This document shows positions 1-64,000 of a stretch of DNA of 64,000 bases, in pieces. How positions within the stretch are numbered: the first letter of the stretch is position 1; each line of letters starts with the position of its first letter. The position numbers and the translations under genes were made by a program. Source of the DNA: an uncultured Selenomonadales bacterium. Its GTDB lineage: Bacteria > Bacillota > Negativicutes > Acidaminococcales > Acidaminococcaceae. Below the pieces are notes generated by a model that had not been told where the DNA came from, ran no database searches, and saw only the letters and a program-made list of their open reading frames with translations. The stretch spans positions 1 through 64,000 of the forward strand of contig OMWZ01000004.1 in the NCBI GenBank assembly GCA_900314855.1, read 5' to 3'.

Positions 1-102
1 GTTTGAGAGCTGTGTAAATTCCAGGTACTCTAAAACTTTATACGCTGACAGAAGAAAGCACGACCAGTTTTAGAGATTTATCAATTGGTTCTATGTATAT
101 TT
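1..102 (+). CRISPR. Leader-distal end of a type II CRISPR array
   Basis: Bases 1-36 form a complete 36-nt repeat that begins GTTTGAGAGC and ends CTCTAAAAC, the GTTT...AAAC form typical of type II (Cas9) arrays. Bases 37-66 are one 30-nt spacer. Bases 67-102 hold a decayed repeat starting GTTTTAGAGA that matches the full repeat at about 15 of its first 20 positions and then diverges. A decayed last repeat normally marks the end far from the leader, so the leader, earlier spacers and cas genes should lie to the left of the window. No cas gene or convincing tracrRNA anti-repeat was seen inside the window. Confidence 0.85.
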
Positions 103-155
103 GGGGGCTTTATCGAAGTATAGGAACATCTTCTATTCCCTAAAGGAGCCATTCT

Positions 156-560
156 ATGCGTACGATTCATGTCGTGGCCGCCGTGCTGGAACACGATGGC
201 CGCATCTTCGCCACCCAGCGCGGCTACGGCGAATTCAAAGGATATTGGGAATTCCCCGGCGGCAAAATCGAGCCCGGCGAAACCCCGCAGCAGGCCCTGC
301 GCCGCGAAATCCAGGAAGAACTGGCCACGACCGTCGACGTGGGCCCTCTCGTCGGCACCGTCGAATACGACTATCCCGACTTCCACCTGTCCCTGCAGTG
401 CTATCACTGCCGCGTCCTGGCCGGGCACCTGACCCTCCTGGAACACGAAGCCGCCCGCTGGCTGCCCCTGGACGCCCTTGCTTCCGTCGACTGGCTGCCG
501 GCTGACCGCGATCTGGTTCGCCAGTGGCAGCGCCAGGGAACCGTGGCAGCGAAAAAATAA
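156..560 (+). CDS. Nudix hydrolase, MutT / CTP pyrophosphohydrolase-like
   Basis: This 134-residue protein is about the normal length for small MutT-type nucleotide pyrophosphatases, which clean oxidised or odd nucleoside triphosphates in the cytoplasm. The Nudix box is complete: G36, E42, then REIQEE at residues 50-55, with a GYWEFPGGK lead-in that is characteristic of the (d)NTP-cleaving subgroup. A good ribosome site (AAAGGAG) lies 7 bases before the ATG. The gene starts about 50 bases past the end of the CRISPR array and runs away from it. The exact nucleotide substrate cannot be read from the sequence. Confidence 0.9.
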   Translation: MRTIHVVAAVLEHDGRIFATQRGYGEFKGYWEFPGGKIEPGETPQQALRREIQEELATTVDVGPLVGTVEYDYPDFHLSLQCYHCRVLAGHLTLLEHEAARWLPLDALASVDWLPADRDLVRQWQRQGTVAAKK

Positions 561-1031
561 GCAAGACAGGACAAGATGTCCCCCCGTTTCCGTCCGCGAA
601 TTTCCTCGGGCGACGGGGGATTTTTTTCGATTTCCGTCCGATTTTCCTCCAATTTCCCTCCAAATTTTTCCCCAATTTCCTTCTTTTTTTGCCTTTTTGG
701 CGGGACATCTTCCTGCTTGAAAAATACATTACGGGACTGAAAATGTCCCGAAAATGCTCTTCTTCGTCCTTCCTGCCGGAAAAAATCCCCAAAAATCCTG
801 AAAATTTTTAAACTGTCGCAACCCATGGTCCCATGCGGGTTTCCGAACTTCGCGCAGCGCGAGGTACGGATTTTTTTTGCTTTTTTTAAAAATTTCCGTG
901 TAGGTTTTTCAATCTTCGAGCGTATATATGGGTGAGAGGGTAATTAGGAACCTACAGGTACGGCCCCCAATCCGCCTGGAAAAATGGTCCCGGTTCCGTC
1001 CCTCATCTTACAGGCCAAAGGAGTGTTTCCC
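561..1031. other. Long non-coding stretch with inverted repeats
   Basis: No convincing gene lies here. The stretch holds a C/T-rich tract (about 610-690), an 8-base inverted repeat CGGGACAT (701-708) and ATGTCCCG (743-750), a strong terminator hairpin (843-880), and a second inverted repeat TGTAGGTT (899-906) and AACCTACA (949-956) in the leader of the next gene. Its base composition is visibly lower in GC than the flanking genes. Confidence 0.6.
843..880 (+). terminator. Rho-independent terminator
   Basis: A near-perfect stem pairs CCGAACTTCGCG with CGCGAGGTACGG around a CAG loop, followed by eight T residues. It lies 280 bases past the mutT-like gene, so it ends either a long 3' tail or a separate small RNA. 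Confidence 0.8.
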
Positions 1032-1763
1032 GTGTTACTTACCAATCCTCGCGTCGTCACGGAAGACGACATTATCGACATGGCCCGCGAGGCCGCCGGC
1101 AGCATCGATACAATCTATCTGCACTGGACGGCGGGCCATTACGGGCAAATCTTCGACGACTACCATTTTTCCATCGACGGAGACGGTACCATCTATGCCG
1201 CCTGCCGGTCGCTGCTGGAGAAAAAGTGCCACACTTGGCGCCGCAACAGCCGCAGCATCGGGATCGCGCTGTGCGGCGCGTACGGCGCCCGCGTGACCTT
1301 GCCGACCTGCGAGATCGGGGCCGGCGTGTCCGCCCTGAGCCGTGCCGAGCAAGTCATGCCGCATATCCCCCACATCGTGGAGTATGGCCCGGAGCCGCCT
1401 CTTCCGCTGCAAACGGAAGTCATGGCGCGGCTGGTCGCGATTCTGTGCCGTCATCTCAACCTGCCCATCGAGCCGGCGACGGTACAGACCCATTGCGAAG
1501 CCGCCATCCGCGACGGCTACGGGCCGTGCTCCGACGACCCCGAACTCCGCTGGGACCTGTGGTTCCTGCCCAATGCCGATCCCTCGGCCGCTGCGTCCGG
1601 GACGCCGGAGGAAGCCAAAGCCCGGGAATGGCAGGCCCTGTCCGTCACGGTGGCGGACGCCGAAGAGGCCGCGCGGCTCGTGGCGGAGCTTCCCATCACA
1701 CGGGGAGGGGACCTGGTGCGGGGCAAAGCGCGGTGGTACCGCGCGCACACGTGGCTGAACTAA
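1032..1763 (+). CDS. N-acetylmuramoyl-L-alanine amidase (amidase_2 / PGRP fold)
   Basis: The protein should cut the amide bond between MurNAc and the stem peptide of peptidoglycan. The zinc-site pattern of amidase_2 enzymes is visible: H31 in LHWTAG, H67 in CHTWRRN, and H154 in QTHCEA. I chose GTG 1032 because AAAGGAG ends 8 bases upstream; an ATG at 984 is in frame but has no such site. The 243-residue product has no signal peptide, as in phage endolysins, and has about 50 extra charged residues at the C-terminus. It heads a tight cassette with DUF1659, DUF2922 and YvrJ proteins. Whether the cassette is a lysis, export or wall-turnover module is unknown. Confidence 0.85.
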   Translation: MLLTNPRVVTEDDIIDMAREAAGSIDTIYLHWTAGHYGQIFDDYHFSIDGDGTIYAACRSLLEKKCHTWRRNSRSIGIALCGAYGARVTLPTCEIGAGVSALSRAEQVMPHIPHIVEYGPEPPLPLQTEVMARLVAILCRHLNLPIEPATVQTHCEAAIRDGYGPCSDDPELRWDLWFLPNADPSAAASGTPEEAKAREWQALSVTVADAEEAARLVAELPITRGGDLVRGKARWYRAHTWLN

Positions 1764-1794
1764 TCCTTCGGCCCCTGCGAAAGGAGGTGAGATC

Positions 1795-2013
1795 ATGGAC
1801 TTCAACGTAACCAAACGGACCCTGGGCGTTATCGTCGAAAACGGCACCGATGCCAACGACGAAATGACCTACAAGACGTTTTCCTTCCACGGCGTCAAGC
1901 CGGGCGTGGAGAAAGACGCTCTCGTGCAGGCCGGCCTGGCGCTTGCGTCCCTCATGGACGCCGTGCTCTACGGCATCGGCCTGACCGAAAAATCCGAAAG
2001 CAAACAGAACTAA
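1795..2013 (+). CDS. DUF1659 family small protein
   Basis: This 72-residue protein matches what I recall of DUF1659: a short beta-rich N-terminus, a YKTFSF...GVKPG segment near residues 26-36, and a closing helix with QAGLALASL. It has a textbook AAAGGAGG ribosome site. DUF1659 and DUF2922 genes are commonly neighbours in Firmicutes, and the partner follows directly. No catalytic motif, signal peptide or membrane segment is visible. The function is unknown; it may be a structural partner of the next protein. Confidence 0.8.
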   Translation: MDFNVTKRTLGVIVENGTDANDEMTYKTFSFHGVKPGVEKDALVQAGLALASLMDAVLYGIGLTEKSESKQN

Positions 2014-2038
2014 TCCTTAATGGAAAGAGAGGAATTTT

Positions 2039-2275
2039 ATGGCAGAAGTATTGAAAGCTTCGCGGGAAAAGAAACTGGAACTGATTTTCGCGACGGCCGG
2101 TGGACAGAAAAAGACGATCGCCATCGCCCAGCCGAAGGAAGACGTCACGAAAGAAGCGGCCGAGGCGGCCATGCAAAAGGTCGTGGACGCCGGCGTCTTT
2201 ACGACAGCGAAAGGGGACCTGGCAGGAATCGTGGGAGCCCGTATGCGCACGACGGACCTGGAACCCCTGGCCTGA
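2039..2275 (+). CDS. DUF2922 family small protein
   Basis: The 78-residue product has the DUF2922 pattern: KKLELIFATAGGQKKT near residues 10-25, an acidic IAQPKEDVT stretch, a helix ending in AMQKVVDAGVF, then GDLAGIVGARM. The start is ATG 2039, with AGAGAGG upstream. It lies 25 bases after the DUF1659 gene and is followed closely by a YvrJ gene, so the three are probably translated from one message with the amidase. It has no known enzymatic residues; the function is undescribed. Confidence 0.85.
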   Translation: MAEVLKASREKKLELIFATAGGQKKTIAIAQPKEDVTKEAAEAAMQKVVDAGVFTTAKGDLAGIVGARMRTTDLEPLA

Positions 2276-2296
2276 CCGCCGGGCTCCTGACTTCCC

Positions 2297-2449
2297 TTGG
2301 ATACGGAGCAGCTGCTGCGCGGCATCGCGGACGTCGGCTTTCCCATCATCCTCAGCTGGTACCTGCTCGTGCGCATGGAGAGCAAGCTTGCCGGCCTGAC
2401 CGAGGTGTTGCGGGAGCTGAGCGTCAATGTGGCGGCCTTGCGGCAGTAA
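2297..2449 (+). CDS. YvrJ family small membrane protein
   Basis: A 50-residue protein starts at TTG 2297, the first possible start after an in-frame stop at 2288. Residues about 9-27 (IADVGFPIILSWYLLVRM) form one hydrophobic helix that contains the family's GFPI...YLLVR pattern. The rest is a helix of LTEVLREL type. YvrJ proteins are small and uncharacterised, and this one resembles the UviB/BhlA holin-like plan of one membrane helix followed by an amphipathic helix. That resemblance is my inference. With a signal-less amidase in the same cassette, it could be the membrane partner that lets the amidase reach the wall. Confidence 0.7.
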   Translation: MDTEQLLRGIADVGFPIILSWYLLVRMESKLAGLTEVLRELSVNVAALRQ

Positions 2450-2640
2450 CCGTGGGACCGCCATAACCGCCTTGATCACGTCCGCAGCGGCAGCGGGGCA
2501 CTCCGCCGGGAAGGCGGAGTGCACGGGCCCGCCGGCAGGAAAGCAGAAAAGACGCCGGCCGGGGCGCCCCCAGCCCCGGCCGCGCCGAAAGCGCCGCCGG
2601 CGCGGCCTTGCACCCCCGACACAGTGACGCGCAACACGAA
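2450..2640 (+). other. GC-rich spacer after yvrJ
   Basis: The yvrJ reading frame stays open for another roughly 80 codons after its stop and encodes an Ala/Pro/Lys-rich run with GC-rich third positions. It has no start codon with a ribosome site, so I do not call a gene. A small hairpin (CACTCCGCC with GGCGGAGTG) lies near 2501-2522. Confidence 0.3.
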
Positions 2641-2673
2641 GCGCCTGGATCTTCGCGATCCAGGCGCTTTTTG
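2641..2673 (+). terminator. Rho-independent terminator
   Basis: An 11-bp perfect stem (GCGCCTGGATC with GATCCAGGCGC) with loop TTCGC is followed by TTTTTG. It closes the amidase-YvrJ transcript and directly abuts a parS-like site. Confidence 0.9.
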
Positions 2674-2687
2674 TTTCCCGTGAAACA
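2672..2687 (+). other. parS-like site 1
   Basis: TGTTTCCCGTGAAACA differs from the ParB/Spo0J consensus TGTTTCACGTGAAACA at one base. It is flanked by an extra T...A pair and lies between two convergent genes. It is one of five identical copies in the window. Confidence 0.75.
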
Positions 2688-2748
2688 AGGGCAGGGAAGC
2701 CCGGGGCTGCGCCACCCTCCGGGGCCGCGGCGTAGGCAGGGGTCCGCC

Positions 2749-3450
2749 TCATTCGTCCAGCAGTTTGGCGCCGGTTAGGAAAAAGTCGCTTTTCCGGTAG
2801 CGCAGGAGTCCTTCCTTCTGCATCTTGCTCAGCTCGGCGCTCAGGGCCGACCGGTCGACCCCCAGGTAATCGGCCATCTGCTGGCGGTCGAAGGGGATGG
2901 TGAAACGGCGGCTTTGGGTCTTTGTCGCCAGAAAGGACAGATAGGACAGAACGCGGCCGCGGATCGTTTTGGGCGCCGTGTGCAGCATGCGGCGCGACAG
3001 GGATAGGTTTTTCCGCGCCAGGATATGCAGCAGGTTCGCCGTCAAGCGGGGATATTCCCAATGCTGCCCCGCCCGGATGGTCAGGATCCTGGACACATCC
3101 AGGCACAGGACATCCGTATCCTCGGCGGCGACCACGTGGATCAGCAGCGGCTCGTCGCCCATGGCGGCGTAGGCTTCGGCAAACAGGTCGCCCGTTTCCG
3201 CTTGTCCCAACAGGGCGCGGTTGCCCCAGACATCGTCGTGCTCGATATGGACGCGGCCGCGCAGGACCAGACTCATCGTGTGGACCCGGTCTCCTTCCAG
3301 ATGGATAAAAGCGCCTTTGGGATAGGACCGGATCACGGCTCCGAGGGCAACCAATTTCGCCTGGATGTCCTGTTCGGCAATTCCGGCAAACAAGGGTGTC
3401 GTGGCCAGGAAACGATAATCCAAATCAGACAGTGTCAGGGCAGTCCTCAT
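2749..3450 (-). CDS. Crp/Fnr family transcriptional regulator
   Basis: The 233-residue protein has the normal two-part build: an N-terminal cyclic-nucleotide-binding-like barrel (about residues 15-130, with LVLRGRVHIEH and GDLFAE) and a C-terminal winged helix (about 150-225) whose recognition segment is RQQMADYLGVDRSALSAELSKM. No cysteine cluster of the Fnr type is present near the N-terminus, so an oxygen-sensing Fe-S form is unlikely. GGAGG precedes the ATG by 6 bases. The gene faces away from the SNF symporter region, and the space between them could hold a shared control site. Effector and targets are unknown. Confidence 0.9.
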   Translation of the reverse strand: MRTALTLSDLDYRFLATTPLFAGIAEQDIQAKLVALGAVIRSYPKGAFIHLEGDRVHTMSLVLRGRVHIEHDDVWGNRALLGQAETGDLFAEAYAAMGDEPLLIHVVAAEDTDVLCLDVSRILTIRAGQHWEYPRLTANLLHILARKNLSLSRRMLHTAPKTIRGRVLSYLSFLATKTQSRRFTIPFDRQQMADYLGVDRSALSAELSKMQKEGLLRYRKSDFFLTGAKLLDE

Positions 3451-3853
3451 GCTCCATTCCTCCTTTTTGTTGGCAAGACAACGGCAGTTCTCTCGAAGGT
3501 ATCATATCCTATCCTAAGGAAAAGGACAAGGGGATTCGCGCCCCGCCGCCCCGCCCCGCCGCACACGAAAGCGCAGCCCCGCCGCTTTCGCCACCGTGGG
3601 AAGGGCCGGCCTCCCATCGTCCTCCCTGGCCAGGGCCTTGCCGGATCTACCATAAAAACACAATCGTCCTTTTGTAATACTGTATTGTGCTGGTTTTTGG
3701 GGAATTTGATGGAAAATTTTCCGTAACGGTAGACAATTTTTGAAAACACGGTATAATGTGAGATATGTGTTTTTGAACGACGCACGCAGCGGCAAGAGAG
3801 AGAAAGCCGGCGGGCGGATGAGAGAAAAAGATCCCAGGGGGTTGGAGAGTCGT
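3451..3853. other. Divergent intergenic region with promoter
   Basis: No gene is seen between the Crp-type regulator and the SNF symporter. The right half is AT-rich and carries the promoter at 3730-3757; about 95 bases of transcribed leader follow before the chosen ATG. Confidence 0.6.
3730..3757 (+). promoter_or_regulatory. Sigma-A-type promoter of the SNF symporter
   Basis: TAGACA and TATAAT are separated by 16 bases. The site lies about 100 bases before the symporter start. Confidence 0.65.
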
Positions 3854-5251
3854 ATGGATGAGAATCAGAGAAACAGTTTTACCGGTACTTTAGGATTTGT
3901 CATGGCCGCGGCAGGCAGTGCCGTCGGCCTGGGGAATATCTGGCGCTTCCCGTTCCTGGCTGCCCGTGACGGCGGCGGCCTGTTTTTGGTCTGCTACCTG
4001 CTGCTGGTGGCGACCTTCGGGTACACGCTGCTGACGACGGAAATCGCGTTGGGGCGCGGCACGCGCCAGGGCCCGCTGACGGCGCCGTCCAAAGTGGACC
4101 GCCGCTTCAGCTGGGTCGGGGTGCTGGCCTGCCTGGTGCCGGTGCTGATCCTGCCGTACTACAGCGTCATTGGCGGCTGGGTGTTGAAATACCTCTGGGC
4201 CTTCCTTTCCGGCAGCGGGACGGCCGCTGCAGGGAGCAAGTATTTTACGGGCTTCATTACGAGCCAGTGGGAACCGATCGGCTGGTTCCTAGTCTTTATC
4301 CTGTCAACGTGCTTCGTCATTTATCGCGGGGTGGAGAAGGGCATCGAGCGGTATTCGAAGGTCCTCATGCCGATCTTCTTCCTGCTCATCGTCGTCGTTT
4401 CCGTCTATTCCCTGACGCTGAGCTACACCGATTCCGCCACGGGTGTCACCCGCACAGGCTGGCAGGGGTTCCTGATTTATACCATCCCCGATTTCCAGAA
4501 CCTGACATTCGGTAAATTCCTGTCCGTCCTGATGGATGCCATGGGGCAGTTGTTCTATTCCATCTCCGTCGCCATGGGCATCATGATCGCCTACGGTTCC
4601 TATGCCAAAAACAAGACGAACCTTTACCAGGCGGTCAACCACATCGAGTTCTTCGACACCCTGGCGGCGTTCCTGGCGGGCTGCATGATTATTCCCGCCG
4701 TCTTCACCTTCATGGGACGCGAAGGCATGTCCGCCGGTCCGGCCCTGATGTTCATTTCCCTGCCGAAAGTGTTCGACGCCATGGGCGGGTTTGGGGTCGT
4801 CGCGGGCATCTTCTTCTTCGTCATGGTCACCTTCGCGGCCCTGACCAGCAACATTTCCATCATGGAAGCCATCGCGGCCAGCTTTATGGACCGCTTCGGC
4901 TGGTCCCGCGCCAAAGCGACGACGATCATCGGCCTGTACGCCATCCTGGGCGGCCTGATCGTCTGCCTGGGCTATAACAAGCTCTATTTCGAGCTGCCGC
5001 TGCCGAACGGCGCCATCGCCCAGGTCCTCGACCTGGCGGACTACATCAGCAACAACATCGCCATGCCGGTCGTCGCTATCGGCGAATGTATCCTGATCGG
5101 CTGGGTTGCCGGTCCGGACTGGGTCATCGGCGAATTCAAAAAGGGCGGGTTCCCCTTCGGCCGCGAAACGATGTACAGATTGTTTGTCAAGTTCGTCACG
5201 CCTATCCTGCTGTTTATCCTGTTCCTGCAAGCCTTCGGCGTCTTCAACTGA
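3854..5251 (+). CDS. Sodium:neurotransmitter symporter (SNF/NSS) family
   Basis: The 465-residue membrane protein belongs to the LeuT-type sodium-coupled amino-acid importers. The first membrane helix carries the family signature AAAGSAVGLGNIWRFPF (about residues 15-32), which builds the Na+ and substrate site. About 11 to 12 hydrophobic segments follow. I chose ATG 3854 because GGAGAG lies 5 bases upstream and the protein then begins at the family's usual position; starts at 3740 or 3818 would add an odd basic tail. It has its own promoter and terminator. The next gene is an exported lyase-like enzyme, which may act on the same class of substrate. Confidence 0.92.
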   Translation: MDENQRNSFTGTLGFVMAAAGSAVGLGNIWRFPFLAARDGGGLFLVCYLLLVATFGYTLLTTEIALGRGTRQGPLTAPSKVDRRFSWVGVLACLVPVLILPYYSVIGGWVLKYLWAFLSGSGTAAAGSKYFTGFITSQWEPIGWFLVFILSTCFVIYRGVEKGIERYSKVLMPIFFLLIVVVSVYSLTLSYTDSATGVTRTGWQGFLIYTIPDFQNLTFGKFLSVLMDAMGQLFYSISVAMGIMIAYGSYAKNKTNLYQAVNHIEFFDTLAAFLAGCMIIPAVFTFMGREGMSAGPALMFISLPKVFDAMGGFGVVAGIFFFVMVTFAALTSNISIMEAIAASFMDRFGWSRAKATTIIGLYAILGGLIVCLGYNKLYFELPLPNGAIAQVLDLADYISNNIAMPVVAIGECILIGWVAGPDWVIGEFKKGGFPFGRETMYRLFVKFVTPILLFILFLQAFGVFN

Positions 5252-5266
5252 GACGGCGCGGAATTT

Positions 5267-5302
5267 CCTCCGGACCTCCTTCGGGCAGTCCGGAGTTTTT
5301 GT
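5267..5302 (+). terminator. Rho-independent terminator
   Basis: Stem CTCCGGAC with GTCCGGAG, followed by TTTTTG. It ends the symporter transcript and leaves the following lyase gene under its own promoter. Confidence 0.85.
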
Positions 5303-5331
5303 TTGCCAGCGCGGGCGCCGTCGGGTACAAT
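5303..5331 (+). promoter_or_regulatory. Sigma-A-type promoter of the exported lyase
   Basis: TTGCCA and TACAAT with a 17-base spacer, directly after the upstream terminator's T-run. About 80 bases of leader follow to the ATG. Confidence 0.7.
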
Positions 5332-5413
5332 AAAGACAGCAAAGGAGCAGAAGCGAGGCGGGACGCGTGGTTCCCGTCCGGGGGCTCCCTGTTTTCGCGA
5401 GGAGGTAGTGCCT

Positions 5414-6925
5414 ATGTTGCTGCGCAAATCGTTCCTGGCCCTGTTGGCCTGCACGCTCTTGACCGGCGTTGTCGGCGGGGCGGGGGAAGCGGCCCCGACC
5501 GCCGCCGCGCCGCGGGATAATTTCTACTGGCTGGGCCAGATCAACAAGGCCACGGACATCATCAACACGGACGAAGGCCTGCTGACGAAGGAAGAAGGCC
5601 GTGCCTTCGCCCAGGCGATTGCCAAGGTCCTGGCCGACGGCAGCCGCCCCGGCGCCGACCGTCCGTCCAACGTCATCCTGTTTGAACCCTACCTGATCCA
5701 GGCGGCGGGCCCGCAAATCACGAAAATCCATGCCGGTCGTTCGTCGCAGGATATGCTGACCACCGTCGGCATCCTGGAACAGCGGGAACATCTCCTCGCC
5801 CTGGCAGACGGGCTGAACCGCGTCCAGGCCGATTTGATCGCCCTGGCCGAAGCGAACCGCGAAACCATCATTCCCAATTACACCAACGGGGTCGCCGCCC
5901 AGCCGAACAGCCTGGCCCACTACCTGCTGGCCTACGCCGACGCCTACAGCCGCGATATGCAGCGCCTGCGCCAGTACTACAAACGGCTCAACCGCTCGCC
6001 CATGGGCGCCACGGTCCTGAACGGCACCGGCTGGCCCCTCAACCGCGATCGCATGGCTCATTACCTGGGCTTCGACGGCCTGGCCTACAACACATACGAC
6101 GCCGGCCAGGTGTTCCCCCAGGAAGCCCCCATCGAATCGGGCGGGATTACGAACTGCATCGCCATCCACACGACGGGATTTATTGAGGAAATCATGCAGC
6201 AATATGCCCAGCCGCGGCCTTGGATCCTGCTGAAAGAGGGCGGCGGCAACACGTACGTGTCCTCCGCCATGCCCCAGAAACGCAACCCGGGAATCCTCAA
6301 CCGCTGCCGGACCGACGCCTCGACCCTGTTGGGCCTGTCCGTCGAAGCCGCGTTCCGGTCCCACAACATTCCCGCCGGGATGGCCGACGGCCGCCTCAAC
6401 GGGCGGAACGATGTCTTTCCCCGGGCCACGAAGGTCCTGGCGGGCCTGGACCAAATCCTAAACAACCTCGTTATCGACCCCGACCGGGCCCTGGAAGAAC
6501 TCAATCTCGACTGGACCTGTTCCCAGGAAATCGCCGACCGGCTCATGAAAAACCATGGCATTCCCTTCCGGACGGGACACCATTTCGCCAGTGAAATCGT
6601 TTCCTATGCCCGGGCACACAACATTACCCCGAAAGAGTTCACCTACGACCAGGCCCGTCAGGTCTACGCCCGCGTCGTCGCCAACGATCCGGTCCTGCCC
6701 CAGGCCTTCCCCATGACGGCGGAAGAATGGGACAGCGCCAAAGATCCCCGGGCCATCGTCCGCAACCGTGCCGTCAAAGGCGGTCCCCAGCCGGCCGAAC
6801 TGGATAAGATGCTGCGCATGGCGAAAGAGACCGTGGCGGACCATGAAGCATGGACCCGGCAGACGCGGAAGAAACTGGAAGACGCGGAAGCACGGTTAAA
6901 TGCGGATTTTCAGGCCAAACTATAA
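5414..6925 (+). CDS. Exported fumarase/argininosuccinate-lyase superfamily enzyme
   Basis: The 503-residue product belongs to the lyase superfamily that includes argininosuccinate lyase and fumarase. The hallmark catalytic loop is present as [11 protein letters not shown] (about residue 285). Other ASL-like pieces are GRSSQD in the first third and [13 protein letters not shown] in the middle. Unlike normal ASL it starts with a signal peptide: two basic residues, a hydrophobic run [13 protein letters not shown], then an Ala-rich cleavage zone near residues 24-32. ATG 5414 follows GAGGAGG. It should therefore work outside the cytoplasm. No arginine-synthesis gene is adjacent; the SNF symporter lies upstream. 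The substrate is unknown, and a C-N or C-O beta-elimination is expected. Confidence 0.8.
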
Positions 6926-7025
6926 TTTCACCGGGTCGCTATGATGGTCGTTGTCGCAAAATGGAATGTTGGATACGTGTCGTCTTTACACGTGTTTTTG
7001 CGATACGTATGAAAATGGGAAAAAC

Positions 7026-7068
7026 AAAAAATCTCCTGTGACCGCTGTCTGTCACAGGAGATTTCGTA
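7026..7068 (-). terminator. Terminator of the SSS symporter gene
   Basis: A 12-bp stem (ATCTCCTGTGAC with GTCACAGGAGAT) is followed on the minus strand by TTTTTTGTTTTT. It also faces the end of the lyase gene and may serve both strands. Confidence 0.85.
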
Positions 7069-7082
7069 ATTTCACAGGCAAT

Positions 7083-8498
7083 TTACTGCTGCGTGCTGAC
7101 CAGCCCTTCTGTCGAAATCGCTTTCTTGCTCACGAAGCTGATGCCACAGAACACGCCGCCGCAGACGAGCCATTCGGCGTAGATCACATGGGGCAGGACG
7201 CGGACTGCCGGGAGGAACATCCAGGCGACAAGCACGACGATGGAGGCGAGAATCGTCCAGAACGCGGCCTGGCGGGAGCAGTACTGGGGAGCATACATGG
7301 TCATGAGTACGATGACGGAGAAGGCCGCCATGAGAGACAGGCCGGCCATGAGGGTGGAAATGATGCCGCTGATGGTGAGGGCGAAGCCCAGGGTCAACAG
7401 GCCGAGCAGGAGGACGGAAATCCGCGTGACCCGCATGTAGCGGCTGTCGTCCATGTCCGGCTCGACAAACCGTTTGTGGATGTCGTGGGAATAGAGCGTC
7501 GCCGCCGACAGGAGCAGGTTGCAGGCCGTGCTGACATCGGCCGCCCACAGGGAGGCCAGGGTAATGCCCGCGATCCACGGATTGAGGCTCATGATGAGGC
7601 GGGGCAGGGCCGTCGTCGGCGCGATGCCCGGGTACAGCTCCGACGCGATGACGCCGAGCAGGGCGGCGACGAAGCCGACGGGCAGCATGACGAGGCCGCC
7701 GTAGAGGAACCCGCGCTGCGCCGTCCGCACATCCCTGGCGCCCAGGGAAATCTGGATGATGGCCTGCAGGGACAGATTGACCGTGACGAGGACGACAATC
7801 CACGTCACGATGGTCATGCCGCCGACACCGCCGACCAGATCCAGGGCGTGGACCGTCGGCGCCTGGACGGCCACGACATCGATCCCGCCGGCCAGGCCCA
7901 GGATCAGGAAAGCCGCCACGGTAATGCCGATATACTGGATCGTCACGTTCAGGATATTCGACTGGCTGGCGGACCACATGCCGCCGATGAGGGTGATGCC
8001 GATGAAGACGACGGCGCTGGTCAGCATGCCCGTCAAGGGCGTGAACAGGTCGGGCAGGAGGGACGCCAGGATGGCGCCGCCGGCCACGTACTGCAGGCTC
8101 ATGATGACGAGCTGCACCAGAATCTGGCAGGTAATGCCCGCCACTAGGGCCCGTTTGTCATAGTACCGTTCCAGCAGTTCCGGCACGGTCGTGATGTTGA
8201 GCTGGCGGTACTTTTTCGCGACCGTGAGGCCCATGACGATGGCGCCGATGCCCCAGGCCGCCGTGTACCAGCCTGCCGACAGGCCCACTTTGTAGGCCTG
8301 TTCCGCCACGCCGATCGTGGACGCGCCGCCCACGGCGAGCCCGACGATGGACACGAGAATCAACGGCGTCGTCAACTTGCGCCCTGCCAGGACATACGCC
8401 TCGGCCGACGCTGCCGCCCGGTGCTTCACATACGCGCTGATGCCGAACAACACGGCAACGTAGGCGACAATGATGAAAATCTGTACTGCTGAACCCAT
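7083..8498 (-). CDS. Sodium:solute symporter (SSS/SSF) family, Phe T-box controlled
   Basis: The 471-residue protein has about 13 hydrophobic segments and the SSF fold signatures, including GGASTIGVAEQAYKVG (near residue 57), the helix-2 region of sodium/solute symporters. It probably imports an organic solute with Na+. Its leader is a T-box RNA whose specifier reads UUC (Phe), so it is expected to be switched on when tRNA-Phe is uncharged. This makes phenylalanine or a precursor such as phenylpyruvate or an aromatic amino acid the best guess for the substrate. That assignment is inferred from the leader, not from the protein. Confidence 0.88.
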   Translation of the reverse strand: MGSAVQIFIIVAYVAVLFGISAYVKHRAAASAEAYVLAGRKLTTPLILVSIVGLAVGGASTIGVAEQAYKVGLSAGWYTAAWGIGAIVMGLTVAKKYRQLNITTVPELLERYYDKRALVAGITCQILVQLVIMSLQYVAGGAILASLLPDLFTPLTGMLTSAVVFIGITLIGGMWSASQSNILNVTIQYIGITVAAFLILGLAGGIDVVAVQAPTVHALDLVGGVGGMTIVTWIVVLVTVNLSLQAIIQISLGARDVRTAQRGFLYGGLVMLPVGFVAALLGVIASELYPGIAPTTALPRLIMSLNPWIAGITLASLWAADVSTACNLLLSAATLYSHDIHKRFVEPDMDDSRYMRVTRISVLLLGLLTLGFALTISGIISTLMAGLSLMAAFSVIVLMTMYAPQYCSRQAAFWTILASIVVLVAWMFLPAVRVLPHVIYAEWLVCGGVFCGISFVSKKAISTEGLVSTQQ

Positions 8499-8869
8499 TT
8501 TTGATACTCCTCTCTCTTTGTCGGCGCCAACAAAAAAAGCCGTTCCCTGAGGGACGACTTTGTCGCGGTACCACCCTGCTTACCGATGGAAATAAAAAAG
8601 GGTGGCCCCCAGGGACGGAAACAGGTTCCGCGGTACCACCCTTCTTATCTCGAATCGATCAACTCATGGCCGTGTAACGGCAGCCACACCGGTACGGCCT
8701 ACTGTCAATTCAGCCGTACAGCTCCGGGATGAACTTCATGACCTTTTCCCTGGTCCCCTTGCACCATCCGGGGCCTCTCTGCGAAGTTCCAAGGCACTAC
8801 TTTATCCCTTCGTCACTGTTTGCGTTTTGCGTTATGGTTTCATTGTACCGGAAAGAGGGACGATGTCAA
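8499..8869 (-). promoter_or_regulatory. T-box leader, Phe (UUC) specifier, doubled antiterminator
   Basis: Read on the minus strand, the leader has a Stem I with AGUA, an AGAGAG bulge segment and the specifier segment GAAGTTCATCCCGGAG, which fits the consensus GAA-n-NNN-A and gives specifier TTC (bases 8731-8733). The antiterminator core AGGGTGGTACCGCGG lies at 8629-8643 and is followed by a terminator with a T-run (8596-8645). A second core, AGGGTGGTACCGCG at 8564-8577, follows with its own terminator (8531-8560) but no second Stem I. The UGGU bulge fits a tRNA with an A discriminator base, as in tRNA-Phe. One specifier thus appears to feed two serial antitermination decisions before the SSS gene. 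Confidence 0.85.
8842..8869 (-). promoter_or_regulatory. Promoter of the T-box leader
   Basis: On the minus strand, TTGACA and TACAAT are separated by 16 bases. Transcription should start about 340 bases before the SSS start codon. Confidence 0.8.
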
Positions 8870-8923
8870 GCTTTGTTTCGCGAATTTTCGCGGTCCGGAC
8901 AAAACTGTTACATCTTGTACAGA

Positions 8924-9712
8924 TTATTGGATGTACTGCGCCTCCAGCTGGGCCATGGTGCCGTCCGTCTCCATTTCCGCGAGGAAAAAGTTGACGTAGT
9001 TCAGGAAGTCCTGGTCGCCTTTGGCCAAAAGGGCGCCGAAGCGGCTTCTGGTGAATGGCTTGTCCACGAGGGGCGCGGCCAGTTTTTCGTTCAGCCGGAC
9101 GTATTTGCGGGCTTCCATGGTTTCCGTGATCATGATGTCGGCCTTGCCTTCGCCGACGAGAGCGGGGATTTCGGCGTTCTGCTCATGGATGAGCAGCGTC
9201 GCCTGGGGCAGGTTGGCGCGGGCGAATTTCTCGTTTGTGCCGCCGGGGTTGACCATGACGCGGACGCCCGGCTGGTTGAGGTCGGCCAGGGTCTTGAATT
9301 TGGCGGCGTCTCCCTTGCGGCAGAGGATGGTCTTGCCGAAGAGCAGGTACCCGTCGGACATGGCCAGCGTGCGCTCGCGGTCAAAGGTGCGGGTGATGCC
9401 GCACAGGGCCAGGTCGAATTTGCCGTCTTTCGTGTCCTGCGAGAGGGTCTTCCAGGTCGTAGGGACGTATTCCACTTTCACGTGGAGGGAAGCGGCCAGT
9501 TTTTCCGCCAGTTCGGCATCGAAGCCTTCGTATTTGCCCGTTTCTTTGTCCCGGTAGGACATGGGGCGGTAGTCGCCGGTGGTGCCGACGCGGATGGCGC
9601 CGCGGGCGGCGATGTCTTCCAGGTGGGCTGCCCAGGCGGTGGTCATGGCGCCCAGGCACAGGCCGGCAACCAAGGCTGCCGTAGCGCCGTATTTCCAGAA
9701 TTTCAGGGACAT
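8924..9712 (-). CDS. Periplasmic cyclohexadienyl dehydratase-like / family 3 solute-binding protein
   Basis: The 262-residue protein has a signal peptide (cleavage near AWA-AHLED) and a type II periplasmic binding fold. It closely follows PheC-type cyclohexadienyl dehydratases as I know them: TTGDYRPMSYR, FDAELAEKLA, PTTWKTL, and NPGGTNEKFARANL (mid-protein). The family's TDAIEAR segment, thought to carry the catalytic Glu, reads TETMEAR here. PheC enzymes turn prephenate or arogenate into phenylpyruvate or phenylalanine outside the cytoplasm, but they evolved from amino-acid-binding proteins, so a binding-only role remains possible. No ABC permease or ATPase is adjacent. A Phe-specific T-box gene follows immediately, which supports the aromatic link. 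Confidence 0.78.
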   Translation of the reverse strand: MSLKFWKYGATAALVAGLCLGAMTTAWAAHLEDIAARGAIRVGTTGDYRPMSYRDKETGKYEGFDAELAEKLAASLHVKVEYVPTTWKTLSQDTKDGKFDLALCGITRTFDRERTLAMSDGYLLFGKTILCRKGDAAKFKTLADLNQPGVRVMVNPGGTNEKFARANLPQATLLIHEQNAEIPALVGEGKADIMITETMEARKYVRLNEKLAAPLVDKPFTRSRFGALLAKGDQDFLNYVNFFLAEMETDGTMAQLEAQYIQ

Positions 9713-9769
9713 GGGGAAACACTCCTTTGTTTTATTTGTTTTCGTTGCGGTTTCGAAGCGGCTGCTGGC

Positions 9770-10654
9770 CTAGGCGCGGCCCAGGGCGAAGACGGCGCCG
9801 AGGATGAGCGCGATGCCGGCGGTTTCGACGAGGCCGAAGGAAAGACCGAAGCAGATCATGCTGAAGAGGATGGACGACAGGGGTTCGATGGCGCCCAGGA
9901 TGCCCGTCACCTGGGGCGGGACGTACTGGATGCTGGCGATGTAGAACCAAAACGCGAGGACGGTGCCGACGAGGATGACGAAGGCGAAGGCGCCGAGAAA
10001 GGGCAGGTCGTGCGGCAGGTCGTAGTTCCAGGGCTGGGCGAAGGGCAGGCATACGAGGCCGCCCGTGAGCATTCCCCAGCCGACGACGAGACGGGCCCCC
10101 CAGCGCAGGATCATGGGGCGGGGCTGGACGGTATAGAAAGCCGCCGCCGCCGCCGACAGAATGCCCAGGACGAGCGCTTTCGCGGAAACGGCGAGGGCGT
10201 CCCAGCGCCCGCCCGTCACGATGAGGACCGTCCCGGCGATGGCCACGGTCGTACAGAAGATTTCGCGCGGGGTCGGCAGGCGCCGTTCACGCAGGCACAC
10301 CCAGAGGACGATGAAGAGGGCCATCAGGTACTGCAAAATCGTCGAAACGGCGGCATTGCTCTCCTTGATGGTGGCAAAGTAGAGGAACTGCGTGCCCAGC
10401 ATGCCGATAATCCCGAAGGCGATCATGGGCAGGCGCAGGTCCTTGTCCTGCCAGAAGTCGTACGGGTTGCGTCCCGTCAGGACGCGGTCCAGGGCGAGCA
10501 GGATGACGCCGGACAGGACGAGGCGGGAGCCTGTGAGCCAAAACGGGGAAACGCCCCGGTTGAGGAGCAGGTACTGCCCTCCGATGCCCGAGGCGCCCCA
10601 GAAGATACAGCCGAAGACGGCAAGCAACAGGCCGCGGGTGTAGTTCGTTCGCAT
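9770..10654 (-). CDS. EamA/DMT family transporter
   Basis: The 294-residue protein has ten hydrophobic helices arranged as two EamA repeats (about residues 8-140 and 152-288), with the typical ILGAIEPLSSILFS segment in repeat two. DMT proteins mostly export amino acids or related metabolites. Its ATG lies one base after the stop of the TAXI binding-protein gene, so translation is probably coupled. It lies in a run of minus-strand transport genes ending in the PheC-like gene. The substrate is unknown; the surroundings suggest an amino or keto acid. Confidence 0.88.
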   Translation of the reverse strand: MRTNYTRGLLLAVFGCIFWGASGIGGQYLLLNRGVSPFWLTGSRLVLSGVILLALDRVLTGRNPYDFWQDKDLRLPMIAFGIIGMLGTQFLYFATIKESNAAVSTILQYLMALFIVLWVCLRERRLPTPREIFCTTVAIAGTVLIVTGGRWDALAVSAKALVLGILSAAAAAFYTVQPRPMILRWGARLVVGWGMLTGGLVCLPFAQPWNYDLPHDLPFLGAFAFVILVGTVLAFWFYIASIQYVPPQVTGILGAIEPLSSILFSMICFGLSFGLVETAGIALILGAVFALGRA

Positions 10655-10655
10655 G

Positions 10656-11657
10656 TTATTTTAAGACACCGATTTCCTTGTAGTATTTGACGGCGCCCGG
10701 ATGAAGCGGTACATCGGCGATATCCTTGACGGCGTCGGCCGGTTTCAGGCCCTTGAGGTTTTTCTGGGATTTGCCCAGTTCGTCAATGTGTTCCCAGAAG
10801 GACTTGGTCAGCTGGTAGACCGTGTCTTCCGACAGGTCGCCGCGGCAGAACATGAGCATCTTGATGGCCGTCGTCTGGACCGCTTCTTTCTGGTTCGGGT
10901 AGGTGCCGGCAGGAATCGTGTATTTCACGTACCAGGGGTACTGCGCCTTCAGTTTCGCGAAGACATCGTCACCGATGGGCAAGAGGCGGCAGTCGGCGGT
11001 CAGTGCCTGGGAGACGGCGGAGGCGGGAGCGCCGGACATGATCCAGGCGCCGTCCAGGGTGCCGTTCTGCAGCATGTCGGCCGCGCCGCCGAAGGCGATG
11101 TACTCGGCCTTGAAGTCCCCGGGGAAGTTCAGGCCCGCCGCGGTGAAGTGGGCTTTCGCTTCATTGTAGACGGAAGAACCTGCCGAGGCGACGGCGAAAT
11201 GTTTGCCTTTCACGTCGGCCAGGGAGCGGATGCCGGACTTGTTCGTCACGACGACCTGGTTCGGGTTCAGGTAGAGGCCGGCGATGGCCTTGAGATCCTT
11301 GTAGGCGTGGCCCTTGAAGCTGTCCGTGCCGTTCAGGGCCTGGGACGCGTTGCTGGAAATGGCGATGGAGACCTGGGCTTCGCCGTCGGCCACCATGTTC
11401 AGGTTGGCGATGCCGCCGGCCGAGGCCTGGCTCGACGCCTGGACGGTCGGCACGGTCTTGTTCCAGTTGTTCGTGATGGCGGCGCCGACGGCGTACAGGG
11501 CGCCCGAAGCGGAAGCCGTCGGGAAGTTGATCTTCACCTTCTGGCCCGGGGCGGGGGCGGCAGCCTTTTTGTCCCCGCCGCCGCAGCCGGTCAGGGCGCC
11601 GACGGCCAGGGAGGCCATCATCAGTGCGCACAGGGCGCGTTTCCACAGTTTGTTCAT
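10656..11657 (-). CDS. TAXI-type TRAP transporter solute-binding lipoprotein
   Basis: The 333-residue protein starts with a lipoprotein signal (ALMMASLAVGALTGC, lipidated Cys near residue 24) and a GGGDKKAAAPAPG linker. The mature part has the TAXI family pattern, with FPTASASGALYAVGAAI after the linker and later KGKHFAVASAGSSVYNEAKAHF. TAXI proteins deliver dicarboxylates or amino acids such as glutamate to fused TRAP permeases, and the permease gene is directly upstream. I chose ATG 11657 because GGAAAGGAG lies before it; an upstream GTG/ATG would spoil the signal peptide. Confidence 0.9.
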   Translation of the reverse strand: MNKLWKRALCALMMASLAVGALTGCGGGDKKAAAPAPGQKVKINFPTASASGALYAVGAAITNNWNKTVPTVQASSQASAGGIANLNMVADGEAQVSIAISSNASQALNGTDSFKGHAYKDLKAIAGLYLNPNQVVVTNKSGIRSLADVKGKHFAVASAGSSVYNEAKAHFTAAGLNFPGDFKAEYIAFGGAADMLQNGTLDGAWIMSGAPASAVSQALTADCRLLPIGDDVFAKLKAQYPWYVKYTIPAGTYPNQKEAVQTTAIKMLMFCRGDLSEDTVYQLTKSFWEHIDELGKSQKNLKGLKPADAVKDIADVPLHPGAVKYYKEIGVLK

Positions 11658-11703
11658 AGTACAAAACTCCTTTCCCACACGTGAAACACAATACATCTGC
11701 TAT

Positions 11704-13725
11704 TTATCTGGAAGGCGCGGCGGGCTGCTGCTTGCGGCGGAAGAGCTGCAAGGCGAGCGCGGCGGCCAGGCAGACCAGACCGGCGCCGTCCGTGGCCATG
11801 CCCGGATAGAGCAGGAACGGGGCGGCGGCGACGAGGAGAAGCCGTTCGACGACCCGGGCTTTCGTCACAAGCCATCCTTCGAGGCCGGCGACGAGGGAAA
11901 TGGTCCCCACGCAGGCCGTGGCGAAGGTCCAGGCACTTTGGAAGGCCGTGGCGGTCTTGTCGGCGCCCAGGAGTAGGATTGGGTTGTCGAGGAAGAAGAA
12001 GGGGATGATAAAGCCGATGAGGCCCAGCCGGACGGCCCAGATGCCGGTCTTCGTCTGGTCGCTGCCGGCGATGCCCGACGCCACGTAGACACTCATGGCC
12101 ACGGGCGGCGTAATGTTGGACAGGCAGGCGTAGATCAGGCAGAAGAGGTGCGCCGTCAGGGCGGGGACGCCGGCGTTGATCAGGACCGGCACGGCGACGG
12201 CCTGGACGATGACGTAGGCCGCGACGCCGGGCACGCCCATGCCGAGGATGACGGACATGACCATGACGAGGAAGCCTGTCAGGTAGACGCTGCCGTTGTC
12301 CACGACGGACAGGATCAGGTAGCCCATGTTCAGGCCCATGCTGGTGAGCGTGACCGTGCCGATGATGACACCGATGATGACGCAGCAGACCCCGACGGAA
12401 ATGGCGCTCTGGGCGCCTTCCGCCGTGGCGGCGACAATCTTGTCCCAGCCCATGCGCGTATCTTTGCGCAGCCAGCTGGCCACGATGGTGGCGAAAATGG
12501 AAACGACGGCCGCCAGCAAAGGCGTATACCCGGCGAACATCAGCCCGATGAGGGTAATCAGCGGCAGGACCAGATGTCCCTGTTCCTTCAGGACTTTCGT
12601 GGCCTGGGGGATGTTTTCCCTGGCCAGGCCGGAAAGGCCCAGACGTTTCGCTTCAAAGTGGACGGAGAAGAGCAGTCCCAGATAATACAGGAAAGCGGGC
12701 ACGATGGACGCCACCATGACGACGGTGTAGCTCAGGTTCAGGAATTCCGCCATGACGAAGCCCACGGCGCCCATGATGGGCGGGCAGAACTGGCCTCCCG
12801 TCGACGCGACGGCTTCGACGGCGCCGGCGAATTCTTTCCGGTAGCCCGTGCGTTTCATCAGGGGAATCGTGATGGTTCCCGTGGTCGCCACGTTCGCGAT
12901 GGCCGATCCGTTGATCATGCCTAGGAGCGCCGACGCTACGACGGCCACCTTGGCGGGACCGCCCGACGTCTGTCCCACGAGGGTCAGGGAGAAATCGTTG
13001 ATGAACCGGGAAAACCCGCTGTGCTTCAAAAAGGCGCCGAACAGGACGAAGAGGAAAATGTAGGTGGCCGACACGCCGATGCCGGTTCCCAGCAGGCCCT
13101 GCGTGCCCCAGAACTGCGTCACCAGGACCCGCTTCAGCGTAAAACCGTTGTGGCCCAGCAGGCCCGGCAGAAAGGCGCCGAACCAGTTGTAGGCTAGGAA
13201 GAGGAGGGACAGGATGGCCAGGTTCCCCGACGCGCGCCGCGCCGCCTCAAAGACGACGAGGACCGCCACGGCGGCAATGCCGACCTCAAAATCGGTCACG
13301 CGGCCCCCCATTTCGGCGATGCGCGTGAAATTCAGGATCAAATAGCCGAAGGATCCCAGGGACAGGGCGATGAGGACCAGGTCCCGCAAAGGCGGCAGTG
13401 TCCGCTGCCGTCGTTCCGATTGATACGCGGGAAACAGCAGAAACGTGAACAGCAGCAGGAACATGCAGTGGAACGCCCGCAGGTTGATGGCGCTGATGAC
13501 GCCGATGGTCGTAAAATACAGCTGGAACAGGGCCCACAGGCACAGCAGGACCGTCAGGACCTTGCGCATGGGACCCTGGTACGCGCGCAGCCGCGACTCG
13601 GCCTCTTTTTCCTCCAGCATGGCCTGCGCTTTGGCATTCAGGGCCGCGGAGCCCGGCGTGTCCGCGGGGGTTGCGGCCGTCGGCATTTCCCGGGAAATAG
13701 GTTCTTGCGAAGATGAATGGGACAT
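11704..13725 (-). CDS. TRAP transporter fused permease (DctQM type)
   Basis: The 673-residue membrane protein combines the small (4-helix) and large (12-helix) TRAP subunits, as is usual for TAXI systems. Conserved large-subunit pieces are visible: GMINGSAIANVATTGTITIP, GGQFCPPIMGAVGF and SNITPPVAMSVYVASGIAG. The N-terminal 45 residues are polar and cytoplasmic. The start ATG 13725 is preceded by AGAGAG; an upstream GTG at 13770 is possible. It pairs with the TAXI lipoprotein encoded 46 bases downstream and imports an organic acid using an ion gradient. Confidence 0.92.
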   Translation of the reverse strand: MSHSSSQEPISREMPTAATPADTPGSAALNAKAQAMLEEKEAESRLRAYQGPMRKVLTVLLCLWALFQLYFTTIGVISAINLRAFHCMFLLLFTFLLFPAYQSERRQRTLPPLRDLVLIALSLGSFGYLILNFTRIAEMGGRVTDFEVGIAAVAVLVVFEAARRASGNLAILSLLFLAYNWFGAFLPGLLGHNGFTLKRVLVTQFWGTQGLLGTGIGVSATYIFLFVLFGAFLKHSGFSRFINDFSLTLVGQTSGGPAKVAVVASALLGMINGSAIANVATTGTITIPLMKRTGYRKEFAGAVEAVASTGGQFCPPIMGAVGFVMAEFLNLSYTVVMVASIVPAFLYYLGLLFSVHFEAKRLGLSGLARENIPQATKVLKEQGHLVLPLITLIGLMFAGYTPLLAAVVSIFATIVASWLRKDTRMGWDKIVAATAEGAQSAISVGVCCVIIGVIIGTVTLTSMGLNMGYLILSVVDNGSVYLTGFLVMVMSVILGMGVPGVAAYVIVQAVAVPVLINAGVPALTAHLFCLIYACLSNITPPVAMSVYVASGIAGSDQTKTGIWAVRLGLIGFIIPFFFLDNPILLLGADKTATAFQSAWTFATACVGTISLVAGLEGWLVTKARVVERLLLVAAAPFLLYPGMATDGAGLVCLAAALALQLFRRKQQPAAPSR

Positions 13726-13928
13726 AGTACGTAAACTCTCTTTTCTCCTTTTTTCTCTCGATTCCGTCACGACACAGTCGCGCGGAATTTATAGTGTGCC
13801 CATGATACCATATTTTGCAAAAAGTTCACAGCCCTTCACACTTTAGCAGTGAAAAGAAGGGACGAGATTGGAAAAGGTGTAAAAAAGTTAACGGAATCGG
13901 TGGGAGATAGGCGGGGGATAGCGAATCC

Positions 13929-14189
13929 TTAGGGCAGCAGCATTTCCATGACCCGATATCCCGCGACGGCCAACAGCAGGCCCAGCACGTTCTGGGCGAC
14001 GACGTAGGCCAGCCCCTGATACACTTGTCCGTGGAGCAGGAATTGGGCCCCTTCGTTCATGAGGGACGAGAAGGTCGTAAACCCGCCGAGCGCGTTTACG
14101 ACAAAGGTGGCGCCGGGGAAAAAATAGGCCCCGAGGACAAGGTTCGCGCCGTAGCGGCATAACGATCCGATGGCGCCGCCCGTTCCCGA
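13929..14189 (-). pseudogene. crcB: Broken crcB (Fluc fluoride channel) remnant
   Basis: On the minus strand one frame reads GTGGAIGSLCRYGANLVLG, then FFPGATFVVNALG joined directly to GFTTFSSLMNEGAQFLL, and ends ...GYRVMEMLLP before a stop. These are CrcB pieces, but about 30-45 residues that normally lie between the VVN.LG helix and the GGFTTFS motif are missing in frame. No ATG, GTG or TTG start occurs in this frame before it runs into the preceding esterase gene. The remnant therefore lacks its beginning and one membrane helix and should not form a working dual-topology channel. It follows the esterase stop by fewer than 10 bases. Confidence 0.75.
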
Positions 14190-14196
14190 CAGCCGG

Positions 14197-15102
14197 TCAG
14201 GCTGTCGTCGGGGTGGGACCCTGGCCGCTGCCGCTCCAGGCGACGGCGGCTTCCACGCCTTGCCAAAGCCGCCCGGGGGGGTCCTGGAAGTGGCCGCCTG
14301 CGTGGAGCTGGAAGACCGTGTGGACGCCCTGGTTCCGCAAGTGTTCCGTCACGGCCCGCAGATTGTCTTCGATGGGGGCGAGGCGTGGATTTTTCGCTTT
14401 CCCTTCGCGGTCGCCGACGGAGCCGTGGAAAAAGCGCCACGACGGGGCCACGGGCCGTGCTAGGGCAAACTCCCGGAAGCCGGGGTACCAGACCGACGGG
14501 GAGCCGCAGACGCAGCCGGTGAATAGGCCGGGCCCATCCGCGCTGGCGTCTGTACTGGCGTCCGCGCCCGCTTTCGTGGGCGAGGCATACAGGGCATACA
14601 GGGCGAAGAGCCCTGCCAGGGAGTAGCCGGCGAGAAAGCGCAGGGAGGGAACAAAGCCTTCCCCCGCCAGGCGGGTTTCCACGGCCGGCACCAGGGTGTT
14701 CGTGAGCCGCGCCAGGCAGGCGTCGGCGCCGCCGGCAAAATCTGGGCTGCCGCGGAACAGGCGCGGCGCCGGCCAGGGCGTAAAGTCCCGCTCCCAGTCG
14801 TTGCCGGTGATGGCCACGAGGAGGGCCGGGAAGGGGCCGTGGGCGGCTTCCCATTCTGCTTGTTTCCCGTGAAACAGGGCCGCTTCTTCGCGGGCCAGGT
14901 GGACGTAGACGAACGGCAGGACCTGTGGGATCCGGCCCGGAGGAAGGGGGCGGCCCCCGATGCCGGGTTGGCCGGAGGGCCCGCCGCCCTCGCCGGGTAC
15001 CCCCTCGGGGGTATGGGGCCGGAAGACCGTGACGGACGGCGCGTCGGCGGAATCGGTCCAAACGACCGTTTCAAGCGTGTGGAACGGAGAAGGATGTGGC
15101 AT
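14197..15102 (-). CDS. Alpha/beta-hydrolase fold esterase (putative esterase, IroE/Fes-like)
   Basis: The 301-residue protein looks like the 'putative esterase' class of alpha/beta hydrolases. The nucleophile elbow GYSLAG lies about residue 160, the likely Asp in GDREG near 232, and the His in HAGGHFQD near 269. No signal peptide is seen, so it should be cytoplasmic. The family includes siderophore and acyl esterases; the substrate cannot be assigned. A 16-bp parS-like site (14861-14876) lies inside the reading frame. Two low-complexity inserts (Gly/Pro-rich near residues 35-55, Ala/Asp/Ser-rich near 177-190) are unusual for the family. Confidence 0.75.
   Translation of the reverse strand: MPHPSPFHTLETVVWTDSADAPSVTVFRPHTPEGVPGEGGGPSGQPGIGGRPLPPGRIPQVLPFVYVHLAREEAALFHGKQAEWEAAHGPFPALLVAITGNDWERDFTPWPAPRLFRGSPDFAGGADACLARLTNTLVPAVETRLAGEGFVPSLRFLAGYSLAGLFALYALYASPTKAGADASTDASADGPGLFTGCVCGSPSVWYPGFREFALARPVAPSWRFFHGSVGDREGKAKNPRLAPIEDNLRAVTEHLRNQGVHTVFQLHAGGHFQDPPGRLWQGVEAAVAWSGSGQGPTPTTA
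14861..14876 (+). other. parS-like site 2
   Basis: TGTTTCCCGTGAAACA, identical to site 1 and in the same orientation, embedded in the esterase coding sequence. Confidence 0.75.
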
Positions 15103-15634
15103 AAAGTTTCCTCTTTCTTTCCATTTTCAAGGTGAATCCTATAGTCGTACAGGGAATTTCGTGATACAATGAATTGGCGCGGGAAAAAGACGGCGGTGGA
15201 CCACGTGGGACGCCGGCGGCAACAGGCTGGACCCGGCCGGAGCCGCGCCGCGGCCGTGCCTGCGGCGTTGCCGCGCTGTTCCGGCGCCTTTCCTATATTA
15301 TACGGAATTTGGCGGAGAACGCAACGGCGGCGGGAAATTTGCCGCCGGACGGGCGGGGCGGGCCCCTAAAAGAAGGGCTGCCGTGATTGACAGAAACCCC
15401 CGGAGCGTATACAATAAATTATAACCTAGAAAATCCCTATGAATTGAACGGATGGACAAAACGGACGGAACGGACCACGTGCCGGGGACCGGACAGGACA
15501 GCCGGGCAGACTAGGGGAAAACCAGGGAAAATCAGAAAATGCCCGCGCGGGACTCGGAAGATCCCCGTGCAGGAGATAGAACAGGACAAGGACACAGAAA
15601 ACAAGGAGTCCGGAGAAACAAAGGAGTGACGACG
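15103..15634 (+). other. Leader region of the suf operon
   Basis: No gene is supported in this 530-base stretch. It contains a strong promoter (15387-15415) and a purine-rich 5' leader of about 215 bases before sufC. A short open frame runs through the leader, but it starts inside the -35 box and has no ribosome site. No known riboswitch pattern was recognised. Confidence 0.5.
15387..15415 (+). promoter_or_regulatory. Promoter of the sufCBDSU operon
   Basis: TTGACA and TACAAT with an ideal 17-base spacer. It is the strongest promoter match before sufC. Confidence 0.8.
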
Positions 15635-16381
15635 ATGGCTGACACGCTTCTCGAAATCAAGGATTTGCATGCCGGTGTAGCGGATAAGGAAATTTTGAGG
15701 GGACTGGACCTGACGGTCCGCAAGGGCGAGGTCCATGTCATCCTGGGGCCGAACGGGTCCGGGAAATCGACGCTGATGAATGTGATCATGGGGCATCCCA
15801 AGTACCAGGTCCTGTCGGGCCAGGTTTGCTTCGAAGGGGAGGATGTGACGGAAGAGCCCACGTTCGAGCGGGCGCGCAAGGGTATTTTCCTGTCCTTCCA
15901 GACGCCGGAAGAGATTCCGGGGATTACGGTGGAGAATATGCTCCGTACGGCCCGCCAGGCGATTACGGGCAAGCGGGAACGCATCTTCGGCTTCCGCAAG
16001 GAACTGAAGGCGGCCATGGAAGGGCTGCAGATGGATCCGTCGTATGCGGAACGGTATTTGAATGTCGGCTTCTCCGGCGGCGAGAAGAAACGGACGGAAA
16101 TCCTGCAGCTGCTGATGTTGAATCCGAAGCTGGCCCTGCTGGATGAAACCGATTCGGGCCTGGATGTGGACGCCGTGCAGATCGTGTCGAACGGCGTGCG
16201 CCAGTTCCACAACGAAAACAACGCGTGCCTGATCATTACGCACAACACGCGGATTCTGGACAAGCTGCGCGTCGACAAGGTTCATGTCCTCCTGAACGGA
16301 CGCATTGTCGAAGAAGGCGGTCCGGAGCTGGTCGATGTCATCAACCGCGAAGGGTTCACCCATCTGCAGCAGAAAGCGTGA
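15635..16381 (+). CDS. sufC: Fe-S cluster assembly ATPase SufC
   Basis: SufC is the ABC-type ATPase of the SUF machine; it drives conformational change in the SufBCD scaffold on which Fe-S clusters are built. The 248-residue protein has Walker A GPNGSGKST (about residue 35), the SufC-specific signature FSGGEKKR (about 147) and Walker B LALLDETDSGLD (about 165). The family's ETDSGLD form distinguishes it from transport ATPases. ATG 15635 has AAAGGAG upstream. It is the first gene of a compact sufCBDSU operon and ends 9 bases before sufB. Confidence 0.97.
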   Translation: MADTLLEIKDLHAGVADKEILRGLDLTVRKGEVHVILGPNGSGKSTLMNVIMGHPKYQVLSGQVCFEGEDVTEEPTFERARKGIFLSFQTPEEIPGITVENMLRTARQAITGKRERIFGFRKELKAAMEGLQMDPSYAERYLNVGFSGGEKKRTEILQLLMLNPKLALLDETDSGLDVDAVQIVSNGVRQFHNENNACLIITHNTRILDKLRVDKVHVLLNGRIVEEGGPELVDVINREGFTHLQQKA

Positions 16382-16389
16382 GGTGCGCC

Positions 16390-17805
16390 ATGGAAGATTT
16401 GACCAAGAAAAAGACCTATGTGGCGGATGTCGAGCGCACGCTGTATGATATCCGCGACGAGGACCGGTCGAGCTACAAGACCGCCAAAGGGTTGACGGAA
16501 GACATTGTCCGGGACATCTCCGCGAAAAAGGAGGAACCGGAATGGATGCTGCAAAAACGGCTCGAAGCGCTCCGGATCTACCACCAGATGCCCATGCCGA
16601 CGTGGGGACCGGATATTTCGGCCCTGCACATGGACGACATCGTGACGTACGTCCGCCCGGACACCAAAATGACCGGGAACTGGAAGGAAGTGCCCAAGGA
16701 AATCAAGGATACCTTCGACCGGCTGGGTATTCCCGAAGCGGAAAAGACGTCCCTTGCCGGCGTCGGCGCCCAGTACGATTCCGAGGTGGTCTACCACAGC
16801 ATCCAGAAGGAGCTGGCCGACCAGGGCGTCCTGTACACGGATTTTGAGACGGCCGTGAAGGAATATCCGGAAATCGTGCAAGAGTATTTCATGACCCTCA
16901 TTCCGCCGACGGCCCATAAGTTCGCCGCCCTGCACGGCGCCGTGTGGTCCGGCGGGTCCTTTGTCTACGTGCCCGAAGGGGTCCACGTGGACATTCCCCT
17001 GCAAAGCTATTTCCGCCTGAACGCCGCCGGGGCGGGCCAGTTCGAGCACACCCTCATCGTGTGCGAAAAGAACTCGAGCCTCCATTTTATTGAAGGCTGC
17101 TCGGCGCCGAAATACAATGTGACCAATCTCCATGCCGGCGCGGTGGAACTCTTCGTCAAGGAAGGGGCGCGCCTGCGGTATTCCACCATTGAAAACTGGT
17201 CCCGCAATATGATGAACCTGAACACGAAGCGTTCCTTCGTGGAAAAGGACGGCGTCATCGAGTGGGTTTCGGGTTCCTTCGGGTCCCATGTATCGTGCCT
17301 CTACCCGGCGAGCGTCCTCCACGGCGAGAACGCCAAGTGCGAATTCACGGGCGTCACCTTTTCCGCCAAGGGGCAGGACCTCGACACGGGCGCCAGCGTA
17401 ATCATGCTGGCCCCGCATACGTCGGCCAATATCAACACGCGGACCATTTCCAAGTCCGGCGGCAAGGCGACGTACCGCAGCGCCGTCAAAGTGGCGCCGG
17501 CCGCGACGGGCGCCAAGTGTCTCGTCAACTGTGAATCCCTGATGCTGGACAACGACTCGCGCAGCGATACCCTGCCGGTCATGGACATCCAGGCGGCGGA
17601 TGTAGAGATCGGCCACGAAGCGAAAATCGGCCGCATTTCCGACGAAGCCATCTACTACCTGACGAGCCGGGGCATCGACGAAAAGGAAGCCCAGGCCATG
17701 ATTGTCCGCGGCTTTGTCGAGCCGATTTCCAAGGCCCTGCCGTTGGAATACGCCGTCGAAATGAATAACTTGATCAATTTGGAATTGGAAGGAACCATGG
17801 GGTAA
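16390..17805 (+). CDS. sufB: Fe-S cluster scaffold protein SufB
   Basis: The 471-residue protein has full SufB length. Conserved parts include YHSIQKELADQGVLYTDFE, the beta-helix core with FEHTLIVCEKNSSLHFIEGC, and the C-terminal RGFVEPI...LPLEYAVEMNNLI. The Cys in CESLMLDNDSRSDTLP matches the scaffold cysteine region. With SufC and SufD it forms the cytoplasmic complex that assembles the cluster. It lies between sufC and sufD with very short gaps, so all are translated from one message. Confidence 0.97.
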   Translation: MEDLTKKKTYVADVERTLYDIRDEDRSSYKTAKGLTEDIVRDISAKKEEPEWMLQKRLEALRIYHQMPMPTWGPDISALHMDDIVTYVRPDTKMTGNWKEVPKEIKDTFDRLGIPEAEKTSLAGVGAQYDSEVVYHSIQKELADQGVLYTDFETAVKEYPEIVQEYFMTLIPPTAHKFAALHGAVWSGGSFVYVPEGVHVDIPLQSYFRLNAAGAGQFEHTLIVCEKNSSLHFIEGCSAPKYNVTNLHAGAVELFVKEGARLRYSTIENWSRNMMNLNTKRSFVEKDGVIEWVSGSFGSHVSCLYPASVLHGENAKCEFTGVTFSAKGQDLDTGASVIMLAPHTSANINTRTISKSGGKATYRSAVKVAPAATGAKCLVNCESLMLDNDSRSDTLPVMDIQAADVEIGHEAKIGRISDEAIYYLTSRGIDEKEAQAMIVRGFVEPISKALPLEYAVEMNNLINLELEGTMG

Positions 17806-17815
17806 GGAGGCAGTG

Positions 17816-18679
17816 ATGGAAACGAAAGAAAAAACCCTGTACAGCGCCATCCCCATGCGGACCTGGAGATGGCTCGGCGTCAATGAGGCCTATGTCCCCG
17901 ACGATATTCCCGCCGCCGACGGCGGGGAACCGGCCGGGACGGTGCTGCGCAAGACCGTCGCCGCCGGCGAGAGCCGGACGGAAACGCTGGTCTATCGGTC
18001 CGAACAGTCCGCCCGGGTCGTCTATGAGGTTGAGGCGGGCGGGACGCTGCATCTGACCAAAGTACAGCTCCTGCCGCCGGACAAGGGCCATGTGGATGCC
18101 CTGGAGATCCACGTCGCCGAAGGCGGCGAAGCCTACGTGACCATCGCGGAGCTGGGCGCGTCCCATACGGTGACGAAAGTGCGGATAGACCTTGACGGAG
18201 ACCATGCCGTCGGCGATTTGGCCGCCATCTATCTGGGCAGCGGCAGCCAGCGCGTCGACCTGAACTACGTCCTGTGCCAGAAGGGCCGCCAGACCCGCGC
18301 CGACATGCAGGTGCGCGGCGCCCTTATGGGGAAGAGCGAGAAAATTTTCCGCGGCACCCTGGATTTCCGGAAGGGCAGCAAGGGCAGCGTCGGCCGCGAA
18401 CGGGAAGAAGTGGTCCTGCTGAACGAAGGCGTGCGCAACCGCAGCGTGCCGCTCATGCTCTCTGGCGAGGACGATGTGGACGGACACCATGCGGTGAGCG
18501 TCGGGAAAATGGACCAGGAAAAGCTCTTTTATGTCATGAGCCGCGGCCTGGACCTGAACGAAGCCCGGCGCCTCGTCGTCGAAGCGTCGTTCCAACCCGT
18601 CCTCGAGCGCATTGCCGACGGGGACCTGCGGGCCGAAGTAGAACAACAGATCGAGGAGTTGATTGCTGATGGAAAATAA
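17816..18679 (+). CDS. sufD: Fe-S cluster assembly protein SufD
   Basis: At 287 residues this SufD is shorter than typical (about 350-430), mainly at the N-terminus. The C-terminal half carries the SufBD core, ending in a GLDLNEARRLVVEASFQPVL motif equivalent to SufB's RGIDEKEAQAMIVRGFVEPI. GGAGG lies just before GTG 17813 and ATG 17816; I prefer the ATG. Its end overlaps the start of sufS by 11 bases, pointing to translational coupling. It should pair with SufB as the scaffold heterodimer. Confidence 0.93.
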   Translation: METKEKTLYSAIPMRTWRWLGVNEAYVPDDIPAADGGEPAGTVLRKTVAAGESRTETLVYRSEQSARVVYEVEAGGTLHLTKVQLLPPDKGHVDALEIHVAEGGEAYVTIAELGASHTVTKVRIDLDGDHAVGDLAAIYLGSGSQRVDLNYVLCQKGRQTRADMQVRGALMGKSEKIFRGTLDFRKGSKGSVGREREEVVLLNEGVRNRSVPLMLSGEDDVDGHHAVSVGKMDQEKLFYVMSRGLDLNEARRLVVEASFQPVLERIADGDLRAEVEQQIEELIADGK

Positions 18680-19913
18680 AGAGCGGTCCCGCCGGGACCT
18701 TCGTCATGATTTCCCGCTCCTGCAGCGGACGATGAACAACAAACCGCTCGTCTACCTGGACAACGGCGCCACGACCCAGAAACCGGAAAGCGTCGTCCGG
18801 GCCATCTGCGGCTACTATGGCGGCTGTAACGCCAACCCGCACCGCGGGGCCTACGAGCTCAGCATCCAGGCCACGGATATCTATGAAAACGCGCGCGCCA
18901 AGGTCCAGCACTTTATCCATGCGCCGAAGGCGAACGAAATCATCTTCACGAAAAACGCCACGGAAGCCCTGAACCTCGTGGCGTACAGCTACGGCCTCGC
19001 CTTCGTGCAGCCTGGCGACGAAATCGTCCTTACCATCGCCGAACACCACAGCAACCTCGTGCCCTGGCAGATGGTCGCCAAGGCCAAAGGCGCCGTGCTG
19101 AAATACATCTATCTCGAAAAGGATGGCAACCTGTCCGAAGAAGACATAGAAACGAAGATTACGGAAAAGACGAAGATCGTCGCCGTGACCCACGTGTCCA
19201 ATGTCCTGGGCCTCGTGAATGACGTGCGCAAAGTCGTCGACAAGGCCCACCGTGTCGGCGCCGTCTGCGTCGTCGACGGCTCCCAGAGCGTTGCCCATCT
19301 CGCCGTGGACGTGCAGCAGCTGGACTGCGACTTTTTCGCCTTCAGCGGGCACAAGCTCCTGAGCCCCATGGGCATCGGCGTCCTGTACGGCCGGGAAGCC
19401 CTGCTCGACAAGATGCCGCCGTTCCTTATGGGCGGGGACATGATCGAATATGTGACGGAACAGGACACGACCTACGCCGAGCTGCCCGCCAAATTCGAGG
19501 CGGGGACGCAGAACGTCGGCGGTGCCGCCGGCCTGGCCGCCGCCATCGACTACCTGGAAGACTTTACCTTTGCCCGCGTCGAAGCCGTCGAACGGGATCT
19601 CGTCGCCTATGCCCTGCCGCAGCTGCGCGAACTGCCCTACATCGAACTCTACGGCTGTGACTCCACCCGGGACAACAAGACCGGCATTATTACCTTTAAC
19701 GTGAAAGATGTCCATCCTCACGACGTCAGCACCATTCTCGACGCCCAGGGCGTGGCCATCCGGGCGGGACACCACTGCGCCCAGCCCCTCATGCGCTACC
19801 TGGGACAGAACGCCACGTGCCGCGCCAGCTTTTACCTGTACAACACGCGCGAGGACGTGGACCGCTGGATTGCCGCGCTGAAGACCGTCCGCGGCGTCAT
19901 GCGCCTGGACTGA
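18669..19913 (+). CDS. sufS: Cysteine desulfurase SufS
   Basis: This class V aminotransferase-fold PLP enzyme takes sulfur from cysteine and passes it as persulfide. The 414-residue protein shows YLDNGATTQKP near the N-terminus, the PLP-Lys motif FFAFSGHKLLSPMG (about residue 225), and the type II active-site Cys in RAGHHCAQPLM (about 365). The neighbouring SufU is its usual zinc-dependent sulfur acceptor in Firmicutes. ATG 18669 lies inside the end of sufD. Confidence 0.96.
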   Translation: MENKERSRRDLRHDFPLLQRTMNNKPLVYLDNGATTQKPESVVRAICGYYGGCNANPHRGAYELSIQATDIYENARAKVQHFIHAPKANEIIFTKNATEALNLVAYSYGLAFVQPGDEIVLTIAEHHSNLVPWQMVAKAKGAVLKYIYLEKDGNLSEEDIETKITEKTKIVAVTHVSNVLGLVNDVRKVVDKAHRVGAVCVVDGSQSVAHLAVDVQQLDCDFFAFSGHKLLSPMGIGVLYGREALLDKMPPFLMGGDMIEYVTEQDTTYAELPAKFEAGTQNVGGAAGLAAAIDYLEDFTFARVEAVERDLVAYALPQLRELPYIELYGCDSTRDNKTGIITFNVKDVHPHDVSTILDAQGVAIRAGHHCAQPLMRYLGQNATCRASFYLYNTREDVDRWIAALKTVRGVMRLD

Positions 19914-19956
19914 CCGGCCGCCCGGACAGGGCGGAACAAAGAGGAGGAGAAGAACC

Positions 19957-20394
19957 ATGCCCGATTTAAGCGGAATCTATACGGAACTCATCGCGGAAGA
20001 AAGCCGGAATCCCGAAAACCGGCATCACCTGGATCATCCCACGCGGACCGAACGGGGCCATAACCCCAGCTGCGGCGATGAAATCACCCTGGAACTCCAG
20101 GTCGCCGGCGGTGTCATCCAGGACGCGTCCTTTACGGGCGCCGGCTGCGCCATTTCTCAGGCCTCGACGTCGTTGATGATCAACCTCATCAAGGGACAGC
20201 CCGTGGAAAAGGCCCGTCATCTGGCGGATCTCTTCCTGCGCATGATCAAAGGCGAGATCACGGACGACAGCCAGCTCGAAGAACTGGAAGACGCCATGGC
20301 CCTGAAATCCATCGCCCACATGCCGGCCCGCGTCAAGTGCGCCGTCCTGTCGTGGCACACCCTGGAAACCGCCCTGGACCAGGGCAAAGCCTGA
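19957..20394 (+). CDS. sufU: Sulfur-relay protein SufU
   Basis: The 145-residue protein resembles SufU, the zinc protein that accepts sulfur from SufS. Zinc ligands are visible: the Cys in PSCGDEITLE (about residue 41), the Cys in GAGCAISQAS (about 66), and the Cys in RVKCAVLSWHTLE (about 128), with an Asp from GDE as the fourth. The SufU-specific insertion between the second and third Cys is present, which separates it from IscU. It ends the suf operon and is followed by a terminator. Confidence 0.95.
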   Translation: MPDLSGIYTELIAEESRNPENRHHLDHPTRTERGHNPSCGDEITLELQVAGGVIQDASFTGAGCAISQASTSLMINLIKGQPVEKARHLADLFLRMIKGEITDDSQLEELEDAMALKSIAHMPARVKCAVLSWHTLETALDQGKA

Positions 20395-20403
20395 ACAAAA
20401 GAA

Positions 20404-20437
20404 AAATGGCCGCGGAGCCGCCGCGGCCATTTTTTTA
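20404..20437 (+). terminator. Terminator of the suf operon
   Basis: 10-bp stem ATGGCCGCGG with CCGCGGCCAT, followed by seven T residues. Confidence 0.9.
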
Positions 20438-20554
20438 TGGGTGTTTGGGGGAGAGCTTTCCTGCGGGACAGGGACGGAAGGTGGCGCGGCCGTTTTTCCC
20501 CGCCGCCGGGGACCCTTGTCCCGCCCTCCCGCCACTGGGCCGTCCGGGGCGCGT

Positions 20555-21592
20555 TCACTCCGGGGCCTTCACGGCCCAGCGCAGCTTGGTCGGTTTGGCC
20601 CGGGGATTGTGCAGGCATTCTTCCCGCGAGGGACGAATCACGTCGCGGGCCAGGTCGGAGAAGCGGCCTTCTTCCCAAAAGAGTTTGAAGGCTTTTTTGA
20701 CCAGCCGGTCCTCGCCGGAATGGAAGGTGAGGACGGCTACGCGGCCGCCGGGGGAGAGCACGTCGGGCAGGGCGTCCAGAAACGTGTACAGGGCTTCCAA
20801 TTCGCCGTTGACGTCGATGCGCAGGGCCTGGAACACACGGGCACAGCTTTTCTTGACGGCGTCCTTTTGTTCCGCCCGGGGCAGGAAGGACAGGGCGCTG
20901 GCGATTTCGTTGCGCAGGGCGCCCGTCGTTTCGATCGAAACGCCGCGCCGCAGGTCGCCGCTGATCGTGCGGGCGATGGCTTCGGCATAGGGCTCGTCGG
21001 AGTTCTCCACGAAGAGGGACGCCAGGTCCGCCGGATCCTGGGCGAGCTTGCGCAGGAGCTGCGCCGCCGACTCGCCCTTTTCGGGGTTCATACGCAGGTC
21101 CAGGGGACCGTCGGCCTTGTATGTGAAGCCCCGGGCCGGGTTGTCGAGCTGCATGGATGAAATGCCCAGATCGGCCAAAATGAAATCGAAGGGGCCGAAT
21201 TCCGCCGCCAGGCGCCGGATGCCGGCGAAATTCTGGTGCCGGATGGTCAGGATGTCTTCGCCGTATCCCGCGTCCCGCAGCCGTTGTTCCGTTTTGACAA
21301 TCTCGATAGGGTCTACATCGGTGGCGCACAGATGCCCCCGCCCCTCCAGGGCGTCCAGCATGGCCCGCGTGTGGCCGCCGTAGCCCAGGGTCGCGTCGAA
21401 CCCCTTGTCGCCGGGCCGGATGCGCAGCTGTTCCAGGATTTCCCGCACCATGATGGGCAGGTGCGTCCCTGCCGGCGTATTGCCTTTGCGGGTAACGTGC
21501 TCCGCCATGGCGCCGTATTTGTCCGGCTGCAGCTCTTTGTACTTTTCCTGAAAATGCTTCGGATATTTTCCGCTGTAATGGATGCGTCGCAT
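20555..21592 (-). CDS. RsmH-type 16S rRNA (cytosine-N4)-methyltransferase, solitary paralogue
   Basis: The 345-residue protein has the RsmH/MraW fold: GFDATLGYGGHTRAML (SAM-binding loop, about residue 65), DFILADLGISSMQLDNPARGF (about 135), and the closing PSREECLHNPRAKPTKLRWA. RsmH makes N4-methylcytidine at 16S position 1402. It has about 45 extra N-terminal residues compared with cell-division-cluster RsmH, and none of the usual partners (mraZ, ftsL, ftsI) is nearby. I recall a second RsmH-like group in Firmicutes with this N-terminal extension (GNTPAGTHLPIM); its target is less clear. Confidence 0.85.
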   Translation of the reverse strand: MRRIHYSGKYPKHFQEKYKELQPDKYGAMAEHVTRKGNTPAGTHLPIMVREILEQLRIRPGDKGFDATLGYGGHTRAMLDALEGRGHLCATDVDPIEIVKTEQRLRDAGYGEDILTIRHQNFAGIRRLAAEFGPFDFILADLGISSMQLDNPARGFTYKADGPLDLRMNPEKGESAAQLLRKLAQDPADLASLFVENSDEPYAEAIARTISGDLRRGVSIETTGALRNEIASALSFLPRAEQKDAVKKSCARVFQALRIDVNGELEALYTFLDALPDVLSPGGRVAVLTFHSGEDRLVKKAFKLFWEEGRFSDLARDVIRPSREECLHNPRAKPTKLRWAVKAPE

Positions 21593-21754
21593 GGGTTTCT
21601 CCTGTTTCCGGCAGAATCGCTGCCTTTTCTTTTCTTCCCTATACTATACGATGAATCAGCCAGGACAGCAAATGTAAACATTGTGCAAACTTTCCGACTA
21701 CGGTATAATAGAAGAAATGAGCCCTGCCCCGGCAGGGAAGGGAGTGGACGCGAC

Positions 21755-22180
21755 ATGGTAACACACGAAAGCTTGAAGGAATGGCTGGCCGCCCAGGGGC
21801 ATCCCCTCGAAGTGGTGGAGGATCCCCGCACGGGGATGCCGATTTATGTCCTGCAGCAGCGGTCGGACGTGGCGAAGATGAGATACCTGGGTCTCCTGGC
21901 GATTCCGCCGGGCCGTTTCATGATGGTCAAAGTCGTCGGCTGCAGCGTGGAGAAGTATCATCCCCGGGCCTGTGAAGCCGTCCTCACGCAGTTCAACGGC
22001 CTCCTGAACCGCCGCAAGACGAAGGACAGCTACAATTACGTCATCGACAAGGGACACTTAGCTATCGTCTTTTGGCCCGAAAACACGACGACGGACGAAA
22101 TGGGCCGGGTCCTGCAGTTCGGCTTCGACCGTCTCGACTTTATGTTTCGCAACCTGGAACGGCTCGACCTCGAAGGGTGA
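21755..22180 (+). CDS. Hypothetical 141-residue protein
   Basis: I do not recognise this protein. It is a cytoplasmic alpha/beta protein without signal peptide or membrane helix. It has an LEVVEDPRTGMPIYVL strand pair near residues 17-33, a GLLAIPPGRFMMVKVVG strand (about 45-61), and a C-terminal GRVLQFGFDRLDFMF helix. The build faintly recalls secretion-chaperone or YbjN-like folds. A TATAAT box at about 21704 with an upstream TTGTGC suggests its own promoter, and GGGAAGGGAG lies before the ATG. It is between rsmH (divergent) and the tRNA cluster. Confidence 0.75.
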   Translation: MVTHESLKEWLAAQGHPLEVVEDPRTGMPIYVLQQRSDVAKMRYLGLLAIPPGRFMMVKVVGCSVEKYHPRACEAVLTQFNGLLNRRKTKDSYNYVIDKGHLAIVFWPENTTTDEMGRVLQFGFDRLDFMFRNLERLDLEG

Positions 22181-22253
22181 GGGACCGGCAGCCGGCAGGC
22201 CGGGATGGCGCCGCCGCGGTTCCCGTGGCAGGGGAAATTTTTCGGGGCCCCTA

Positions 22254-22282
22254 TTGACAAAAGAGGCACTTCGCTGTATCAT
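22254..22282 (+). promoter_or_regulatory. Promoter of the tRNA cluster
   Basis: TTGACA and TATCAT with a 17-base spacer, 18 bases before tRNA-Lys. Confidence 0.8.
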
Positions 22283-22299
22283 AATTGAGTAACACGTAT

Positions 22300-22375
22300 G
22301 GTCCACTAGCTCAGCTGGCAGAGCAACTGACTCTTAATCAGTGGGTCCGGGGTTCGAGCCCCCGGTGGATCACCA
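22300..22375 (+). tRNA. tRNA-Lys (CTT anticodon)
   Basis: The 76-nt cloverleaf has acceptor GGTCCAC pairing with GTGGATC, then A and an encoded CCA. The anticodon loop CTCTTAA reads CTT (codon AAG). D and T arms are intact. Confidence 0.95.
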
Positions 22376-22378
22376 TGT

Positions 22379-22454
22379 GGGCGCTTAGCTCAGCTGGGAG
22401 AGCGTCTGCCTTACAAGCAGAATGTCAGCGGTTCGATCCCGTTAGCGCCCACCA
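22379..22454 (+). tRNA. tRNA-Val (TAC anticodon)
   Basis: The 76-nt cloverleaf has acceptor GGGCGCT pairing with AGCGCCC, and an encoded ACCA end. The anticodon loop CTTACAA reads TAC (codon GTA). It starts 3 bases after tRNA-Lys, and its last base is shared with the next tRNA. Confidence 0.95.
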
Positions 22455-22529
22455 TTTCGGTAGCTCAGTTGGTAGAGCAAAGGACTGAAAATCCTTGTGT
22501 CAACAGTTCGATTCTGTTCTGAGGCACCA
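22454..22529 (+). tRNA. tRNA-Phe (GAA anticodon) with irregular acceptor 5' strand
   Basis: The anticodon loop CTGAAAA reads GAA (Phe); D arm, anticodon arm, T arm and the encoded CCA are normal. The 5' acceptor strand is ATTTCGG against CTGAGGC, giving an A1-C72 mismatch and three G-T pairs. A strand beginning GCC would have been expected. To reach 76 nt, the gene must share its first A with the last A of tRNA-Val. It could be a decayed copy or one damaged where two tRNA genes were joined. Confidence 0.8.
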
Positions 22530-22540
22530 GTTGCCAATAC

Positions 22541-22572
22541 ACCCACGGTCTTTACGGTCCGTGGGTTCTTTA
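22541..22572 (+). terminator. Terminator of the tRNA cluster
   Basis: Stem ACCCACGG with CCGTGGGT and a short T-rich tail (TCTTTAC). Confidence 0.75.
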
Positions 22573-22635
22573 CTATCGGAACCGTTGGGGCGGCGCCTGC
22601 CGTTTCCTGTTCCCTGTGTAGGAGGTACCCGTATC

Positions 22636-22845
22636 ATGTTTACCGGCGGTGAAGAAACCATCAATTCCCTGCGTTTTATCTGGGGTCTTATCTTCCTTTG
22701 CTCCCTTCGCGGCAGCTACAAGAATCTGCGGGACGGCGAATACGCCTTTGGCATCGCCTTTACCATCCTGATTCCCCTTTCGGCCTACTTTTTGGCCGAC
22801 CTGTTTGACCTGCTGCCGGCCGGCGTGCCCCACGTCTTCGGATGA
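22636..22845 (+). CDS. Small membrane protein, hypothetical
   Basis: The 69-residue protein has two hydrophobic helices (about residues 10-24 and 40-60) with a short basic loop RGSYKNLRDGE between them. The start has a strong TAGGAGGT site. A terminator follows within about 60 bases, so it is a single-gene unit next to the tRNA cluster. No family was recognised. Confidence 0.65.
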   Translation: MFTGGEETINSLRFIWGLIFLCSLRGSYKNLRDGEYAFGIAFTILIPLSAYFLADLFDLLPAGVPHVFG

Positions 22846-22893
22846 GGCGCCGCCGCGGCCCGGGCTGGTAACGCGGGATAGGAAAGCGGACAC

Positions 22894-22942
22894 GACAACG
22901 CCCGCCGGATTGCCTTTGGCAGTCCGGCGGGCGTTTTTGTCG
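22894..22942 (+). terminator. Rho-independent terminator
   Basis: Long stem ACGCCCGCCGGA with TCCGGCGGGCGT, followed by TTTTTG. Confidence 0.85.
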
Positions 22943-22973
22943 TGGCGGGCAGGGGAGGGAAGGCGGGGGCATA

Positions 22974-22989
22974 TGTTTCCCGTGAAACA
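22974..22989 (+). other. parS-like site 3
   Basis: TGTTTCCCGTGAAACA, same orientation as sites 1 and 2, between convergent transcripts. Confidence 0.75.
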
Positions 22990-23089
22990 TCCGGTCCTGT
23001 TCCCGCGGCGTTCCTCCCGCGGCTCTTCCCGTTTGGCCCCTGTCCCTGGGCCGCCGCTCCCCGCGCGGCCGCGGGGGACGGGAGAGGCG

Positions 23090-24037
23090 TTACAGGACCC
23101 GTTTCAGGTAAGCCAGGCAGTTTTCGTGGGCAATCTTGTCCAGCGTCGCGGCGCTGAACTTGCCGGCCAGGTACGCGAACAAATCCTGCCAGTGCTCGGC
23201 CCGGTTCAGGTTATACGGCGGATGGCTGATGCCGTCGAAATCGCTGCCAAAGCCCACATAGTCGTCGCTCCCCATGAGGTCCATCATATAGGCCAGATGG
23301 CGGTAGACGCTGTCGATGCAGGCGTCGTGGTAGTCCGGCTCCAGGAACTGGCCGGCGAAGTTGATGCCGACGAAGCCCTGCGTTTCCGCCAGGGCGCGGA
23401 GCTGGTTGTCCCGCAGGTTCCGCGGGTGGGCGCAGAGGCTGTAGGCGCAGGAGTGCGTGGCGAGGATTGGCTTGGCCGATTGCTCGAGGACATCCCAGAA
23501 GCCGTACGTGGAGATGTGGGACACGTCGACGGCCATGCCGAGCCGGTTCATTTCGGCCACGACCTGCCGCCCAAAGCGCGTCAGGCCGCTTTTGCTCTCT
23601 TCTTCGTTGACGCCGTCGGCAATATCGTTGCGGTTGCTCCACGTCAGGGTCATGCAGCGCACGCCGAGCTCGTAATAGACGCGCAGGACTTCGAGACTGC
23701 CGTCCAGGGCGCCGCCTTCCTCGATGGCCAGGAGCGTGTTGAAGGCGTGTTCCTTGGCATGCTCCACATCGTCGGCCGTCAGGATCTTATGGATGTCCAC
23801 GCCGCGCTCCGCCAATTTCCTGGTTTCCTGGATGTATTTGTCCACCAGTTTCAACGTGTACCGCGTGCCGCCGCCCCAGCGGAATTCCTCCGTCGGGACG
23901 TACATGGCGATGAACTGCAGGCCCCCGCCGTTGGCGAGGAAGCGTTTGGCGTCCAGCATCAGGTCGTTGGACCAGAGCTCCTTCTGCTGTTTGTATAATT
24001 CGCTGATCGTGTCGCAATGACAATCGCACAGAAACAT
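23090..24037 (-). CDS. Membrane dipeptidase family (peptidase M19)
   Basis: The 315-residue protein resembles renal/membrane dipeptidases, binuclear zinc enzymes that cut L-D or L-L dipeptides. The first metal site is DCHCDT at residues 4-9, the bridging Glu lies in LLAIEEGGAL (about residue 103), and later His residues occur in VSHIS and THSCAYSL. The C-terminal GSDFDGISHPP is also typical. No signal peptide is present, so it is likely cytoplasmic. GAAGGAGG precedes ATG 24037. It could help recycle wall-derived or dietary dipeptides. Confidence 0.92.
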   Translation of the reverse strand: MFLCDCHCDTISELYKQQKELWSNDLMLDAKRFLANGGGLQFIAMYVPTEEFRWGGGTRYTLKLVDKYIQETRKLAERGVDIHKILTADDVEHAKEHAFNTLLAIEEGGALDGSLEVLRVYYELGVRCMTLTWSNRNDIADGVNEEESKSGLTRFGRQVVAEMNRLGMAVDVSHISTYGFWDVLEQSAKPILATHSCAYSLCAHPRNLRDNQLRALAETQGFVGINFAGQFLEPDYHDACIDSVYRHLAYMMDLMGSDDYVGFGSDFDGISHPPYNLNRAEHWQDLFAYLAGKFSAATLDKIAHENCLAYLKRVL

Positions 24038-24155
24038 GATATCCTCCTTCTTCCGGGAAGGTGTCCGCCGGAATCGTTGTTTTCCCCTGCGGGGAAGATT
24101 GTCTTCATTATAGCACAGGCGGCCCGCTTTGGGACAGGGCCTTCCCGAGGGCATC

Positions 24156-24186
24156 AAAAAAGGAGCGCCGCGAAGGCGCTCCTTGG
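24156..24186 (-). terminator. Terminator of the cbiK-like gene
   Basis: Minus-strand stem AAGGAGCGCC with GGCGCTCCTT, followed by TTTTTTG. Confidence 0.88.
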
Positions 24187-24237
24187 GAAATTTTTTCGGG
24201 AAATCAGCCTGGAAGACTCTTTCGGGACCTGGGAAAG

Positions 24238-25266
24238 TTACTGGTGCATCCCGCCTTTGGCCCCTTCCTGCATTGCTTCCAGATAGTTCCAGGATTCGAG
24301 GGCACGGTCGACGAAGAGCTGGCGGACGGCTGCGTTTTCGCCCAGGCCGTGGATATAGGTGTTGACATGGAAGCCGTTCTTCAGGAGGATGTTCTTATGG
24401 GAATCTTCCTCATCCCCGGCCATGTCGTTGTTGGCATGGTCCCCGGCAACCATCATGAGGGGCATGAGGGTGACGTTCTTAATGCCTTTTTCTTTCAGCA
24501 TGGGCATGACGTCTTCCAGGGAAGGCCAGCCTTCGACGGTGTAGACGTGGGCATTGCCTTTGCCCAGCCGGTCCAGACGGGTCTGGATGACAGCGTAGTA
24601 CGCGTTGGACGGATCCGGCGTGCCGTGGGCCATGACGAGGACGGCGTCTTCCTTGCCGGTTTTCGGGAACTGGGTTTCGAAGGCCTTCATGGCGTCCATG
24701 ACGTCGTCACGCTGGTCTTCCTGGCCCTGCCAGTAGAGCAGGGGCAGGCCGATGGTCATTTTCTTGAACTGGTTGCGGTACAGGCGGTAAATCGCCGTCT
24801 TGTAGTTGTATTCCATGCCGGGGATAACGTCCAAGGTCGCCAGGGCAACGCGGGTATAGCCTTCCTTTTTCAGCTGTTCCAGGGCCTGTTCCGGCGTGGG
24901 GATGGTCAGGCCTTCGTTGGCTTTGACGCGGTCTACGATGATGTGGGACGTATAGGCTGTCACGACTTTCACATGGGGCAGTGCCTTCTGGATGGCAGCG
25001 ACGGTCGGGTTGATTGTTTTTTCGCGGGAATCCTTAAACGTGGTGCCGAAGCTCATGACGACCATGGCATCCTTGTTCGGGAGATTCTGCAGTTCCGGAT
25101 TGTTATAGACGCGGACACCGATTTCGGCGGCTTCCTTCAGGGCCGGCGTGGCATCCTTGACTTCGGGGTTCAATTGATACGCGGCCAGGGCCGGCGTGGC
25201 GGGAATCACTCCCAGGCAAAGTGCGGATAACATCGCTGCGGACAGAGCTTTACTCCATTTCTTCAT
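24238..25266 (-). CDS. Exported sirohydrochlorin cobaltochelatase CbiK-like
   Basis: CbiK-type class II chelatases insert Co2+ (or Fe2+) into sirohydrochlorin early in anaerobic cobalamin synthesis. This 342-residue protein has the MVVMSFGTTFKDSRE opening, MAHGTPDPSNAYYAV (about residue 210) and LMPLMMVAGDHANNDM (about 262), which carry the metal-site histidines. Unlike cytoplasmic CbiK it begins with a signal peptide (SAAMLSALCLGVIPATPALA, cleavage near residue 29), like the periplasmic CbiKp of Desulfovibrio. ATG 25266 has AAAGAGGT upstream. No other cobalamin gene is nearby. It may bind or deliver metal or haem outside the membrane rather than make B12. Confidence 0.88.
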   Translation of the reverse strand: MKKWSKALSAAMLSALCLGVIPATPALAAYQLNPEVKDATPALKEAAEIGVRVYNNPELQNLPNKDAMVVMSFGTTFKDSREKTINPTVAAIQKALPHVKVVTAYTSHIIVDRVKANEGLTIPTPEQALEQLKKEGYTRVALATLDVIPGMEYNYKTAIYRLYRNQFKKMTIGLPLLYWQGQEDQRDDVMDAMKAFETQFPKTGKEDAVLVMAHGTPDPSNAYYAVIQTRLDRLGKGNAHVYTVEGWPSLEDVMPMLKEKGIKNVTLMPLMMVAGDHANNDMAGDEEDSHKNILLKNGFHVNTYIHGLGENAAVRQLFVDRALESWNYLEAMQEGAKGGMHQ

Positions 25267-25348
25267 TTCGCATACCTCTTTCTTCGCTGAAATTTTCAAG
25301 GGAGACTGGCGGAAGCGGGAAGCGTTTCCTGCTGCCTCACGTATCTAT

Positions 25349-25377
25349 ATTATACTCTGTCCGTTGTGGAAATTCAA
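25349..25377 (-). promoter_or_regulatory. Promoter of the cbiK-like gene
   Basis: Minus-strand TTGAAT and TATAAT with a 17-base spacer. An imperfect palindrome abuts its upstream side. Confidence 0.75.
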
Positions 25378-25380
25378 CAT

Positions 25381-25401
25381 TAATAGTAAATTTTCTTATT
25401 A
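25381..25401. promoter_or_regulatory. Candidate operator palindrome upstream of cbiK
   Basis: A 21-base imperfect palindrome, TAATAGTAAA-T-TTTCTTATTA, matches its own reverse complement at 16 of 20 non-central positions. It is placed just upstream of the -35 box. The adjacent gene encodes a DtxR-type metal regulator, a natural candidate for binding here. The binding itself is inferred. Confidence 0.45.
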
Positions 25402-25475
25402 GCGGTGGCCTAATCCTGTCCTTGCCAGGCTGGGGCCGATCCGGGACCGGCCCCGGGCGGTTCCCGGGGAGCGCC

Positions 25476-25856
25476 TCAGCGTTTCTGGCGCGTTTCGAGC
25501 GTCAGCCTCTTGATGCCGGCGAAGGTTTCCGGGCTGAGGATGTGCTCGATGCGGCACGCGTCTTTTTCCGCGATTTCCGGCGATACATGGATCACCGTTT
25601 CCAGGAACTCCGTCAGCGTGCGGTGCCGTTCCAGGACATCGGAGGCCTTTTTCAGCCCCTTTTCCGTGAAAAGGAGGTGGCCGTCCGTGTTCACTGTAAT
25701 ATATCCTTCTTTGCGCAGCAGGCCGACGGCGCGGGAAACGCTGGGTTTGGAGAAGCCCATGTGGACCGCCACATCGACGGATCGCGCGTAGCCTTTTTCC
25801 TGCTGCAGCATGAGGATCGCTTCGAGATAGTTTTCGCCGGATTCGAGTAAAATCAT
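25476..25856 (-). CDS. DtxR/MntR family metal-dependent regulator
   Basis: The 126-residue protein has an N-terminal winged helix (residues 5-65, with SVDVAVHMGFSKPSVSRAVGLLRKEGYI) and the dimerisation helices (about 72-118). Likely metal ligands are in ESGENYLEAI, HRTLTEFLE and DACRIEHIL. It lacks the C-terminal SH3 domain, like MntR. The Cys in DACRIEH is closer to iron-type DtxR than to MntR, so the metal is uncertain. GGAGGG lies before ATG 25856. The gene lies upstream of cbiK on the same strand and may control it and other metal genes in response to Fe, Mn or Co. Confidence 0.88.
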   Translation of the reverse strand: MILLESGENYLEAILMLQQEKGYARSVDVAVHMGFSKPSVSRAVGLLRKEGYITVNTDGHLLFTEKGLKKASDVLERHRTLTEFLETVIHVSPEIAEKDACRIEHILSPETFAGIKRLTLETRQKR

Positions 25857-26006
25857 GGTCGAACCCTCCTTCCCTGTGCGGGCCCGCGGATTTCCGGGAA
25901 GCCTTCCACGTCCTGTTCCGGCGGGAACAAGGCGGTTTTTCCCCATTTTCGGGAGAAAATCGGGGCCCGAAGTATTTCTCCCTATTATACTACAGAAGAC
26001 AGGCCG

Positions 26007-26034
26007 TTACAACCGCCGGGGGCCGTGCTATAAT
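26007..26034 (+). promoter_or_regulatory. Promoter of the fkbM-like gene
   Basis: TTACAA and TATAAT with a 16-base spacer and an extended TGC before the -10 box. Confidence 0.65.
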
Positions 26035-26117
26035 GGGGACAGACAGGCAGGGACGCCGCGCGCGGCCCTTGCCGGGACGGAGGGGGCGGCGCGGGACCGC
26101 CGGAAAGGAGACTTGTC

Positions 26118-27296
26118 ATGCTGACCTTTTTGCGGGAACGGGAATTCCTCTGGGACCGCCTGGCCCGGACGGGGCGTCCCCTCGTCCTTTACGGCACGGG
26201 CGACGGCGCCGACAAGATCCGGGATCGCCTGGCCCGCATCGGGCGCGCCGTGGATGCCGTCTACGTGAGCGACGACCACACCCGGGGCCAGACCTACGCC
26301 GGGCTCCCCGTCCGGCCCGTATCGGAGCTGCTGGCGCGAGCGGGTCGCCAGGCCCTCGATTGGCCCTCCGGCGTACCCGCTTCCGGGTCTGCGCCGGCCG
26401 ACGCGCCCCTTGTCCTCGTGGCCTTCGCCAGCGAGCGGCCCGCCGTCCTGGCGACCATCCGCTCCGTGGCGGCGGCCTGGGAGACGTACGCGCCCCACGT
26501 GCCCCTCTTTCTCGGGGAAACCGCCCTGGACGCGGCCTGGCTGGCGGCGCATGAGGCGGAACTGCAGTACGTGTACGACCATTTGGCCGACGACAAATCC
26601 CGGCAGGTCTTCGCCGACATCCTGGACTATAAGATCAGCGGCAGGCTGTCCTGGCTGTGGGACGCCGAAACGCGGCGGGACGAGGACCTGCGCGCCCTGT
26701 TCTCCTTCCGCGACGGCGCGTCCTGCGCCGACCTGGGCGCCTACGACGGCGACACGGCGCGGGAATTCCTGGCGCTGTTGGCGGAGCGGGGGATTGCGCC
26801 CGGGGACCTTTATGCCGTCGAGGCGGACCCCAAAAACTACGCTAAGCTGCGTGCCTGGGCGGACACGGCCCCGACGTCGGCCCGCCTCCATTGCGTCCAC
26901 GCTGCCGTGGGCGCCGCCCCGGGACGCGTCCTGTTCCCTGCCGGCGGCGGCCGTCAGTCGTCCCTGTTGGCGGGCGGGGGAAAAGGGCGGCGGCGCCGTC
27001 CCAAAGAGACCGAGGTGGCCGTCGAGTCCCTGGACCATCTGCTCGGCCTGGCGCGGGTGGACTATGCCAAGCTCGACGTGGAAGGCGTCGAGGCGGAAGC
27101 GCTCCGCGGCATGAAGGACCACCTGGTGCCCGACGGGGACGGCCGCCTGCCGCAGCTCCTCGTGGCGGCGTACCACCACGACGACGACCTGTTCCGTCTG
27201 CCCCTGCTGCTGTGGCGGCTGCAGCCGGCGTACCGGGTCTATTTGCGCAAACATCCCTACGTGCCGGCGTGGGAGCTGAACTTTTTCTGCCGGTGA
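26118..27296 (+). CDS. FkbM family methyltransferase
   Basis: The 392-residue protein has two parts. Residues 1-60 hold a small nucleotide-binding-like segment with PLVLYGTGDGADKIRDRL. Residues about 200-350 form the FkbM SAM-dependent methyltransferase core, with ADLGAYDGDTAREFL (SAM loop, about residue 212), AVEADPKNYAKL and YAKLDVEGVEAEALRG (about 315-330). FkbM enzymes O-methylate polyketides, glycans or lipopolysaccharide sugars. No glycan cluster is adjacent here. A good RBS (GGAAAGGAG) precedes the ATG. Middle residues 70-100 are a variable, Pro/Ala-rich linker. Confidence 0.85.
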   Translation: MLTFLREREFLWDRLARTGRPLVLYGTGDGADKIRDRLARIGRAVDAVYVSDDHTRGQTYAGLPVRPVSELLARAGRQALDWPSGVPASGSAPADAPLVLVAFASERPAVLATIRSVAAAWETYAPHVPLFLGETALDAAWLAAHEAELQYVYDHLADDKSRQVFADILDYKISGRLSWLWDAETRRDEDLRALFSFRDGASCADLGAYDGDTAREFLALLAERGIAPGDLYAVEADPKNYAKLRAWADTAPTSARLHCVHAAVGAAPGRVLFPAGGGRQSSLLAGGGKGRRRRPKETEVAVESLDHLLGLARVDYAKLDVEGVEAEALRGMKDHLVPDGDGRLPQLLVAAYHHDDDLFRLPLLLWRLQPAYRVYLRKHPYVPAWELNFFCR

Positions 27297-27626
27297 GGCG
27301 CCCCCTTTTCGGCCGGCCGGGAAGGGGCGTCGCGCCCTGTCTGTACTGGGACCTTTTTTGCACCTCTTGCGGGACAATTTGTGTCCATGTAGGACAAAAC
27401 TTGTAATTTGTACATTGCATAAAGATTTGCAGGACATATTATGTACAACTTTACGAAAAAGATAAATTTTGAGACAAATTAATTTACATTGTAAGCAGGA
27501 AATGGAAGGGGTTTGACGAAAAATACGAATAGTACAGTACTTGCGCGAGTTTGCCATGACGAGATGGCGACGCGCGGAGAATGACGAAACAAGCGGCATA
27601 AGGTGGAGAAAAGGAGAGTGGCAAAG
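27297..27626 (+). promoter_or_regulatory. AT-rich control region with three spaced dyads
   Basis: No gene is seen here. Three dyads of similar build occur: ACAA-T-TTGT at 27374-27382 (within GGACAATTTGTGTCC, 27372-27386), ACAA-AAC-TTGT at 27394-27404, and ACAT-ATT-ATGT at 27434-27444. Each follows GG, and they lie 20 and 40 bases apart, that is on one face of the helix. A perfect short palindrome TTACATTGTAA follows near 27485. A TTGACG box lies at about 27513. The region probably controls the ABC importer genes that follow. Confidence 0.5.
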
Positions 27627-28592
27627 ATGTTCAAACACAGGAAACTGGCAGGGGCTGCCCTGATGTTGGCTATGGGCGCCATCGTGGCGGCCGGTTGCGG
27701 CGGCGGGGACAAGAAGCCGGCCGCGAACGACGGCAAGGGCGGCGTCAAGGGCGACGTCATGGTCTATACGTCCATCTATCCGGACATTATCGACAAGATG
27801 TGCAAACCGAACGTGGCCAAAGCCTTCCCGGACATGAAGGTGACCTGGTTCCAGGGCGGCACGGAAAAGGTAAAGACCAAGATCGCCGGCGAAATCAAGG
27901 CGAAGAAGATTGGCGCCGACGTGCTCATGGTGGCCGACCCGTCCTACTACCTCGCGCTGAAGAAACAGGGCCTGCTGCTCGACTATGTTTCCAAGAACCA
28001 GAAGGACGTCATTGCCGACAAGGACAAGAATGGCTCCTGGACGGCCGTCCGCATCAGCAATATGATCATCGCTTACAATAAGGATAAGGTCCAGAACCCG
28101 CCGAAGAGCTGGCAGGACCTGACGGATCCGAAGTGGAAGGGCAAGATCGCCATGCCGAACCCCATGCTGTCCGGCACGGCCTATGTGGCCGTCGGCGCCC
28201 TGGCCGACAAGTATGGCTGGGAATACTTCGATAAGCTGAAAGCCAACGGCATCCGCGTCGAAGAAGGCAACTCGGCCATCCAGAACAAGCTGCTGACGGG
28301 CGAATACGCCGCCGCCATGATCCTGGAAGAAAATATCCTGAAACTGAAAGAGACGAAGCATGAACCGCTGGAGGTCGTCTATCCGAGCGACGGCATCATC
28401 TGCGTTCCTTCGCCCATCGCCATTTTCAATACGACGAAGAATCCCGACGGCGCCAAGGCCCTGGTGGACTGGTGGCTGTCCAAGGAAGGCCAGCAGGCTG
28501 TCGTGAAGGGCTGGATGCACTCCGTACGCGGCGACGTGGAACTGATTCCCCCGGCACAGGGAAGCGGCGGCCCCGTCCGGCAAGGCGCCTGA
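27627..28592 (+). CDS. ABC transporter substrate-binding lipoprotein (family 1), upstream copy
   Basis: The 321-residue lipoprotein has a signal ending in AMGAIVAAGC (lipidated Cys near residue 24). It is very close to the next gene's product throughout the mature region: VYTSIYPDI, FPDMKVTWFQGGTEKVKTKI, AMPNPMLSGTAYVAVGALAD. Such proteins feed Fe3+-type, polyamine-type or phosphate-ester importers. The C-terminus departs after HSVRGDVE and ends in a Gly/Pro-rich tail about 26 residues shorter than the neighbour's. It is therefore a tandem duplicate with an altered end. AAAGGAGAG precedes ATG 27627. Confidence 0.88.
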   Translation: MFKHRKLAGAALMLAMGAIVAAGCGGGDKKPAANDGKGGVKGDVMVYTSIYPDIIDKMCKPNVAKAFPDMKVTWFQGGTEKVKTKIAGEIKAKKIGADVLMVADPSYYLALKKQGLLLDYVSKNQKDVIADKDKNGSWTAVRISNMIIAYNKDKVQNPPKSWQDLTDPKWKGKIAMPNPMLSGTAYVAVGALADKYGWEYFDKLKANGIRVEEGNSAIQNKLLTGEYAAAMILEENILKLKETKHEPLEVVYPSDGIICVPSPIAIFNTTKNPDGAKALVDWWLSKEGQQAVVKGWMHSVRGDVELIPPAQGSGGPVRQGA

Positions 28593-28658
28593 CGGGAGCG
28601 GCGCGGCCGTTTGATACAGCCGTTTGCTACATAAGGAGAAAAGGAGCGTGATTTCCAA

Positions 28659-29702
28659 ATGAAGGGTAAAACGTGGTTGGGCGCGATGGCGTTGCTGGGC
28701 GTATCCGCGGCTTTGATCGCAGGCTGCGGCGGCGGAGACAAGAAGGCCGACAACAAGGCCGGCGCCAAGGGTCCGAAGGGCGCGGCCATGGTCTATACTT
28801 CCATTTATCCTGATATCCTGGATAAATTGTGCAAACCGAACGTGGAAAAAGCCTTCCCGGATATGAAGGTGACCTGGTTCCAGGGCGGCACGGAAAAGGT
28901 GAAGACCAAGATCGCCGGCGAAATCAAGGCCAATAAGATCGGCGCCGACGTGCTCATGGTCGCGGATCCGTCCTACTATATCTTCCTGAAGAACAAGGAC
29001 CTGCTGCTGAACTACAAGTCCCCGCAGATGAAGGACGTCATCCTCGAAGCCGACAAGGACTTTGCCTGGAGCCCTGTCCGCGTCAACAACATGATCATCG
29101 CCTACAACAAGGACAAGATCCGGAAGGAAGACATTCCGACGAGCTGGGAGGATTTGACGAACCCGAAATACAAGGGCAAGATCGCCATGCCGAATCCCAT
29201 GCTGTCCGGTACGGCCTACGTCGCGGTGGGCGCCCTGTCCGACAAGCTGGGCTGGGATTACTTTAAGAGACTGAAAGCCAACGGCCTGCGCGTCGAGGAA
29301 GGCAACAGCGCCATCCAGAACAAGCTGCTGACGGGTGAATACATGGCGGCCATCATTCTGGAAGAAAACATCCTGAAACTCCAGGAAACGAAGCACGAAC
29401 CGCTGGAAGTCTGCTACCCGAAGGAAGGCTGCATCATCATCAACAGCCCCATCGGCATCTTCAAGTCGACCAAGAACCCCGAAGGCTCCAAGGCCATCCT
29501 CGACTGGTGGCTGAGCCCCGAAGGCCAGAAGGCCGTCACGGCCGGCTGGATGTACTCCGTCCGCAAGGATGTGGAGAAACCGCACGGAGCCAAATACAGC
29601 CTGGCGGAACTGAACAAGAACGCCATCAAGATCAATTGGGAAAAACTGGCGAACGAAGACGCGAAGATCAAGGAACAGTTCCGTACCATCGTCATGGAAT
29701 GA
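28659..29702 (+). CDS. ABC transporter substrate-binding lipoprotein (family 1), full-length copy
   Basis: The 347-residue paralogue has a lipobox at ALIAGC and the same binding-protein core as its neighbour, and it keeps the long C-terminal helix region (SLAELNKNAIKINWEKLANEDAKIKEQF). The family covers FbpA/FutA iron and AfuA/PhnS-like phosphate-ester binders. The typical paired Tyr residues of iron binders are not obvious here, so iron is only one option. A terminator-like hairpin follows, which would give more binding protein than permease. Confidence 0.9.
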   Translation: MKGKTWLGAMALLGVSAALIAGCGGGDKKADNKAGAKGPKGAAMVYTSIYPDILDKLCKPNVEKAFPDMKVTWFQGGTEKVKTKIAGEIKANKIGADVLMVADPSYYIFLKNKDLLLNYKSPQMKDVILEADKDFAWSPVRVNNMIIAYNKDKIRKEDIPTSWEDLTNPKYKGKIAMPNPMLSGTAYVAVGALSDKLGWDYFKRLKANGLRVEEGNSAIQNKLLTGEYMAAIILEENILKLQETKHEPLEVCYPKEGCIIINSPIGIFKSTKNPEGSKAILDWWLSPEGQKAVTAGWMYSVRKDVEKPHGAKYSLAELNKNAIKINWEKLANEDAKIKEQFRTIVME

Positions 29703-29731
29703 CCCTTTCATACGTATCCCCGTTAATTCCA

Positions 29732-29766
29732 AATCAGGGGCCGGTCAGACCGGTCCCTGATTTTCC
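29732..29766 (+). terminator. Internal hairpin between binding protein and permease
   Basis: Stem AATCAGGG...CCGGT with ACCGG...CCCTGATT, followed by TTTTCCCG. It is probably a partial terminator that lowers permease expression relative to the lipoproteins. Confidence 0.65.
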
Positions 29767-29811
29767 CGTCTTTATCTGCAGCCGGAACTACCGGGAAAAA
29801 GGAGTTTTATA

Positions 29812-31491
29812 GTGAAAAAGTCTTTGCCCCGACTGGATAGTAAATTTATCGTCATTGCCATCTCGGTCTTATTATTAATGTATTTCATCGTCTTCCCGCT
29901 GCTGGTGCTGATTTATGACAGCTTCTTCGTGGATGGCGTCCTCGACATCAGCAACTATCGGGAAGTATACGGGAAAGCCGTCAACTGGAAATCGCTGACG
30001 AACACGGTGCAGCTGGCCTTCATCGTCATGATCGCCAGCGTCCTCGTGACGTTTCCCATGGCCTGGCTCGTAGGCCGTACGGATCTGCCGTTCAAGAAGG
30101 CGTTCCGCACGATCCTCGTGGCCAGCTACATGATTCCGCCCTATGTCGGCGCCATTGCCTGGGTCCAGCTGCTGAACCCCAGCGTCGGCTATCTGAACAA
30201 TATCTTCAAAGCCGTGTTCGGGCTCTCCCAGGCGCCTTTCAATATCTATACCATGGGCGGCCTGGCCTGGGTACTGACTTTGTTCTATTCGCCCTTCGCC
30301 TTCATCACCATTTCCCGGGCCATGGAGAAAATGGATCCGACCCTGGAAGAGGCGGCCCGTATTTCCGGCTCGTCGCCCCTGCGCACGCTGAAGGACGTGA
30401 CGCTGCCCCTGATGATGCCTTCCATCGTCGCCGGCGGCCTGCTGGTGTTCATCGCGGCGGCCTCCTGCTTCGGAATTCCGGCCATCGTCGGTATGCCGGG
30501 CAATATCGAGGTCATGACGACCCGTATCGTCACCTTCGTCTATCAGGGGGACGCGGCGGGCATCCGGAACGCCACGGCCCTGGCCGTCTCCATGATGATC
30601 ATCGCCAACGGCCTGCTGTTCTTCATGAGTTACCTGCTGAGCCATAAGGACTACACGACCATCAGCGGCAAGAGCACGCGCCCGAACATGGTGGAACTGG
30701 GCAAGTGGAAACCCCTGGCCCTCCTCATCGTCGGCGGGTACGCCTTCATCGCCGTCATCCTGCCTTTGGGCTCGATCGTCATGACCTCGTTCCTCGTGAG
30801 CATGTCCAAGGGTGTGGAACTGGGCAACTTCGGGATCGACGCCTGGATTCCCGTCATCACGAGCTCCCAATACATGGAAAGCATCTGGCGGTCCGTCGTG
30901 TACGGCGTCGTCGCCGCCTGCATCGGCACGGTCCTGGCCCTGTTCGTGGCCTACCTTTCCGTCAAGACGAAGATTACGGGACGCTCCCTGCCGGACCTTT
31001 TGGTCGTGCTGGGCGGCGCCACTCCGTCCATCGTCATTTCCCTGGCGCTGATCATTACGTTTTCCGGGAATTACGGACTCAACATCTATTCCACCATGTG
31101 GATCCTGGTCGTGTCCTACCTGGTCAAATACATGACCATGAGCGTCCGTACCATTGCGGCGTCCCTCAGCCAGGTGCACAGTTCACTGGAAGAAGCGGCC
31201 CTGAACTCCGGCGCCAGCTGGATCCGGACCTGCAAAGACATCATCATTCCGCTGATTGCCCCGTCTATCGTAGCCGGCTGGTTCCTGATCTTTATGCCGA
31301 GCTTCTACGAATTGACCATGTCCAACCTGTTGTATGGCGCGGACACGAAGACCATCGGCGTATTGCTGTACGAGCTGCAGACCTACGCGGACACGCAGAA
31401 CGCGTCCGTCCTGTCGGTCATCATCCTGTTCATCGTGCTCGTCGGCAACCTGATCCTGAACAAGGCCACGAAAGGCAAAGTAAGTATTTAA
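29812..31491 (+). CDS. ABC transporter permease, two-domain (FbpB/AfuB/PhnUV-like)
   Basis: The 559-residue protein has about 12 membrane helices and two permease halves in one chain. Each half carries an EAA coupling loop: EEAARISGSSPLRTLKDVTLPL (first) and EEAALNSGASWIRTCKDIIIPL (second). This is the fused arrangement seen in iron and phosphate-ester importers. GTG 29812 is the start, with AAAAAGGAG upstream. It must work with the ATPase 18 bases downstream and the lipoproteins upstream. Confidence 0.92.
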   Translation: MKKSLPRLDSKFIVIAISVLLLMYFIVFPLLVLIYDSFFVDGVLDISNYREVYGKAVNWKSLTNTVQLAFIVMIASVLVTFPMAWLVGRTDLPFKKAFRTILVASYMIPPYVGAIAWVQLLNPSVGYLNNIFKAVFGLSQAPFNIYTMGGLAWVLTLFYSPFAFITISRAMEKMDPTLEEAARISGSSPLRTLKDVTLPLMMPSIVAGGLLVFIAAASCFGIPAIVGMPGNIEVMTTRIVTFVYQGDAAGIRNATALAVSMMIIANGLLFFMSYLLSHKDYTTISGKSTRPNMVELGKWKPLALLIVGGYAFIAVILPLGSIVMTSFLVSMSKGVELGNFGIDAWIPVITSSQYMESIWRSVVYGVVAACIGTVLALFVAYLSVKTKITGRSLPDLLVVLGGATPSIVISLALIITFSGNYGLNIYSTMWILVVSYLVKYMTMSVRTIAASLSQVHSSLEEAALNSGASWIRTCKDIIIPLIAPSIVAGWFLIFMPSFYELTMSNLLYGADTKTIGVLLYELQTYADTQNASVLSVIILFIVLVGNLILNKATKGKVSI

Positions 31492-31509
31492 CGCGGAGGG
31501 AACTGCATT

Positions 31510-32559
31510 ATGTCTGGAGTTAAACTGGAACATATCTATAAAAGATTCGGCAAAGTAACGGCTGTGGGGGATTTCAACATCGAGGTGAAGGATGGCGAGT
31601 TCGTCTCCTTCCTGGGGCCTTCGGGCTGCGGCAAGACCACGACCCTGCGGATGGTTGCGGGCTTTGAGAAACCGACGGAAGGGATGATCGCCATCGGCGA
31701 CACCGTTGTGAGCGACGCTTCGAAGGGCTTCTTCATGGCGCCGGAAAAGCGGGGCATCGGCATGGTCTTCCAGTCCTACGCCGTGTGGCCCCATATGAAC
31801 GTCATCGACAACGTGGCCTACCCGTTGAAAATCCAGAAGGTGCCCAAGGAGGAACGGCTGAAACGCGTCATGAACATCCTCGAAGTCGTCCACCTGCAGG
31901 AATACGCGCAGCGCCTGCCGAACCAATTGTCCGGCGGCCAGCAGCAGCGCGTCGCCCTGGCGCGGGCCCTGGTGGCGGAACCGGGCCTGCTGCTCCTGGA
32001 CGAACCGCTGTCCAACCTGGACGCCAAACTGCGCGAGAGCATGCGCTTCGAAATTTCGGGCCTGCAAAAGAAACTGGGCATTACGGTCATCTACGTCACC
32101 CATGACCAGAGTGAGGCCATGACCATGTCGGACCGCATCGTCGTCATGAGCATGGGCAAGGTCCAGCAGATCGGCAAACCGGTCGATGTCTACAGCCATC
32201 CGGCCAACCAGATGGTCGCCGATTTCGTCGGCCTGGTCAACTTCATCCCCGCCGAAGTCCGCGGCGACGGTCACGTCTACCTGGAGAACACGGACATCCA
32301 GTTCCCCAACGACAACCACCTGTCCGGCAAGGTTACCCTGGCCGTCCGTCCGGAAAATGTCGCCATGAGCAAGGACAAGGGCCGGATCCAAGGCATCCTG
32401 GACCACCATTTCTACCTGGGCGACAGCATCGACTACCGCGTCAAGGTCAAGGACCATTTCGTCCGCGTTATCGTCAAGGGCGCCGAGTTCGGCTACTTCC
32501 GCGACGGCGACCCGGTCTTCCTTGATTTCAACAAGGTGTTGACATTTCCGGCCCAATAA
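31510..32559 (+). CDS. ABC transporter ATP-binding protein (PotA/FbpC-like)
   Basis: The 349-residue ATPase shows Walker [10 protein letters not shown] (about residue 37), signature LSGGQQQR (about 140), Walker [12 protein letters not shown] and the switch His in [11 protein letters not shown]-terminal TOBE-like domain (about residues 270-349) with LAVRPENV is present, as in importers that sense regulation. It energises the preceding permease. A terminator follows it, so the next lipoprotein gene is probably a separate unit. Confidence 0.94.
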
Positions 32560-32577
32560 CCAATACTGAAAAGAGAA

Positions 32578-32614
32578 GGTCCGTCTTTCCGGCTTTCGGG
32601 AGACGGACTTTTCG
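32578..32614 (+). terminator. Rho-independent terminator
   Basis: Stem GTCCGTCT with AGACGGAC and TTTTCG tail. Confidence 0.75.
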
Positions 32615-32687
32615 CGGAATGGGGCAGGCGGGCCGGGCCGGGCCGCGTCTTTCGGCCCCCGGTGCGGAGAAGCGGAGGAGTGGGCAA

Positions 32688-33704
32688 ATGGCAAGGAAAA
32701 CGACGCGTGTCCTGGCAGGCGCCTTGTGCGCGGTCCTGCTGGCTTGCGGGCTGGCGGGATGCGGCAGTAGCGGCAGCGGCAGTTCCGGGGATCCCCGGGT
32801 CGTCGCCGTGGCGAGCAGCATGAACCGGAATCTGTCGCAGGCCCTGACGAAGGATTTCGCCAACCGCACGGGAATCGTCGTCGAATTCGAGCCCCTCAAC
32901 GCGCGGGGCCTGCGGGACCGGCTGGATTCCTTCGGCGAAAGTACGGCCGACGTGTGGATGGGCGGTACGGCGGAGGAATACTACCTGGCCGGCGACCGGA
33001 AACTCCTCGTTCCCTATCATCCGGCGGCGGCGGCCAATATTCCGCCGCAGTACCTGGACCGGGAAGGGCAGTGGACGCCGTTGTCCATCGACCGCATCGC
33101 CCTCCTGTCCAACACGGAGGTGACGCGGCGGCTCCATGTGCGGCCCCCGGAAACGTGGATTGAGCTGCTCCAGCCTGTCCTGCACAACGAGACCATCCTC
33201 GCCGCGCCCGAGGCGGGCGGCGCCTCCTATGGCATGTTCACGACGCTGTGGCAGCTGCGGGGCCGGGAAAAGGCTCTGCAGTACGCCGGCCTTTTCCGGA
33301 CGCAGAAGCCGACGTACGTGCCGACGGACGCCAAGGCGGCCTACGCCGTCTTCCAGGGCAGCAAGGCCGTCGCGGTCCTGCCCCTGCGTCACGCCCGCAT
33401 GCTGGAACGGGAACACCGCTTCCTGACAGCGACGGCCGTGACGGACGGCAACAAAAATCTCATTACGGCGGTGGCCATCCTCAAAGGCGGTCGGCATCGC
33501 GCCGAAGCGGAGCGGTTTCTCGACTACCTGCTCAGCGCCGATGCGGCCCGCATCATGCGGGACTACGGCTTCACGCCGCTTTTGGACGACGTCCTCTCCC
33601 ACGACCGGACGCCGAAGGACGAAGGCCCCATCGCCAGCGACGACCTGCGCTGGGCTGCCTTGTACAAGCAGGATATCATCAAAGCCTGGCTGAACGCCAA
33701 ATGA
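32688..33704 (+). CDS. Extracellular solute-binding lipoprotein, third distinct copy
   Basis: The 338-residue lipoprotein has the lipobox LAGC (about residue 25) and a Ser/Gly linker. The body has the family 1 pattern seen in iron and phosphate-ester binders: VVAVASSMNRNLSQALTKDFANRTGIVVEFE, then DVWMGGTAEEYYLAGDRKLL and APEAGGASYGMFTTL. It is clearly different from the two tandem lipoproteins upstream. No permease or ATPase follows, so it may share the upstream importer. AGCGGAGGAG precedes the ATG. A HAD phosphatase gene comes next. Confidence 0.85.
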   Translation: MARKTTRVLAGALCAVLLACGLAGCGSSGSGSSGDPRVVAVASSMNRNLSQALTKDFANRTGIVVEFEPLNARGLRDRLDSFGESTADVWMGGTAEEYYLAGDRKLLVPYHPAAAANIPPQYLDREGQWTPLSIDRIALLSNTEVTRRLHVRPPETWIELLQPVLHNETILAAPEAGGASYGMFTTLWQLRGREKALQYAGLFRTQKPTYVPTDAKAAYAVFQGSKAVAVLPLRHARMLEREHRFLTATAVTDGNKNLITAVAILKGGRHRAEAERFLDYLLSADAARIMRDYGFTPLLDDVLSHDRTPKDEGPIASDDLRWAALYKQDIIKAWLNAK

Positions 33705-33775
33705 ATCTCCCGGACGGCCCACGGGCCGCGGCCCGGGCAGGCCAGGACATCTCTCCCGGAAGGAAGGTATGCATA

Positions 33776-34609
33776 GTGACGGAAACAAGGCGACTCGTTC
33801 CCCCCTGCGGCGCCCTGGGGCGGCTGCAGGCCATCCGGTGCTTTTTGTTCGACATGGACGGCACCATCAACCTGGGACAGAAACTTATCCCCGGCATGGA
33901 AGGCTTTTTTGACAAGCTCACGGCCGCGGGGCGGCGGTTTTATCTCGTGACGAACAATTCCTCCCAGGACCACGCCCACTATGTGCGCAAAATGAACCGC
34001 ATGGGCGTCCCCGTGCGCGAGCAGGATGTCCTGATCTCGACGGACGCCATGGTCCATTACCTGAACGGGATCCGGCCGGGCGCGCGTCTTTTCGTCCTGG
34101 GAACGCCGGCGTTGAAAGGCCTGCTCCGCCAGGCCGGCTTCCGCCTGACGACGACCCTGGAAGAAGGGGCGGACGTCGTCGTTGTCGGCTTCGACCAAAC
34201 CCTGACCTACGAAACCCTGACCATCGCCTGCCGCCTCATCGACCGCGGCGTGCCCTACGTGGCGACCCATCCCGACGTGCGCTGTCCCATCGAAGGGGGC
34301 GAATTCATCCCCGATACGGGGGCCTTTCTGGCCTGCATCCGTACGGCGACGGGCAAGGAGCCCCAAGTCATTACGGGCAAGCCCTACGGGTATATGGTAG
34401 AGACCGTCCAGGAGCGGACAGGCTTCGCCAAGAACGAAATCGCCATGGTGGGGGACCGCCTGACCACGGACATCGCCTTTGGGACGGACAACGGCATCCT
34501 GTCGGTCCTGGTCCTGACCGGCGAAGCCACCCTGGCCGACGTAGGACAAAGCTGCGTGAAACCCGATATTATCCTTCCCCATGCCAACGATTTGTTGAAC
34601 TATTTGTAA
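33776..34609 (+). CDS. HAD-IIA family phosphatase (NagD-like)
   Basis: The 277-residue protein has the HAD motifs: CFLFDMDGTIN (motif I, about residue 22), VTNNSSQ (motif II), the Lys in ITGKPYGYM (motif III) and GDRLTTDIAFG (motif IV). The large cap after motif II places it in group IIA with NagD and p-nitrophenyl phosphatases. GTG 33776 has AAGGAAGG 8 bases upstream. Following binding-protein genes of a family that also takes up sugar phosphates, it could dephosphorylate the imported compound; this is inference. Confidence 0.88.
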   Translation: MTETRRLVPPCGALGRLQAIRCFLFDMDGTINLGQKLIPGMEGFFDKLTAAGRRFYLVTNNSSQDHAHYVRKMNRMGVPVREQDVLISTDAMVHYLNGIRPGARLFVLGTPALKGLLRQAGFRLTTTLEEGADVVVVGFDQTLTYETLTIACRLIDRGVPYVATHPDVRCPIEGGEFIPDTGAFLACIRTATGKEPQVITGKPYGYMVETVQERTGFAKNEIAMVGDRLTTDIAFGTDNGILSVLVLTGEATLADVGQSCVKPDIILPHANDLLNYL

Positions 34610-34647
34610 ATTCGGCCCCCCCGTGCCTATTTATGAACAAGATGTGA

Positions 34648-34653
34648 TATAAT
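34648..34653 (+). promoter_or_regulatory. Extended -10 promoter element
   Basis: TGATATAAT, an extended -10 box, lies 36 bases before the next start. No clear -35 is present. Confidence 0.5.
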
Positions 34654-34688
34654 AGGAATGCAGCAACCATTTTTGGGAGGTGTTGATG

Positions 34689-35138
34689 ATGAAAAAAATC
34701 CTGATTACCCTGATGGCCCTGCTCGCCATCTCCGCCAGCTGCTTTGCCGCCGGCGCCAGCAAGAACTTCGCGGCAGAAGAAAAAGCGGCAGACGCCTTTA
34801 CGGCGGCCTTGCTGAACAACGGGGCCTTTGCCACGGCGCAGGCCGGCGTTGCGTCGAACATCAACGAAAAAGGCTTTGTGGAAGCGCAGAAGCAGATCAA
34901 GGAAAAGATTGGCCGCATCAGCGATGTCAATTTTGTCCTGTACCAGAAAAACTACGACGTGGAAAAGGCCCAGTACGGCGGCGCGGAAGAATTGGTCTAT
35001 GTCGGCAAGGTCGTCGGCAAACCGGACCAGGTTGTCCGCATCAACGTCGTCTTTGCCCCGGAAAACGGCAAGCAGAAAATCGTCAACTTCTTCGTCAATG
35101 TCCTGACACTCCAGAAACAGGATAACGCCAAGAAATAA
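34689..35138 (+). CDS. Small exported protein, hypothetical
   Basis: The 149-residue protein has a clear signal peptide (LITLMALLAISASCFAAG). The Cys is followed by Phe, so a lipoprotein is unlikely. The mature part is alpha/beta with FVLYQKNYDVEKAQYGG and a strand pair near LVYVGKVVGKPDQVVRINVVF, resembling small secreted domains such as DUF3887-like folds; I cannot assign a family. Both ATG 34686 and ATG 34689 lie near GGGAGG. It is a single-gene unit with its own promoter and terminator. Confidence 0.75.
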   Translation: MKKILITLMALLAISASCFAAGASKNFAAEEKAADAFTAALLNNGAFATAQAGVASNINEKGFVEAQKQIKEKIGRISDVNFVLYQKNYDVEKAQYGGAEELVYVGKVVGKPDQVVRINVVFAPENGKQKIVNFFVNVLTLQKQDNAKK

Positions 35139-35163
35139 GCGAGCGACGGCGAACGACAAAAGA

Positions 35164-35213
35164 GGGTTGTGAAGGAACGGATAGGGATATCGTTCCTTCG
35201 CAACCCGTTTTTT
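35164..35213 (+). terminator. Strong rho-independent terminator
   Basis: A 16-bp stem (GGGTTGTGAAGGAACG with CGTTCCTTCGCAACCC) with one wobble is followed by GTTTTTTG. Confidence 0.9.
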
Positions 35214-35229
35214 GTTTCGGAAAAATAAC

Positions 35230-35268
35230 AAAGGACCGCGAAGAAATGAAATTTCTTCGCGGTCCTTT
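35230..35268 (-). terminator. Terminator of the MurNAc operon
   Basis: A long stem (AAAGGACCGCGAAGAAAT with its complement) has a minus-strand T-rich tail TTTGTTATTTTT. It abuts the end of mupG. Confidence 0.88.
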
Positions 35269-35282
35269 GTCGTTGCGGGGAA

Positions 35283-36491
35283 TCACGCGCGGATCAGTCG
35301 GAACGGGGCGCCCGGTCCCAGGCGCGCCAGCTGGTCCCGGTCGGCTTCGGCAATGCGACCCACGGGCGTGGACCGTGTCTCCGCGGGGCGCGGTTGGAGT
35401 AAAATCTGTGTTTCGCCCTGATAACGCCCGTAGAGAAGATTATCTACCAACAGGGTGCCAACGGGCCAGACGCTGCCGGAAAACGGGGCAGCGGGCGTTT
35501 TACGCGGTCGGATTTCCAGGCCGCGGAACAGATCCCGTCCTTCGGCCACGCGGATACAGGCGGCCGCCGGATCGGGCCGGTTCGTCAGGACCCGATTCAG
35601 GAGGCGGGACAGGAGCTGGGAGGGGGAACGGTCCTGCAAGCCGTCGGCGCGAGCCGTTTCTTTTTCCTCTTCCGGCCAGGGTTCCACGTGCCACACGAGG
35701 GGAATACCGGAACCCGCTTGGGACGGCGCATCCGGCTCTGGGGTGACAGTATGTGTCTCCCGGATAGGGCCTTGCTGCCATGCCGCCGCCAAGTTTTCCA
35801 TTTCCTGCCGCGAAGGGCGGCTCTCGCTGAGCAGGAGAAAGTCGCAGCCCGCGTCCCTGGCCGCCGCGGCTGCCTCTGCCGGTTCCCGGTCCCGCCAGGC
35901 TTCGACGGTCGGCAGGCCTTCCCGGAGCGGGGAACGGCGTCCGTGCCGTCCCGCCAGGAACAGGCCGGCAGCGGCGCCGTAGCGGTGGAGCAGATCGTTT
36001 TGGCGGCGCACGTAATCCAGGGACAGGCCGGTGTAGCGATGTGGATAGAAGTTGTGCAGTCCTTCGAGACGGGACAGGTCGCACCCGGCGGCGGCCAGGG
36101 CCTGCAGGTCCCGCTCCCGGAGGGTCGAGGCGTTGCACTGGATGCGGCATACGCGGCTGAAGGCCACCATGGTGCCGCTGTCGATGCCGTAGTCGAAACG
36201 CACCGTCGTCACGCCCAGGTCCAGCAGGCGCGCCGGCTCCCAATCCGGCCAGGAAAACAAGGCGGCCGTGGCGGGGGAGACATCGGCCATGATTTGAAAT
36301 CCCAGGGCGCGGGCCAGCCGGAACAGGGACACGGCCTGACGGCGCAAAATATCCCGGTCCGCCTCGGGAACCTGGAGCGACGTGAACAGCCGCCCGTAGC
36401 CGAGGCGGCTGGCTTCTTGCAAAAGGGCCCGGTTGTCGGTCTCGCTGTTGTCCAACCCCGGGTAGAGGGACAAGCCGAGGTGCGCCGTCAT
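35283..36491 (-). CDS. mupG: MupG-type 6-phospho-N-acetylmuramidase (DUF871)
   Basis: MupG cuts imported MurNAc-6-phosphate-GlcNAc in wall recycling. The 402-residue protein begins LGLSLYPG and has a TIM-barrel part (about residues 1-235) with GYGRLFTSLQVPE, MADVSP, GVTTVRFDYGID and LEGLHNFYPHRYTGLS, all typical of the family. A C-terminal cyclophilin-like part (about 260-402) closes with RIAEADRDQLARLGPGAPFRLI. Its ATG overlaps the PTS gene stop by 4 bases (ATGA), showing translational coupling. The MurP and MurQ neighbours fix the pathway. Confidence 0.9.
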   Translation of the reverse strand: MTAHLGLSLYPGLDNSETDNRALLQEASRLGYGRLFTSLQVPEADRDILRRQAVSLFRLARALGFQIMADVSPATAALFSWPDWEPARLLDLGVTTVRFDYGIDSGTMVAFSRVCRIQCNASTLRERDLQALAAAGCDLSRLEGLHNFYPHRYTGLSLDYVRRQNDLLHRYGAAAGLFLAGRHGRRSPLREGLPTVEAWRDREPAEAAAAARDAGCDFLLLSESRPSRQEMENLAAAWQQGPIRETHTVTPEPDAPSQAGSGIPLVWHVEPWPEEEKETARADGLQDRSPSQLLSRLLNRVLTNRPDPAAACIRVAEGRDLFRGLEIRPRKTPAAPFSGSVWPVGTLLVDNLLYGRYQGETQILLQPRPAETRSTPVGRIAEADRDQLARLGPGAPFRLIRA

Positions 36492-37915
36492 GGGGTTTCC
36501 TCCGCCGGCGGGTCGTCGAACCCGAGCAGGCAGGCCGCCGCGAAGCCTGTCCCGTAGGCGATGGCCACGCCGGCCAGGTAGGCTCCGGGGCGCGTGACGG
36601 AGGCCGCCAGGGGCAGGCCCGAAATGCCGATGGCGTAAGCCCCCGTGGCGGCAAAGGCTTGCCAGGCCCCGCCGCAGGCGCCGCCGAAGCAGGCAGCCAG
36701 GAAGGGGCGCCCCAGGGGCAGGGTCACGCCGTAGATCAAGGGCTCGCCGATGCCGAGGATGCCGACAGGCAGGGCGCTCAGGATGGTTTTCTTCAACGGC
36801 TGGTTCCGTGTTTTCAGGTACACCGCCAGGGCCGCGCCGACTTGGCCTGCGCCGGCCATGGCGCAGATGGGCAGGAGGAGCGTCGTGCCCGTCGTGGCGA
36901 GCAGGTCCAGGTTGATGGGCGTAATGCCGTGGTGGACGCCGGCCATGACGACGGGCAGGAAAACGCCGCCCAGGACGAAACCCGTGCCGGCGCCGCCCCG
37001 TTCCAGCGCCGTAAGGGCGAAGACGCGCAGGGCGTCGGAAAGCCACCCGCCCAGGGGCTGGAATACGAAGAGGGCGCCCAGGGCGACCGCGAAGAGCGTC
37101 CCCAGGGGCGTCAGGAACAGGTCGAGCGATTCCGGCACGTGGCGGCGCAGGAACCGTTCCACCGTGGCCGACGCGAAGCCGATCGCCAGGGCCGCGAAAA
37201 CGCCGCCCCGACCGGGAATCAGGGCTTCGCCGAAGAGGCGGATGTCCGCCAGTCCCGGCGCGGTCAGGAGGGCCGCCAGGACACCGCCCAGGGCCGGCGT
37301 GCCGCCGAACTCCTCCGCCGCGTAAAGGCCGGTGAAGGTGTTGAGGACGACGTACACCGTGCCGCCGGCCAGACGCAGGTACTGGACGGCCGCCGCGTCG
37401 GCCAGGGACGGGACGGCGCGCAGGAGCAGGGAGAGCAGGCCTGCCAGGAGTCCGCAGCCGATGAAGGCGGGAATCAAGGGAAGAAAAATATGGCCGATGT
37501 GCTGCAGGGCCTGCTTCCAGACAGACCGGCGATTCCGTGCCCGGATGGCCTCATGCAGGGCCTTGCCGTCGCCCGGGGCCGCCCCTTGGGCAAGCTGCGC
37601 CACCGATGGGGAGGCGGACGGGGAGACAGACGGGGCCTCCGGGGAATCCGCCGGGGCCGCCGCCCCGGCCCCGTGCCGCAGCTCGTTGAAGGCCGCCGTC
37701 ACGGCCGCCGCCTTGCCGGGCCCCAAGACCACGTGGATTTGTCCGGCCGCGGGGAAGAGGACCCCTTTGACGCCGGGCAGCCGCTGCAGTTGTTCTTTCG
37801 TGGCCGTGACCGCGCGGACCGTGATTCGCAGGCGGGTCATGCAGTGGACGGCGTCTGTCACGTTGTCCGCGCCGACCGCTTCCAGCAGGGCCCGCGCCAA
37901 TTCCCGATTATCCAT
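36488..37915 (-). CDS. murP: PTS EIIBC permease, N-acetylmuramic acid type (MurP-like)
   Basis: The 475-residue protein has an N-terminal EIIB domain with the phosphorylated Cys in VHCMTRLRITV (about residue 25) and an EIIC membrane domain (about 125-475, around ten helices, ending in GEPLIYGVTLPLGRPFL...). No EIIA is fused, so a general glucose-type EIIA must supply phosphate. Neighbouring MurQ and MupG point to MurNAc or MurNAc-GlcNAc as the sugar, brought in as the 6-phosphate. An Ala/Pro/Ser-rich linker joins the two domains near residues 80-110. Confidence 0.9.
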   Translation of the reverse strand: MDNRELARALLEAVGADNVTDAVHCMTRLRITVRAVTATKEQLQRLPGVKGVLFPAAGQIHVVLGPGKAAAVTAAFNELRHGAGAAAPADSPEAPSVSPSASPSVAQLAQGAAPGDGKALHEAIRARNRRSVWKQALQHIGHIFLPLIPAFIGCGLLAGLLSLLLRAVPSLADAAAVQYLRLAGGTVYVVLNTFTGLYAAEEFGGTPALGGVLAALLTAPGLADIRLFGEALIPGRGGVFAALAIGFASATVERFLRRHVPESLDLFLTPLGTLFAVALGALFVFQPLGGWLSDALRVFALTALERGGAGTGFVLGGVFLPVVMAGVHHGITPINLDLLATTGTTLLLPICAMAGAGQVGAALAVYLKTRNQPLKKTILSALPVGILGIGEPLIYGVTLPLGRPFLAACFGGACGGAWQAFAATGAYAIGISGLPLAASVTRPGAYLAGVAIAYGTGFAAACLLGFDDPPAEETP

Positions 37916-37924
37916 GCCTCCGCC

Positions 37925-38839
37925 TCACTTCCCGGCGCTGCGGAACGCTTCCAGGGCTTTGCGCAGGAAGCCCTGGTTCTCCGCCAGGAGCTGTTCCGCC
38001 TTGGGCCGCGACAATCCCGTCAGATGGATCAGGATGGCGGCCTTGCAATTCCCGCCGGACGCGTCGAGGTATTCCTGCGCCTCGTCCGGGGTACATCCCG
38101 TCACGGCCGCCACGATACGCCGTGCCCGTTCTTCCAGTTTGTGGTTGGTGCACTGCACGTCGACCATCAGGTTGCCGTAGGTCTTGCCCAGGAGGATCAT
38201 GGTGCCCGTGGAGAGCATGTTCAGGATCAGCTTTTGCGCCGTGCCGGCCTTGAGCCGCGTGGACCCCGTCAGGATTTCCGGGCCCGTCACGGCCGTCAGG
38301 GACAGGTTCGCGTGGGCCGCCGTTTCGGGGTTTTCCGTACACGCGACGGCGATGGTGTAGGCCCCCAGGGACTGGGCGTACTGGAGACCGCCCAGGACAT
38401 AGGGCGTGCGGCCCGACGCCGAAATCCCAACGACGACGTCGAGTTTCGTCAGTTCCGCGTCCTCCAGGTCGAAGGCCGCCATTTCTTCCGAGTCTTCCGC
38501 CCCCTCTTGGGCGCGGAAAATGGCCGGCGTACCCCCGGCGATGAGACCCTGCACCAGGTCCGGGTTCGTGTTGAACGTAGGCGGGCACTCCGCCGCGTCC
38601 AGCACGCCGAGCCGTCCCGACGTGCCCGACCCCAGGTAAAAGAGACGGCCGCCGTGGCGCAGGTGCCCGGCAATGACCGTAATGGCCCGCGCGATGTCCG
38701 GTAAAATCTTCTTCACGGTCTGCGGGACCGTCTGGTCTTCTTTATTCATCAGGCGGCAGATTTCTTCCGGTGTCGCCACGTCGATGTTCATCGTATTTTC
38801 GTTCCGTTGTTCCGTCGTCAGTTTCGTTAAATCAATCAT
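37925..38839 (-). CDS. murQ: N-acetylmuramic acid 6-phosphate etherase MurQ
   Basis: MurQ splits the lactyl ether of MurNAc-6-phosphate to give GlcNAc-6-phosphate and lactate. The 304-residue protein has the SIS-domain signatures FYLGSGTSGRLGVLDAAECPPTF (about residue 67-90), GISASGRTPYV and GSTRLKAGTAQK (about 195). The start TTEQRNENTMNID is typical. It is the first gene of a three-gene operon with its own promoter. The stop lies 9 bases before murP. Confidence 0.96.
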   Translation of the reverse strand: MIDLTKLTTEQRNENTMNIDVATPEEICRLMNKEDQTVPQTVKKILPDIARAITVIAGHLRHGGRLFYLGSGTSGRLGVLDAAECPPTFNTNPDLVQGLIAGGTPAIFRAQEGAEDSEEMAAFDLEDAELTKLDVVVGISASGRTPYVLGGLQYAQSLGAYTIAVACTENPETAAHANLSLTAVTGPEILTGSTRLKAGTAQKLILNMLSTGTMILLGKTYGNLMVDVQCTNHKLEERARRIVAAVTGCTPDEAQEYLDASGGNCKAAILIHLTGLSRPKAEQLLAENQGFLRKALEAFRSAGK

Positions 38840-38883
38840 GAGGGACCCTTCCTTCCCCGACTTCGTCGCCGGTTTATCCTTCT

Positions 38884-38912
38884 ATTATATCGTATTCGGA
38901 CCGCCGTGGCAA
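38884..38912 (-). promoter_or_regulatory. Promoter of murQ-murP-mupG
   Basis: Minus-strand TTGCCA and TATAAT with a 17-base spacer, about 45 bases before murQ. Confidence 0.8.
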
Positions 38913-38964
38913 AAATCCTGCCCGTCCCCCGGCGGGGTTCGGCGCCGCCGGGCCGCGAATTTCC

Positions 38965-38993
38965 TTGACAAACCCCTTACGCCCGTGTATGAT
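38965..38993 (+). promoter_or_regulatory. Promoter of the trmB-like / lysA-like operon
   Basis: TTGACA and TATGAT with a 17-base spacer. It lies back to back with the murQ promoter, about 50 bases apart, so one bound regulator could affect both. Confidence 0.8.
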
Positions 38994-39093
38994 ATCTTCA
39001 TAGTAGTACCAAACAGGAACACAAAAAGAGCTGCGGCGCGGACAGGAGCGCTCGGCGCGGCGCCACGGAAACGCAAAGGATAGGAAGGACGCC

Positions 39094-39795
39094 ATGGATA
39101 CGATCGAGGAACTCAAATATTTCGGCCTGACCGGGCAGGAAGCGACGATCTACGTATGCCTCCTGTCACGGGAGCAGCTGACGGGCTATGAGGCGGCGAA
39201 GGAAACGGGAATTTCCCGCTCCAACACGTACACGGCCCTGGCGGGACTCGTCGAAAAAGGCGCGGCCTACGTCATGGAGGGCAAGGCGACGACGTACGTC
39301 GCCGTCCCCATCGGGGAGTTTTGCCGCAACCGGCTCCGTAAGCTGGAACAGCTGCGGGACGACCTGGTCCGGCATCTGCCGGCGAAAAAGCTGCCCGTGG
39401 AAGGCTACATTACCATTGCAGGGGAAGAGAAAATCCTCCAGCAGATCCGCAACATGATTGACGAGGCGGAAGCCCGCATTTACGTGGCGGCGGCGCCGAA
39501 AGTCCTGCGGGGCATCCGTCCCGAACTGGAACGGGCCCTTGCCCGGGGCCTGAAGGTCGTCGTCATCGCCGCGGGCTCCTTCGGGCTGGAGGGGGCAATC
39601 CTCTACCGGGCAAAATATGAGACGGACCAGATTCGCCTCATTACGGACTCGTCCCGCGTCCTGACGGGCGAGTTGGCCGGGGATCCGCCCATCTGCCTCT
39701 ATTCGGGCAAGGAAAACCTGGTGGTCCTCTTCAAAGAGGCCCTTAAGAACGAAATTACGCTGATTCAACTGACGGGCTCCGAAACGGGCCGTTGA
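39094..39795 (+). CDS. TrmB family transcriptional regulator
   Basis: The 233-residue protein has an N-terminal winged helix (residues 1-75, LTGQEATIYVCLL and GYEAAKETGISRSNTYTALAGLVEKG) and a PLD-like C-terminal sensor part (about 100-230) with AEARIYVAAAPKVL. TrmB proteins sense sugars or other small molecules. It is divergent from the MurNAc operon and upstream of a lysA-like gene, so either could be its target. The stop lies 22 bases before the next start. Confidence 0.88.
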   Translation: MDTIEELKYFGLTGQEATIYVCLLSREQLTGYEAAKETGISRSNTYTALAGLVEKGAAYVMEGKATTYVAVPIGEFCRNRLRKLEQLRDDLVRHLPAKKLPVEGYITIAGEEKILQQIRNMIDEAEARIYVAAAPKVLRGIRPELERALARGLKVVVIAAGSFGLEGAILYRAKYETDQIRLITDSSRVLTGELAGDPPICLYSGKENLVVLFKEALKNEITLIQLTGSETGR

Positions 39796-39816
39796 CTTTG
39801 GAAAGGAGAAAAGACC

Positions 39817-41094
39817 ATGAGTAAAAAAGTTCCCTTTGTTTCACGGGAAACAGTCGCTGAAATTGCCAAAACCTATCCTACGCCCTTCTACCTGTATGAC
39901 GAAAAGGGAATCCGCGAAACGGCGCGCCTCGTGCGCCAAGCTTTCGCCTGGAACAAGGGCTTCCGGGAATACTTCGCCGTCAAGGCCACGCCCAATCCCT
40001 TTTTGCTCCGGATTCTCCGGGAAGAGGGCTGCGGCGCCGACTGTTCGAGCTTGACGGAGCTGGAGATGTCCGATGCGGTCGGCTTCCAGGAACACGAAAT
40101 CATGTTCAGCTCCAACGAGACGCCTGTCGAGGACATGGCCCTGGCCGCCAGGATGGGGGTTCTCATCAACCTGGACGACCTGACGCATATCGACTTTTTG
40201 GAACAGGTCGCCGGCGGCCTGCCCGAAACCGTGTGCTGCCGGTTCAATCCGGGCGGCCACTTCGCCATTGCCAACAGCATCATGGACAATCCCGGCGATG
40301 CCAAGTACGGCATGACCCGCGACCAGATCGAAGAGGCGTACCGCATCCTTGCGCAAAAGGGCGTGAAACACTTCGGCATCCATGCCTTCCTGGCCTCCAA
40401 TACCGTGACGAACGATTACTACCCGGAACTGGCGCGGCAGCTGTTTACCCTGGCGGTCGAACTAAAAAGCGCCACGGGCGCCGACATCCGCTTCATCAAC
40501 CTGTCCGGCGGCGTGGGCATCGCCTATCGACCGGAACAGAAGGATAACGACATCCTCGCCATCGGCGAAGGCGTCCGCAAAGCCTACGAGGACATCCTGG
40601 TCCCCGCGGGCATGGGCGAGGTGGCCATCTTTACGGAAATGGGCCGTTTCATGCTCGCCCCTTACGGCGCTCTCGTGACCAAGGCTATCCACGAGAAACA
40701 CATCTACAAGGAATATATCGGCGTCGACGCCTGCGCGGCCAACCTGATGCGGCCCTGCATGTACGGCGCGTATCATCACATTACGGTCCTGGGCAAGGAA
40801 GATGTCCCCTGTACCCGCCAATATGATATTGTCGGCGGCCTGTGCGAAAACAGTGACAAATTCGCCATTGACCGCATGCTCCCGCGGATCGACAAGGGCG
40901 ACTACCTGTTCATCCACGACGCCGGCGCCCACGGCTTTTCCATGGGCTACAACTACAACGGCAAACTGCGCAGCGCCGAACTGCTGCTCCGCGAAGACGG
41001 TCGTGTCCAGCAGATCCGCCGGGCCGAAACGCCGAAGGATTATTTTGCTACCTTCGACTTTACGGACGCTTTCCCGAAATTGAAAGAATACTGA
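39817..41094 (+). CDS. Diaminopimelate decarboxylase-like PLP enzyme (fold III)
   Basis: The 425-residue protein has the alanine-racemase-type barrel: PFYLYDEKGI, PLP-Lys in YFAVKATPNPFLL (about residue 52), the Gly-rich phosphate loop LSGGVGIAYRP (about 230), and the second active-site segment VGGLCENSDKF (about 345). It is in the length range of LysA. LysA makes lysine from meso-DAP, but related enzymes act on other diamino or aromatic acids, and no lysine genes are adjacent. Codons 7-12 overlap a parS-like site. The gene shares a transcript with the TrmB regulator, unusual for a housekeeping lysA. Confidence 0.82.
   Translation: MSKKVPFVSRETVAEIAKTYPTPFYLYDEKGIRETARLVRQAFAWNKGFREYFAVKATPNPFLLRILREEGCGADCSSLTELEMSDAVGFQEHEIMFSSNETPVEDMALAARMGVLINLDDLTHIDFLEQVAGGLPETVCCRFNPGGHFAIANSIMDNPGDAKYGMTRDQIEEAYRILAQKGVKHFGIHAFLASNTVTNDYYPELARQLFTLAVELKSATGADIRFINLSGGVGIAYRPEQKDNDILAIGEGVRKAYEDILVPAGMGEVAIFTEMGRFMLAPYGALVTKAIHEKHIYKEYIGVDACAANLMRPCMYGAYHHITVLGKEDVPCTRQYDIVGGLCENSDKFAIDRMLPRIDKGDYLFIHDAGAHGFSMGYNYNGKLRSAELLLREDGRVQQIRRAETPKDYFATFDFTDAFPKLKEY
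39837..39852 (-). other. parS-like site 4
   Basis: TGTTTCACGGGAAACA on the plus strand, the reverse complement of sites 1-3. It lies inside the first codons of the lysA-like gene. Confidence 0.75.
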
Positions 41095-41139
41095 GCAACA
41101 GGGAAGGACCCCGCTGCCGGACTGCGTTTCCGGGCGAAA

Positions 41140-41176
41140 AAAAGACCTTGTCCCCGAGGGGGCAAGGTCTTTTTGC
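41140..41176 (+). terminator. Rho-independent terminator
   Basis: Stem AAGACCTTGTCCCC with GGGGCAAGGTCTT and a T-run. The minus-strand side also has a T-run, so it may serve the ClC gene as well. Confidence 0.88.
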
Positions 41177-41230
41177 GTAGAAGGATGGGGGGAAAACGGG
41201 TTGCGGCGCGCGAGCCCGGGACATGGCGCC

Positions 41231-42913
41231 TTACCGCCGGTGCCGCGGTTCCCGGGGGGATTGGAGTTCCCCGCCCAGGGTCAGGAGCGCCGGGACGCTC
41301 CGGGCGTCGGCCAAAATGTACAGGTAATCGCCGGGACGCAGGAGCAGGCTGCCGTCGGGAATAATCTGCCGGTCGCCGCGCTTGACGTCGACAAGGAGGA
41401 CGTGGGGCGGCCAGGCGACTTCGCTGATGCGGCGGTTCTCCAGCTGGCTGCCGCTGCCCACGGGGACTTCGATGATGGTACGGCTGTCCAGGGTTTCTTC
41501 GGCGGGCTCTTCCTTGCGGTTCTTGAGCTGGCGCAGGAGTAGGGCTTCGTAGATGGGCTGGCTGCCCAGGAATTCGGCGACGACGTAGGCCAGGGCCGAG
41601 GCCATGGCCAGGGTCATGAGGTGGGAGAAACTGCCGGTCATTTCGCAGATCAGGACCGTGCCCGTAATGGGCGAGCGGACCGAGGCGGCGAAGAAGGCCG
41701 CCATGGCGATGACGATGACATTGGCCGTGTGGGGCGCCGCGATCCAGCCCAGGGCGACGAGAAAATGGGCGCAGACGCTGCCCGTCAGGGCGCCGAGGAC
41801 GAGCATGGGCAGAAAGAAGCCGCCGGGCACGCCGGTGCCGTAGCTGATCAGGGTGAAGGCGAACTTGCCGGCGAGGAGGAGCAGCAGCAGGTCCAGGGGG
41901 AAGGTCGTCCCGGCGAGGCGGTTCACGAGCAGATTGCCGCCGCCGAGGACATCGGGCAGGACAAAACCCAGGACGCCGGCGCAGAGGAGGGAAAAGAGGA
42001 TTTTCCGGTAGAGGCTGCCGCCGAAAATCTTCAGACCATAAAAGCGCTGGACGTTCAGCAGCCCTTTGTTGAAGCACACGCCGGCCAGGCCCGCGATCAC
42101 GGCGGTGAGAAAGGCATAGGCCATGTGGTGATCCAGAGGCATGGGCGGCAGGCCGTAAAAGCTGAAGATGGGAGCCCGGCCGAAGATCAGGCGGGAAATA
42201 AACGTCGCCGTGAGGGCCGCTGTCATGGCCGGCAGCAGGACCACGGCGGAGAAGTTGCGGTGGATTTCCTCCAGGGAGAAAATCACGCCGGCCAGGGGCG
42301 CGTTGAAGGCTGTCGCCAGGCCTGCCGAGGCGCCGCTCGTGATCAGGTAGCGTTCTTCCATGCGGGAACGGCCGAGAAAGCGGCTCACGCCCTGGGCCGT
42401 CACGGCGCCGAGCTGGATGGACGGGCCTTCGCGTCCCAGGGACAGGCCGGCGCCGAGGCCGAGGATCCCTGCCGTGAGTTTGACGTAGAGGATGCGAAAC
42501 CAGTTGAACCGCATGAGGCCGAGGATGACGCCCTTGACCTGGGGAATGCCCGAACCGCCGGCCATAGGCTCGTGTTTGGTCAGGCGATACAGCAGATAGG
42601 CCAGGACGCAGAGGCAGGCGAACCACGCCGCCACATATGGGGCAGGCCTGCCGATCAAAAAGTCGTACAGGCGCAGGCGCAAGGTCTCCGCTTCCGTCAG
42701 GCCCCAGCGGAACAGGCTGTTCACCAGGCCGGCGAAAATGCCGACTACAATGCCTTCCCAAAAGAGCTTGAGCTGAAAATCGTGCCAGTGGAACAAGGAC
42801 TGGTACGTCTGGCGGATGCGCGAATCGGTCTGCCTGTCCCCCTGCGCGTGGAAAAAACTGCGGCGCAGGCGGCCCAGGACCGTCTCTGATTGTTTTGAAT
42901 CCTTAGGCTGCAT
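41231..42913 (-). CDS. ClC family chloride channel/antiporter with TrkA-C domain
   Basis: The 560-residue protein has the ClC selectivity signatures GSGIPQVKG (about residue 118), GREGPSIQLG (about 162) and GTGVPGGFFLP (about 367), spread over some 16-18 membrane helices. In GREGP the Glu is the gating residue needed for H+/Cl- exchange. The last ~75 residues form a TrkA-C (RCK_C) domain with DVKRGDRQIIPDGSLLLRPGDYLYIL, a ligand-binding regulatory unit. A short cytoplasmic N-terminus precedes helix 1. It stands alone with its own promoter. Confidence 0.93.
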   Translation of the reverse strand: MQPKDSKQSETVLGRLRRSFFHAQGDRQTDSRIRQTYQSLFHWHDFQLKLFWEGIVVGIFAGLVNSLFRWGLTEAETLRLRLYDFLIGRPAPYVAAWFACLCVLAYLLYRLTKHEPMAGGSGIPQVKGVILGLMRFNWFRILYVKLTAGILGLGAGLSLGREGPSIQLGAVTAQGVSRFLGRSRMEERYLITSGASAGLATAFNAPLAGVIFSLEEIHRNFSAVVLLPAMTAALTATFISRLIFGRAPIFSFYGLPPMPLDHHMAYAFLTAVIAGLAGVCFNKGLLNVQRFYGLKIFGGSLYRKILFSLLCAGVLGFVLPDVLGGGNLLVNRLAGTTFPLDLLLLLLAGKFAFTLISYGTGVPGGFFLPMLVLGALTGSVCAHFLVALGWIAAPHTANVIVIAMAAFFAASVRSPITGTVLICEMTGSFSHLMTLAMASALAYVVAEFLGSQPIYEALLLRQLKNRKEEPAEETLDSRTIIEVPVGSGSQLENRRISEVAWPPHVLLVDVKRGDRQIIPDGSLLLRPGDYLYILADARSVPALLTLGGELQSPREPRHRR

Positions 42914-42978
42914 GGTAACATCCCCTTCCCAATCCGGTGCCCGGTCCGACGGGGCCGGATGCAATGCTGTAACTTTTA

Positions 42979-43008
42979 TTATACCATGTCGGCGAGGCTC
43001 TCGCCAAA
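42979..43008 (-). promoter_or_regulatory. Promoter of the ClC gene
   Basis: Minus-strand TTGGCG and TATAAT with an 18-base spacer and an extended TGG. Confidence 0.65.
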
Positions 43009-43140
43009 GAAGGTCGCGGCCTGTAGGATTCCCGCAAGGAAAACGGCCCCCTGGCAGAGGACTTTTTTGCCCATGCGAAAAAAGTCTGGTCCCGGTGGAG
43101 GTCAAGGAGAAACGGGGAACGCCGCCCACGGCCGCAGGCA

Positions 43141-43182
43141 CAAAAAAACAGGGCCGGTCCTGTTCGGAGGACCGGTCCTGCC
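43141..43182 (-). terminator. Terminator of the downstream BASS gene
   Basis: Minus-strand stem AGGACCGGTCCT... with AGGACCGGCCCT and TTTTTTTG tail. Confidence 0.75.
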
Positions 43183-43233
43183 GGAAAAGGGCGAAGAACT
43201 GCCCGGGAATGACCACGCGCGTCCGCGCGTCTT

Positions 43234-44241
43234 TTAGTCTGCCGGATGGACCGCCACGGTCTGGGGCAGGGTTTCGTCCTGCGTTTCCGGGTCGAAGCGC
43301 GGGTTCAGGTAATTGACGAAAAGCCACGCCAGGATACTGCCCGAAATGTTGTGCCAGCAGCTGAAGATGGCGCCGGGCACGGTGGCCGCCGGCAACCCCG
43401 GGAAATGGGCCTTCGCCAGGCCGGCGGCGAGGCCCGAGTTCTGCATGCCCACTTCGATGCACAAGGCGACGCATTTCTTCCAGGGCATGCCGGAAGCGCG
43501 GCCAATCAGGAAGCCGAAGGCGCAGCCCAGGCCGTTGTGCAGGATGACCACGAGAAGGATCGTGGCGGAAGAAGCCAGGATGGCGCCCCGGCTGGCGCCG
43601 GCCAGGCCGGCGACGAGCAGGGAGATGCACAGGCACGACAGGACCGGCAGATACGCCTTGGCGGCCTCGCAGAAGCGCGGGCAATAGTGGCGCAGGGCCA
43701 CGCCGAGGCCGATGGGAATGATGACGATTTGGACGATGGACCAGAACATGGCCACGGGGCTGAACTGGATGCGCTGGCCGATGAGGACCCAGGTCAAAAA
43801 GGGCGTCAGGATCGGCGACAGAAGCGTGGAGACCGTCGTCATGGTGACCGACAGGGCCAGGTCGCCTTTGCTGATAAAGGTAATGACGTTGGACGCCGTG
43901 CCGCCGGGGCAGGTGCCGACCAGGACCACGCCGGCCGTCAGGGCCGGTCCCAAGTCAAAGGCATGGCAGAGCACGTAGGCGAGGAACGGCATGACGGCGA
44001 ATTGGGCCACCGCGCCGAGGAAGACGTCGCGCGGGCGCTGCAGGATCAGGACGAAATCCTTGAGTTCCATGGTCGTACCCATGCCGAACATAATGACGCC
44101 GAGCATAAAGCTCAGCAGGGAAAAGCCCAGGAACTTTCCCAGCACCCACGTGAAGGCCGGCGGACAGAGCATGCCGCCCAAAAAGAACAAGATGATGACG
44201 ACGCCGAAGTACTTACTGATCAGGGAGCAAAGCTGTTTCAT
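43234..44241 (-). CDS. Bile acid:sodium symporter (BASS) family protein, copy 1
   Basis: The 335-residue protein has about nine to ten helices and BASS motifs: GVIMFGMGTTMELKDF (about residue 45), GVVLVGTCPGGTASNVITF (about 95) and EVGMQNSGLAAGLAKAHF (about 265), which form the two crossed sodium-binding helices. BASS proteins import organic acids, including keto acids and pantoate-like molecules. It is a tandem paralogue of the next gene. Its leader carries a terminator hairpin before the start, so expression may be conditional. Confidence 0.9.
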   Translation of the reverse strand: MKQLCSLISKYFGVVIILFFLGGMLCPPAFTWVLGKFLGFSLLSFMLGVIMFGMGTTMELKDFVLILQRPRDVFLGAVAQFAVMPFLAYVLCHAFDLGPALTAGVVLVGTCPGGTASNVITFISKGDLALSVTMTTVSTLLSPILTPFLTWVLIGQRIQFSPVAMFWSIVQIVIIPIGLGVALRHYCPRFCEAAKAYLPVLSCLCISLLVAGLAGASRGAILASSATILLVVILHNGLGCAFGFLIGRASGMPWKKCVALCIEVGMQNSGLAAGLAKAHFPGLPAATVPGAIFSCWHNISGSILAWLFVNYLNPRFDPETQDETLPQTVAVHPAD

Positions 44242-44581
44242 GGAAAAATCCTCCTTCTGTCGCTTTGCCGGGGAACAGGGCAGGAGGCGAAAAAAGGCGC
44301 ACCCCCGAACGGATGCGCCTGTGTGTTCTTGCCTGTGCGTCTCGTCCCGGTCATTACAGATCCAAGCGATGGTATGACTTTTTCGCAGGGAATCAGGAAG
44401 CGCGGATCCAGATCCGCCGCCGCCGGTAAAGCTCCCTGTGCGGGGATGCCTTCCGTCCTGTACGCTGCGTACGGTTGTATGGTAGCACAGACGGGGCGGG
44501 AATGCAAGCCAGGTCTTTGAAATTTGGCCGGGCGGCACAAAAAAATCCGCCCGCGAAGGGCGGACGGATCGGGATTCGGAA
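44242..44581 (-). promoter_or_regulatory. Leader with an upstream terminator hairpin
   Basis: A minus-strand promoter (TTGCAT, 17 bases, TACCAT; 44479-44507) starts a leader of about 230 bases. The hairpin GGCGCATCC with GGGTGCGCC and TTTTTT (44290-44320) lies about 50 bases before the BASS start. Such placement suggests attenuation or a riboswitch. No known riboswitch class was recognised. Further upstream, the terminator of the other BASS gene lies at 44537-44570. Confidence 0.6.
44537..44570 (-). terminator. Terminator of BASS copy 2
   Basis: Stem GGGCGGA/TCCGCCC region with a minus-strand TTTTTTTG tail, 12 bases after the stop codon. Confidence 0.8.
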
Positions 44582-45589
44582 TCAGTCTTCCTCGGCCAGA
44601 CGTTTTTCCAGGGCGGCCTGTTCCGCGGCGTAATCCGGATCGAATTTCGGATTCAGCACATTCTGATACAGCCAGGCCAGGACGGCGCCGGAAATGTTGT
44701 GCCAGGCGCTGAAGACCGCGCCGGGAGCGGCGGCCAGCGGCATGGAGGCGAAATGCGCCTTGGCCAGGCCGACGGCGAGGCCCGAGTTCTGCATGCCCAC
44801 TTCGATGGAGAGGGCCACGGCCTTCTTCCAGGTCAGGCCGGCGACGTGGGCGATGGCGAAGCCCAGGGCGTAGCCCAGGCAGTTGTGCAGGATGACGACC
44901 AGGATGATGATGGACGAAGCCGCCAGGATGGCGTTGCGGGAAACGGCGATGACGCCGGCGATGATCAGCGAAATGGCAAGGGAGGAAACGGCCGGCAGGT
45001 AATCTTCCGCGGTTTCCGCCAGCTTAGGCAGGAATTTCTTGACGGCCAGGCCCAGGGCAATCGGGACGATGACGATCTGGATGATGGAGAAGAACATGCC
45101 GACGGGGCTGAAGTTGATCTGCTGGCCAATGATCCAGTACGTGATGAGCGGCGTCAGGAAGGGGGACAGGACCGTCGAGACCATGGTCATGGTGACGGAC
45201 AGGGCCACATCGCCGCGGCTCATGTAGGTGATGACGTTGGACGACGTGCCGCCGGGGCAGGTGCCGACCAGGACCACGCCCGCCGTCAGGGCCGGACCCA
45301 GGCCGAAGACCGTAGCCAGCACGTAGGCCAGGAACGGCATAACGAAATACTGGGCGACCGCGCCGAGGAAGACGTCGAAGGGACGCTTCAGGATGAGCCC
45401 GAAATCCTTCAGGTCCAGCGTGGTGCCCATGCCGAACATGACGACGCCGAGCAGCGTGGACAGGACGGAAACGCCGGCCACTTTGCCGACGACCCATTTC
45501 CATGAATCGGGGGTCGTCAATCCCAAGATCAGGAAGACGATGGCGAGGACGCCGAAATACTTACCGACGAGTGCGCAAAACTTTTTCAT
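44582..45589 (-). CDS. Bile acid:sodium symporter (BASS) family protein, copy 2
   Basis: This 335-residue protein is the same length as copy 1 and shares its motifs almost word for word: GVVMFGMGTTLDLKDF, GVVLVGTCPGGTSSNVITY, EVGMQNSGLAVGLAKAHF. The two clearly arose by tandem duplication, then diverged most in the loops and C-terminus. It has its own upstream region and terminator, so each copy is separately expressed. An ATG with GAAAGAGGT upstream is the start. Confidence 0.9.
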   Translation of the reverse strand: MKKFCALVGKYFGVLAIVFLILGLTTPDSWKWVVGKVAGVSVLSTLLGVVMFGMGTTLDLKDFGLILKRPFDVFLGAVAQYFVMPFLAYVLATVFGLGPALTAGVVLVGTCPGGTSSNVITYMSRGDVALSVTMTMVSTVLSPFLTPLITYWIIGQQINFSPVGMFFSIIQIVIVPIALGLAVKKFLPKLAETAEDYLPAVSSLAISLIIAGVIAVSRNAILAASSIIILVVILHNCLGYALGFAIAHVAGLTWKKAVALSIEVGMQNSGLAVGLAKAHFASMPLAAAPGAVFSAWHNISGAVLAWLYQNVLNPKFDPDYAAEQAALEKRLAEED

Positions 45590-45917
45590 TTGTAACTACC
45601 TCTTTCCTTTTAAAATCCCTGAAGTTTTTCCCCCGGCGGTATCCTGTCAGGTTGTCCCGCGGATACATCTTTTAGACGGGGTTGCCATTCAGTATAATGA
45701 ATTGTTCTCGTCCTTTCAATGCTTTCTTGGAAAAAAGTGGCAAAAGGCGTGGCTTTGGAAAATTTTCCCCGCCGGATTGTTACATCTGTTGCATTTCCCG
45801 GGAAATAGCCGATTCGGGGGAGCTGCAATCCGAGCGTCCCGTTTGTAAGGGGAAATTCCCGCTGCCGCCGTGCCTGTGGTATAATGAGGCTATCACGACA
45901 TGCGAGGCAGAGGTACC
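45590..45917. other. Divergent intergenic region
   Basis: No gene is seen between BASS copy 2 and yigZ. An extended -10 box TGGTATAAT lies at 45877-45885, about 33 bases before yigZ. A palindrome ATTTCCCGGGAAAT lies at 45793-45806. Confidence 0.55.
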
Positions 45918-46580
45918 ATGATTTTGACGATTGCGAAAGACATCCGTGTGGAACAGGTGATCCAGAAGAGCCGCTTCCTGTGCAGCCTGAAGAAGGTCGC
46001 GACGGAGGAGGAAGCCCAGGCGTTCCTGCGGGCTGTCAAAAAAGAATTTTGGGATGCTACCCATCATTGCAGCGCCTATGTCATTGACGAGACGGTCCAG
46101 CGGTCCAGTGACGACGGGGAACCGTCGGGGACGGCGGGAATCCCCATGCTGAACGTTTTGCGCAAACAGGGGCTGACCGGCGTGGCCGCCGTGGTCACGC
46201 GGTATTTTGGCGGGATCAAGCTCGGCGCCGGCGGGCTCGCGCGGGCTTACGGCGGCAGCGTGGCGCAGGCTGTGGCCGCGGCGGGAATCGTGCAAAAGGT
46301 CGCTGTCGGCACGTACACGGTGACTTGCGGCCCCGACGAAGCCGGCAAATGGCTGCATGTCCTGTACGGGCAGGACCGTTTTCCCGTGTCCGGGGTGGAC
46401 TACAGGGACCGCGTCGTCATTGCCCTGTCCTTTCCCGAAAGCCGGGCGGCGGAGGCCGAAGCCTGGCTGACGGACACGTTCCGCCGGGAAATCCTTCTGG
46501 AGCATCAGGGCAGCGCCTTCGCGGAACTTCCCTGGAACGGCGGGGAGGACGGGACGGATGGGACGGACCGGCAGCGCTGA
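45918..46580 (+). CDS. YigZ/IMPACT family protein
   Basis: The 220-residue protein has the IMPACT N-terminal domain (residues 1-115) with KSRFLCSLKKV, SSDDGEPSGTAGIPML (about 60) and VTRYFGGIKLGAGGLARAYG (about 90-112), followed by a C-terminal DUF1949 ferredoxin-like domain. The family is widespread and linked to translation or stress control, but its biochemical role is unsettled. ATG 45918 follows CAGAGGT. It is a single gene. Confidence 0.92.
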   Translation: MILTIAKDIRVEQVIQKSRFLCSLKKVATEEEAQAFLRAVKKEFWDATHHCSAYVIDETVQRSSDDGEPSGTAGIPMLNVLRKQGLTGVAAVVTRYFGGIKLGAGGLARAYGGSVAQAVAAAGIVQKVAVGTYTVTCGPDEAGKWLHVLYGQDRFPVSGVDYRDRVVIALSFPESRAAEAEAWLTDTFRREILLEHQGSAFAELPWNGGEDGTDGTDRQR

Positions 46581-46617
46581 CCGGGCGCGCCGGGGGGATA
46601 GTTGACACCCGTGCTAT

Positions 46618-46725
46618 AATAGAGATGAAAGGATTCGGGAGGATTCCGGATTCTGTGGTTGGAAACGCGTTTGAACTGGGTGTCCGTACGGGTAGGTACG
46701 GACACCCAGTTTGTGTCTTTGCAAG
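46618..46725 (+). ncRNA. Candidate ~100-nt RNA upstream of the Zn/Mn importer
   Basis: An extended -10 promoter (TGCTATAAT, 46611-46619) is followed by a short transcript that would end at a perfect 15-bp hairpin (46674-46711, AACTGGGTGTCCGTA with its complement) and a T-rich tail. It could be a small RNA or a regulated leader of the znuA-like gene 120 bases further on. No known RNA family was recognised. Confidence 0.45.
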
Positions 46726-46830
46726 ATGTGTACACTCAAGCAAATGCTCATGCGTGGCTGTCCGGAGACCCTGCCGTTGGGACGCGGGGCCGGGCCCGCG
46801 CGGGAGCCGGGGATTGACAAAGGAGGTCCT

Positions 46831-47745
46831 ATGCTGTTTTCTGTTTCCCCTTTCCGGGGACATCGCGCTGTTTCCCTGTGGCTCGTCCTGACGGCGCTGG
46901 CGCTGCTGCTGACGGCGGGCTGCGGCCCGTCCGCGGCCGAGAAAAAGGCCGACCCGGAACGGCTGCCGGTGGCGGCCACGTTTTACCCCATGGCGGAGTT
47001 CGTCCGCCAGGTCGGCGGGGACCACGTCCAGGTGACGACGCTGGTGCCGGATGGGACGGAACCCCACGACTGGGAGCCTAAGGCCAGTGATCTGGGAACC
47101 ATGGCCGCTTCCCGCCTGTTCCTGTACAATGGGGGCGTCGAAGGGTGGGTGCCGCAGGCGCTGGCATCCATCGGCAAGGGGAAGGTGAACGCCCTGGAAG
47201 CCGGCCGCGGCCTGATCCAGGACGGCGATCCCCATGTGTGGAACAGCCCCCGCCAGGCCATGCGGGAAGTCCAGGTGATCCGCGACGAGCTGATCCGCCT
47301 CGACCCGGCCCACCAGGCCGATTATGAACGCAATGGCGCGGCGTATCTGAAAAAGCTGGGCGATCTGGACCAGGAATTGTCCCGCGTGGCGGCCACGGCC
47401 AAACGCAAGGAATTTGTCACCACCCATGCCGCCTTCGGGTATGTGGCCCGGGATTACGGGCTGACGCAGATTCCCGTCATGGGCATCAACCCGGAAGCGG
47501 AACCGGCGCCGGCCGAGATGGCCCGCCTGGTCCACCTCATGCAGGAACGCGGCATCCGGTACGTGGCCTTTGAGACCCTGGTCAGCCCGAAAGTGGCGGA
47601 AACCCTGGCGAAGAGTACGGGCGCCCAGACCTATGTTCTCAATCCCCTGGAAGGATTGACGAAAGAAGAGCGGGCCCGGGGCGAAGATTTCGTGACCGTC
47701 ATGGCCCGGAACATCCGCTCCCTGAAAACGGCCCTGAATGAATAG
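46831..47745 (+). CDS. Zn/Mn ABC transporter substrate-binding lipoprotein (ZnuA/TroA-like)
   Basis: The 304-residue cluster A-I metal-binding protein has a lipobox ending TAGC (about residue 31). Metal ligands fit the family: His in GTEPHDWEP (about 74), His in GDPHVWNSP (about 135), His in VTTHAAFGY (about 195) and an acid near FETLVSP (about 250). There is no long His-rich loop, which is usual for zinc binders, so Mn2+ is equally possible. AAAGGAGG precedes ATG 46831. It is the first gene of a complete three-gene importer. Confidence 0.92.
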   Translation: MLFSVSPFRGHRAVSLWLVLTALALLLTAGCGPSAAEKKADPERLPVAATFYPMAEFVRQVGGDHVQVTTLVPDGTEPHDWEPKASDLGTMAASRLFLYNGGVEGWVPQALASIGKGKVNALEAGRGLIQDGDPHVWNSPRQAMREVQVIRDELIRLDPAHQADYERNGAAYLKKLGDLDQELSRVAATAKRKEFVTTHAAFGYVARDYGLTQIPVMGINPEAEPAPAEMARLVHLMQERGIRYVAFETLVSPKVAETLAKSTGAQTYVLNPLEGLTKEERARGEDFVTVMARNIRSLKTALNE

Positions 47746-47756
47746 AGGTTTTGCAT

Positions 47757-48488
47757 TTGGATACGATTAGATTGGAAAATTTGGGATTCAACTATGGGGA
47801 CGGATGGATTTTCCGGCATCTGTCCCTGACCGTCCCGGCAGGGGATTTCGCCGCCGTCATCGGGGCCAACGGCGTCGGCAAGAGCACGCTTCTGCGGATG
47901 GTGGCCCGGATCCTGGCGCCGACGGAAGGCAAGGTCTTCCTGTACGGCACGGAGGTTTCCCATTTCCGGGACTGGGGACGCCTGGGCTATGTGCCGCAGA
48001 ATCCGGCGAGGCGGCAGCGGAGTTTCCCCATCAGCGTCGAAGAGGTGGTGCAGCTGGGCCGGTGGGACGGGCGGGGCTTGTTCCACCGCTTTGACCGGCA
48101 GGACCGGGAGGCCGTGGAGGCGACGCTGGCGCGGTTCGAGCTGCGGGACTTGCGGCACCGCAAGGTCGGCGAACTGTCCGGCGGACAGCAGCAGCGCGTC
48201 TTTTTGGCGCGGGCCATGGTCAACGATCCGGAGCTGCTGCTGCTGGACGAACCGGCCACGGGCATCGACGCCGACGCCAAGGAAGCCCTTTACCGGATGC
48301 TGGCGGACCTGAACGGCAGGGGAAAGACTATCGTCATGGTGTCCCACGACCTGGAAATGGCCGCCCGGTATGCCAAGACGGCGATTTGCCTGGATGATGG
48401 CGGGCTGTGCTTTTTCGGTCCCATTCGCGAAGGCCTGCACCATCGTCACAAGCACGGCTATTTCTTCGGCGGCAGCCGGATGGGATGA
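47757..48488 (+). CDS. Zn/Mn ABC transporter ATP-binding protein (ZnuC-like)
   Basis: The roughly 243-residue ATPase has Walker A GANGVGKST, signature LSGGQQQR, Walker B LLLLDEPATGID and VSHDLEMA. The start is TTG 47757 (or TTG 47751), with AGAGGT upstream; no ATG fits. It follows the binding-protein stop by 11 bases and precedes the permease by 10, so the three are one operon. Confidence 0.92.
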   Translation: MDTIRLENLGFNYGDGWIFRHLSLTVPAGDFAAVIGANGVGKSTLLRMVARILAPTEGKVFLYGTEVSHFRDWGRLGYVPQNPARRQRSFPISVEEVVQLGRWDGRGLFHRFDRQDREAVEATLARFELRDLRHRKVGELSGGQQQRVFLARAMVNDPELLLLDEPATGIDADAKEALYRMLADLNGRGKTIVMVSHDLEMAARYAKTAICLDDGGLCFFGPIREGLHHRHKHGYFFGGSRMG

Positions 48489-48498
48489 GGAGGGACCC

Positions 48499-49305
48499 AT
48501 GGAAATCTTTTGGTTGGATTTTATGCAGCGGGCCTGGCTCGCGGGCTTTTTCATGGCCGTCCTCTGTCCTGTCATCGGCTGCTTCCTTGTCCTGCGTCAC
48601 CAATCCATGATTGGGGACGGCCTGGGGCATATTGCCTTTGCCGGCGTGGCCGGCGGGGCCCTGCTGGGCTTTCAGCCGGTCCTGTCCGCGGCGGCGGCGA
48701 CGGTCCTCGGCGCGCTGCTGATTGAAAAGGTGCGCGCGAAAATGCGGGATTACTCCGATCTGATCCTGGCCCTCTTCTTTTACGCCGGCATGGGCCTGGC
48801 CGTCGTGTTCACCAGTTTGAACCGCGGCGGCGGCGTGAGCCTGTCCAGTGTACTCTTCGGCAGCCTGATGACCATTTCCACGCTGGATTTGTATATCGTC
48901 GGGGCCCTGGGCCTGTTTGTCATCGCGTTTGTGGCGCTGCTCTACCGGCCTTTGCAATACCTGGCCTTCGACGAAGTGTCGGCCCGGGTGGCGGGCCTGC
49001 CGACGGTGTCCCTGAACCTGTGGCTCAGCGTCCTGACGGCCCTCACGGTGGCCCTGTCCATGCGCATTGTGGGCATCCTTCTCGTGGCTGCCATGATGGT
49101 CGTTCCCGTGGCGTGCTCCCTCCTCGTGGCGCGGAGCTTTTCCGGTACCCTCCTGGGCGCGGTCTGCTTCGGCCTCTTTTCCGTGGCGGCGGGCATGTTT
49201 TTGTCGTATTACGCCAACCTGGCGCCGGGCGGGACCATCGTCCTGACCGGCGTGGCCTGTTTCCTGCTGTGTCTCGCGCTGCGGCTGGCCCGCGGCGCGC
49301 GCTGA
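48499..49305 (+). CDS. Zn/Mn ABC transporter permease (ZnuB-like)
   Basis: The 268-residue membrane protein of the ABC-3 family has about eight helices, with HQSMIGDGLGHIAFAGVAGG (about residue 35) and the coupling region with VSARVAGLPT (about 170). It forms the channel of the importer with the preceding ATPase and lipoprotein. GAGGAGGG lies before the ATG. A terminator follows about 75 bases later. Confidence 0.93.
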   Translation: MEIFWLDFMQRAWLAGFFMAVLCPVIGCFLVLRHQSMIGDGLGHIAFAGVAGGALLGFQPVLSAAAATVLGALLIEKVRAKMRDYSDLILALFFYAGMGLAVVFTSLNRGGGVSLSSVLFGSLMTISTLDLYIVGALGLFVIAFVALLYRPLQYLAFDEVSARVAGLPTVSLNLWLSVLTALTVALSMRIVGILLVAAMMVVPVACSLLVARSFSGTLLGAVCFGLFSVAAGMFLSYYANLAPGGTIVLTGVACFLLCLALRLARGAR

Positions 49306-49379
49306 GACCCCCACGCGCCGGACGGGACGGCGGCCGCGTTTTTGAGGCCATCCCTTCTGGGTCGTTTTCCATGCCTTGC

Positions 49380-49426
49380 GGGTATGCCTGTGTATCGGAA
49401 ACAGGTATGCCCGGAGGCGTTTTTTT
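49380..49426 (+). terminator. Terminator of the Zn/Mn importer operon
   Basis: 12-bp stem GGGTATGCCTGT with ACAGGTATGCCC, followed by a GC-rich step and seven T residues. Confidence 0.8.
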
Positions 49427-49483
49427 GTGACGGCCCGGCGGAAAGTATAGTATAATAAGGCGAATACAGGGACAGGTTCCCTG

Positions 49484-49499
49484 TGTTTCACGGGAAACA
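49484..49499 (-). other. parS-like site 5
   Basis: TGTTTCACGGGAAACA on the plus strand, same orientation as site 4 and opposite to sites 1-3. It lies in the leader of the PHP gene. Confidence 0.75.
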
Positions 49500-49535
49500 A
49501 AACGGGAAAACCAAGCGACAGGAGGAACGAGGACG

Positions 49536-50351
49536 GTGCGGGCGGATTTCCATATTCATACGACGGCATCGGACGGCACGTGGGATCCGGCAGAACTGCT
49601 GGACCATTTGCAGGCGGCGGGCATCGGCGCCTTCGCCGTGACGGACCACGACAGCACGGCCAACCTGGCGGAAGCGGCGCGGCTGGCCCGGGAAGCGGGA
49701 CTGCGCTTTCTGCCTGGCGTGGAACTTAATGCCACGAAGGACGGACACAATTTCCATATCCTTGGCTACGGAATCGATCCGGACGACAAGGCCCTGCAGG
49801 ACCTGTGCCGCCACAACCAGCGCCTGTTGGAACAAAAAGACGAGGACAGCGTCCGGCACCTGGCGGAACGGGGCTGGGATGTATCCGTGCCGGAATTCGC
49901 TACGTATGATTACGACCGGCACCGCGGGGGCTGGCGGGCCCTGGCGTACCTGGAGGACAAGGGCCTCTGCGCCGGGGTGGGGGACTTTTTCCAACGCGTT
50001 TTCACGGCGGAGAACGATCTGGGCTTCCCCGATTTCCCTTCCGTGACGGAGGTCATCCGTGTCATCCACGGCGCCGGCGGGGCGGCCTTGTGCGCCCATC
50101 TGGCGAGCACCTTCCACGGCGCCGGCATGGCGGCGTACCTGCCGGGCCTGCAGGCGGAGCCCCTGGACGGCCTGGAGTGTTATCACTCGGGCCATTCCGG
50201 GGAGGACACGCGGTTCCTCGTGGCCTATTGCCGGCAGAAGGGGCTGTACATCTCCGGCGGCAGCGACTGCCACGGCGGCTTTGTCCCGTCCCGCCATCTG
50301 GGGAGTCCCGCTATCGACACAGCGGATTTGTATCTGCCGGGCCTGCTGTGA
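49536..50351 (+). CDS. PHP domain phosphoesterase (RNase AM / YciV-like)
   Basis: The 271-residue protein starts with the PHP metal motif DFHIHTTASDGTWDP (residues 4-18) and continues with AVTDHDS, PGVELNA, AHLAS and GSDCHGG (about 250), which together hold the trinuclear metal site. Relatives trim 5' ends of RNA or hydrolyse 3',5'-bisnucleotides. GTG 49536 is preceded by AGGAGGAACGAGG. It is followed closely by the DUF362 gene. Confidence 0.9.
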   Translation: MRADFHIHTTASDGTWDPAELLDHLQAAGIGAFAVTDHDSTANLAEAARLAREAGLRFLPGVELNATKDGHNFHILGYGIDPDDKALQDLCRHNQRLLEQKDEDSVRHLAERGWDVSVPEFATYDYDRHRGGWRALAYLEDKGLCAGVGDFFQRVFTAENDLGFPDFPSVTEVIRVIHGAGGAALCAHLASTFHGAGMAAYLPGLQAEPLDGLECYHSGHSGEDTRFLVAYCRQKGLYISGGSDCHGGFVPSRHLGSPAIDTADLYLPGLL

Positions 50352-50375
50352 CCTGGCGGTAAAGGAGGAGAGAAT

Positions 50376-51503
50376 ATGAGGACGAAGGCGAAGGTGTATT
50401 TTGCGGATTTCCACATGCCCTATGGCGGTGACCCGCTGCCCGTGAAGCTGCGCAAGCTGATGAAGAAGGCCGGCTTTGAGGAGTTGGACCTGAAGGACAA
50501 GTTTGTGGCGATCAAGATGCATTTCGGTGAAAAAGGAAACCTGGCTTTTTTGCGGCCCAACTACGCGAAAGCCGTGGCGGATTACGTGAAGGAACGCGGC
50601 GGCAAGCCTTTTCTGACGGATTGCAATACCTTGTACGTCGGCAGCCGGAAGAATGCCTTGGAGCATTTGGATACGGCCTATGAAAATGGCTTCAACCCGC
50701 TCTGCACGGGCTGCCAGACCATTATTGCCGACGGCCTGAAGGGGACGGACGAGGAGCTCCTGCCCGTGCCGAACGGCGAGTTTGTCCGGGAAGCGAAAGT
50801 CGGCAAGGCCCTGGCGGACGCGGATGTCGTCCTTTCCCTGACCCATTTCAAGGGACACGAGATGGCGGGCTTCGGCGGCGCGATCAAAAACGTGGGCATG
50901 GGCGGCGGCAGCCGGGCCGGCAAGATGGAGCAGCACAGCGATGGCAAAGTCCAGGTGGACCAGGCCAAGTGCGTCGGCTGCGGCCGGTGCGTGAATATCT
51001 GCGCCCACGGGGCCCCGTCCCTGACGGACCGGAAGAGCTCTATCGACCCCGGGAAATGTGTCGGCTGTGGACGCTGCCTGGCCTTGTGTCCGACGGACGC
51101 CATTGCCCCCATCGAATGGCAGGCCGCCAGCGTCTTCAACAAGAAGATGGCCGAATACGCCGCCGCCATTGTCCATGGCAAGCCCCAGTTCCACATCAGC
51201 CTGATTGTCGATGTGTCGCCGAACTGCGACTGCCATGCCGAAAACGACGTGCCCATCGTGCCGGACATCGGCATGCTCTGCTCCACGGACATGGTTGCCC
51301 TGGACCAGGCCTGCGCCGATTTGGTCAACGCGGCGGAACCCCTGCCGAACGGCCAGCTGGCCAGGAACATCGCCAAGGATCCGGAAGGAGCGAAGGGCCA
51401 GGATTATTTCCACTTGACGACGCCCGAATCGGACTGGAAGACTTGCCTGGCCCATGCGGAAAAGATTGGCCTGGGCACGCGGGAATATGACTTGATCCGT
51501 TGA
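50376..51503 (+). CDS. DUF362 protein with two 4Fe-4S clusters
   Basis: The 375-residue protein has a DUF362 body (about residues 1-185 and 260-375, with KMHFGEKGNLAFLRPNYAK and LTHFKGHEMAGFGGAIKNVGMG). Inserted in it is a double ferredoxin motif, CVGCGRCVNIC (about 199) and CVGCGRCLALCP (about 230). It is probably a cytoplasmic redox protein; the family's role is not established. Its gene follows the PHP gene by 24 bases and is closed by a strong terminator. Confidence 0.92.
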   Translation: MRTKAKVYFADFHMPYGGDPLPVKLRKLMKKAGFEELDLKDKFVAIKMHFGEKGNLAFLRPNYAKAVADYVKERGGKPFLTDCNTLYVGSRKNALEHLDTAYENGFNPLCTGCQTIIADGLKGTDEELLPVPNGEFVREAKVGKALADADVVLSLTHFKGHEMAGFGGAIKNVGMGGGSRAGKMEQHSDGKVQVDQAKCVGCGRCVNICAHGAPSLTDRKSSIDPGKCVGCGRCLALCPTDAIAPIEWQAASVFNKKMAEYAAAIVHGKPQFHISLIVDVSPNCDCHAENDVPIVPDIGMLCSTDMVALDQACADLVNAAEPLPNGQLARNIAKDPEGAKGQDYFHLTTPESDWKTCLAHAEKIGLGTREYDLIR

Positions 51504-51534
51504 CGGCGGGGATGTTTCGGGGCCCCCAACGGAA

Positions 51535-51567
51535 TAGCCGCGTGGCCGTGCCACGCGGCTTTTTGTT
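51535..51567 (+). terminator. Rho-independent terminator
   Basis: 10-bp stem AGCCGCGTGG with CCACGCGGCT and TTTTTG. Confidence 0.9.
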
Positions 51568-51727
51568 TCGTCCGGGCCTTTTTCCGGATTCCCGTGCTTT
51601 CAAAAATTGGCATCTTTTGAGGAGTTGCTGACAGCTCGTGTTTTTTAGCCTGCAATCTTGTGCCTGTGAAATATTTATGTTAAAATTTTGCGCAAAGGTC
51701 TCGCTGCTGTTTTCGGGGAGGATACTT

Positions 51728-51840
51728 ATGGCGCTTACAGACAAACACGAAATTGAACGATTCATCATGGATTCCTGCAAAACCAATCCCTTCGCCCAGA
51801 CTTGCGATATCAAGGTGGAAAAGGTGGCACGCGGTGTAAT
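51728..51840 (+). pseudogene. 5' fragment of a PaaI-like thioesterase gene
   Basis: Starting at ATG 51728 (GGGGAGGA upstream), about 37 codons read like the beginning of a hotdog thioesterase (MDSCKTNPFAQTCDIKVEKVARG). The usual rest of the domain, with its HGG catalytic loop, is absent. Downstream sequence in this frame is the mobile-element DNA. I judge the gene truncated by an insertion. The family label rests on a short match and is tentative. Confidence 0.5.
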
Positions 51841-51935
51841 AACCTCTAAGAGTAGTTTTAACACAAGAGACAACAAAGTCCGTGTTGAAGCCGTTCTTAG
51901 AGGTTTTTACATACTCGAGAAAGGAGGACGTTGCT

Positions 51936-53090
51936 ATGCAGAAAGGCAACATCACTGCTCTGTACGAACGTCTGTCCCGCGACGACGAACTGCAGGGCGA
52001 ATCAAACAGTATCAGCAATCAGAAAAAGATGCTTATGGACTATGCAAAGGCACACGACCTGCCGAGTCCAGTGCATTTCACAGACGATGGGATCTCCGGC
52101 ACCCGCTTCGACCGTCCGGGCTTTATGGCCATGATGGATGAGGTCAACAAAGGAAACGTCGGAACAATTTGCATTAAGGACATGAGCCGTATGGGCCGTG
52201 ATTATCTGAAGGTCGGTCAGGTCATGGAGATGCTCAGGCAGAAAGGGGTCCGTCTGATTGCTATCAATGACGGCGTGGACACTTTCAAGGGTGACGATGA
52301 CTTCACTCCGTTCCGTAATATCATGAACGAGTGGTACGCGAGGGACACGTCCAAGAAGATCAAGTCCGTATTTAAGGCCAAGGGCAACTCCGGCAAACAC
52401 GTTGCCAGTACCTGCCCCTATGGTTATCTCAAGGATGAGCATGACGGTAACCACTGGATCGTGGACGAGGAAGCTGCCGAAGTGGTCCGCAGGATCTTCA
52501 GGCTGACCATCGAAGGATATGGACCATACCAGATCGCACAGGTTTTGGAGCATGATAAGGTGGAGATCCCCGGAGTCCATATGGCAAGGTTCGGTCAAGG
52601 CCTACATCAGACAGCAAAGATCAAGGATCCGTAGTACTGTCCGCAGATATCCTGACGGATGGGGCGAGATCCATCTGCTGACAGGTCTAATGTACTGCGC
52701 TGACTGCGGCGCGAAGATGTACGTCCACAGAACCTATAACGGAAAGCGTGAGGCCCAATACACCTGCTCCGCTTACAGCAAGGTGCCTGTCGGAGAGCTG
52801 TGCAAGACACAGCACAGGGTCAGCGAGAAGAATGTGATCCAGCTCATTACGGAGCTGCTCAGATCAATTGCGGAGTATTCCGGACTCGATCGTGAAGCCT
52901 TTATCCAAACGGTCAGGCAGGCTCAGGAGAAGCAAAGCACAGCAGATATCCTGAAACTGAAGCAGACTGTCGAGGACGACTGCCGCCGTCTGGACGAACT
53001 GGAAACACTGATCTGCCGCATCTATGAGGACAATATTCTTGGGAAACTCCCAGACGACCGTTATATGTTTCTTTCATCTTCCTATGCGGC
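51936..53090 (+). pseudogene. Broken large serine recombinase (TndX/Tn4451-like)
   Basis: From ATG 51936 the frame encodes a serine recombinase catalytic domain: ALYERLSRDDE with its catalytic Ser, DDGISGTRFDRPGF, and IKDMSRMGRDYLKVGQVME. Around 52600 the frame ends and a second frame takes over with the zinc ribbon GLMYCADCGAKMYVHRT and the coiled-coil part. About 100 residues normally found between the two are missing, and the C-terminal end is cut off. The GC content is lower than that of the flanks. This is a decayed transposon or phage remnant with no other element genes left. Confidence 0.85.
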
Positions 53091-53178
53091 TACGTTGAGC
53101 CTTGTTACTGTCTTGGCTGGCATTATTGTCATTCCCACCTATATGGTCCTCGTGACCTCTCTTTTGGGGGCAGGCTGA
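53088..53178 (+). pseudogene. 3' fragment of a membrane transporter gene (AEC-like)
   Basis: The last 27 or so codons before the stop at 53178 change character to LSLVTVLAGIIVIPTYMVLV, a hydrophobic helix typical of the last segment of AEC-type or similar carriers. It is fused in frame to the broken recombinase. The original gene was apparently lost up to this point. The family call is weak because only one helix is left. Confidence 0.45.
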
Positions 53179-53236
53179 CCTGCCGCAAGAGGGGGAACAG
53201 TCAGGCATTCCTTTCCGCCTGCCCCTGAACTCAAAG

Positions 53237-53276
53237 AAAACCCCATGGCCTCCCGAAGCGGGAAGCCATGGGGTGT
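53237..53276 (-). terminator. Terminator between convergent units
   Basis: Stem ACCCCATGGC with GCCATGGGGT. The minus strand continues TTTTCTTT and the plus strand GTTTTGG, so it may act both ways. Confidence 0.75.
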
Positions 53277-53314
53277 TTTGGCGTGCTGCCGTGGCGGCCG
53301 TCGTGGTTCGCGCC

Positions 53315-53629
53315 TCAGGGACGCGTGTTGGGCCAGCCTTTGCTGAAAAAGTAGAGCAGGACGGCCAGGTAGGCCGTGGCGCCGGCGACGGTGCGCGTGG
53401 CGAACCATCCCGGAAAGAGGGCAAAGGCGCAGACCAGGAACAGGACGCTGAAGGGAATGCGCGTCAGGAAGCGGAAGCCGAAGCCGCTTTCTCCGTAGAC
53501 GGCGCGGATGCGCCGCACGCAAAAGATACTCTGCCGCGAGCTGAACAGGCCGAACAGGATGCCTGACAGGAGATATAGCAGTAAATTGACGATTTGGCCG
53601 AAGCTGAGGCCCATCCACCCGAAATTCAT
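53315..53629 (-). CDS. Small membrane protein, hypothetical
   Basis: The 104-residue protein has three hydrophobic segments (about residues 8-28, 50-68 and 78-98) separated by basic loops such as SRQSIFCVRRIRAVYG. ATG 53629 has AAAGGAG upstream. It has its own terminator. No family was recognised. Confidence 0.65.
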   Translation of the reverse strand: MNFGWMGLSFGQIVNLLLYLLSGILFGLFSSRQSIFCVRRIRAVYGESGFGFRFLTRIPFSVLFLVCAFALFPGWFATRTVAGATAYLAVLLYFFSKGWPNTRP

Positions 53630-53790
53630 AAGGACTCCTTTCCGGACCGTGGTCCGCTGCCTCCTATTGTAAAGGATGCCGGCCCTGCTGGCAAGTCCGT
53701 GAAAAAGACACAATTCCCCGCCGTAAATCCTGTATAATAGAAGGGACAAGCGGCGTGGACGGGATTCCCGCTAAGGAGGAAGGACAACAG

Positions 53791-54945
53791 ATGGAACAGG
53801 CATTGCAAGGTGTGAAAGTGATTGATTTTTCCCAGTGGCTGCCCGGGCAGTACTGCGGCATGGTGCTGGCCGATTTCGGCGCCGACGTGGTGAAGGTCGA
53901 GCGGCCCGGCGGGGACCCGAATCGGGCCTTTGCCCCGCAGCTGGCGCCGGGACAGAGCAGCTGGAACCTGGCCTTGAACCGCAATAAGCGGGGCCTGACG
54001 CTGCAGCTGAAGACCCCGGAGGGGCGGGCCGTCCTGCGGCGGCTGCTGGAGGAGGCCGATGTGTTCCTCGAAGGCTTTCGGCCGGGGTACCTGGAGAGTC
54101 TGGGTCTGGGGTGGGAGACCGTGCGCGCATGGAATCCGCGCCTTATTTACTGCTCCATTACGGGCTTCGGCCAGACGGGCAAGTACTGCCACAAACCGGC
54201 CCATGATTTGAACATCGTCGGCCTGGCGGGGCTGGATTTTCTCACGGACGGGGGGCAGCCGGCTGTGAGCGAAGTGCAGGTATCGGCCATCGGGGCGGGG
54301 CTGAACGCCGTGACGGCCATTTCCCTGGCCTTGCTGGCGCGGGAGCGGACCGGGCAGGGTCAGCGCCTGGACATCAGCTTGTACAACACGGCCCTGAGCA
54401 TGCAGATCGTGTCGGCCGCGTCGGTCCTGGGCTGCCGGGTCACCGGCGATGTGCCGTTCGGCCGCCGGGCCCATTATTACGACGTGTACCGCGCGAAGGA
54501 CGGCCGCTACGTGAGCCTTGGCACTATCGAGCCGAAGTTTTGGGGCCGCTTCTGCGATGCCGCAGGGCTGCCGGAGCTGAAGGACCGGCAGTACGATTTC
54601 GCGCGGGAACAGGAAATTACGGCGAAACTGAAGGCGGTGATCGCCACCAGGACCCGCGACGAATGGGTGGCCCTTACTGGCGGCGGGGATGGCTGTGTCA
54701 CGCCGGTATGCAGCCTGGACGAGGCCCTCGATTCGGACCTGACGGCCCAGTCGGGGATGCTCGAGACACGCCGCGAGGACCTGGGCGAGGTCACGTACAT
54801 GAAACCCGCCATCCGCCTGTCCGGCACGCCGGGGCAGATCCGTTTCCGGGCGCCGGCGGTCGGGGAGCATACGGAGGACATCCTGCGGGATTTGGGATAT
54901 ACGGAAGCGGATTTGGCCATGTTCCGGGAGAAAGGTGCGATCTGA
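53791..54945 (+). CDS. CaiB/BaiF family CoA-transferase (class III)
   Basis: The 384-residue protein has the class III CoA-transferase fold: GVKVIDFSQWLPGQYCGMVLADFGADVVKVERP at the start (two-part motif), RNKRGLTLQL, the catalytic Asp in KPAHDLNIVGLAG (about residue 140) and GQGQRLDISLYN. It moves CoA between carboxylic acids, as in formyl-CoA, carnitine or bile-acid metabolism. It is shorter than the usual 400-430 residues. AAGGAGGA precedes the ATG. Its stop overlaps the next start (TGATG). The acid substrate is unknown. Confidence 0.88.
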   Translation: MEQALQGVKVIDFSQWLPGQYCGMVLADFGADVVKVERPGGDPNRAFAPQLAPGQSSWNLALNRNKRGLTLQLKTPEGRAVLRRLLEEADVFLEGFRPGYLESLGLGWETVRAWNPRLIYCSITGFGQTGKYCHKPAHDLNIVGLAGLDFLTDGGQPAVSEVQVSAIGAGLNAVTAISLALLARERTGQGQRLDISLYNTALSMQIVSAASVLGCRVTGDVPFGRRAHYYDVYRAKDGRYVSLGTIEPKFWGRFCDAAGLPELKDRQYDFAREQEITAKLKAVIATRTRDEWVALTGGGDGCVTPVCSLDEALDSDLTAQSGMLETRREDLGEVTYMKPAIRLSGTPGQIRFRAPAVGEHTEDILRDLGYTEADLAMFREKGAI

Positions 54946-56249
54946 TGGCATACGGAGAGGAAAGGGGCCGTGCCGGCGGCCGGAAGGGTCCGGCGGCCTG
55001 GAAGCTGCCCTGCACGATGGGCCTGGGGCTGGCAGCCCGTCTGGGGGCCCGCCTGCGGCAGGGCTGTCTGGCCGCCTTGTGCGCCGGGTCCCTTTTGTGG
55101 GGGCCGGCCGGCGCGGCGGGAACCGGCATGGCGGCGGGTGTCGTGACGGGTGTCGTGACAGCCGGTGTCGTCCTGGCACCGCGGCAGGCCGAAGCGGCTC
55201 TTGTCAGCGCGAAGCAGGAACAGGAAATGGGACAGGCGGCGGCGCGCCAGTTGGAACAGCAATACGGCGTCTGGCAGGATCCGGCGCAGCAGGCCCGGCT
55301 GGAACGCATCGGCCGGAGTCTTGTCGCCCAAAGCGAGCGGAAGGACCAGCCTTTCCAATTTAAGATCCTCAACTCGCCCGACGTGAATGCCCTGGCCTGT
55401 CCGGGCGGGTATATCTACGTGTTTCGCGGCCTCCTGGACTACATGCCCGACGACGCGGAGCTCGCCGGCGTCCTGGGCCACGAAATCGGGCACGTCGTGA
55501 AGCGCCATACGGTGCGCCAGATGGAAAAGAACATGTGGACCCAGCTGGCGGCGGTCCTGGCCGGGGTCGCCACGGGCAGCGGCGACGTCATGATGGCCGG
55601 CATGGTCGTGACGGACGCCCTCGCCGCCGGCTACAGCCGGGCCGACGAAAGCCAGGCCGACCGGTGCGGTTTCGACTATGCCCTCAAGGCCGGTTACAGC
55701 CCCTACGGCATCCTGATTACGATGCACAAGCTGCAGCAGCTCGCCGCCGAATACGGCAATCCCGGCTGGGGCCTTTTTGACAGCCACCCCGACCCGGAGG
55801 AGCGCATCCGCGGCATGAACAAGCTGCTGGCGAAACTGTCCGTGACGCCCCAACCGGTCCCGCGCGACGACGGCACGGCTGATGTTGTGGAAACGGCAGG
55901 CGGCAAACGGTGGCGCTTTACCTTCCGCGAAAGCGCCGGCAACAACACGCCGGCGTACCGGGCGGACCTGCTGGCTGGCGCCTTGTACCAGGTCAAACGA
56001 CGAGGCCCCGTGGATCCGGCAAGGTTCATCGTCCAGGACCAGGGAGACCAGGCGGTCCTCTATTACGAGGACCTGGCGCTCCTGACGGTGTCCCGGCAGG
56101 ACGCGGGGACCCGGACGCCGGCTGTCTATGCCCGCGATGTGGCCGCTTCTCTGCGCGATTGGGCGACCCTGGTCAATGGCACGGGACAGGAAAAGTCAGG
56201 GAACGGCAGGACGCAGGCTTCTGCAAACAAGGAGGATAGGCCCTCTTGA
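54945..56249 (+). CDS. M48 family metalloprotease, membrane-anchored or exported
   Basis: The 434-residue protein has a long, basic N-terminus followed by two hydrophobic stretches (about residues 24-55 and 60-84) that serve as signal or anchor. The zinc protease motif is HEIGH (about 182-186), with the third ligand in ADESQADRCGFDYAL. Residues after about 280 form an extra domain of unknown role. BepA/LoiP-like M48 enzymes act in the periplasm on envelope proteins. The start codon overlaps the CoA-transferase stop, an odd partner for a protease. Confidence 0.87.
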   Translation: MAYGEERGRAGGRKGPAAWKLPCTMGLGLAARLGARLRQGCLAALCAGSLLWGPAGAAGTGMAAGVVTGVVTAGVVLAPRQAEAALVSAKQEQEMGQAAARQLEQQYGVWQDPAQQARLERIGRSLVAQSERKDQPFQFKILNSPDVNALACPGGYIYVFRGLLDYMPDDAELAGVLGHEIGHVVKRHTVRQMEKNMWTQLAAVLAGVATGSGDVMMAGMVVTDALAAGYSRADESQADRCGFDYALKAGYSPYGILITMHKLQQLAAEYGNPGWGLFDSHPDPEERIRGMNKLLAKLSVTPQPVPRDDGTADVVETAGGKRWRFTFRESAGNNTPAYRADLLAGALYQVKRRGPVDPARFIVQDQGDQAVLYYEDLALLTVSRQDAGTRTPAVYARDVAASLRDWATLVNGTGQEKSGNGRTQASANKEDRPS

Positions 56250-56309
56250 CCCGCTCCCCATGGCTAAAATGGGAAGCCTTACGCCCGTATCTGGTAATTT
56301 TGAGAGAAC

Positions 56310-56338
56310 TTGATAGGACCTCCAAAATTTGCTACACT
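56310..56338 (+). promoter_or_regulatory. Promoter of the low-GC exported protein
   Basis: TTGATA and TACACT with a 17-base spacer. Confidence 0.6.
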
Positions 56339-56374
56339 AAGCGAGGGATTATTTTGATAAAATAGGGGGTTACT

Positions 56375-57052
56375 ATGAAGAAAACATTGATTGTAAAATG
56401 CCTGGGGATTCTTTTGGCTGCCAATCTCTTTACTGCCAGTGCAGAAGCTGCGCAAATCAATACGATTGTTGATACAGGCTCCGGAATGTTTGCGGAACCG
56501 GGAAAAGTCTACGCTAAAATTGACAGCACTCTAAAAAGTTGGTTTTTCCCTTCGGAGGAAGACCAGAAAAAGATGACTTTTTCCCAGAAACAGGCATTGA
56601 AAAATGGGGAAAAACACGTGCTGGTCCCGATTGAAGATTCGGATGCCATCGTCCAAATTTATCGGGAAGAAAAGGGCGCTGCCGTCAATTCCGACGAGAT
56701 GGTTACGGGCACGCAGGCCAGGGATCTTGCCATCACGAAGGATGATTTGGGAAAATTAAGCAAAGAATTAGGCGCTGACTATATCATGTATTTCCGGGTT
56801 ACGAATACGGTGCCGACGGTTTCCGTCGGTTTCTTGAGTGCCGGACAGAAAACGAACGTCACGACGGACTTCAGGGTCTGGGATGCAAAAAAAGGAAACT
56901 ATGTATTCGTGAAAAGATATGTGACCACCGGGGCGTCCAATTCCTTCTATTTGGGAATGGGATCGGCAAGCAATGCGGTAAAAGATGGACTGCAAAAAGC
57001 GTTAAAGCAAATCGATAAAGATAAAGACAAGATTATTGCCGTCGTGAAATAA
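56375..57052 (+). CDS. Exported protein of unknown function, low GC
   Basis: The 225-residue protein has a signal peptide (LGILLAANLFTASAEAA, cleavage near residue 26). The mature part is alpha/beta with ELGADYIMYFRVTNTVPTV (about residue 130) and a later TDFRVWDAKKGNYVFVKRY, a pattern shared with periplasmic nucleotide-free TolB-N-like or lipoprotein folds; I do not recognise the family. Codon use is clearly more AT-rich than in neighbouring genes, so recent transfer is possible. It is a single-gene unit with its own promoter and terminator. Confidence 0.7.
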   Translation: MKKTLIVKCLGILLAANLFTASAEAAQINTIVDTGSGMFAEPGKVYAKIDSTLKSWFFPSEEDQKKMTFSQKQALKNGEKHVLVPIEDSDAIVQIYREEKGAAVNSDEMVTGTQARDLAITKDDLGKLSKELGADYIMYFRVTNTVPTVSVGFLSAGQKTNVTTDFRVWDAKKGNYVFVKRYVTTGASNSFYLGMGSASNAVKDGLQKALKQIDKDKDKIIAVVK

Positions 57053-57070
57053 AAAATGGCCTCATCCAAA

Positions 57071-57110
57071 AACCCATCCGATTCGTTGGAGTCGGATGGG
57101 TTTTTTACGT
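57071..57110 (+). terminator. Rho-independent terminator
   Basis: 11-bp stem AACCCATCCGA with TCGGATGGGTT and six T residues. Confidence 0.9.
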
Positions 57111-57153
57111 GCAACGTATGGGTTGCGGAGAGGCCTGCCCTGTGTCTGGACAG

Positions 57154-59052
57154 TTATTCGATACGGCTGCCTTTCGTGGCGCGCCAGACGGCCACGGTGC
57201 GGGCTGCTTCGATAAACTGCCGGAAGGCGGCGTCCTGCAGGTCCTTTTGTTCCCCTATGCGGCCGTCCTCGAGGTAAAGACGGTGGTTGAAGGCCCGGCG
57301 GGACCGCGTGAGGGGCGGCAGCAGGGACTCGTACGTACCGCCTGGCGGCAGCAGCAGTTCCGCCAGGGTCGGCGCGATTTGGAGATGACTGCCTGCCGTG
57401 CCGGCGGCGAAAAGATCCTTGCCGATGCCGTCGCCGTAGAAGAAACAGGGAATGCCGCTCTTGGCCCACAGGGAAACATCCCGGCTGAAATCGAACCGTT
57501 CCGCGTGGTCGCCCGTGACGACGAACAGCGTCGACGGGTCCTGGGACTGCGCCGCCCGGATGAATTTTCCCATGACATCGTCGGCGTACCAGATATGGCC
57601 CAGCTGGTCCAGGGTCTTTTTGTCCGTCGGGATGGACGGCGCCAGCCTTTGCGCTACCTTGTCCCGCGGAAAGCCCTGTCCGTCCACGTCAAAGGCAAAG
57701 GGCGGGTGGTTGCTCGTCGTCAGGATAAAGTAGAACGTGTCTTCCGTGTCCTTCTTCATGGACGCCAGGACCGCTTTCAGGAAAGGACCGTCGGCCACGC
57801 CCCAGGAGGAGCTTTCGCCGAGGCCGGGAAACTCGTCGGCGCAGTGGAATTCATCAAAGCCCTCGCGCCGGGTAAACGTACCGATGTCCTGCCAGCTTCG
57901 CAGGCCGCCGTACCAGAATTGGGTCCGGTAGCCCAGACGCTTCAGGACGGCCCCGATGCCGAAGCCGGACACGCCGTCCTTCTGCCCCATGGTATAGTTC
58001 ACGTAAAGGCCGATGTCGGGCAGCCCGGTCAGGAATCCGTTCAGGGAGGTCATGGTCCCGTTGCCGTTGGCAAGAAAGTGGTAGATCGGGGCGCCGTCCC
58101 GTTCCAGGAATTCCCCCGTCCGGGCGAGACCCATGGCCCGGTACTCCGGCAGGAGGGGCCAGAGGGCATAGTTTTCGCCGAGAAGCACGACGACATGGCG
58201 GGGACGGCGCAGCGCGGGACCGTCCTGCTTGACGCGCGTGAAGGCTTCGTCGAGGGTTTTCGCGTCCTGTTTCCCGCCCAGGACGGCGATGGCGCGCCGC
58301 AGCTCGGACACGGGAATGGGGCGGAGGGCCCGCTGCGACGCCCGTTTGTGCGTGACATAGACACGGTATAAGGCCTGCCCGTCATCGAGGACCGCCTCGT
58401 TCAGCAGTTTCGAGGGAGTGCGGGAGGCGCTTTCCCAGTGGACGCCGTCGTCGGACCGGAAAGCCCCGCCGAACCGGCAGAAGATGGCAAAGACTGGCAG
58501 CAGGCAAAGGACGGCCGCCGTCCAGGCGCGCAGGTGCCGCCGCGGCGCCCGGCACGGCAGGGACTGGAGTTTTTTCCACAGGAAAACCAGGGCCGCCGCC
58601 AGGAGGATGACGCCGGCCAGCCGGGGAAACAAATCGTATTCCCGGACCGCCGTGTCCAAAATGGCCGCCGCGTCGTCCTTCAGGCCATTCACGAGCATCA
58701 TGCTGAAGGTCTCGTGGAAAATGCCGTAATAGGGAATGCGGACCATGAACAGGAAGGTCAGGACCGACAGAATCAGGCCGTTGACGGCAAGACGGACCTT
58801 CGCGGCAGGCCAGGAAGGCCGGAACGTGCCGGTAAGGGTCGCCAGCAGGAAGGAAAGGCTCGCCAGGAGGGCCGTCGTCTTCAGGCTGATCCGCAGCCCC
58901 AGGAACAGGGCGTACCAGACCTCCCCCGTCGGGACAACGCCGAGCTGTCCCCGGAAGAGGAACAGGAACACGACGCGAAAGACCATCAAAACAAGTTCCA
59001 GGAAGACGAAAAACCGTACATCCTGTTGCAGCAGACAAAGAAAACGTTTCAT
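57154..59052 (-). CDS. LTA synthase / sulfatase family membrane protein
   Basis: The 632-residue protein has five N-terminal membrane helices (residues 10-190) and a large extracytoplasmic alkaline-phosphatase-superfamily domain (about 255-600). Visible motifs are VVLLGENYALWPLLPEY (metal site I), NGNGTMTSLNGFLTGLPD (nucleophile Thr region), TTSNHPPFAFD and VVTGDHAERFDF. This is the build of lipoteichoic acid synthases and of diderm phosphoglycerol or phosphoethanolamine transferases. In a diderm the donor and acceptor are uncertain. It has a weak ribosome site and stands alone. Confidence 0.88.
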   Translation of the reverse strand: MKRFLCLLQQDVRFFVFLELVLMVFRVVFLFLFRGQLGVVPTGEVWYALFLGLRISLKTTALLASLSFLLATLTGTFRPSWPAAKVRLAVNGLILSVLTFLFMVRIPYYGIFHETFSMMLVNGLKDDAAAILDTAVREYDLFPRLAGVILLAAALVFLWKKLQSLPCRAPRRHLRAWTAAVLCLLPVFAIFCRFGGAFRSDDGVHWESASRTPSKLLNEAVLDDGQALYRVYVTHKRASQRALRPIPVSELRRAIAVLGGKQDAKTLDEAFTRVKQDGPALRRPRHVVVLLGENYALWPLLPEYRAMGLARTGEFLERDGAPIYHFLANGNGTMTSLNGFLTGLPDIGLYVNYTMGQKDGVSGFGIGAVLKRLGYRTQFWYGGLRSWQDIGTFTRREGFDEFHCADEFPGLGESSSWGVADGPFLKAVLASMKKDTEDTFYFILTTSNHPPFAFDVDGQGFPRDKVAQRLAPSIPTDKKTLDQLGHIWYADDVMGKFIRAAQSQDPSTLFVVTGDHAERFDFSRDVSLWAKSGIPCFFYGDGIGKDLFAAGTAGSHLQIAPTLAELLLPPGGTYESLLPPLTRSRRAFNHRLYLEDGRIGEQKDLQDAAFRQFIEAARTVAVWRATKGSRIE

Positions 59053-59277
59053 AGAAGGCAGGGATCCTTTGCGAGAAATGATAGGAATGCCGTGTGAGGA
59101 CGGATGTCCTATCCCAAAGTATAGCACAGCTCCTGCCCGAATGGTACCGGAATCCATGGTCATCCCGCGCGTTTCGTGGTATAGTACCAGACAGGAAGAA
59201 AAGAGGGGGCAGCCTGCCCTGGAAAGCGAGGTGAAGCGGGAACTTCCCTGGAAACGGGGAACAGATCCCGCCTGGGG

Positions 59278-60015
59278 ATGAAAGGGAACGATCAGGAAAC
59301 GGCGCCGGCCGCCGCGGCCGCGCGTCGCCATGACGAAGGACGGGAATGGCTCGACGAGGTGGATGTCCGGGGCGAGCCGACGGGGCGTCGTGTGTCCCGC
59401 CGTCAGGCCCACCGCGAAGGCATCCGGCACCGCACGTCCCATGTGTGGATTTTCCGCACCTGCCAGGGCCGCGACGAGATCCTGCTGCAAAAGCGGAGCC
59501 CCGGCAAAGATTCCTTCCCGAACTGCTATGACATCTCCAGCGCCGGGCATATCCCGGCAGGATGGGGATTCCGCGCGTCGGCCCGCAGGGAACTGGAGGA
59601 GGAACTGGGCGTGACCGTGTCCGACGGGGACCTGCGCTGGTGCGCCCGCCAGTCCTTTCAATACGACGGGACCTTTTATGGCGAGCCGTTCCACGACAAA
59701 CAGGTCACGGCCATCTATTACCTGGTGGACGACCGTCCGGCGGAAGCGTTCCGTATCCAGCGGTCCGAGCTGAGCGAAGTGCGCTGGTTCGGGCTGGACG
59801 AGTGCCTGCGCCTGGTCCACGCCAACCCGACGCAGCAGGCCGACGGCGCCGCGGCCAAGCCCGGACGCCGGACAGGCAGCGGCAGCGGGGCCGCCGGCAG
59901 GGAGCCCGCCTTCCTCCACTGCATCATCCCGGAGGAGCTGGACCTGGTGGCCGCCGCCTACCGGCGGGAACGCGGCGGAACAGACGCGGCAGCGGGCGGG
60001 CCGAAGGCTCCGTAA
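59278..60015 (+). CDS. Nudix hydrolase, IPP-isomerase-like group
   Basis: The 245-residue protein has a Nudix domain (about residues 45-165): EILLQKRSPGKDSFPN, then GHIPAGWGFRASARRELEEELGV (the Nudix box, REx2EEL form). The N-terminal EWLDEVDVRGEPTG is typical of YfcD/YrfE-like relatives. A long Gly/Ala-rich loop interrupts the C-terminal helix (about residues 180-205). No strong ribosome site is seen before ATG 59278. The substrate is unknown. Confidence 0.82.
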   Translation: MKGNDQETAPAAAAARRHDEGREWLDEVDVRGEPTGRRVSRRQAHREGIRHRTSHVWIFRTCQGRDEILLQKRSPGKDSFPNCYDISSAGHIPAGWGFRASARRELEEELGVTVSDGDLRWCARQSFQYDGTFYGEPFHDKQVTAIYYLVDDRPAEAFRIQRSELSEVRWFGLDECLRLVHANPTQQADGAAAKPGRRTGSGSGAAGREPAFLHCIIPEELDLVAAAYRRERGGTDAAAGGPKAP

Positions 60016-60167
60016 GCGCCCGTAAATTTTTCCGCTTCCGTGGCGGACCCGGGATTTTGTCCCTGTCCTGTGGTATGATAAGAGGGAGCCCGGCAAGTCG
60101 GGCGGCACGCGGCAGAATGAGGCGGCGTGTCCGAAAGGGAGTTTTCAGGATGAAAAGGAGAAATACC

Positions 60168-60935
60168 ATGACCTACGCCTTGTGGAACTTGTGCAAAGAC
60201 CTGCGCTCCGACGCCTACGAATGGGTCGAACTGTCCCATTCCCTCAATAATGACAGTCCCTTCTGGAGCGGTATTCCTGCCGGTTCCGTCGAACTGTCCA
60301 AGACCTGCTTCGACTGGGGCAATCCCATGCTCGAATGCCTCATCCAGACCTTCCGATTCCCCGGCCAGTTCGGCACGCACATCGACTTTCCGGGCCACTT
60401 TGTGAAGGACGCGCCCTTGTCGGAATCCTTCGGCACGGACCATATGATGTTCCCGCTTTGCGTGGTCGACATCTCCGGGAAAGTGAAGGACGACGCGGAC
60501 TACGCCGTCACGGTCGACGACCTGAAAGCCTACGAAGCCGAATACGGCGAAATTCCTGACGGCGCCTTCGTCGCCCTGCGTACGGACTGGTACAAGCGCT
60601 GGCCGTCCATGGAGCAGATGTCCCATGTCGGCGCGGACGGCAAGGAACATTGCCCCGGCTGGTCCCTGGAAGCCCTGCGGTATATCTACGAAGTCCGCCA
60701 CGCCGCGGCCAACGGCCACGAAACCCTTGATACGGACGCGTCCCACATCGCCGTGGCAGCGGACGACCTGGTTTGTGAGCGGTACGTGCTGGCCCAGCAT
60801 AAGGTGCAGATCGAAGTCCTGGCCAACCTGGACAAGGTGGCGCCGGCCGGGGCCCTGCTGCTGGCCGCCTGGCCCCGCATCGAAGGGGCGACGGGTCTGC
60901 CGGCCCGTGTGTACGCCATCTCCCCGAAAGCGTGA
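60168..60935 (+). CDS. Cyclase family protein (kynurenine formamidase-like)
   Basis: The 255-residue protein belongs to the metal-dependent cyclase/formamidase family. The metal site is FGTHIDFPGHF (about residues 62-72), with the usual His-x-Asp-x-x-x-His spacing, and later VVDISGKV and LRTDWYKRW. Relatives hydrolyse N-formylkynurenine or isatin. ATG 60168 has AAAAGGAG 7 bases upstream and is preferred to ATG 60150. Genes for tryptophan breakdown are not nearby. Confidence 0.87.
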   Translation: MTYALWNLCKDLRSDAYEWVELSHSLNNDSPFWSGIPAGSVELSKTCFDWGNPMLECLIQTFRFPGQFGTHIDFPGHFVKDAPLSESFGTDHMMFPLCVVDISGKVKDDADYAVTVDDLKAYEAEYGEIPDGAFVALRTDWYKRWPSMEQMSHVGADGKEHCPGWSLEALRYIYEVRHAAANGHETLDTDASHIAVAADDLVCERYVLAQHKVQIEVLANLDKVAPAGALLLAAWPRIEGATGLPARVYAISPKA

Positions 60936-60997
60936 GAGACCGGGGAACGTTGTGGGGAATCGCTTTCGGGCGGTTTCCGGAAAGGGGGAGTTTTACC

Positions 60998-62161
60998 ATG
61001 AAGAAAGCCTGGGATTTTTCCGTGAAAAGTCTGGCGGTGGCCGCCGTCCTGGGGACGGCCCTGTCGTTCGGGGCCGCGCCGGTCCCCCAGGCCTCGGCCA
61101 GTATCGGGGGCGCCGTGCTGGGCGCCGTGCAGGGCGGGGTCGTCTATGCCCAGATCGACAAGGAACTCAAGTACTACAACAATACGGAAGAGGGGCGGCA
61201 GAAGCTGCTCGCCCAGTATAAAAAGAAGCTGGGCGTCAACGAGGACGCGTTCCTGAACGGGCAGCTCGAAGATATGATGGCCGAAATGACGCGGGGAATC
61301 CGCGCGGTCGACCCGTCCATCGACAAAAAGCCCTATGTGTATTTCATCAACAACGAAACCTCTTTCAACGCGTTTTGCAGCATGGGCCATGTGATGTCCG
61401 TGAACACGGGCCTTTATTCCATGACGACGGTCCCCGATGAAATCGCCGTGGTGCTCCTGCATGAAATGGGCCACGGCCAAAAAGACCATGTGGTCAAGAG
61501 CGTCCGCAAGAAGGCCGGCGTCGCCGTGGGCGCCATGATCCTGAGCGGGGCCGCCGGGAGCGGCGTTGCCGACGCGATCCTGGATATTGCCGTCAACCAG
61601 ATCGACAACGTCCAGATTACCAAGCCCAACGAATGGGAAGCCGATAACCTGGCCCTCACGTACCTTCTGCATACGGGGTACAATCCCGGCGCCACGGCCG
61701 CCATGTGGCAGCGCGTCCTGGAAAAGATGAAGAGCCGCCCGAAGGACTTCGTCGGGGAAATCTTCTCCCCGTCGGACCATCCGACGGAGGAACAGCGGCG
61801 GGACAATTACGCCCAACGCCTTACGGATTTGAGCGGCGGCAACGTGACCGTTGCCAAAGGGGTAGTCTATGTTAGCGGCAAAAAATTCGTCCAGCCTGCC
61901 GCCACGGGCGAAATGAGCGGTCCGGAACGGGCCTATTTCGTCATGGGGAACCTCGTGGCCGCCTTCCGGACGGGGCAGAATGCCCAAGACGCCTATGCCA
62001 ACGGACACACGGTCCTGCTGGGGAACCAGCCCGTCATCGCCTGCACGGACGGGGATCCGGATCCGCAGGAACTGGCGTCCCTGCTCAACCGCATCAAGAG
62101 CAGCAAGCCTGTCGTCACACCGGCCCGGGAATTGAAATTGCAAAAGCAGGCCGGTAAATAA
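60998..62161 (+). CDS. M48 family metallopeptidase, exported
   Basis: The 387-residue protein has a signal peptide (LAVAAVLGTALSFGAAPVPQASA, cleavage near residue 34). The zinc motif is HEMGH (about residue 154-158), and the third ligand lies in NEWEADNLALTYLL. AMIDDLE residues 170-195 form a hydrophobic hairpin. It is distinct from the other M48 gene at 54945. A C-terminal region after about 265 is of unknown role. AAAGGGGGAG precedes the ATG. Confidence 0.9.
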   Translation: MKKAWDFSVKSLAVAAVLGTALSFGAAPVPQASASIGGAVLGAVQGGVVYAQIDKELKYYNNTEEGRQKLLAQYKKKLGVNEDAFLNGQLEDMMAEMTRGIRAVDPSIDKKPYVYFINNETSFNAFCSMGHVMSVNTGLYSMTTVPDEIAVVLLHEMGHGQKDHVVKSVRKKAGVAVGAMILSGAAGSGVADAILDIAVNQIDNVQITKPNEWEADNLALTYLLHTGYNPGATAAMWQRVLEKMKSRPKDFVGEIFSPSDHPTEEQRRDNYAQRLTDLSGGNVTVAKGVVYVSGKKFVQPAATGEMSGPERAYFVMGNLVAAFRTGQNAQDAYANGHTVLLGNQPVIACTDGDPDPQELASLLNRIKSSKPVVTPARELKLQKQAGK

Positions 62162-62287
62162 CTGTGGTATCAAGATACGCTGCGGGCGAACAGGAGGGGA
62201 AACCTGTCTGCCCGGGCGATATCGTTTTTTCGAGGGGGAAAAACGGCGCTGCGGGGACAGCGCTAGGGGAAAAGGAAGGGGAAAGGT

Positions 62288-64000
62288 TTGGATTTTTCTG
62301 TGTGGTCATTTCAGGAAATCAAGTCTTCGTTGGCGCGATTTTTACGATATACCGGTATTTTGTATGGTCTGAGTCTGTTGCTGCAGCTGCCGCTGCACAA
62401 CGTGATCTGGCCGGTTAGGACCTGTTGGCAGGCCGTTTGTGGAAGCGTATTCCTGTGTCTGGCGACCAGGTTATGGCAATCCCGCCGGTGGTATGTCGCC
62501 TTGGTCCTGGTCACTCTTCTGTCTGTCGCCGCGGGATATATTCCCTGGTGGGACCGTCATGTCGTCAGCGGCTCTGCCGTGGTCAGCGCGTTGGTGACGG
62601 GCCTGTCGTATTTTTGCGCCTACAGCATCCTGCGCGCCGTACTGCACCGACGGGTGCGGACCCCGTGGGGCCGCCGGGCCGGGGAAGTGGCCCTGTTCTT
62701 GGGCTACACCATCCTAGGTCTGCTGCCTCCTTTGGTTGTGCTGGGCTACTATGGTCTCAGCGGCCATTTTTTTTCAGTGGAAATCGTCCTGGCCATTTTC
62801 CAGACAACCCCTCGGGAAGCCTGGGAATATGCGCGGACCACAGGTCTCTTTGGCTGGGTGTTGCTGGCCTGTATTGCCGTCTCCGTGCCGACAGGACTGT
62901 ATTTTCTGATGGGACGGGAAAAGTTCGTCCCCTGGCGGGGAAAATCCCTTGCGGTCTTCCTGGTTGCCTTTGTGGCCGCCGTCCTGTGCCTGCAAAACGC
63001 GACAAAGCCTTTGTATGCCCGCGTGCTGTATCGTGAAAGCAAGACGGCGCTGGGAGAGTACGCGAAATATCAGCAGGGCCTGCAGGACCGGCAGGCGAAG
63101 CTGCGGAGCCTGCACGGCCTTTCGACAAACGCCGAGCCGGGACTCTATGTCCTGGTGATCGGGGAGTCGACGTCCCGGAATCATATGCATGCGTACGGGT
63201 ATCATCGGGAGACGACTCCCTGGCTGGACCGCGCGACAAAACAGGACGGAACGCTGCTTTTTACGAAAGCCTATTCCAATCATACGCATACGGTGCCGGT
63301 CCTGACCTATGCCCTGAGCCAGAAAAACCAGTATGACCGGCGGAGCCTGCCCGATGCCTATTCGATTATGGAAGTGGCGAAAACAGCGGGCTTCCGGACT
63401 CTTTGGGTGAGCAGCCAGAATACTCTGGGGCCTTTTGATACCCCCGTCGCGACCATCGCCTCCACGGCGGACAAGACCGTCTGGATCAACGGCGCCGCCA
63501 CGATTTCCCGCTATGATCAGGCGTTGCTGCCGGCTTTACGGCAGCTTCCCCTGGACGCTCCGGGCCATACGCTGCTCGTTGTCCATCTCATGGGAGCCCA
63601 TGGGGATTATACGGAGCGGTATCCTCGGGAGGAAGAAGTCTTCCACGGCGGTCCGTCGCGAAATGTCGACCAGTACGACAATGCCGTCCGCTACAACGAC
63701 AGAATATTGGGGGAAATTTACGGGATGGTGGCCCGCCAGCCCGGCTTTCAGGCCCTGGTATATTTGTCGGACCATGGGGAGGATCCAGACCGGGGAGTAT
63801 CGCACGAATATACGAAGTTTACCTGGCCCATGACCCATATTCCCTTCGTGATGCTCGCTTCGCCGTCCTTCCGGCGAACCGACGCGTACAGGACACTGCG
63901 GAATCACCGCGACGCCCCGTGGACCAACGACCTGTTGTATGATTTGCTCCTGACGGTTCTGGACATCCGCGGCATAATCGACAGGGACTCGCGCTTCGAC
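62288..64000 (+). CDS. Phosphoethanolamine-transferase-like membrane enzyme (partial)
   Basis: The frame starts at TTG 62288 (AAGGAAGGGGAAAGG upstream) and runs off the right edge with no stop. About 571 residues are visible. Five hydrophobic helices lie in residues 20-240, then an alkaline-phosphatase-type domain begins with YVLVIGESTSRNHMHAYGY (nucleophile Thr/Ser region), followed by HLMGAHGDYTERYP and VYLSDHGEDP...GVSHEYTKF. These are the motifs of EptA/CptA-like enzymes that put phosphoethanolamine on lipid A or glycans. It fits a diderm envelope. No signal beyond the helices is needed. Confidence 0.85.
   Translation, partial: MDFSVWSFQEIKSSLARFLRYTGILYGLSLLLQLPLHNVIWPVRTCWQAVCGSVFLCLATRLWQSRRWYVALVLVTLLSVAAGYIPWWDRHVVSGSAVVSALVTGLSYFCAYSILRAVLHRRVRTPWGRRAGEVALFLGYTILGLLPPLVVLGYYGLSGHFFSVEIVLAIFQTTPREAWEYARTTGLFGWVLLACIAVSVPTGLYFLMGREKFVPWRGKSLAVFLVAFVAAVLCLQNATKPLYARVLYRESKTALGEYAKYQQGLQDRQAKLRSLHGLSTNAEPGLYVLVIGESTSRNHMHAYGYHRETTPWLDRATKQDGTLLFTKAYSNHTHTVPVLTYALSQKNQYDRRSLPDAYSIMEVAKTAGFRTLWVSSQNTLGPFDTPVATIASTADKTVWINGAATISRYDQALLPALRQLPLDAPGHTLLVVHLMGAHGDYTERYPREEEVFHGGPSRNVDQYDNAVRYNDRILGEIYGMVARQPGFQALVYLSDHGEDPDRGVSHEYTKFTWPMTHIPFVMLASPSFRRTDAYRTLRNHRDAPWTNDLLYDLLLTVLDIRGIIDRDSRFD

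Follow-up and report, generated by a model that had tools for sequence, protein, structure and literature searches.

A four-gene cassette of an N-acetylmuramoyl-L-alanine amidase, a DUF1659 protein, a DUF2922 protein, and a YvrJ protein, found in positions 1–64,000 of contig OMWZ01000004.1 (GCA_900314855.1; this whole 64,000-nucleotide stretch is hereafter called the window), is probably a host-owned, transcriptionally gated module of the holin/endolysin type. We propose that a dedicated regulator, which would be a sigma-70-like factor in the lineage of the window and a ComK-like activator in many Clostridia, fires a special promoter, and that YvrJ, a one-helix holin-like protein, may then permeabilize the cytoplasmic membrane. 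The leaderless amidase would thereby get to the wall and cut it, and the envelope would open in those cells that express the cassette, probably a fraction of the population. DUF1659 and DUF2922, made together in the cytoplasm, may act as a complex that controls the holin or is moved by it. We infer pore formation by the YvrJ of the window, and lysis, rather than leakage or controlled export, may be the outcome. Under this proposal, three uncharacterized families gain a testable job, the opening of the cell envelope from inside. The links to phage holins, murein hydrolases, ComK-like activators, and a definable promoter also come together in one question, namely whether regulated envelope opening is wired to competence. 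If the proposal is true, holin-based release would no longer be limited to a handful of special cases (UviB, TcdE, and the type 10 secretion systems) but would be a widespread trait, since about half of the genomes sampled in the phylum encode DUF2922, almost always along with DUF1659 and with YvrJ or another holin.

Gene content and surroundings of the cassette

The four genes lie on the plus strand and end at one terminator, as originally predicted, and all four proteins exceeded the curated Pfam cut-offs. The first gene (1032–1763, 243 aa; Amidase_2, PF01510, E-value 1.6e−11) encodes a cytoplasmic-type N-acetylmuramoyl-L-alanine amidase and starts with GTG at 1032, preceded by AAAGGAG. It is followed by the DUF1659 gene (1795–2013, 72 aa; PF07872, E-value 2e−13), which starts with ATG at 1795, preceded by AAAGGAGG, and encodes an acidic protein with a predicted beta-beta-alpha-beta arrangement, and by the DUF2922 gene (2039–2275, 78 aa; PF11148, E-value 2.5e−21), which starts with ATG at 2039. 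The YvrJ gene (2297–2449, 50 aa; PF12841, E-value 2.8e−13) starts with TTG at 2297 without a clear ribosome site, and this codon aligns with the ATG start of a relative (L161). Its holin-like product has one hydrophobic stretch, beginning at approximately residue 9, and is predicted to form a single membrane helix with an amphipathic tail. A strong hairpin with a 14-bp stem and a T tract (2638–2670, plus strand) constitutes the predicted intrinsic terminator of the cassette.

The immediate neighbors identified with Pfam were an upstream NUDIX gene (156–560) and a downstream Crp-type regulator gene (2749–3450, minus strand), followed by an SNF-family symporter gene; the contig ends 1 kb upstream of the cassette. 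A terminator-like site (602–620) separates the NUDIX gene from the cassette, and an A+T-rich stretch lies between this site and the cassette. An Rfam search of window positions 1–6000 gave no match. Neither capsid nor tail genes were observed adjoining the cassette, which leaves the earlier suggestion that it serves to release a particle unsupported.

The cassette had also been described as adjoining a CRISPR array. A 36-base type II-like repeat (GTTTGAGAGCTGTGTAAATTCCAGGTACTCTAAAAC) is present at positions 1–36, followed by a stretch of the length of one spacer and then a degenerate repeat (window positions 1–110), but it is a single copy located right at the contig end. Because the exact repeat occurred only once in the whole assembly, the array is cut off by the contig end, and the upstream neighborhood is therefore truncated. 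A functional link between the repeat and the cassette is not claimed, given this single terminal occurrence and the different flanks of the cassette in relatives.

Distribution of the DUF1659-DUF2922-YvrJ trio

In a survey of 76 loci read with their flanks (18 from the genus of the window's organism and 58 from elsewhere in the phylum), DUF1659 adjoined DUF2922 in all 76, and YvrJ came next in 63 of the 76. The arrangement is therefore not due to chance, and the three families are indeed recurrent neighbors, as stated in the original prediction. DUF2922 was detected in 48 of 61 near relatives and in 157 of 299 genomes sampled evenly from the phylum, with up to 8 copies per genome. A profile search of genome contigs matched one relative, Acidaminococcaceae bacterium UBA2453. 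The trio mostly occurred as a single copy per genome, frequently without an amidase, and many of these single-copy trios lay in a conserved metK-comFC neighborhood, with comFC adjoining the trio in eight loci (L070, L177, L185, L187, L189, L201, L204, and L207).

These observations support a host-owned module, in line with the domestication suggested earlier. We consider it highly improbable that the cassette is a functionless relic of a decayed prophage lysis module. The phage-type character of YvrJ and the endolysin and the phage-type or plasmid replication genes near some copies (L064, L067, and L087) would speak for such a relic, but DUF2922 is conserved in about half of the sampled genomes, with open frames, a fixed gene order, and matching regulators. 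Moreover, the searches of viral contigs and phage records detected neither DUF1659 nor DUF2922, although there are weak matches to PHROG profiles.

One of these copies lies on a very small element, the 7.5-kb Lactobacillus johnsonii plasmid pLjDC22.2_1 (L067), which carries DUF1659, DUF2922, YvrJ, an integrase, SSB, a replication initiation protein, and a LysM protein. In several Clostridia, a small Cys-rich (zinc-finger-like) protein is encoded between DUF2922 and YvrJ or replaces YvrJ (L086 6769–7014, L171 5808–6029, L178 6456–6677, and L183 5580–5843), and a similar Cys-containing gene occupies the same spot on the L. johnsonii plasmid.

YvrJ resembles phage holins and is replaced by unrelated holins

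The YvrJ protein of the window scored 49.6 bits against PF12841 (cut-off, 29.5 bits). A profile scan of viral contigs found YvrJ in 33 contigs, at least 11 of which had an endolysin beside it: Amidase_2 (L128, L130, L135, L139, L142, and L149), Amidase_3-like (L137 and L141), M15 (L131), M23-like (L155), or CHAP (L159). The viral YvrJ gene was frequently located directly after long, structural-looking genes. Most of the phage YvrJ copies scanned lay above the PF12841 cut-off (E-values 3e−18 to 1e−10), with the L159 copy and gp33 of Bacillus phage KonjoTrouble slightly under it; gp33 is annotated as a holin and is flanked by a transglycosylase and an endolysin. The PHROG 4898 “holin” profile matched two viral copies (L128, E-value 5.6e−9; L129, 2.9e−8) and a clostridial chromosomal YvrJ (1.6e−5), and its match to the YvrJ of the window was weak (0.0037).

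The place of YvrJ after DUF2922 can also be taken by unrelated holins. Phage_holin_4_1 (PF05105) occupied it in L199 (E-value 2.7e−10) and L203 (6e−10), and the PHROG 13712 holin occupied it in L070 (1.6e−10) and, with a weaker match, in L189. In Aerococcus, DUF2922 was followed by a coiled-coil protein whose N-terminus is hydrophobic, a Dp-1 holin (9.5e−30), and a CHAP endolysin, with a sigma-70 gene upstream. This replacement of holin by holin, together with that of hydrolase by hydrolase described below, argues most strongly for a function in opening the envelope. The PHROG matches, genomic company, and exchange support the view that YvrJ behaves as a phage-type holin or phage lysis protein, and its holin-like nature, already proposed, was supported. 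The build of an endolysin plus a holin was likewise supported, with several unrelated hydrolases at the amidase position, but the likeness to UviB/BhlA did not extend to homology. A relationship of YvrJ to BhlA was rejected because neither the YvrJ of the window nor ten phage YvrJ proteins matched Pfam Holin_BhlA at an E-value ≤1, and this lack of detectable homology to the proven BhlA/UviB holins counts against the holin/endolysin-type reading.

In many of the viral contigs L128–L160, YvrJ was followed by a second small protein of approximately 100–120 residues with a hydrophobic N-terminal half, copies of which (L129 and L142) had no clear PHROG match. The two proteins are possibly a two-component holin.

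Murein hydrolases beside the trio

The amidase of the window had no hydrophobic N-terminal segment and no signal peptide (best 15-residue mean, 0.56), as noted originally, and it matched the PHROG 5867 endolysin with an E-value of 2.9e−22. In an alignment of 37 sequences, residues H31, H154, D161, and D175 each reached at least 95% conservation, which is consistent with their being zinc ligands. A murein hydrolase lay within 2.5 kb of the trio in 16 of the 18 own-genus loci and at 2.5–6 kb in none; elsewhere in the phylum, the corresponding numbers were 16 and 1 of 58 loci. When all 76 loci were pooled, 32 had a hydrolase within 2.5 kb vs 1 at 2.5–6 kb. The hydrolase was encoded either upstream or downstream of the trio and belonged to one of four unrelated types: Amidase_2, Amidase_3-like, M15 (with or without a peptidoglycan-binding domain), and CHAP.

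The original prediction had made the lysis idea depend on the trio being accompanied by an amidase. This companionship was observed within the genus, but 42 of the 58 loci elsewhere had no hydrolase within 2.5 kb. The amidase is therefore a frequent lineage add-on outside the core of the cassette, which consists of DUF1659, DUF2922, and a holin. The same 42 loci, together with the metK-comFC setting of many single-copy trios, argue for a non-lethal role there. The organism of the window belongs to the Negativicutes, whose cells possess an outer membrane, and an analysis that included no dedicated spanin search noticed none with the cassette; this combination also counts against the holin/endolysin-type reading.

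In one locus (L079), a staphylococcal-nuclease-type protein (7411–8064; PF00565, E-value 4e−27) is encoded between YvrJ and an Amidase_3-like gene.

The DUF1659 and DUF2922 proteins

DUF1659, DUF2922, and YvrJ are rarely named in the literature, and we found nothing there on their function. The DUF1659 and DUF2922 proteins are cytoplasmic, mostly acidic, and always found together. An AlphaFold2 model of DUF1659 had a mean pLDDT of 80 and a beta-beta-alpha-beta arrangement, and that of DUF2922 (pLDDT 56) was too poor for use; the alignments for both models contained only two rows each. The DUF1659 model matched no known fold among PDB and viral structures at an E-value ≤0.001, and no relatives of either protein with a solved structure were found. 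For these reasons, the earlier idea that the pair are structural or particle proteins was rejected as unsupported. Both proteins share a beta-beta-alpha start, but common descent as paralogues was not established (profile E-value 0.057), and a role in DNA binding is disfavored by a median pI of approximately 5.2. Our best guess is that DUF1659 and DUF2922 may form a complex that times, blocks, or otherwise controls the holin, or that uses it or is moved by it.

Comparison with known systems

In our best reading, the cassette would be built like the UviA/UviB locus or a type 10 secretion system. The Clostridium UviA/UviB/amidase/Bcn5 locus, which has a BhlA-family holin and is thought to lyse the producer for Bcn5 release, likewise combines an alternative sigma factor, a one-helix holin-like protein, and an adjacent N-acetylmuramoyl-L-alanine amidase outside a phage (PMC9527704). 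It differs in that the YvrJ (PF12841) of the cassette is not detectably a BhlA homologue, DUF1659 and DUF2922 occupy the place of the cargo gene, the regulator is often ComK-like, and the amidase is often missing. Furthermore, the sigma gene that lies beside the holin in UviA/UviB is absent at the cassette of the window but near 14 of the 18 genus copies, and no bacteriocin cargo was seen adjoining the window cassette, with Nif11 precursors near a few relatives only. The type 10 secretion systems (Serratia ChiWXYZ and Yersinia YenLC) share with the cassette, as proposed here, a phage-derived, host-owned holin and endolysin, a dedicated regulator, and action in a subpopulation (PMC10847048). 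In contrast, the cassette uses other holin and hydrolase families and has the obligate DUF1659-DUF2922 pair in addition. Those systems combine holin, endolysin, and spanins outside a phage under one regulator; in the cassette, holin-like and endolysin genes are present and no spanin was noticed. Because it has no BhlA match, no adjoining cargo gene, and no spanin that was noticed, the cassette is not classed as a member of either system.

The TcdR/TcdE-type loci also combine a sigma factor with a holin, beside cargo that lacks a signal peptide (PMC9527704); the cassette has no such cargo and usually a different holin family, with PF05105 in place of YvrJ in L199 and L203. In the SigO-RsoA regulon of B. 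subtilis, YvrJ is likewise controlled by an unusual sigma factor, which is upregulated in competence (PMC8103513, PMC7317962). B. subtilis differs, however, in having no DUF2922: when it was used as a control genome, YvrJ was matched but DUF2922 was not.

Linkage to sigma-70-like and ComK-like regulators

Linkage to regulators and a shared promoter-like motif are new here, both having been absent from the original prediction. A sigma-70-like factor was encoded near the cassette, often divergently, in 14 of the 18 own-genus loci (8 within 2.5 kb and 6 within 6 kb), and in other families a sigma-70-like gene lay directly upstream. The cassette of the window has no linked sigma gene, and one clear relative was found in its genome (C8:80852–81391, 27% identity); the missing linkage and the weak PHROG 4898 match count against the holin/endolysin-type reading.

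Outside the genus, 18 of the 58 trios adjoined a gene for a ComK-like protein. Among 24 members, 7 matched PF06338 at an E-value ≤0.1 (best, 25.2 bits; cut-off, 22.3 bits), suggesting that the regulator partner in many Clostridia is a distant ComK homologue or ComK-like protein. It was present in 122 of the 299 genomes, and DUF2922 occurred in 118 of these 122 (odds ratio 104, p = 1e−42); this p-value overstates independence because the model was built from trio neighbors and the genomes are related by descent. In 48 of the 105 genomes with both places listed, the ComK-like protein was not within 5 kb of the trio, which argues for a dependence beyond proximity. No ComK-like protein was found in the genome of the window. 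In competent B. subtilis, sigO was increased 3.9-fold and rsoA 8.7-fold (PMC7317962), and yvrJ is transcribed by SigO-RsoA (PMC8103513). The association of ComK-like and sigma factors with the cassette fits these published data.

It is conceivable that the trio forms a host-owned holin complex conserved across the phylum, in which two cytoplasmic proteins partner the holin. ComK-like proteins or a cognate sigma factor would trigger this complex in part of the population, and the selected cells would open their envelopes and release DNA, RiPPs, or other cytoplasmic contents, but we regard this extension as tentative. If true, competence and self-opening would be two arms of one ancestral programme. 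We consider it rather doubtful that the trio is instead a competence-associated, non-lethal envelope gate, switched on by ComK-like or sigma factors in transformable cells, in which YvrJ and the DUF pair would help DNA or protein to cross and the amidase would merely trim the wall. Such a gate would accord with the near confinement of ComK-like proteins to DUF2922 genomes and their position beside the trio, with the adjoining comFC in eight loci, with the rise of sigO and rsoA in competent cells, and with the usually single-copy, often amidase-free trio. However, the occupation of the YvrJ place by three unrelated phage holin families is more in keeping with pore formation than with a specific gate, the association is possibly regulatory only, and the genome of the window lacks a ComK-like protein.

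A promoter-like motif shared by the cassettes of the genus

A promoter-like element common to the own-genus cassettes (TTTTT..TATATATGGGTGAGAGGGTAATTAGGAA) was located at 903–950 on the plus strand, ahead of the amidase gene, with an E-value of 1.9e−4 against profile R1, which was made from the upstream regions of 14 relatives with the window excluded. The motif reads roughly GTTTC.TTTTT..GGGCTC..GGATTATATAAGTG.RRGGG.AAA. When the whole genome of the window (1.83 Mb) was searched, 903–950 was the sole match (E-value 0.0077). In relatives, the motif heads most cassettes and one orphan amidase (L251); two relatives (G004 and G009) had no profile match at an E-value ≤1, and a divergent version was visible in L126. 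The sigma-like factor of the genus may pair with this motif.

Genes other than the cassette are also preceded by the motif in genus relatives, namely Nif11-like RiPP precursor or radical-SAM genes (L246, L247, and L250) and, with arrays of 3–6 copies, P4-family primase (D5_N) genes (L239–L242, L245, and L248). This raises the alternative that a bacteriocin or mobile-element programme uses the cassette as its release arm, with a single sigma regulon that produces a RiPP or another cargo together with a P4-type primase before lysing the producer. The shared build of UviA-UviB-amidase-Bcn5 (PMC9527704), the Nif11 precursors near three cassettes, and a stand-alone D5_N-like gene after YvrJ in 4 of 18 cassettes point in the same direction. 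We nevertheless judge this alternative improbable, since its link to RiPP and primase genes was observed in one genus only and the genome of the window has a single motif and, when searched, yielded no Nif11 leader and no D5_N primase. The RiPP and primase links are therefore clues from outside the system of the window. Nif11 leaders usually accompany dedicated transporters, which also counts against a release arm.

The Nif11 precursors within a few kb of cassettes are encoded at L093 281–508, L096 6950–7231, and L100 542–778. The stand-alone D5_N-like protein, a paralogue of the P4-family primase of approximately 115 residues, is encoded 3′ of YvrJ at L091 704–1075, L095 5459–5809, L096 6335–6697, and L105 1987–2403. 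In the motif arrays, the copies lie on one strand with a spacing of mostly 50–85 bases (L239 7151–7309 and 8341–8622, L240 7101–7422, L241 4159–4538, and L242 6778–7140); these arrays before the primase genes may be tandem promoters or an iteron-like origin.

Follow-up and report, generated by a model that had tools for sequence, protein, structure and literature searches.

The window analysed here, a 64,000-nucleotide stretch of contig OMWZ01000004.1 from an uncultured Selenomonadales bacterium, carries on its minus strand a T-box leader located upstream of a gene encoding a sodium/solute symporter. The full leader extends from 8822 to 8608 (minus strand) and is matched end to end by the Rfam model RF00230, over model positions 1-219 and above the gathering score (116 bits vs 93, E 5.6e-25). 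The features of the locus are as follows.

8842..8869, minus strand: candidate sigma-70 type promoter, TTGACA, 16-nt spacer, TACAAT (identified solely by its consensus match, 11 of 12 bases)
8723..8822, minus strand: Stem I with the AGAGA loop motif at 8780-8776 (RF00230 alignment)
8731..8733, minus strand: specifier TTC (Phe), from its position in the RF00230 alignment
8654..8662, minus strand: Stem III 5′ strand and start of its loop (UUGAUCGAU), for which a double use is proposed (sequence, complementarity tests)
8645..8649, minus strand: Stem III 3′ strand, GAUAA, 3 nt before core 1 (sequence)
8629..8641, minus strand: core 1, GGGTGGTACCGCG, serving as 5′ strand in both antiterminator 1 and terminator 1 (RF00230 alignment, sequence)
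8594..8643, minus strand: terminator 1, in which AAGGGUGG (8643-8636) pairs with CCACCCUU (8605-8598), T-run 8599-8594 (fold of 8644-8594, -24.2 kcal/mol)
8577..8587, minus strand: P2, the strand leading into core 2 (AUCGGUAA and a 3-nt linker, GCA), complementary to 8662-8654 (sequence, fold; conserved across leaders)
8564..8576, minus strand: core 2, GGGTGGTACCGCG, of antiterminator 2 (sequence, partial RF00230 match)
8532..8560, minus strand: terminator 2, classical T-box form, AAGUCGUCCC...GGGAACGGCUU, T-run 8538-8532 (fold of 8577-8532, -14.2 kcal/mol)
7083..8498, minus strand: regulated gene, sodium/solute symporter (SSF), 471 aa (PF00474, E 6e-25)
22454..22529, plus strand: tRNA-Phe, anticodon GAA, the expected ligand (ARAGORN)

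The candidate promoter TTGACA-16-TACAAT (8869-8842) lies just upstream of the T-box leader. The specifier TTC (8733-8731) stands within the GAA-x-TTC-A context expected from the Rfam alignment and fits a tRNA encoded in the same window, tRNA-Phe GAA at 22454-22529. The symporter (8498-7083) scores under the curated cut-off of TIGR00813. Directly upstream of the leader and on the same strand is a gene for a family-3 solute-binding protein (8924-9712, minus strand). An argininosuccinate-lyase-like ORF (5303-6925, plus strand), which scores under the curated argH cut-off and has a signal-peptide-like start, adjoins an SNF-type transporter.

The original prediction described a full Stem I with the specifier TTC followed by two cores about 65 nt apart, each with a terminator and a T-run. 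This anatomy is confirmed by RF00230 and by the sequence, and can now be assigned to the minus strand: core 1 (8641-8629) and core 2 (8576-8564) are spaced by 65 nt, and the T-runs are located at 8599-8594 and 8538-8532. The covariance-model search returned, besides the full match 8822-8608, a separate partial match for core 2 at 8581-8550 (model positions 183-216, 27 bits, E 3.4e-4 in a whole-genome search). This search yielded 14 T-box rows, 13 of which are full-length, core 2 being the partial one. Both units possess the T-box bulge UGGN and an antiterminator with a competing terminator ending in a T-run, and their antiterminators fold to -10.2 and -7.8 kcal/mol, respectively. The terminators are built differently. 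In terminator 1, the core pairs with CCACCCUU and the T-box bulge itself is buried inside the terminator stem, while terminator 2 has the usual form built on CGUCCC. The claim that there is no second Stem I also holds, since unit 1 fills the gap and core 2 matches only model positions 183-216. Within the 65 nt between the cores, taken up by antiterminator 1 and terminator 1 plus roughly 17 further nt, neither the sequence nor RF00230 revealed a second Stem I. A diverged copy in this interval was ruled out, there being no room and no match. A complete tandem T-box is recognized by a second Stem I carrying a specifier of its own, which this leader lacks; it is a partially tandem T-box, in which one Stem I is followed by more than one antiterminator/terminator unit.

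The two-core arrangement is neither due to chance nor the accident of one genome. Defined as two cores with a 48-78 nt gap, the pattern matches 83 of 380 Negativicutes genomes, and the control, the same pattern read backwards, matches none. The arrangement, which had been implied to be uncommon, is thus common in this class; moreover, partially tandem T-boxes already appear in a review (PMC7583486, in excerpt). Outside the class, 6 of 289 genomes from an evenly drawn phylum sample match, of which one (L253) does not resemble a true pair on reading. In the order of a Paenibacillus genome (G380), 3 of 296 genomes match, one of them (G708) not being T-box-like by eye. Among 30 loci of symporter homologues, fetched from 61 genomes, 20 have two cores upstream, 10 have none and not a single one has exactly one core; the 10 loci without cores contain no T-box above the gathering score. 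Within the same genus, the pattern is found in 3 of 14 genomes (own genome included). These three alone possess a closely related symporter (88-100% identity), whereas the other 11 lack one (60% or less). A loss of core 2 among near relatives would have weakened the initial proposal, but it was ruled out: in this genus, every genome with such a symporter matches the two-core pattern.

The specifier was examined in 63 symporter leaders and reads TTC in 59 (55 by script and 4 by eye), TAC in two and ATC in one, one being unreadable. At the locus L041, ATC is the specifier of the two-core leader before the symporter homologue, and another two-core leader there is not TTC either; the two-core architecture is therefore not tied to Phe. 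Two-core leaders are also found before ORFs that look like binding proteins (L224, L226 and L227), and a CRISPR array (6663-7953, minus strand) is present in L045, near a two-core leader of Clostridium ragsdalei.

In the window, the classical Stem III is weak (+2.3 kcal/mol for its 5-bp form), and a hairpin search across leaders recognized no Stem III hairpin in this leader. The strand preceding core 2 offers another partner to the Stem III 5′ strand, as AUCGGU (8587-8582) can pair with AUCGAU (8659-8654). The resulting helix, designated Stem III′, would comprise the pairs A8659-U8582, U8658-G8583, C8657-G8584, G8656-C8585, A8655-U8586 and U8654-A8587, the register of Stem III versus Stem III′ being set by eye and claimed for the window alone. 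Ahead of each core in the window stand AA at -5/-4 and a linker of 3 nt. The possibility that P2 belongs to a complete Stem III of unit 2 was considered and rejected, as about 17-22 nt are left after the T-run in most leaders (non-systematic look).

This complementarity is conserved across leaders and specific to each of them; it links the final ~20 nt ahead of core 2 with the Stem III 5′ strand and loop that precede core 1. In a main set of 56 leaders sharing less than 70% identity with each other, the native duplex between Stem III and P2 has a mean energy of -13.15 kcal/mol, compared to -7.85 kcal/mol for permuted partners (z -14.7, with 0 of 20,000 permutations as low) and -7.69 kcal/mol for shuffled P2. 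The native P2 ranks among the best 3 of 56 partners for 28 of the 56 leaders and 20th or worse for six. Varying the identity cut between 0.5 and 0.9 (32 to 78 leaders) leaves the signal in place, and it appears in symporter leaders (z -9.0) as well as in leaders of other genes (z -7.3) when tested apart. It is also confined in position. Sliding windows upstream give z -14.1 at -24 to -8 from core 1 (next best -3.9, from an overlapping window), and those downstream give z -14.0 only when they end 0-4 nt before core 2 (next best -3.8, also from an overlapping window). The AA flank at -5/-4, which is the one described for Stem III (PMC7583486, in excerpt), is kept before core 1 in 45 and 46 of the 56 leaders and before core 2 in 46 and 49.

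Covariation was assessed on 35 aligned symporter leaders, picked as one spacing type. In this set, Stem III′ cells are paired in 84.4% of cases versus 68.0% after shuffling and 27-48% in slides. Double-changed cells amount to 38 versus 13.8 in shuffles, with compensatory changes in 6 of 7 pairs. In the same alignment, the classical Stem III displays no covariation above shuffles (75.7 vs 73.9). Folding with both antiterminators fixed gives a minimum-energy structure with 5 or more Stem III′ pairs in 44 of 53 leaders, versus 50% with a foreign P2. Among the 45 leaders with a recognizable Stem III hairpin, P2 enters the loop in 40 (null 52%) and overlaps two thirds of the 5′ strand in 32 (null 44%); its duplex beats the stability of the hairpin in 45 of 45, the cost of closing the large loop being ignored in this comparison. 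Both helices start at an identical 5′ base in only 10 of 54 leaders in an unguided search (null 7%), and in 18 of 108 in another.

Leaders from Negativicutes, Clostridium, Paenibacillus, other Bacillota and records titled Chloroflexi show the pairing; the genes behind them encode symporters or binding proteins, or resemble aroF and asnS. Four leaders from outside the class were added later; L258 and L260 fit by computation and L257 by eye, while L259 does not and seems, by eye, to carry a separate hairpin. Three cores are present in L067, L183 and L184. In L183 and L184, where the three cores follow one Stem I, Stem III is a better match for the strand ahead of core 3 than for that ahead of core 2; the downstream ORF looks like a DAHP synthase. 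In L067, both extra strands fit Stem III equally. L067, L069 and L262, from Paenibacillus and its order, have two to three units made of near-identical repeats before a transporter that is SNF-type by look.

According to the review PMC7583486 (in excerpt), tRNA binding by an antiterminator is not appreciable unless Stem III is present. Unit 2 is devoid of its own Stem III hairpin, with little room for one in most leaders, and the conserved pairing of P2 with the Stem III 5′ strand offers an answer to this requirement. The little room, the kept AA flank, the fit of P2 and its entry through the loop are most simply read as one Stem III 5′ strand being used first by unit 1 and then by unit 2. We thus consider it rather likely that the leader has one tRNA-Phe sensor (Stem I with TTC, and Stem II) and two units which test the same tRNA in turn, Stem III being strand-exchanged between them. 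At the stage of unit 1, the Stem III 5′ strand would pair with its own 3′ strand beside antiterminator 1, which the end of an uncharged tRNA would keep open. Once the polymerase has moved beyond terminator 1, P2 would emerge, enter via the Stem III loop and displace the old 3′ strand. Stem III′ would then form beside antiterminator 2, with unit 1 looped out. The tRNA would stay on Stem I while its end leaves core 1 to be re-tested at core 2, where a charged tRNA would let terminator 2 end transcription. The original prediction had proposed two serial checks under one specifier; conservation supports this idea well, but the absent Stem III of unit 2 was not addressed by it. What is observed here is the anatomy, its conservation and the covarying Stem III′ pairing, while the hand-over, the use of the same tRNA molecule, a tighter off-state, a steeper response and a delay-like filter are inferred. 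Points that weigh against the exchange are the weak Stem III of the window and its lack of covariation above shuffles, the few leaders in which both helices share their 5′ starting base, the overlap figure for the 5′ strand (32 of 45, null 44%), duplex energies that leave out the cost of closing a large loop, and the leaders that do not fit.

The same complementarity could in part be a relic of the duplication of a hairpin half. In its strict form, this alternative assumes serial checks without strand exchange: the copied piece began inside Stem III, and antiterminator 2 functions with a loosely folded Stem III or none at all. The linkers ahead of both cores are indeed similar (AA at -5/-4 in most), as a duplication would leave them, and P2 and the native 3′ strand score alike against the Stem III 5′ strand alone (z -7.3 and -7.6). 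However, P2 pairs with the loop of Stem III as well (z -10.2 with loop and 3′ strand taken together; 40 of 45 leaders show entry into the loop), something a copy of the 3′ strand would not do, and compensatory changes keep the pairing between distant genomes. These two observations argue against a mere relic. An antiterminator alone is, in addition, a poor tRNA binder (PMC7583486, in excerpt), and we regard this explanation as unlikely. Two tRNA molecules could also be invoked, one bound to Stem I and serving unit 1, the other a free uncharged tRNA whose end would be sensed by unit 2 with no specifier check. The two cores of the window have the same bulge and TGGTACC dominates in both units across the main set (49 of 56 in unit 1 and 50 of 56 in unit 2), as such a scheme would expect. 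Yet unit 2, being without a specifier, would answer any uncharged tRNA with a fitting discriminator base, and Stem III′ would be left without a role, which makes this scheme very improbable.

The differences between units could finally point to unit 1 as mainly a constitutive attenuator or decoy lowering expression, unit 2 being the real switch. Across the 56 dissimilar leaders, the 5′ partner of the terminator lies inside the core in 41 of 56 first units versus 8 of 55 second units, some of the latter being errors of T-run calling, and in the window terminator 1 is the more stable (-24.2 vs -14.2 kcal/mol). By the same cut-off, 4 of the 12 other T-boxes of the own genome would be classed as core-paired; by eye, none of the 12 pairs its bulge with the 3′ strand of the terminator. 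Unit 1 contains CGCCCC or CACCCC in 19 of 56 leaders (e.g. L019 and L022), while unit 2 contains CGCCCC in 6 of 56 and mostly CGUCCC, C thus replacing the U of CGUCCC more often in unit 1. As the main sensor of the aminoacyl group is a G-U wobble (PMC7583486, in excerpt), such a change would turn this wobble into a G-C pair and may make checkpoint 1 less strict. Against a decoy role, all 56 leaders retain TGGYACC as the bulge of unit 1, and in 55 of them the antiterminator 3′ strand of this unit matches. Besides, the first terminator can be classical outside Negativicutes (e.g. L067, L086 and L126), so that a core-paired terminator 1 is not the general feature, which lies in Stem III instead. 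A decoy function of unit 1 is therefore quite improbable.

Compared to known systems, this leader shares with the RF00230 T-box a Stem I with specifier, a Stem II region, Stem III, the T-box bulge and the competition of antiterminator and terminator, but it has two units per Stem I and its terminator 1 uses the core as 5′ strand. Tandem glycine riboswitches have the opposite layout, with two sensors and one platform. Modular duplication within one leader is common to them and to this leader (PMC12452182, in excerpt). Complete tandem T-boxes are documented in the same excerpt, e.g. in trp, thrS and ilv leaders. They also make two serial decisions before one gene, but each of their units is a full sensor and platform, whereas this leader has no second Stem I and apparently shares its Stem III. 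It corresponds to the partially tandem T-boxes, as we understand the term, which are mentioned in one sentence of the consulted portion of PMC7583486, where their modes of action are called unknown. The two-core architecture is hence already known, and the complementarity between P2 and Stem III is what goes beyond it. Partial duplications of T-boxes are also reportedly described by Vitreschak et al. (2008). The part of the literature that was searched contains no account of a Stem III strand being shared or exchanged, although an earlier notice may exist.

We give an even chance to the broader proposition that partially tandem T-boxes generally pass one Stem III from unit to unit through successive strand exchange, with each additional unit bringing just a new Stem III 3′ strand, an antiterminator and a terminator. 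Growth of the transcript would then move the tRNA end between checkpoints, and the charging sensor would proofread over time. The shared-strand model makes the mode of action of partially tandem T-boxes, an open question according to the excerpt of PMC7583486, testable by a few point changes. If true, such leaders would be a natural RNA device re-checking one bound ligand through toehold-like strand displacement during transcription, of use for understanding T-boxes and for RNA design, and would serve as a warning that single-leader models split or miss these elements in annotation.
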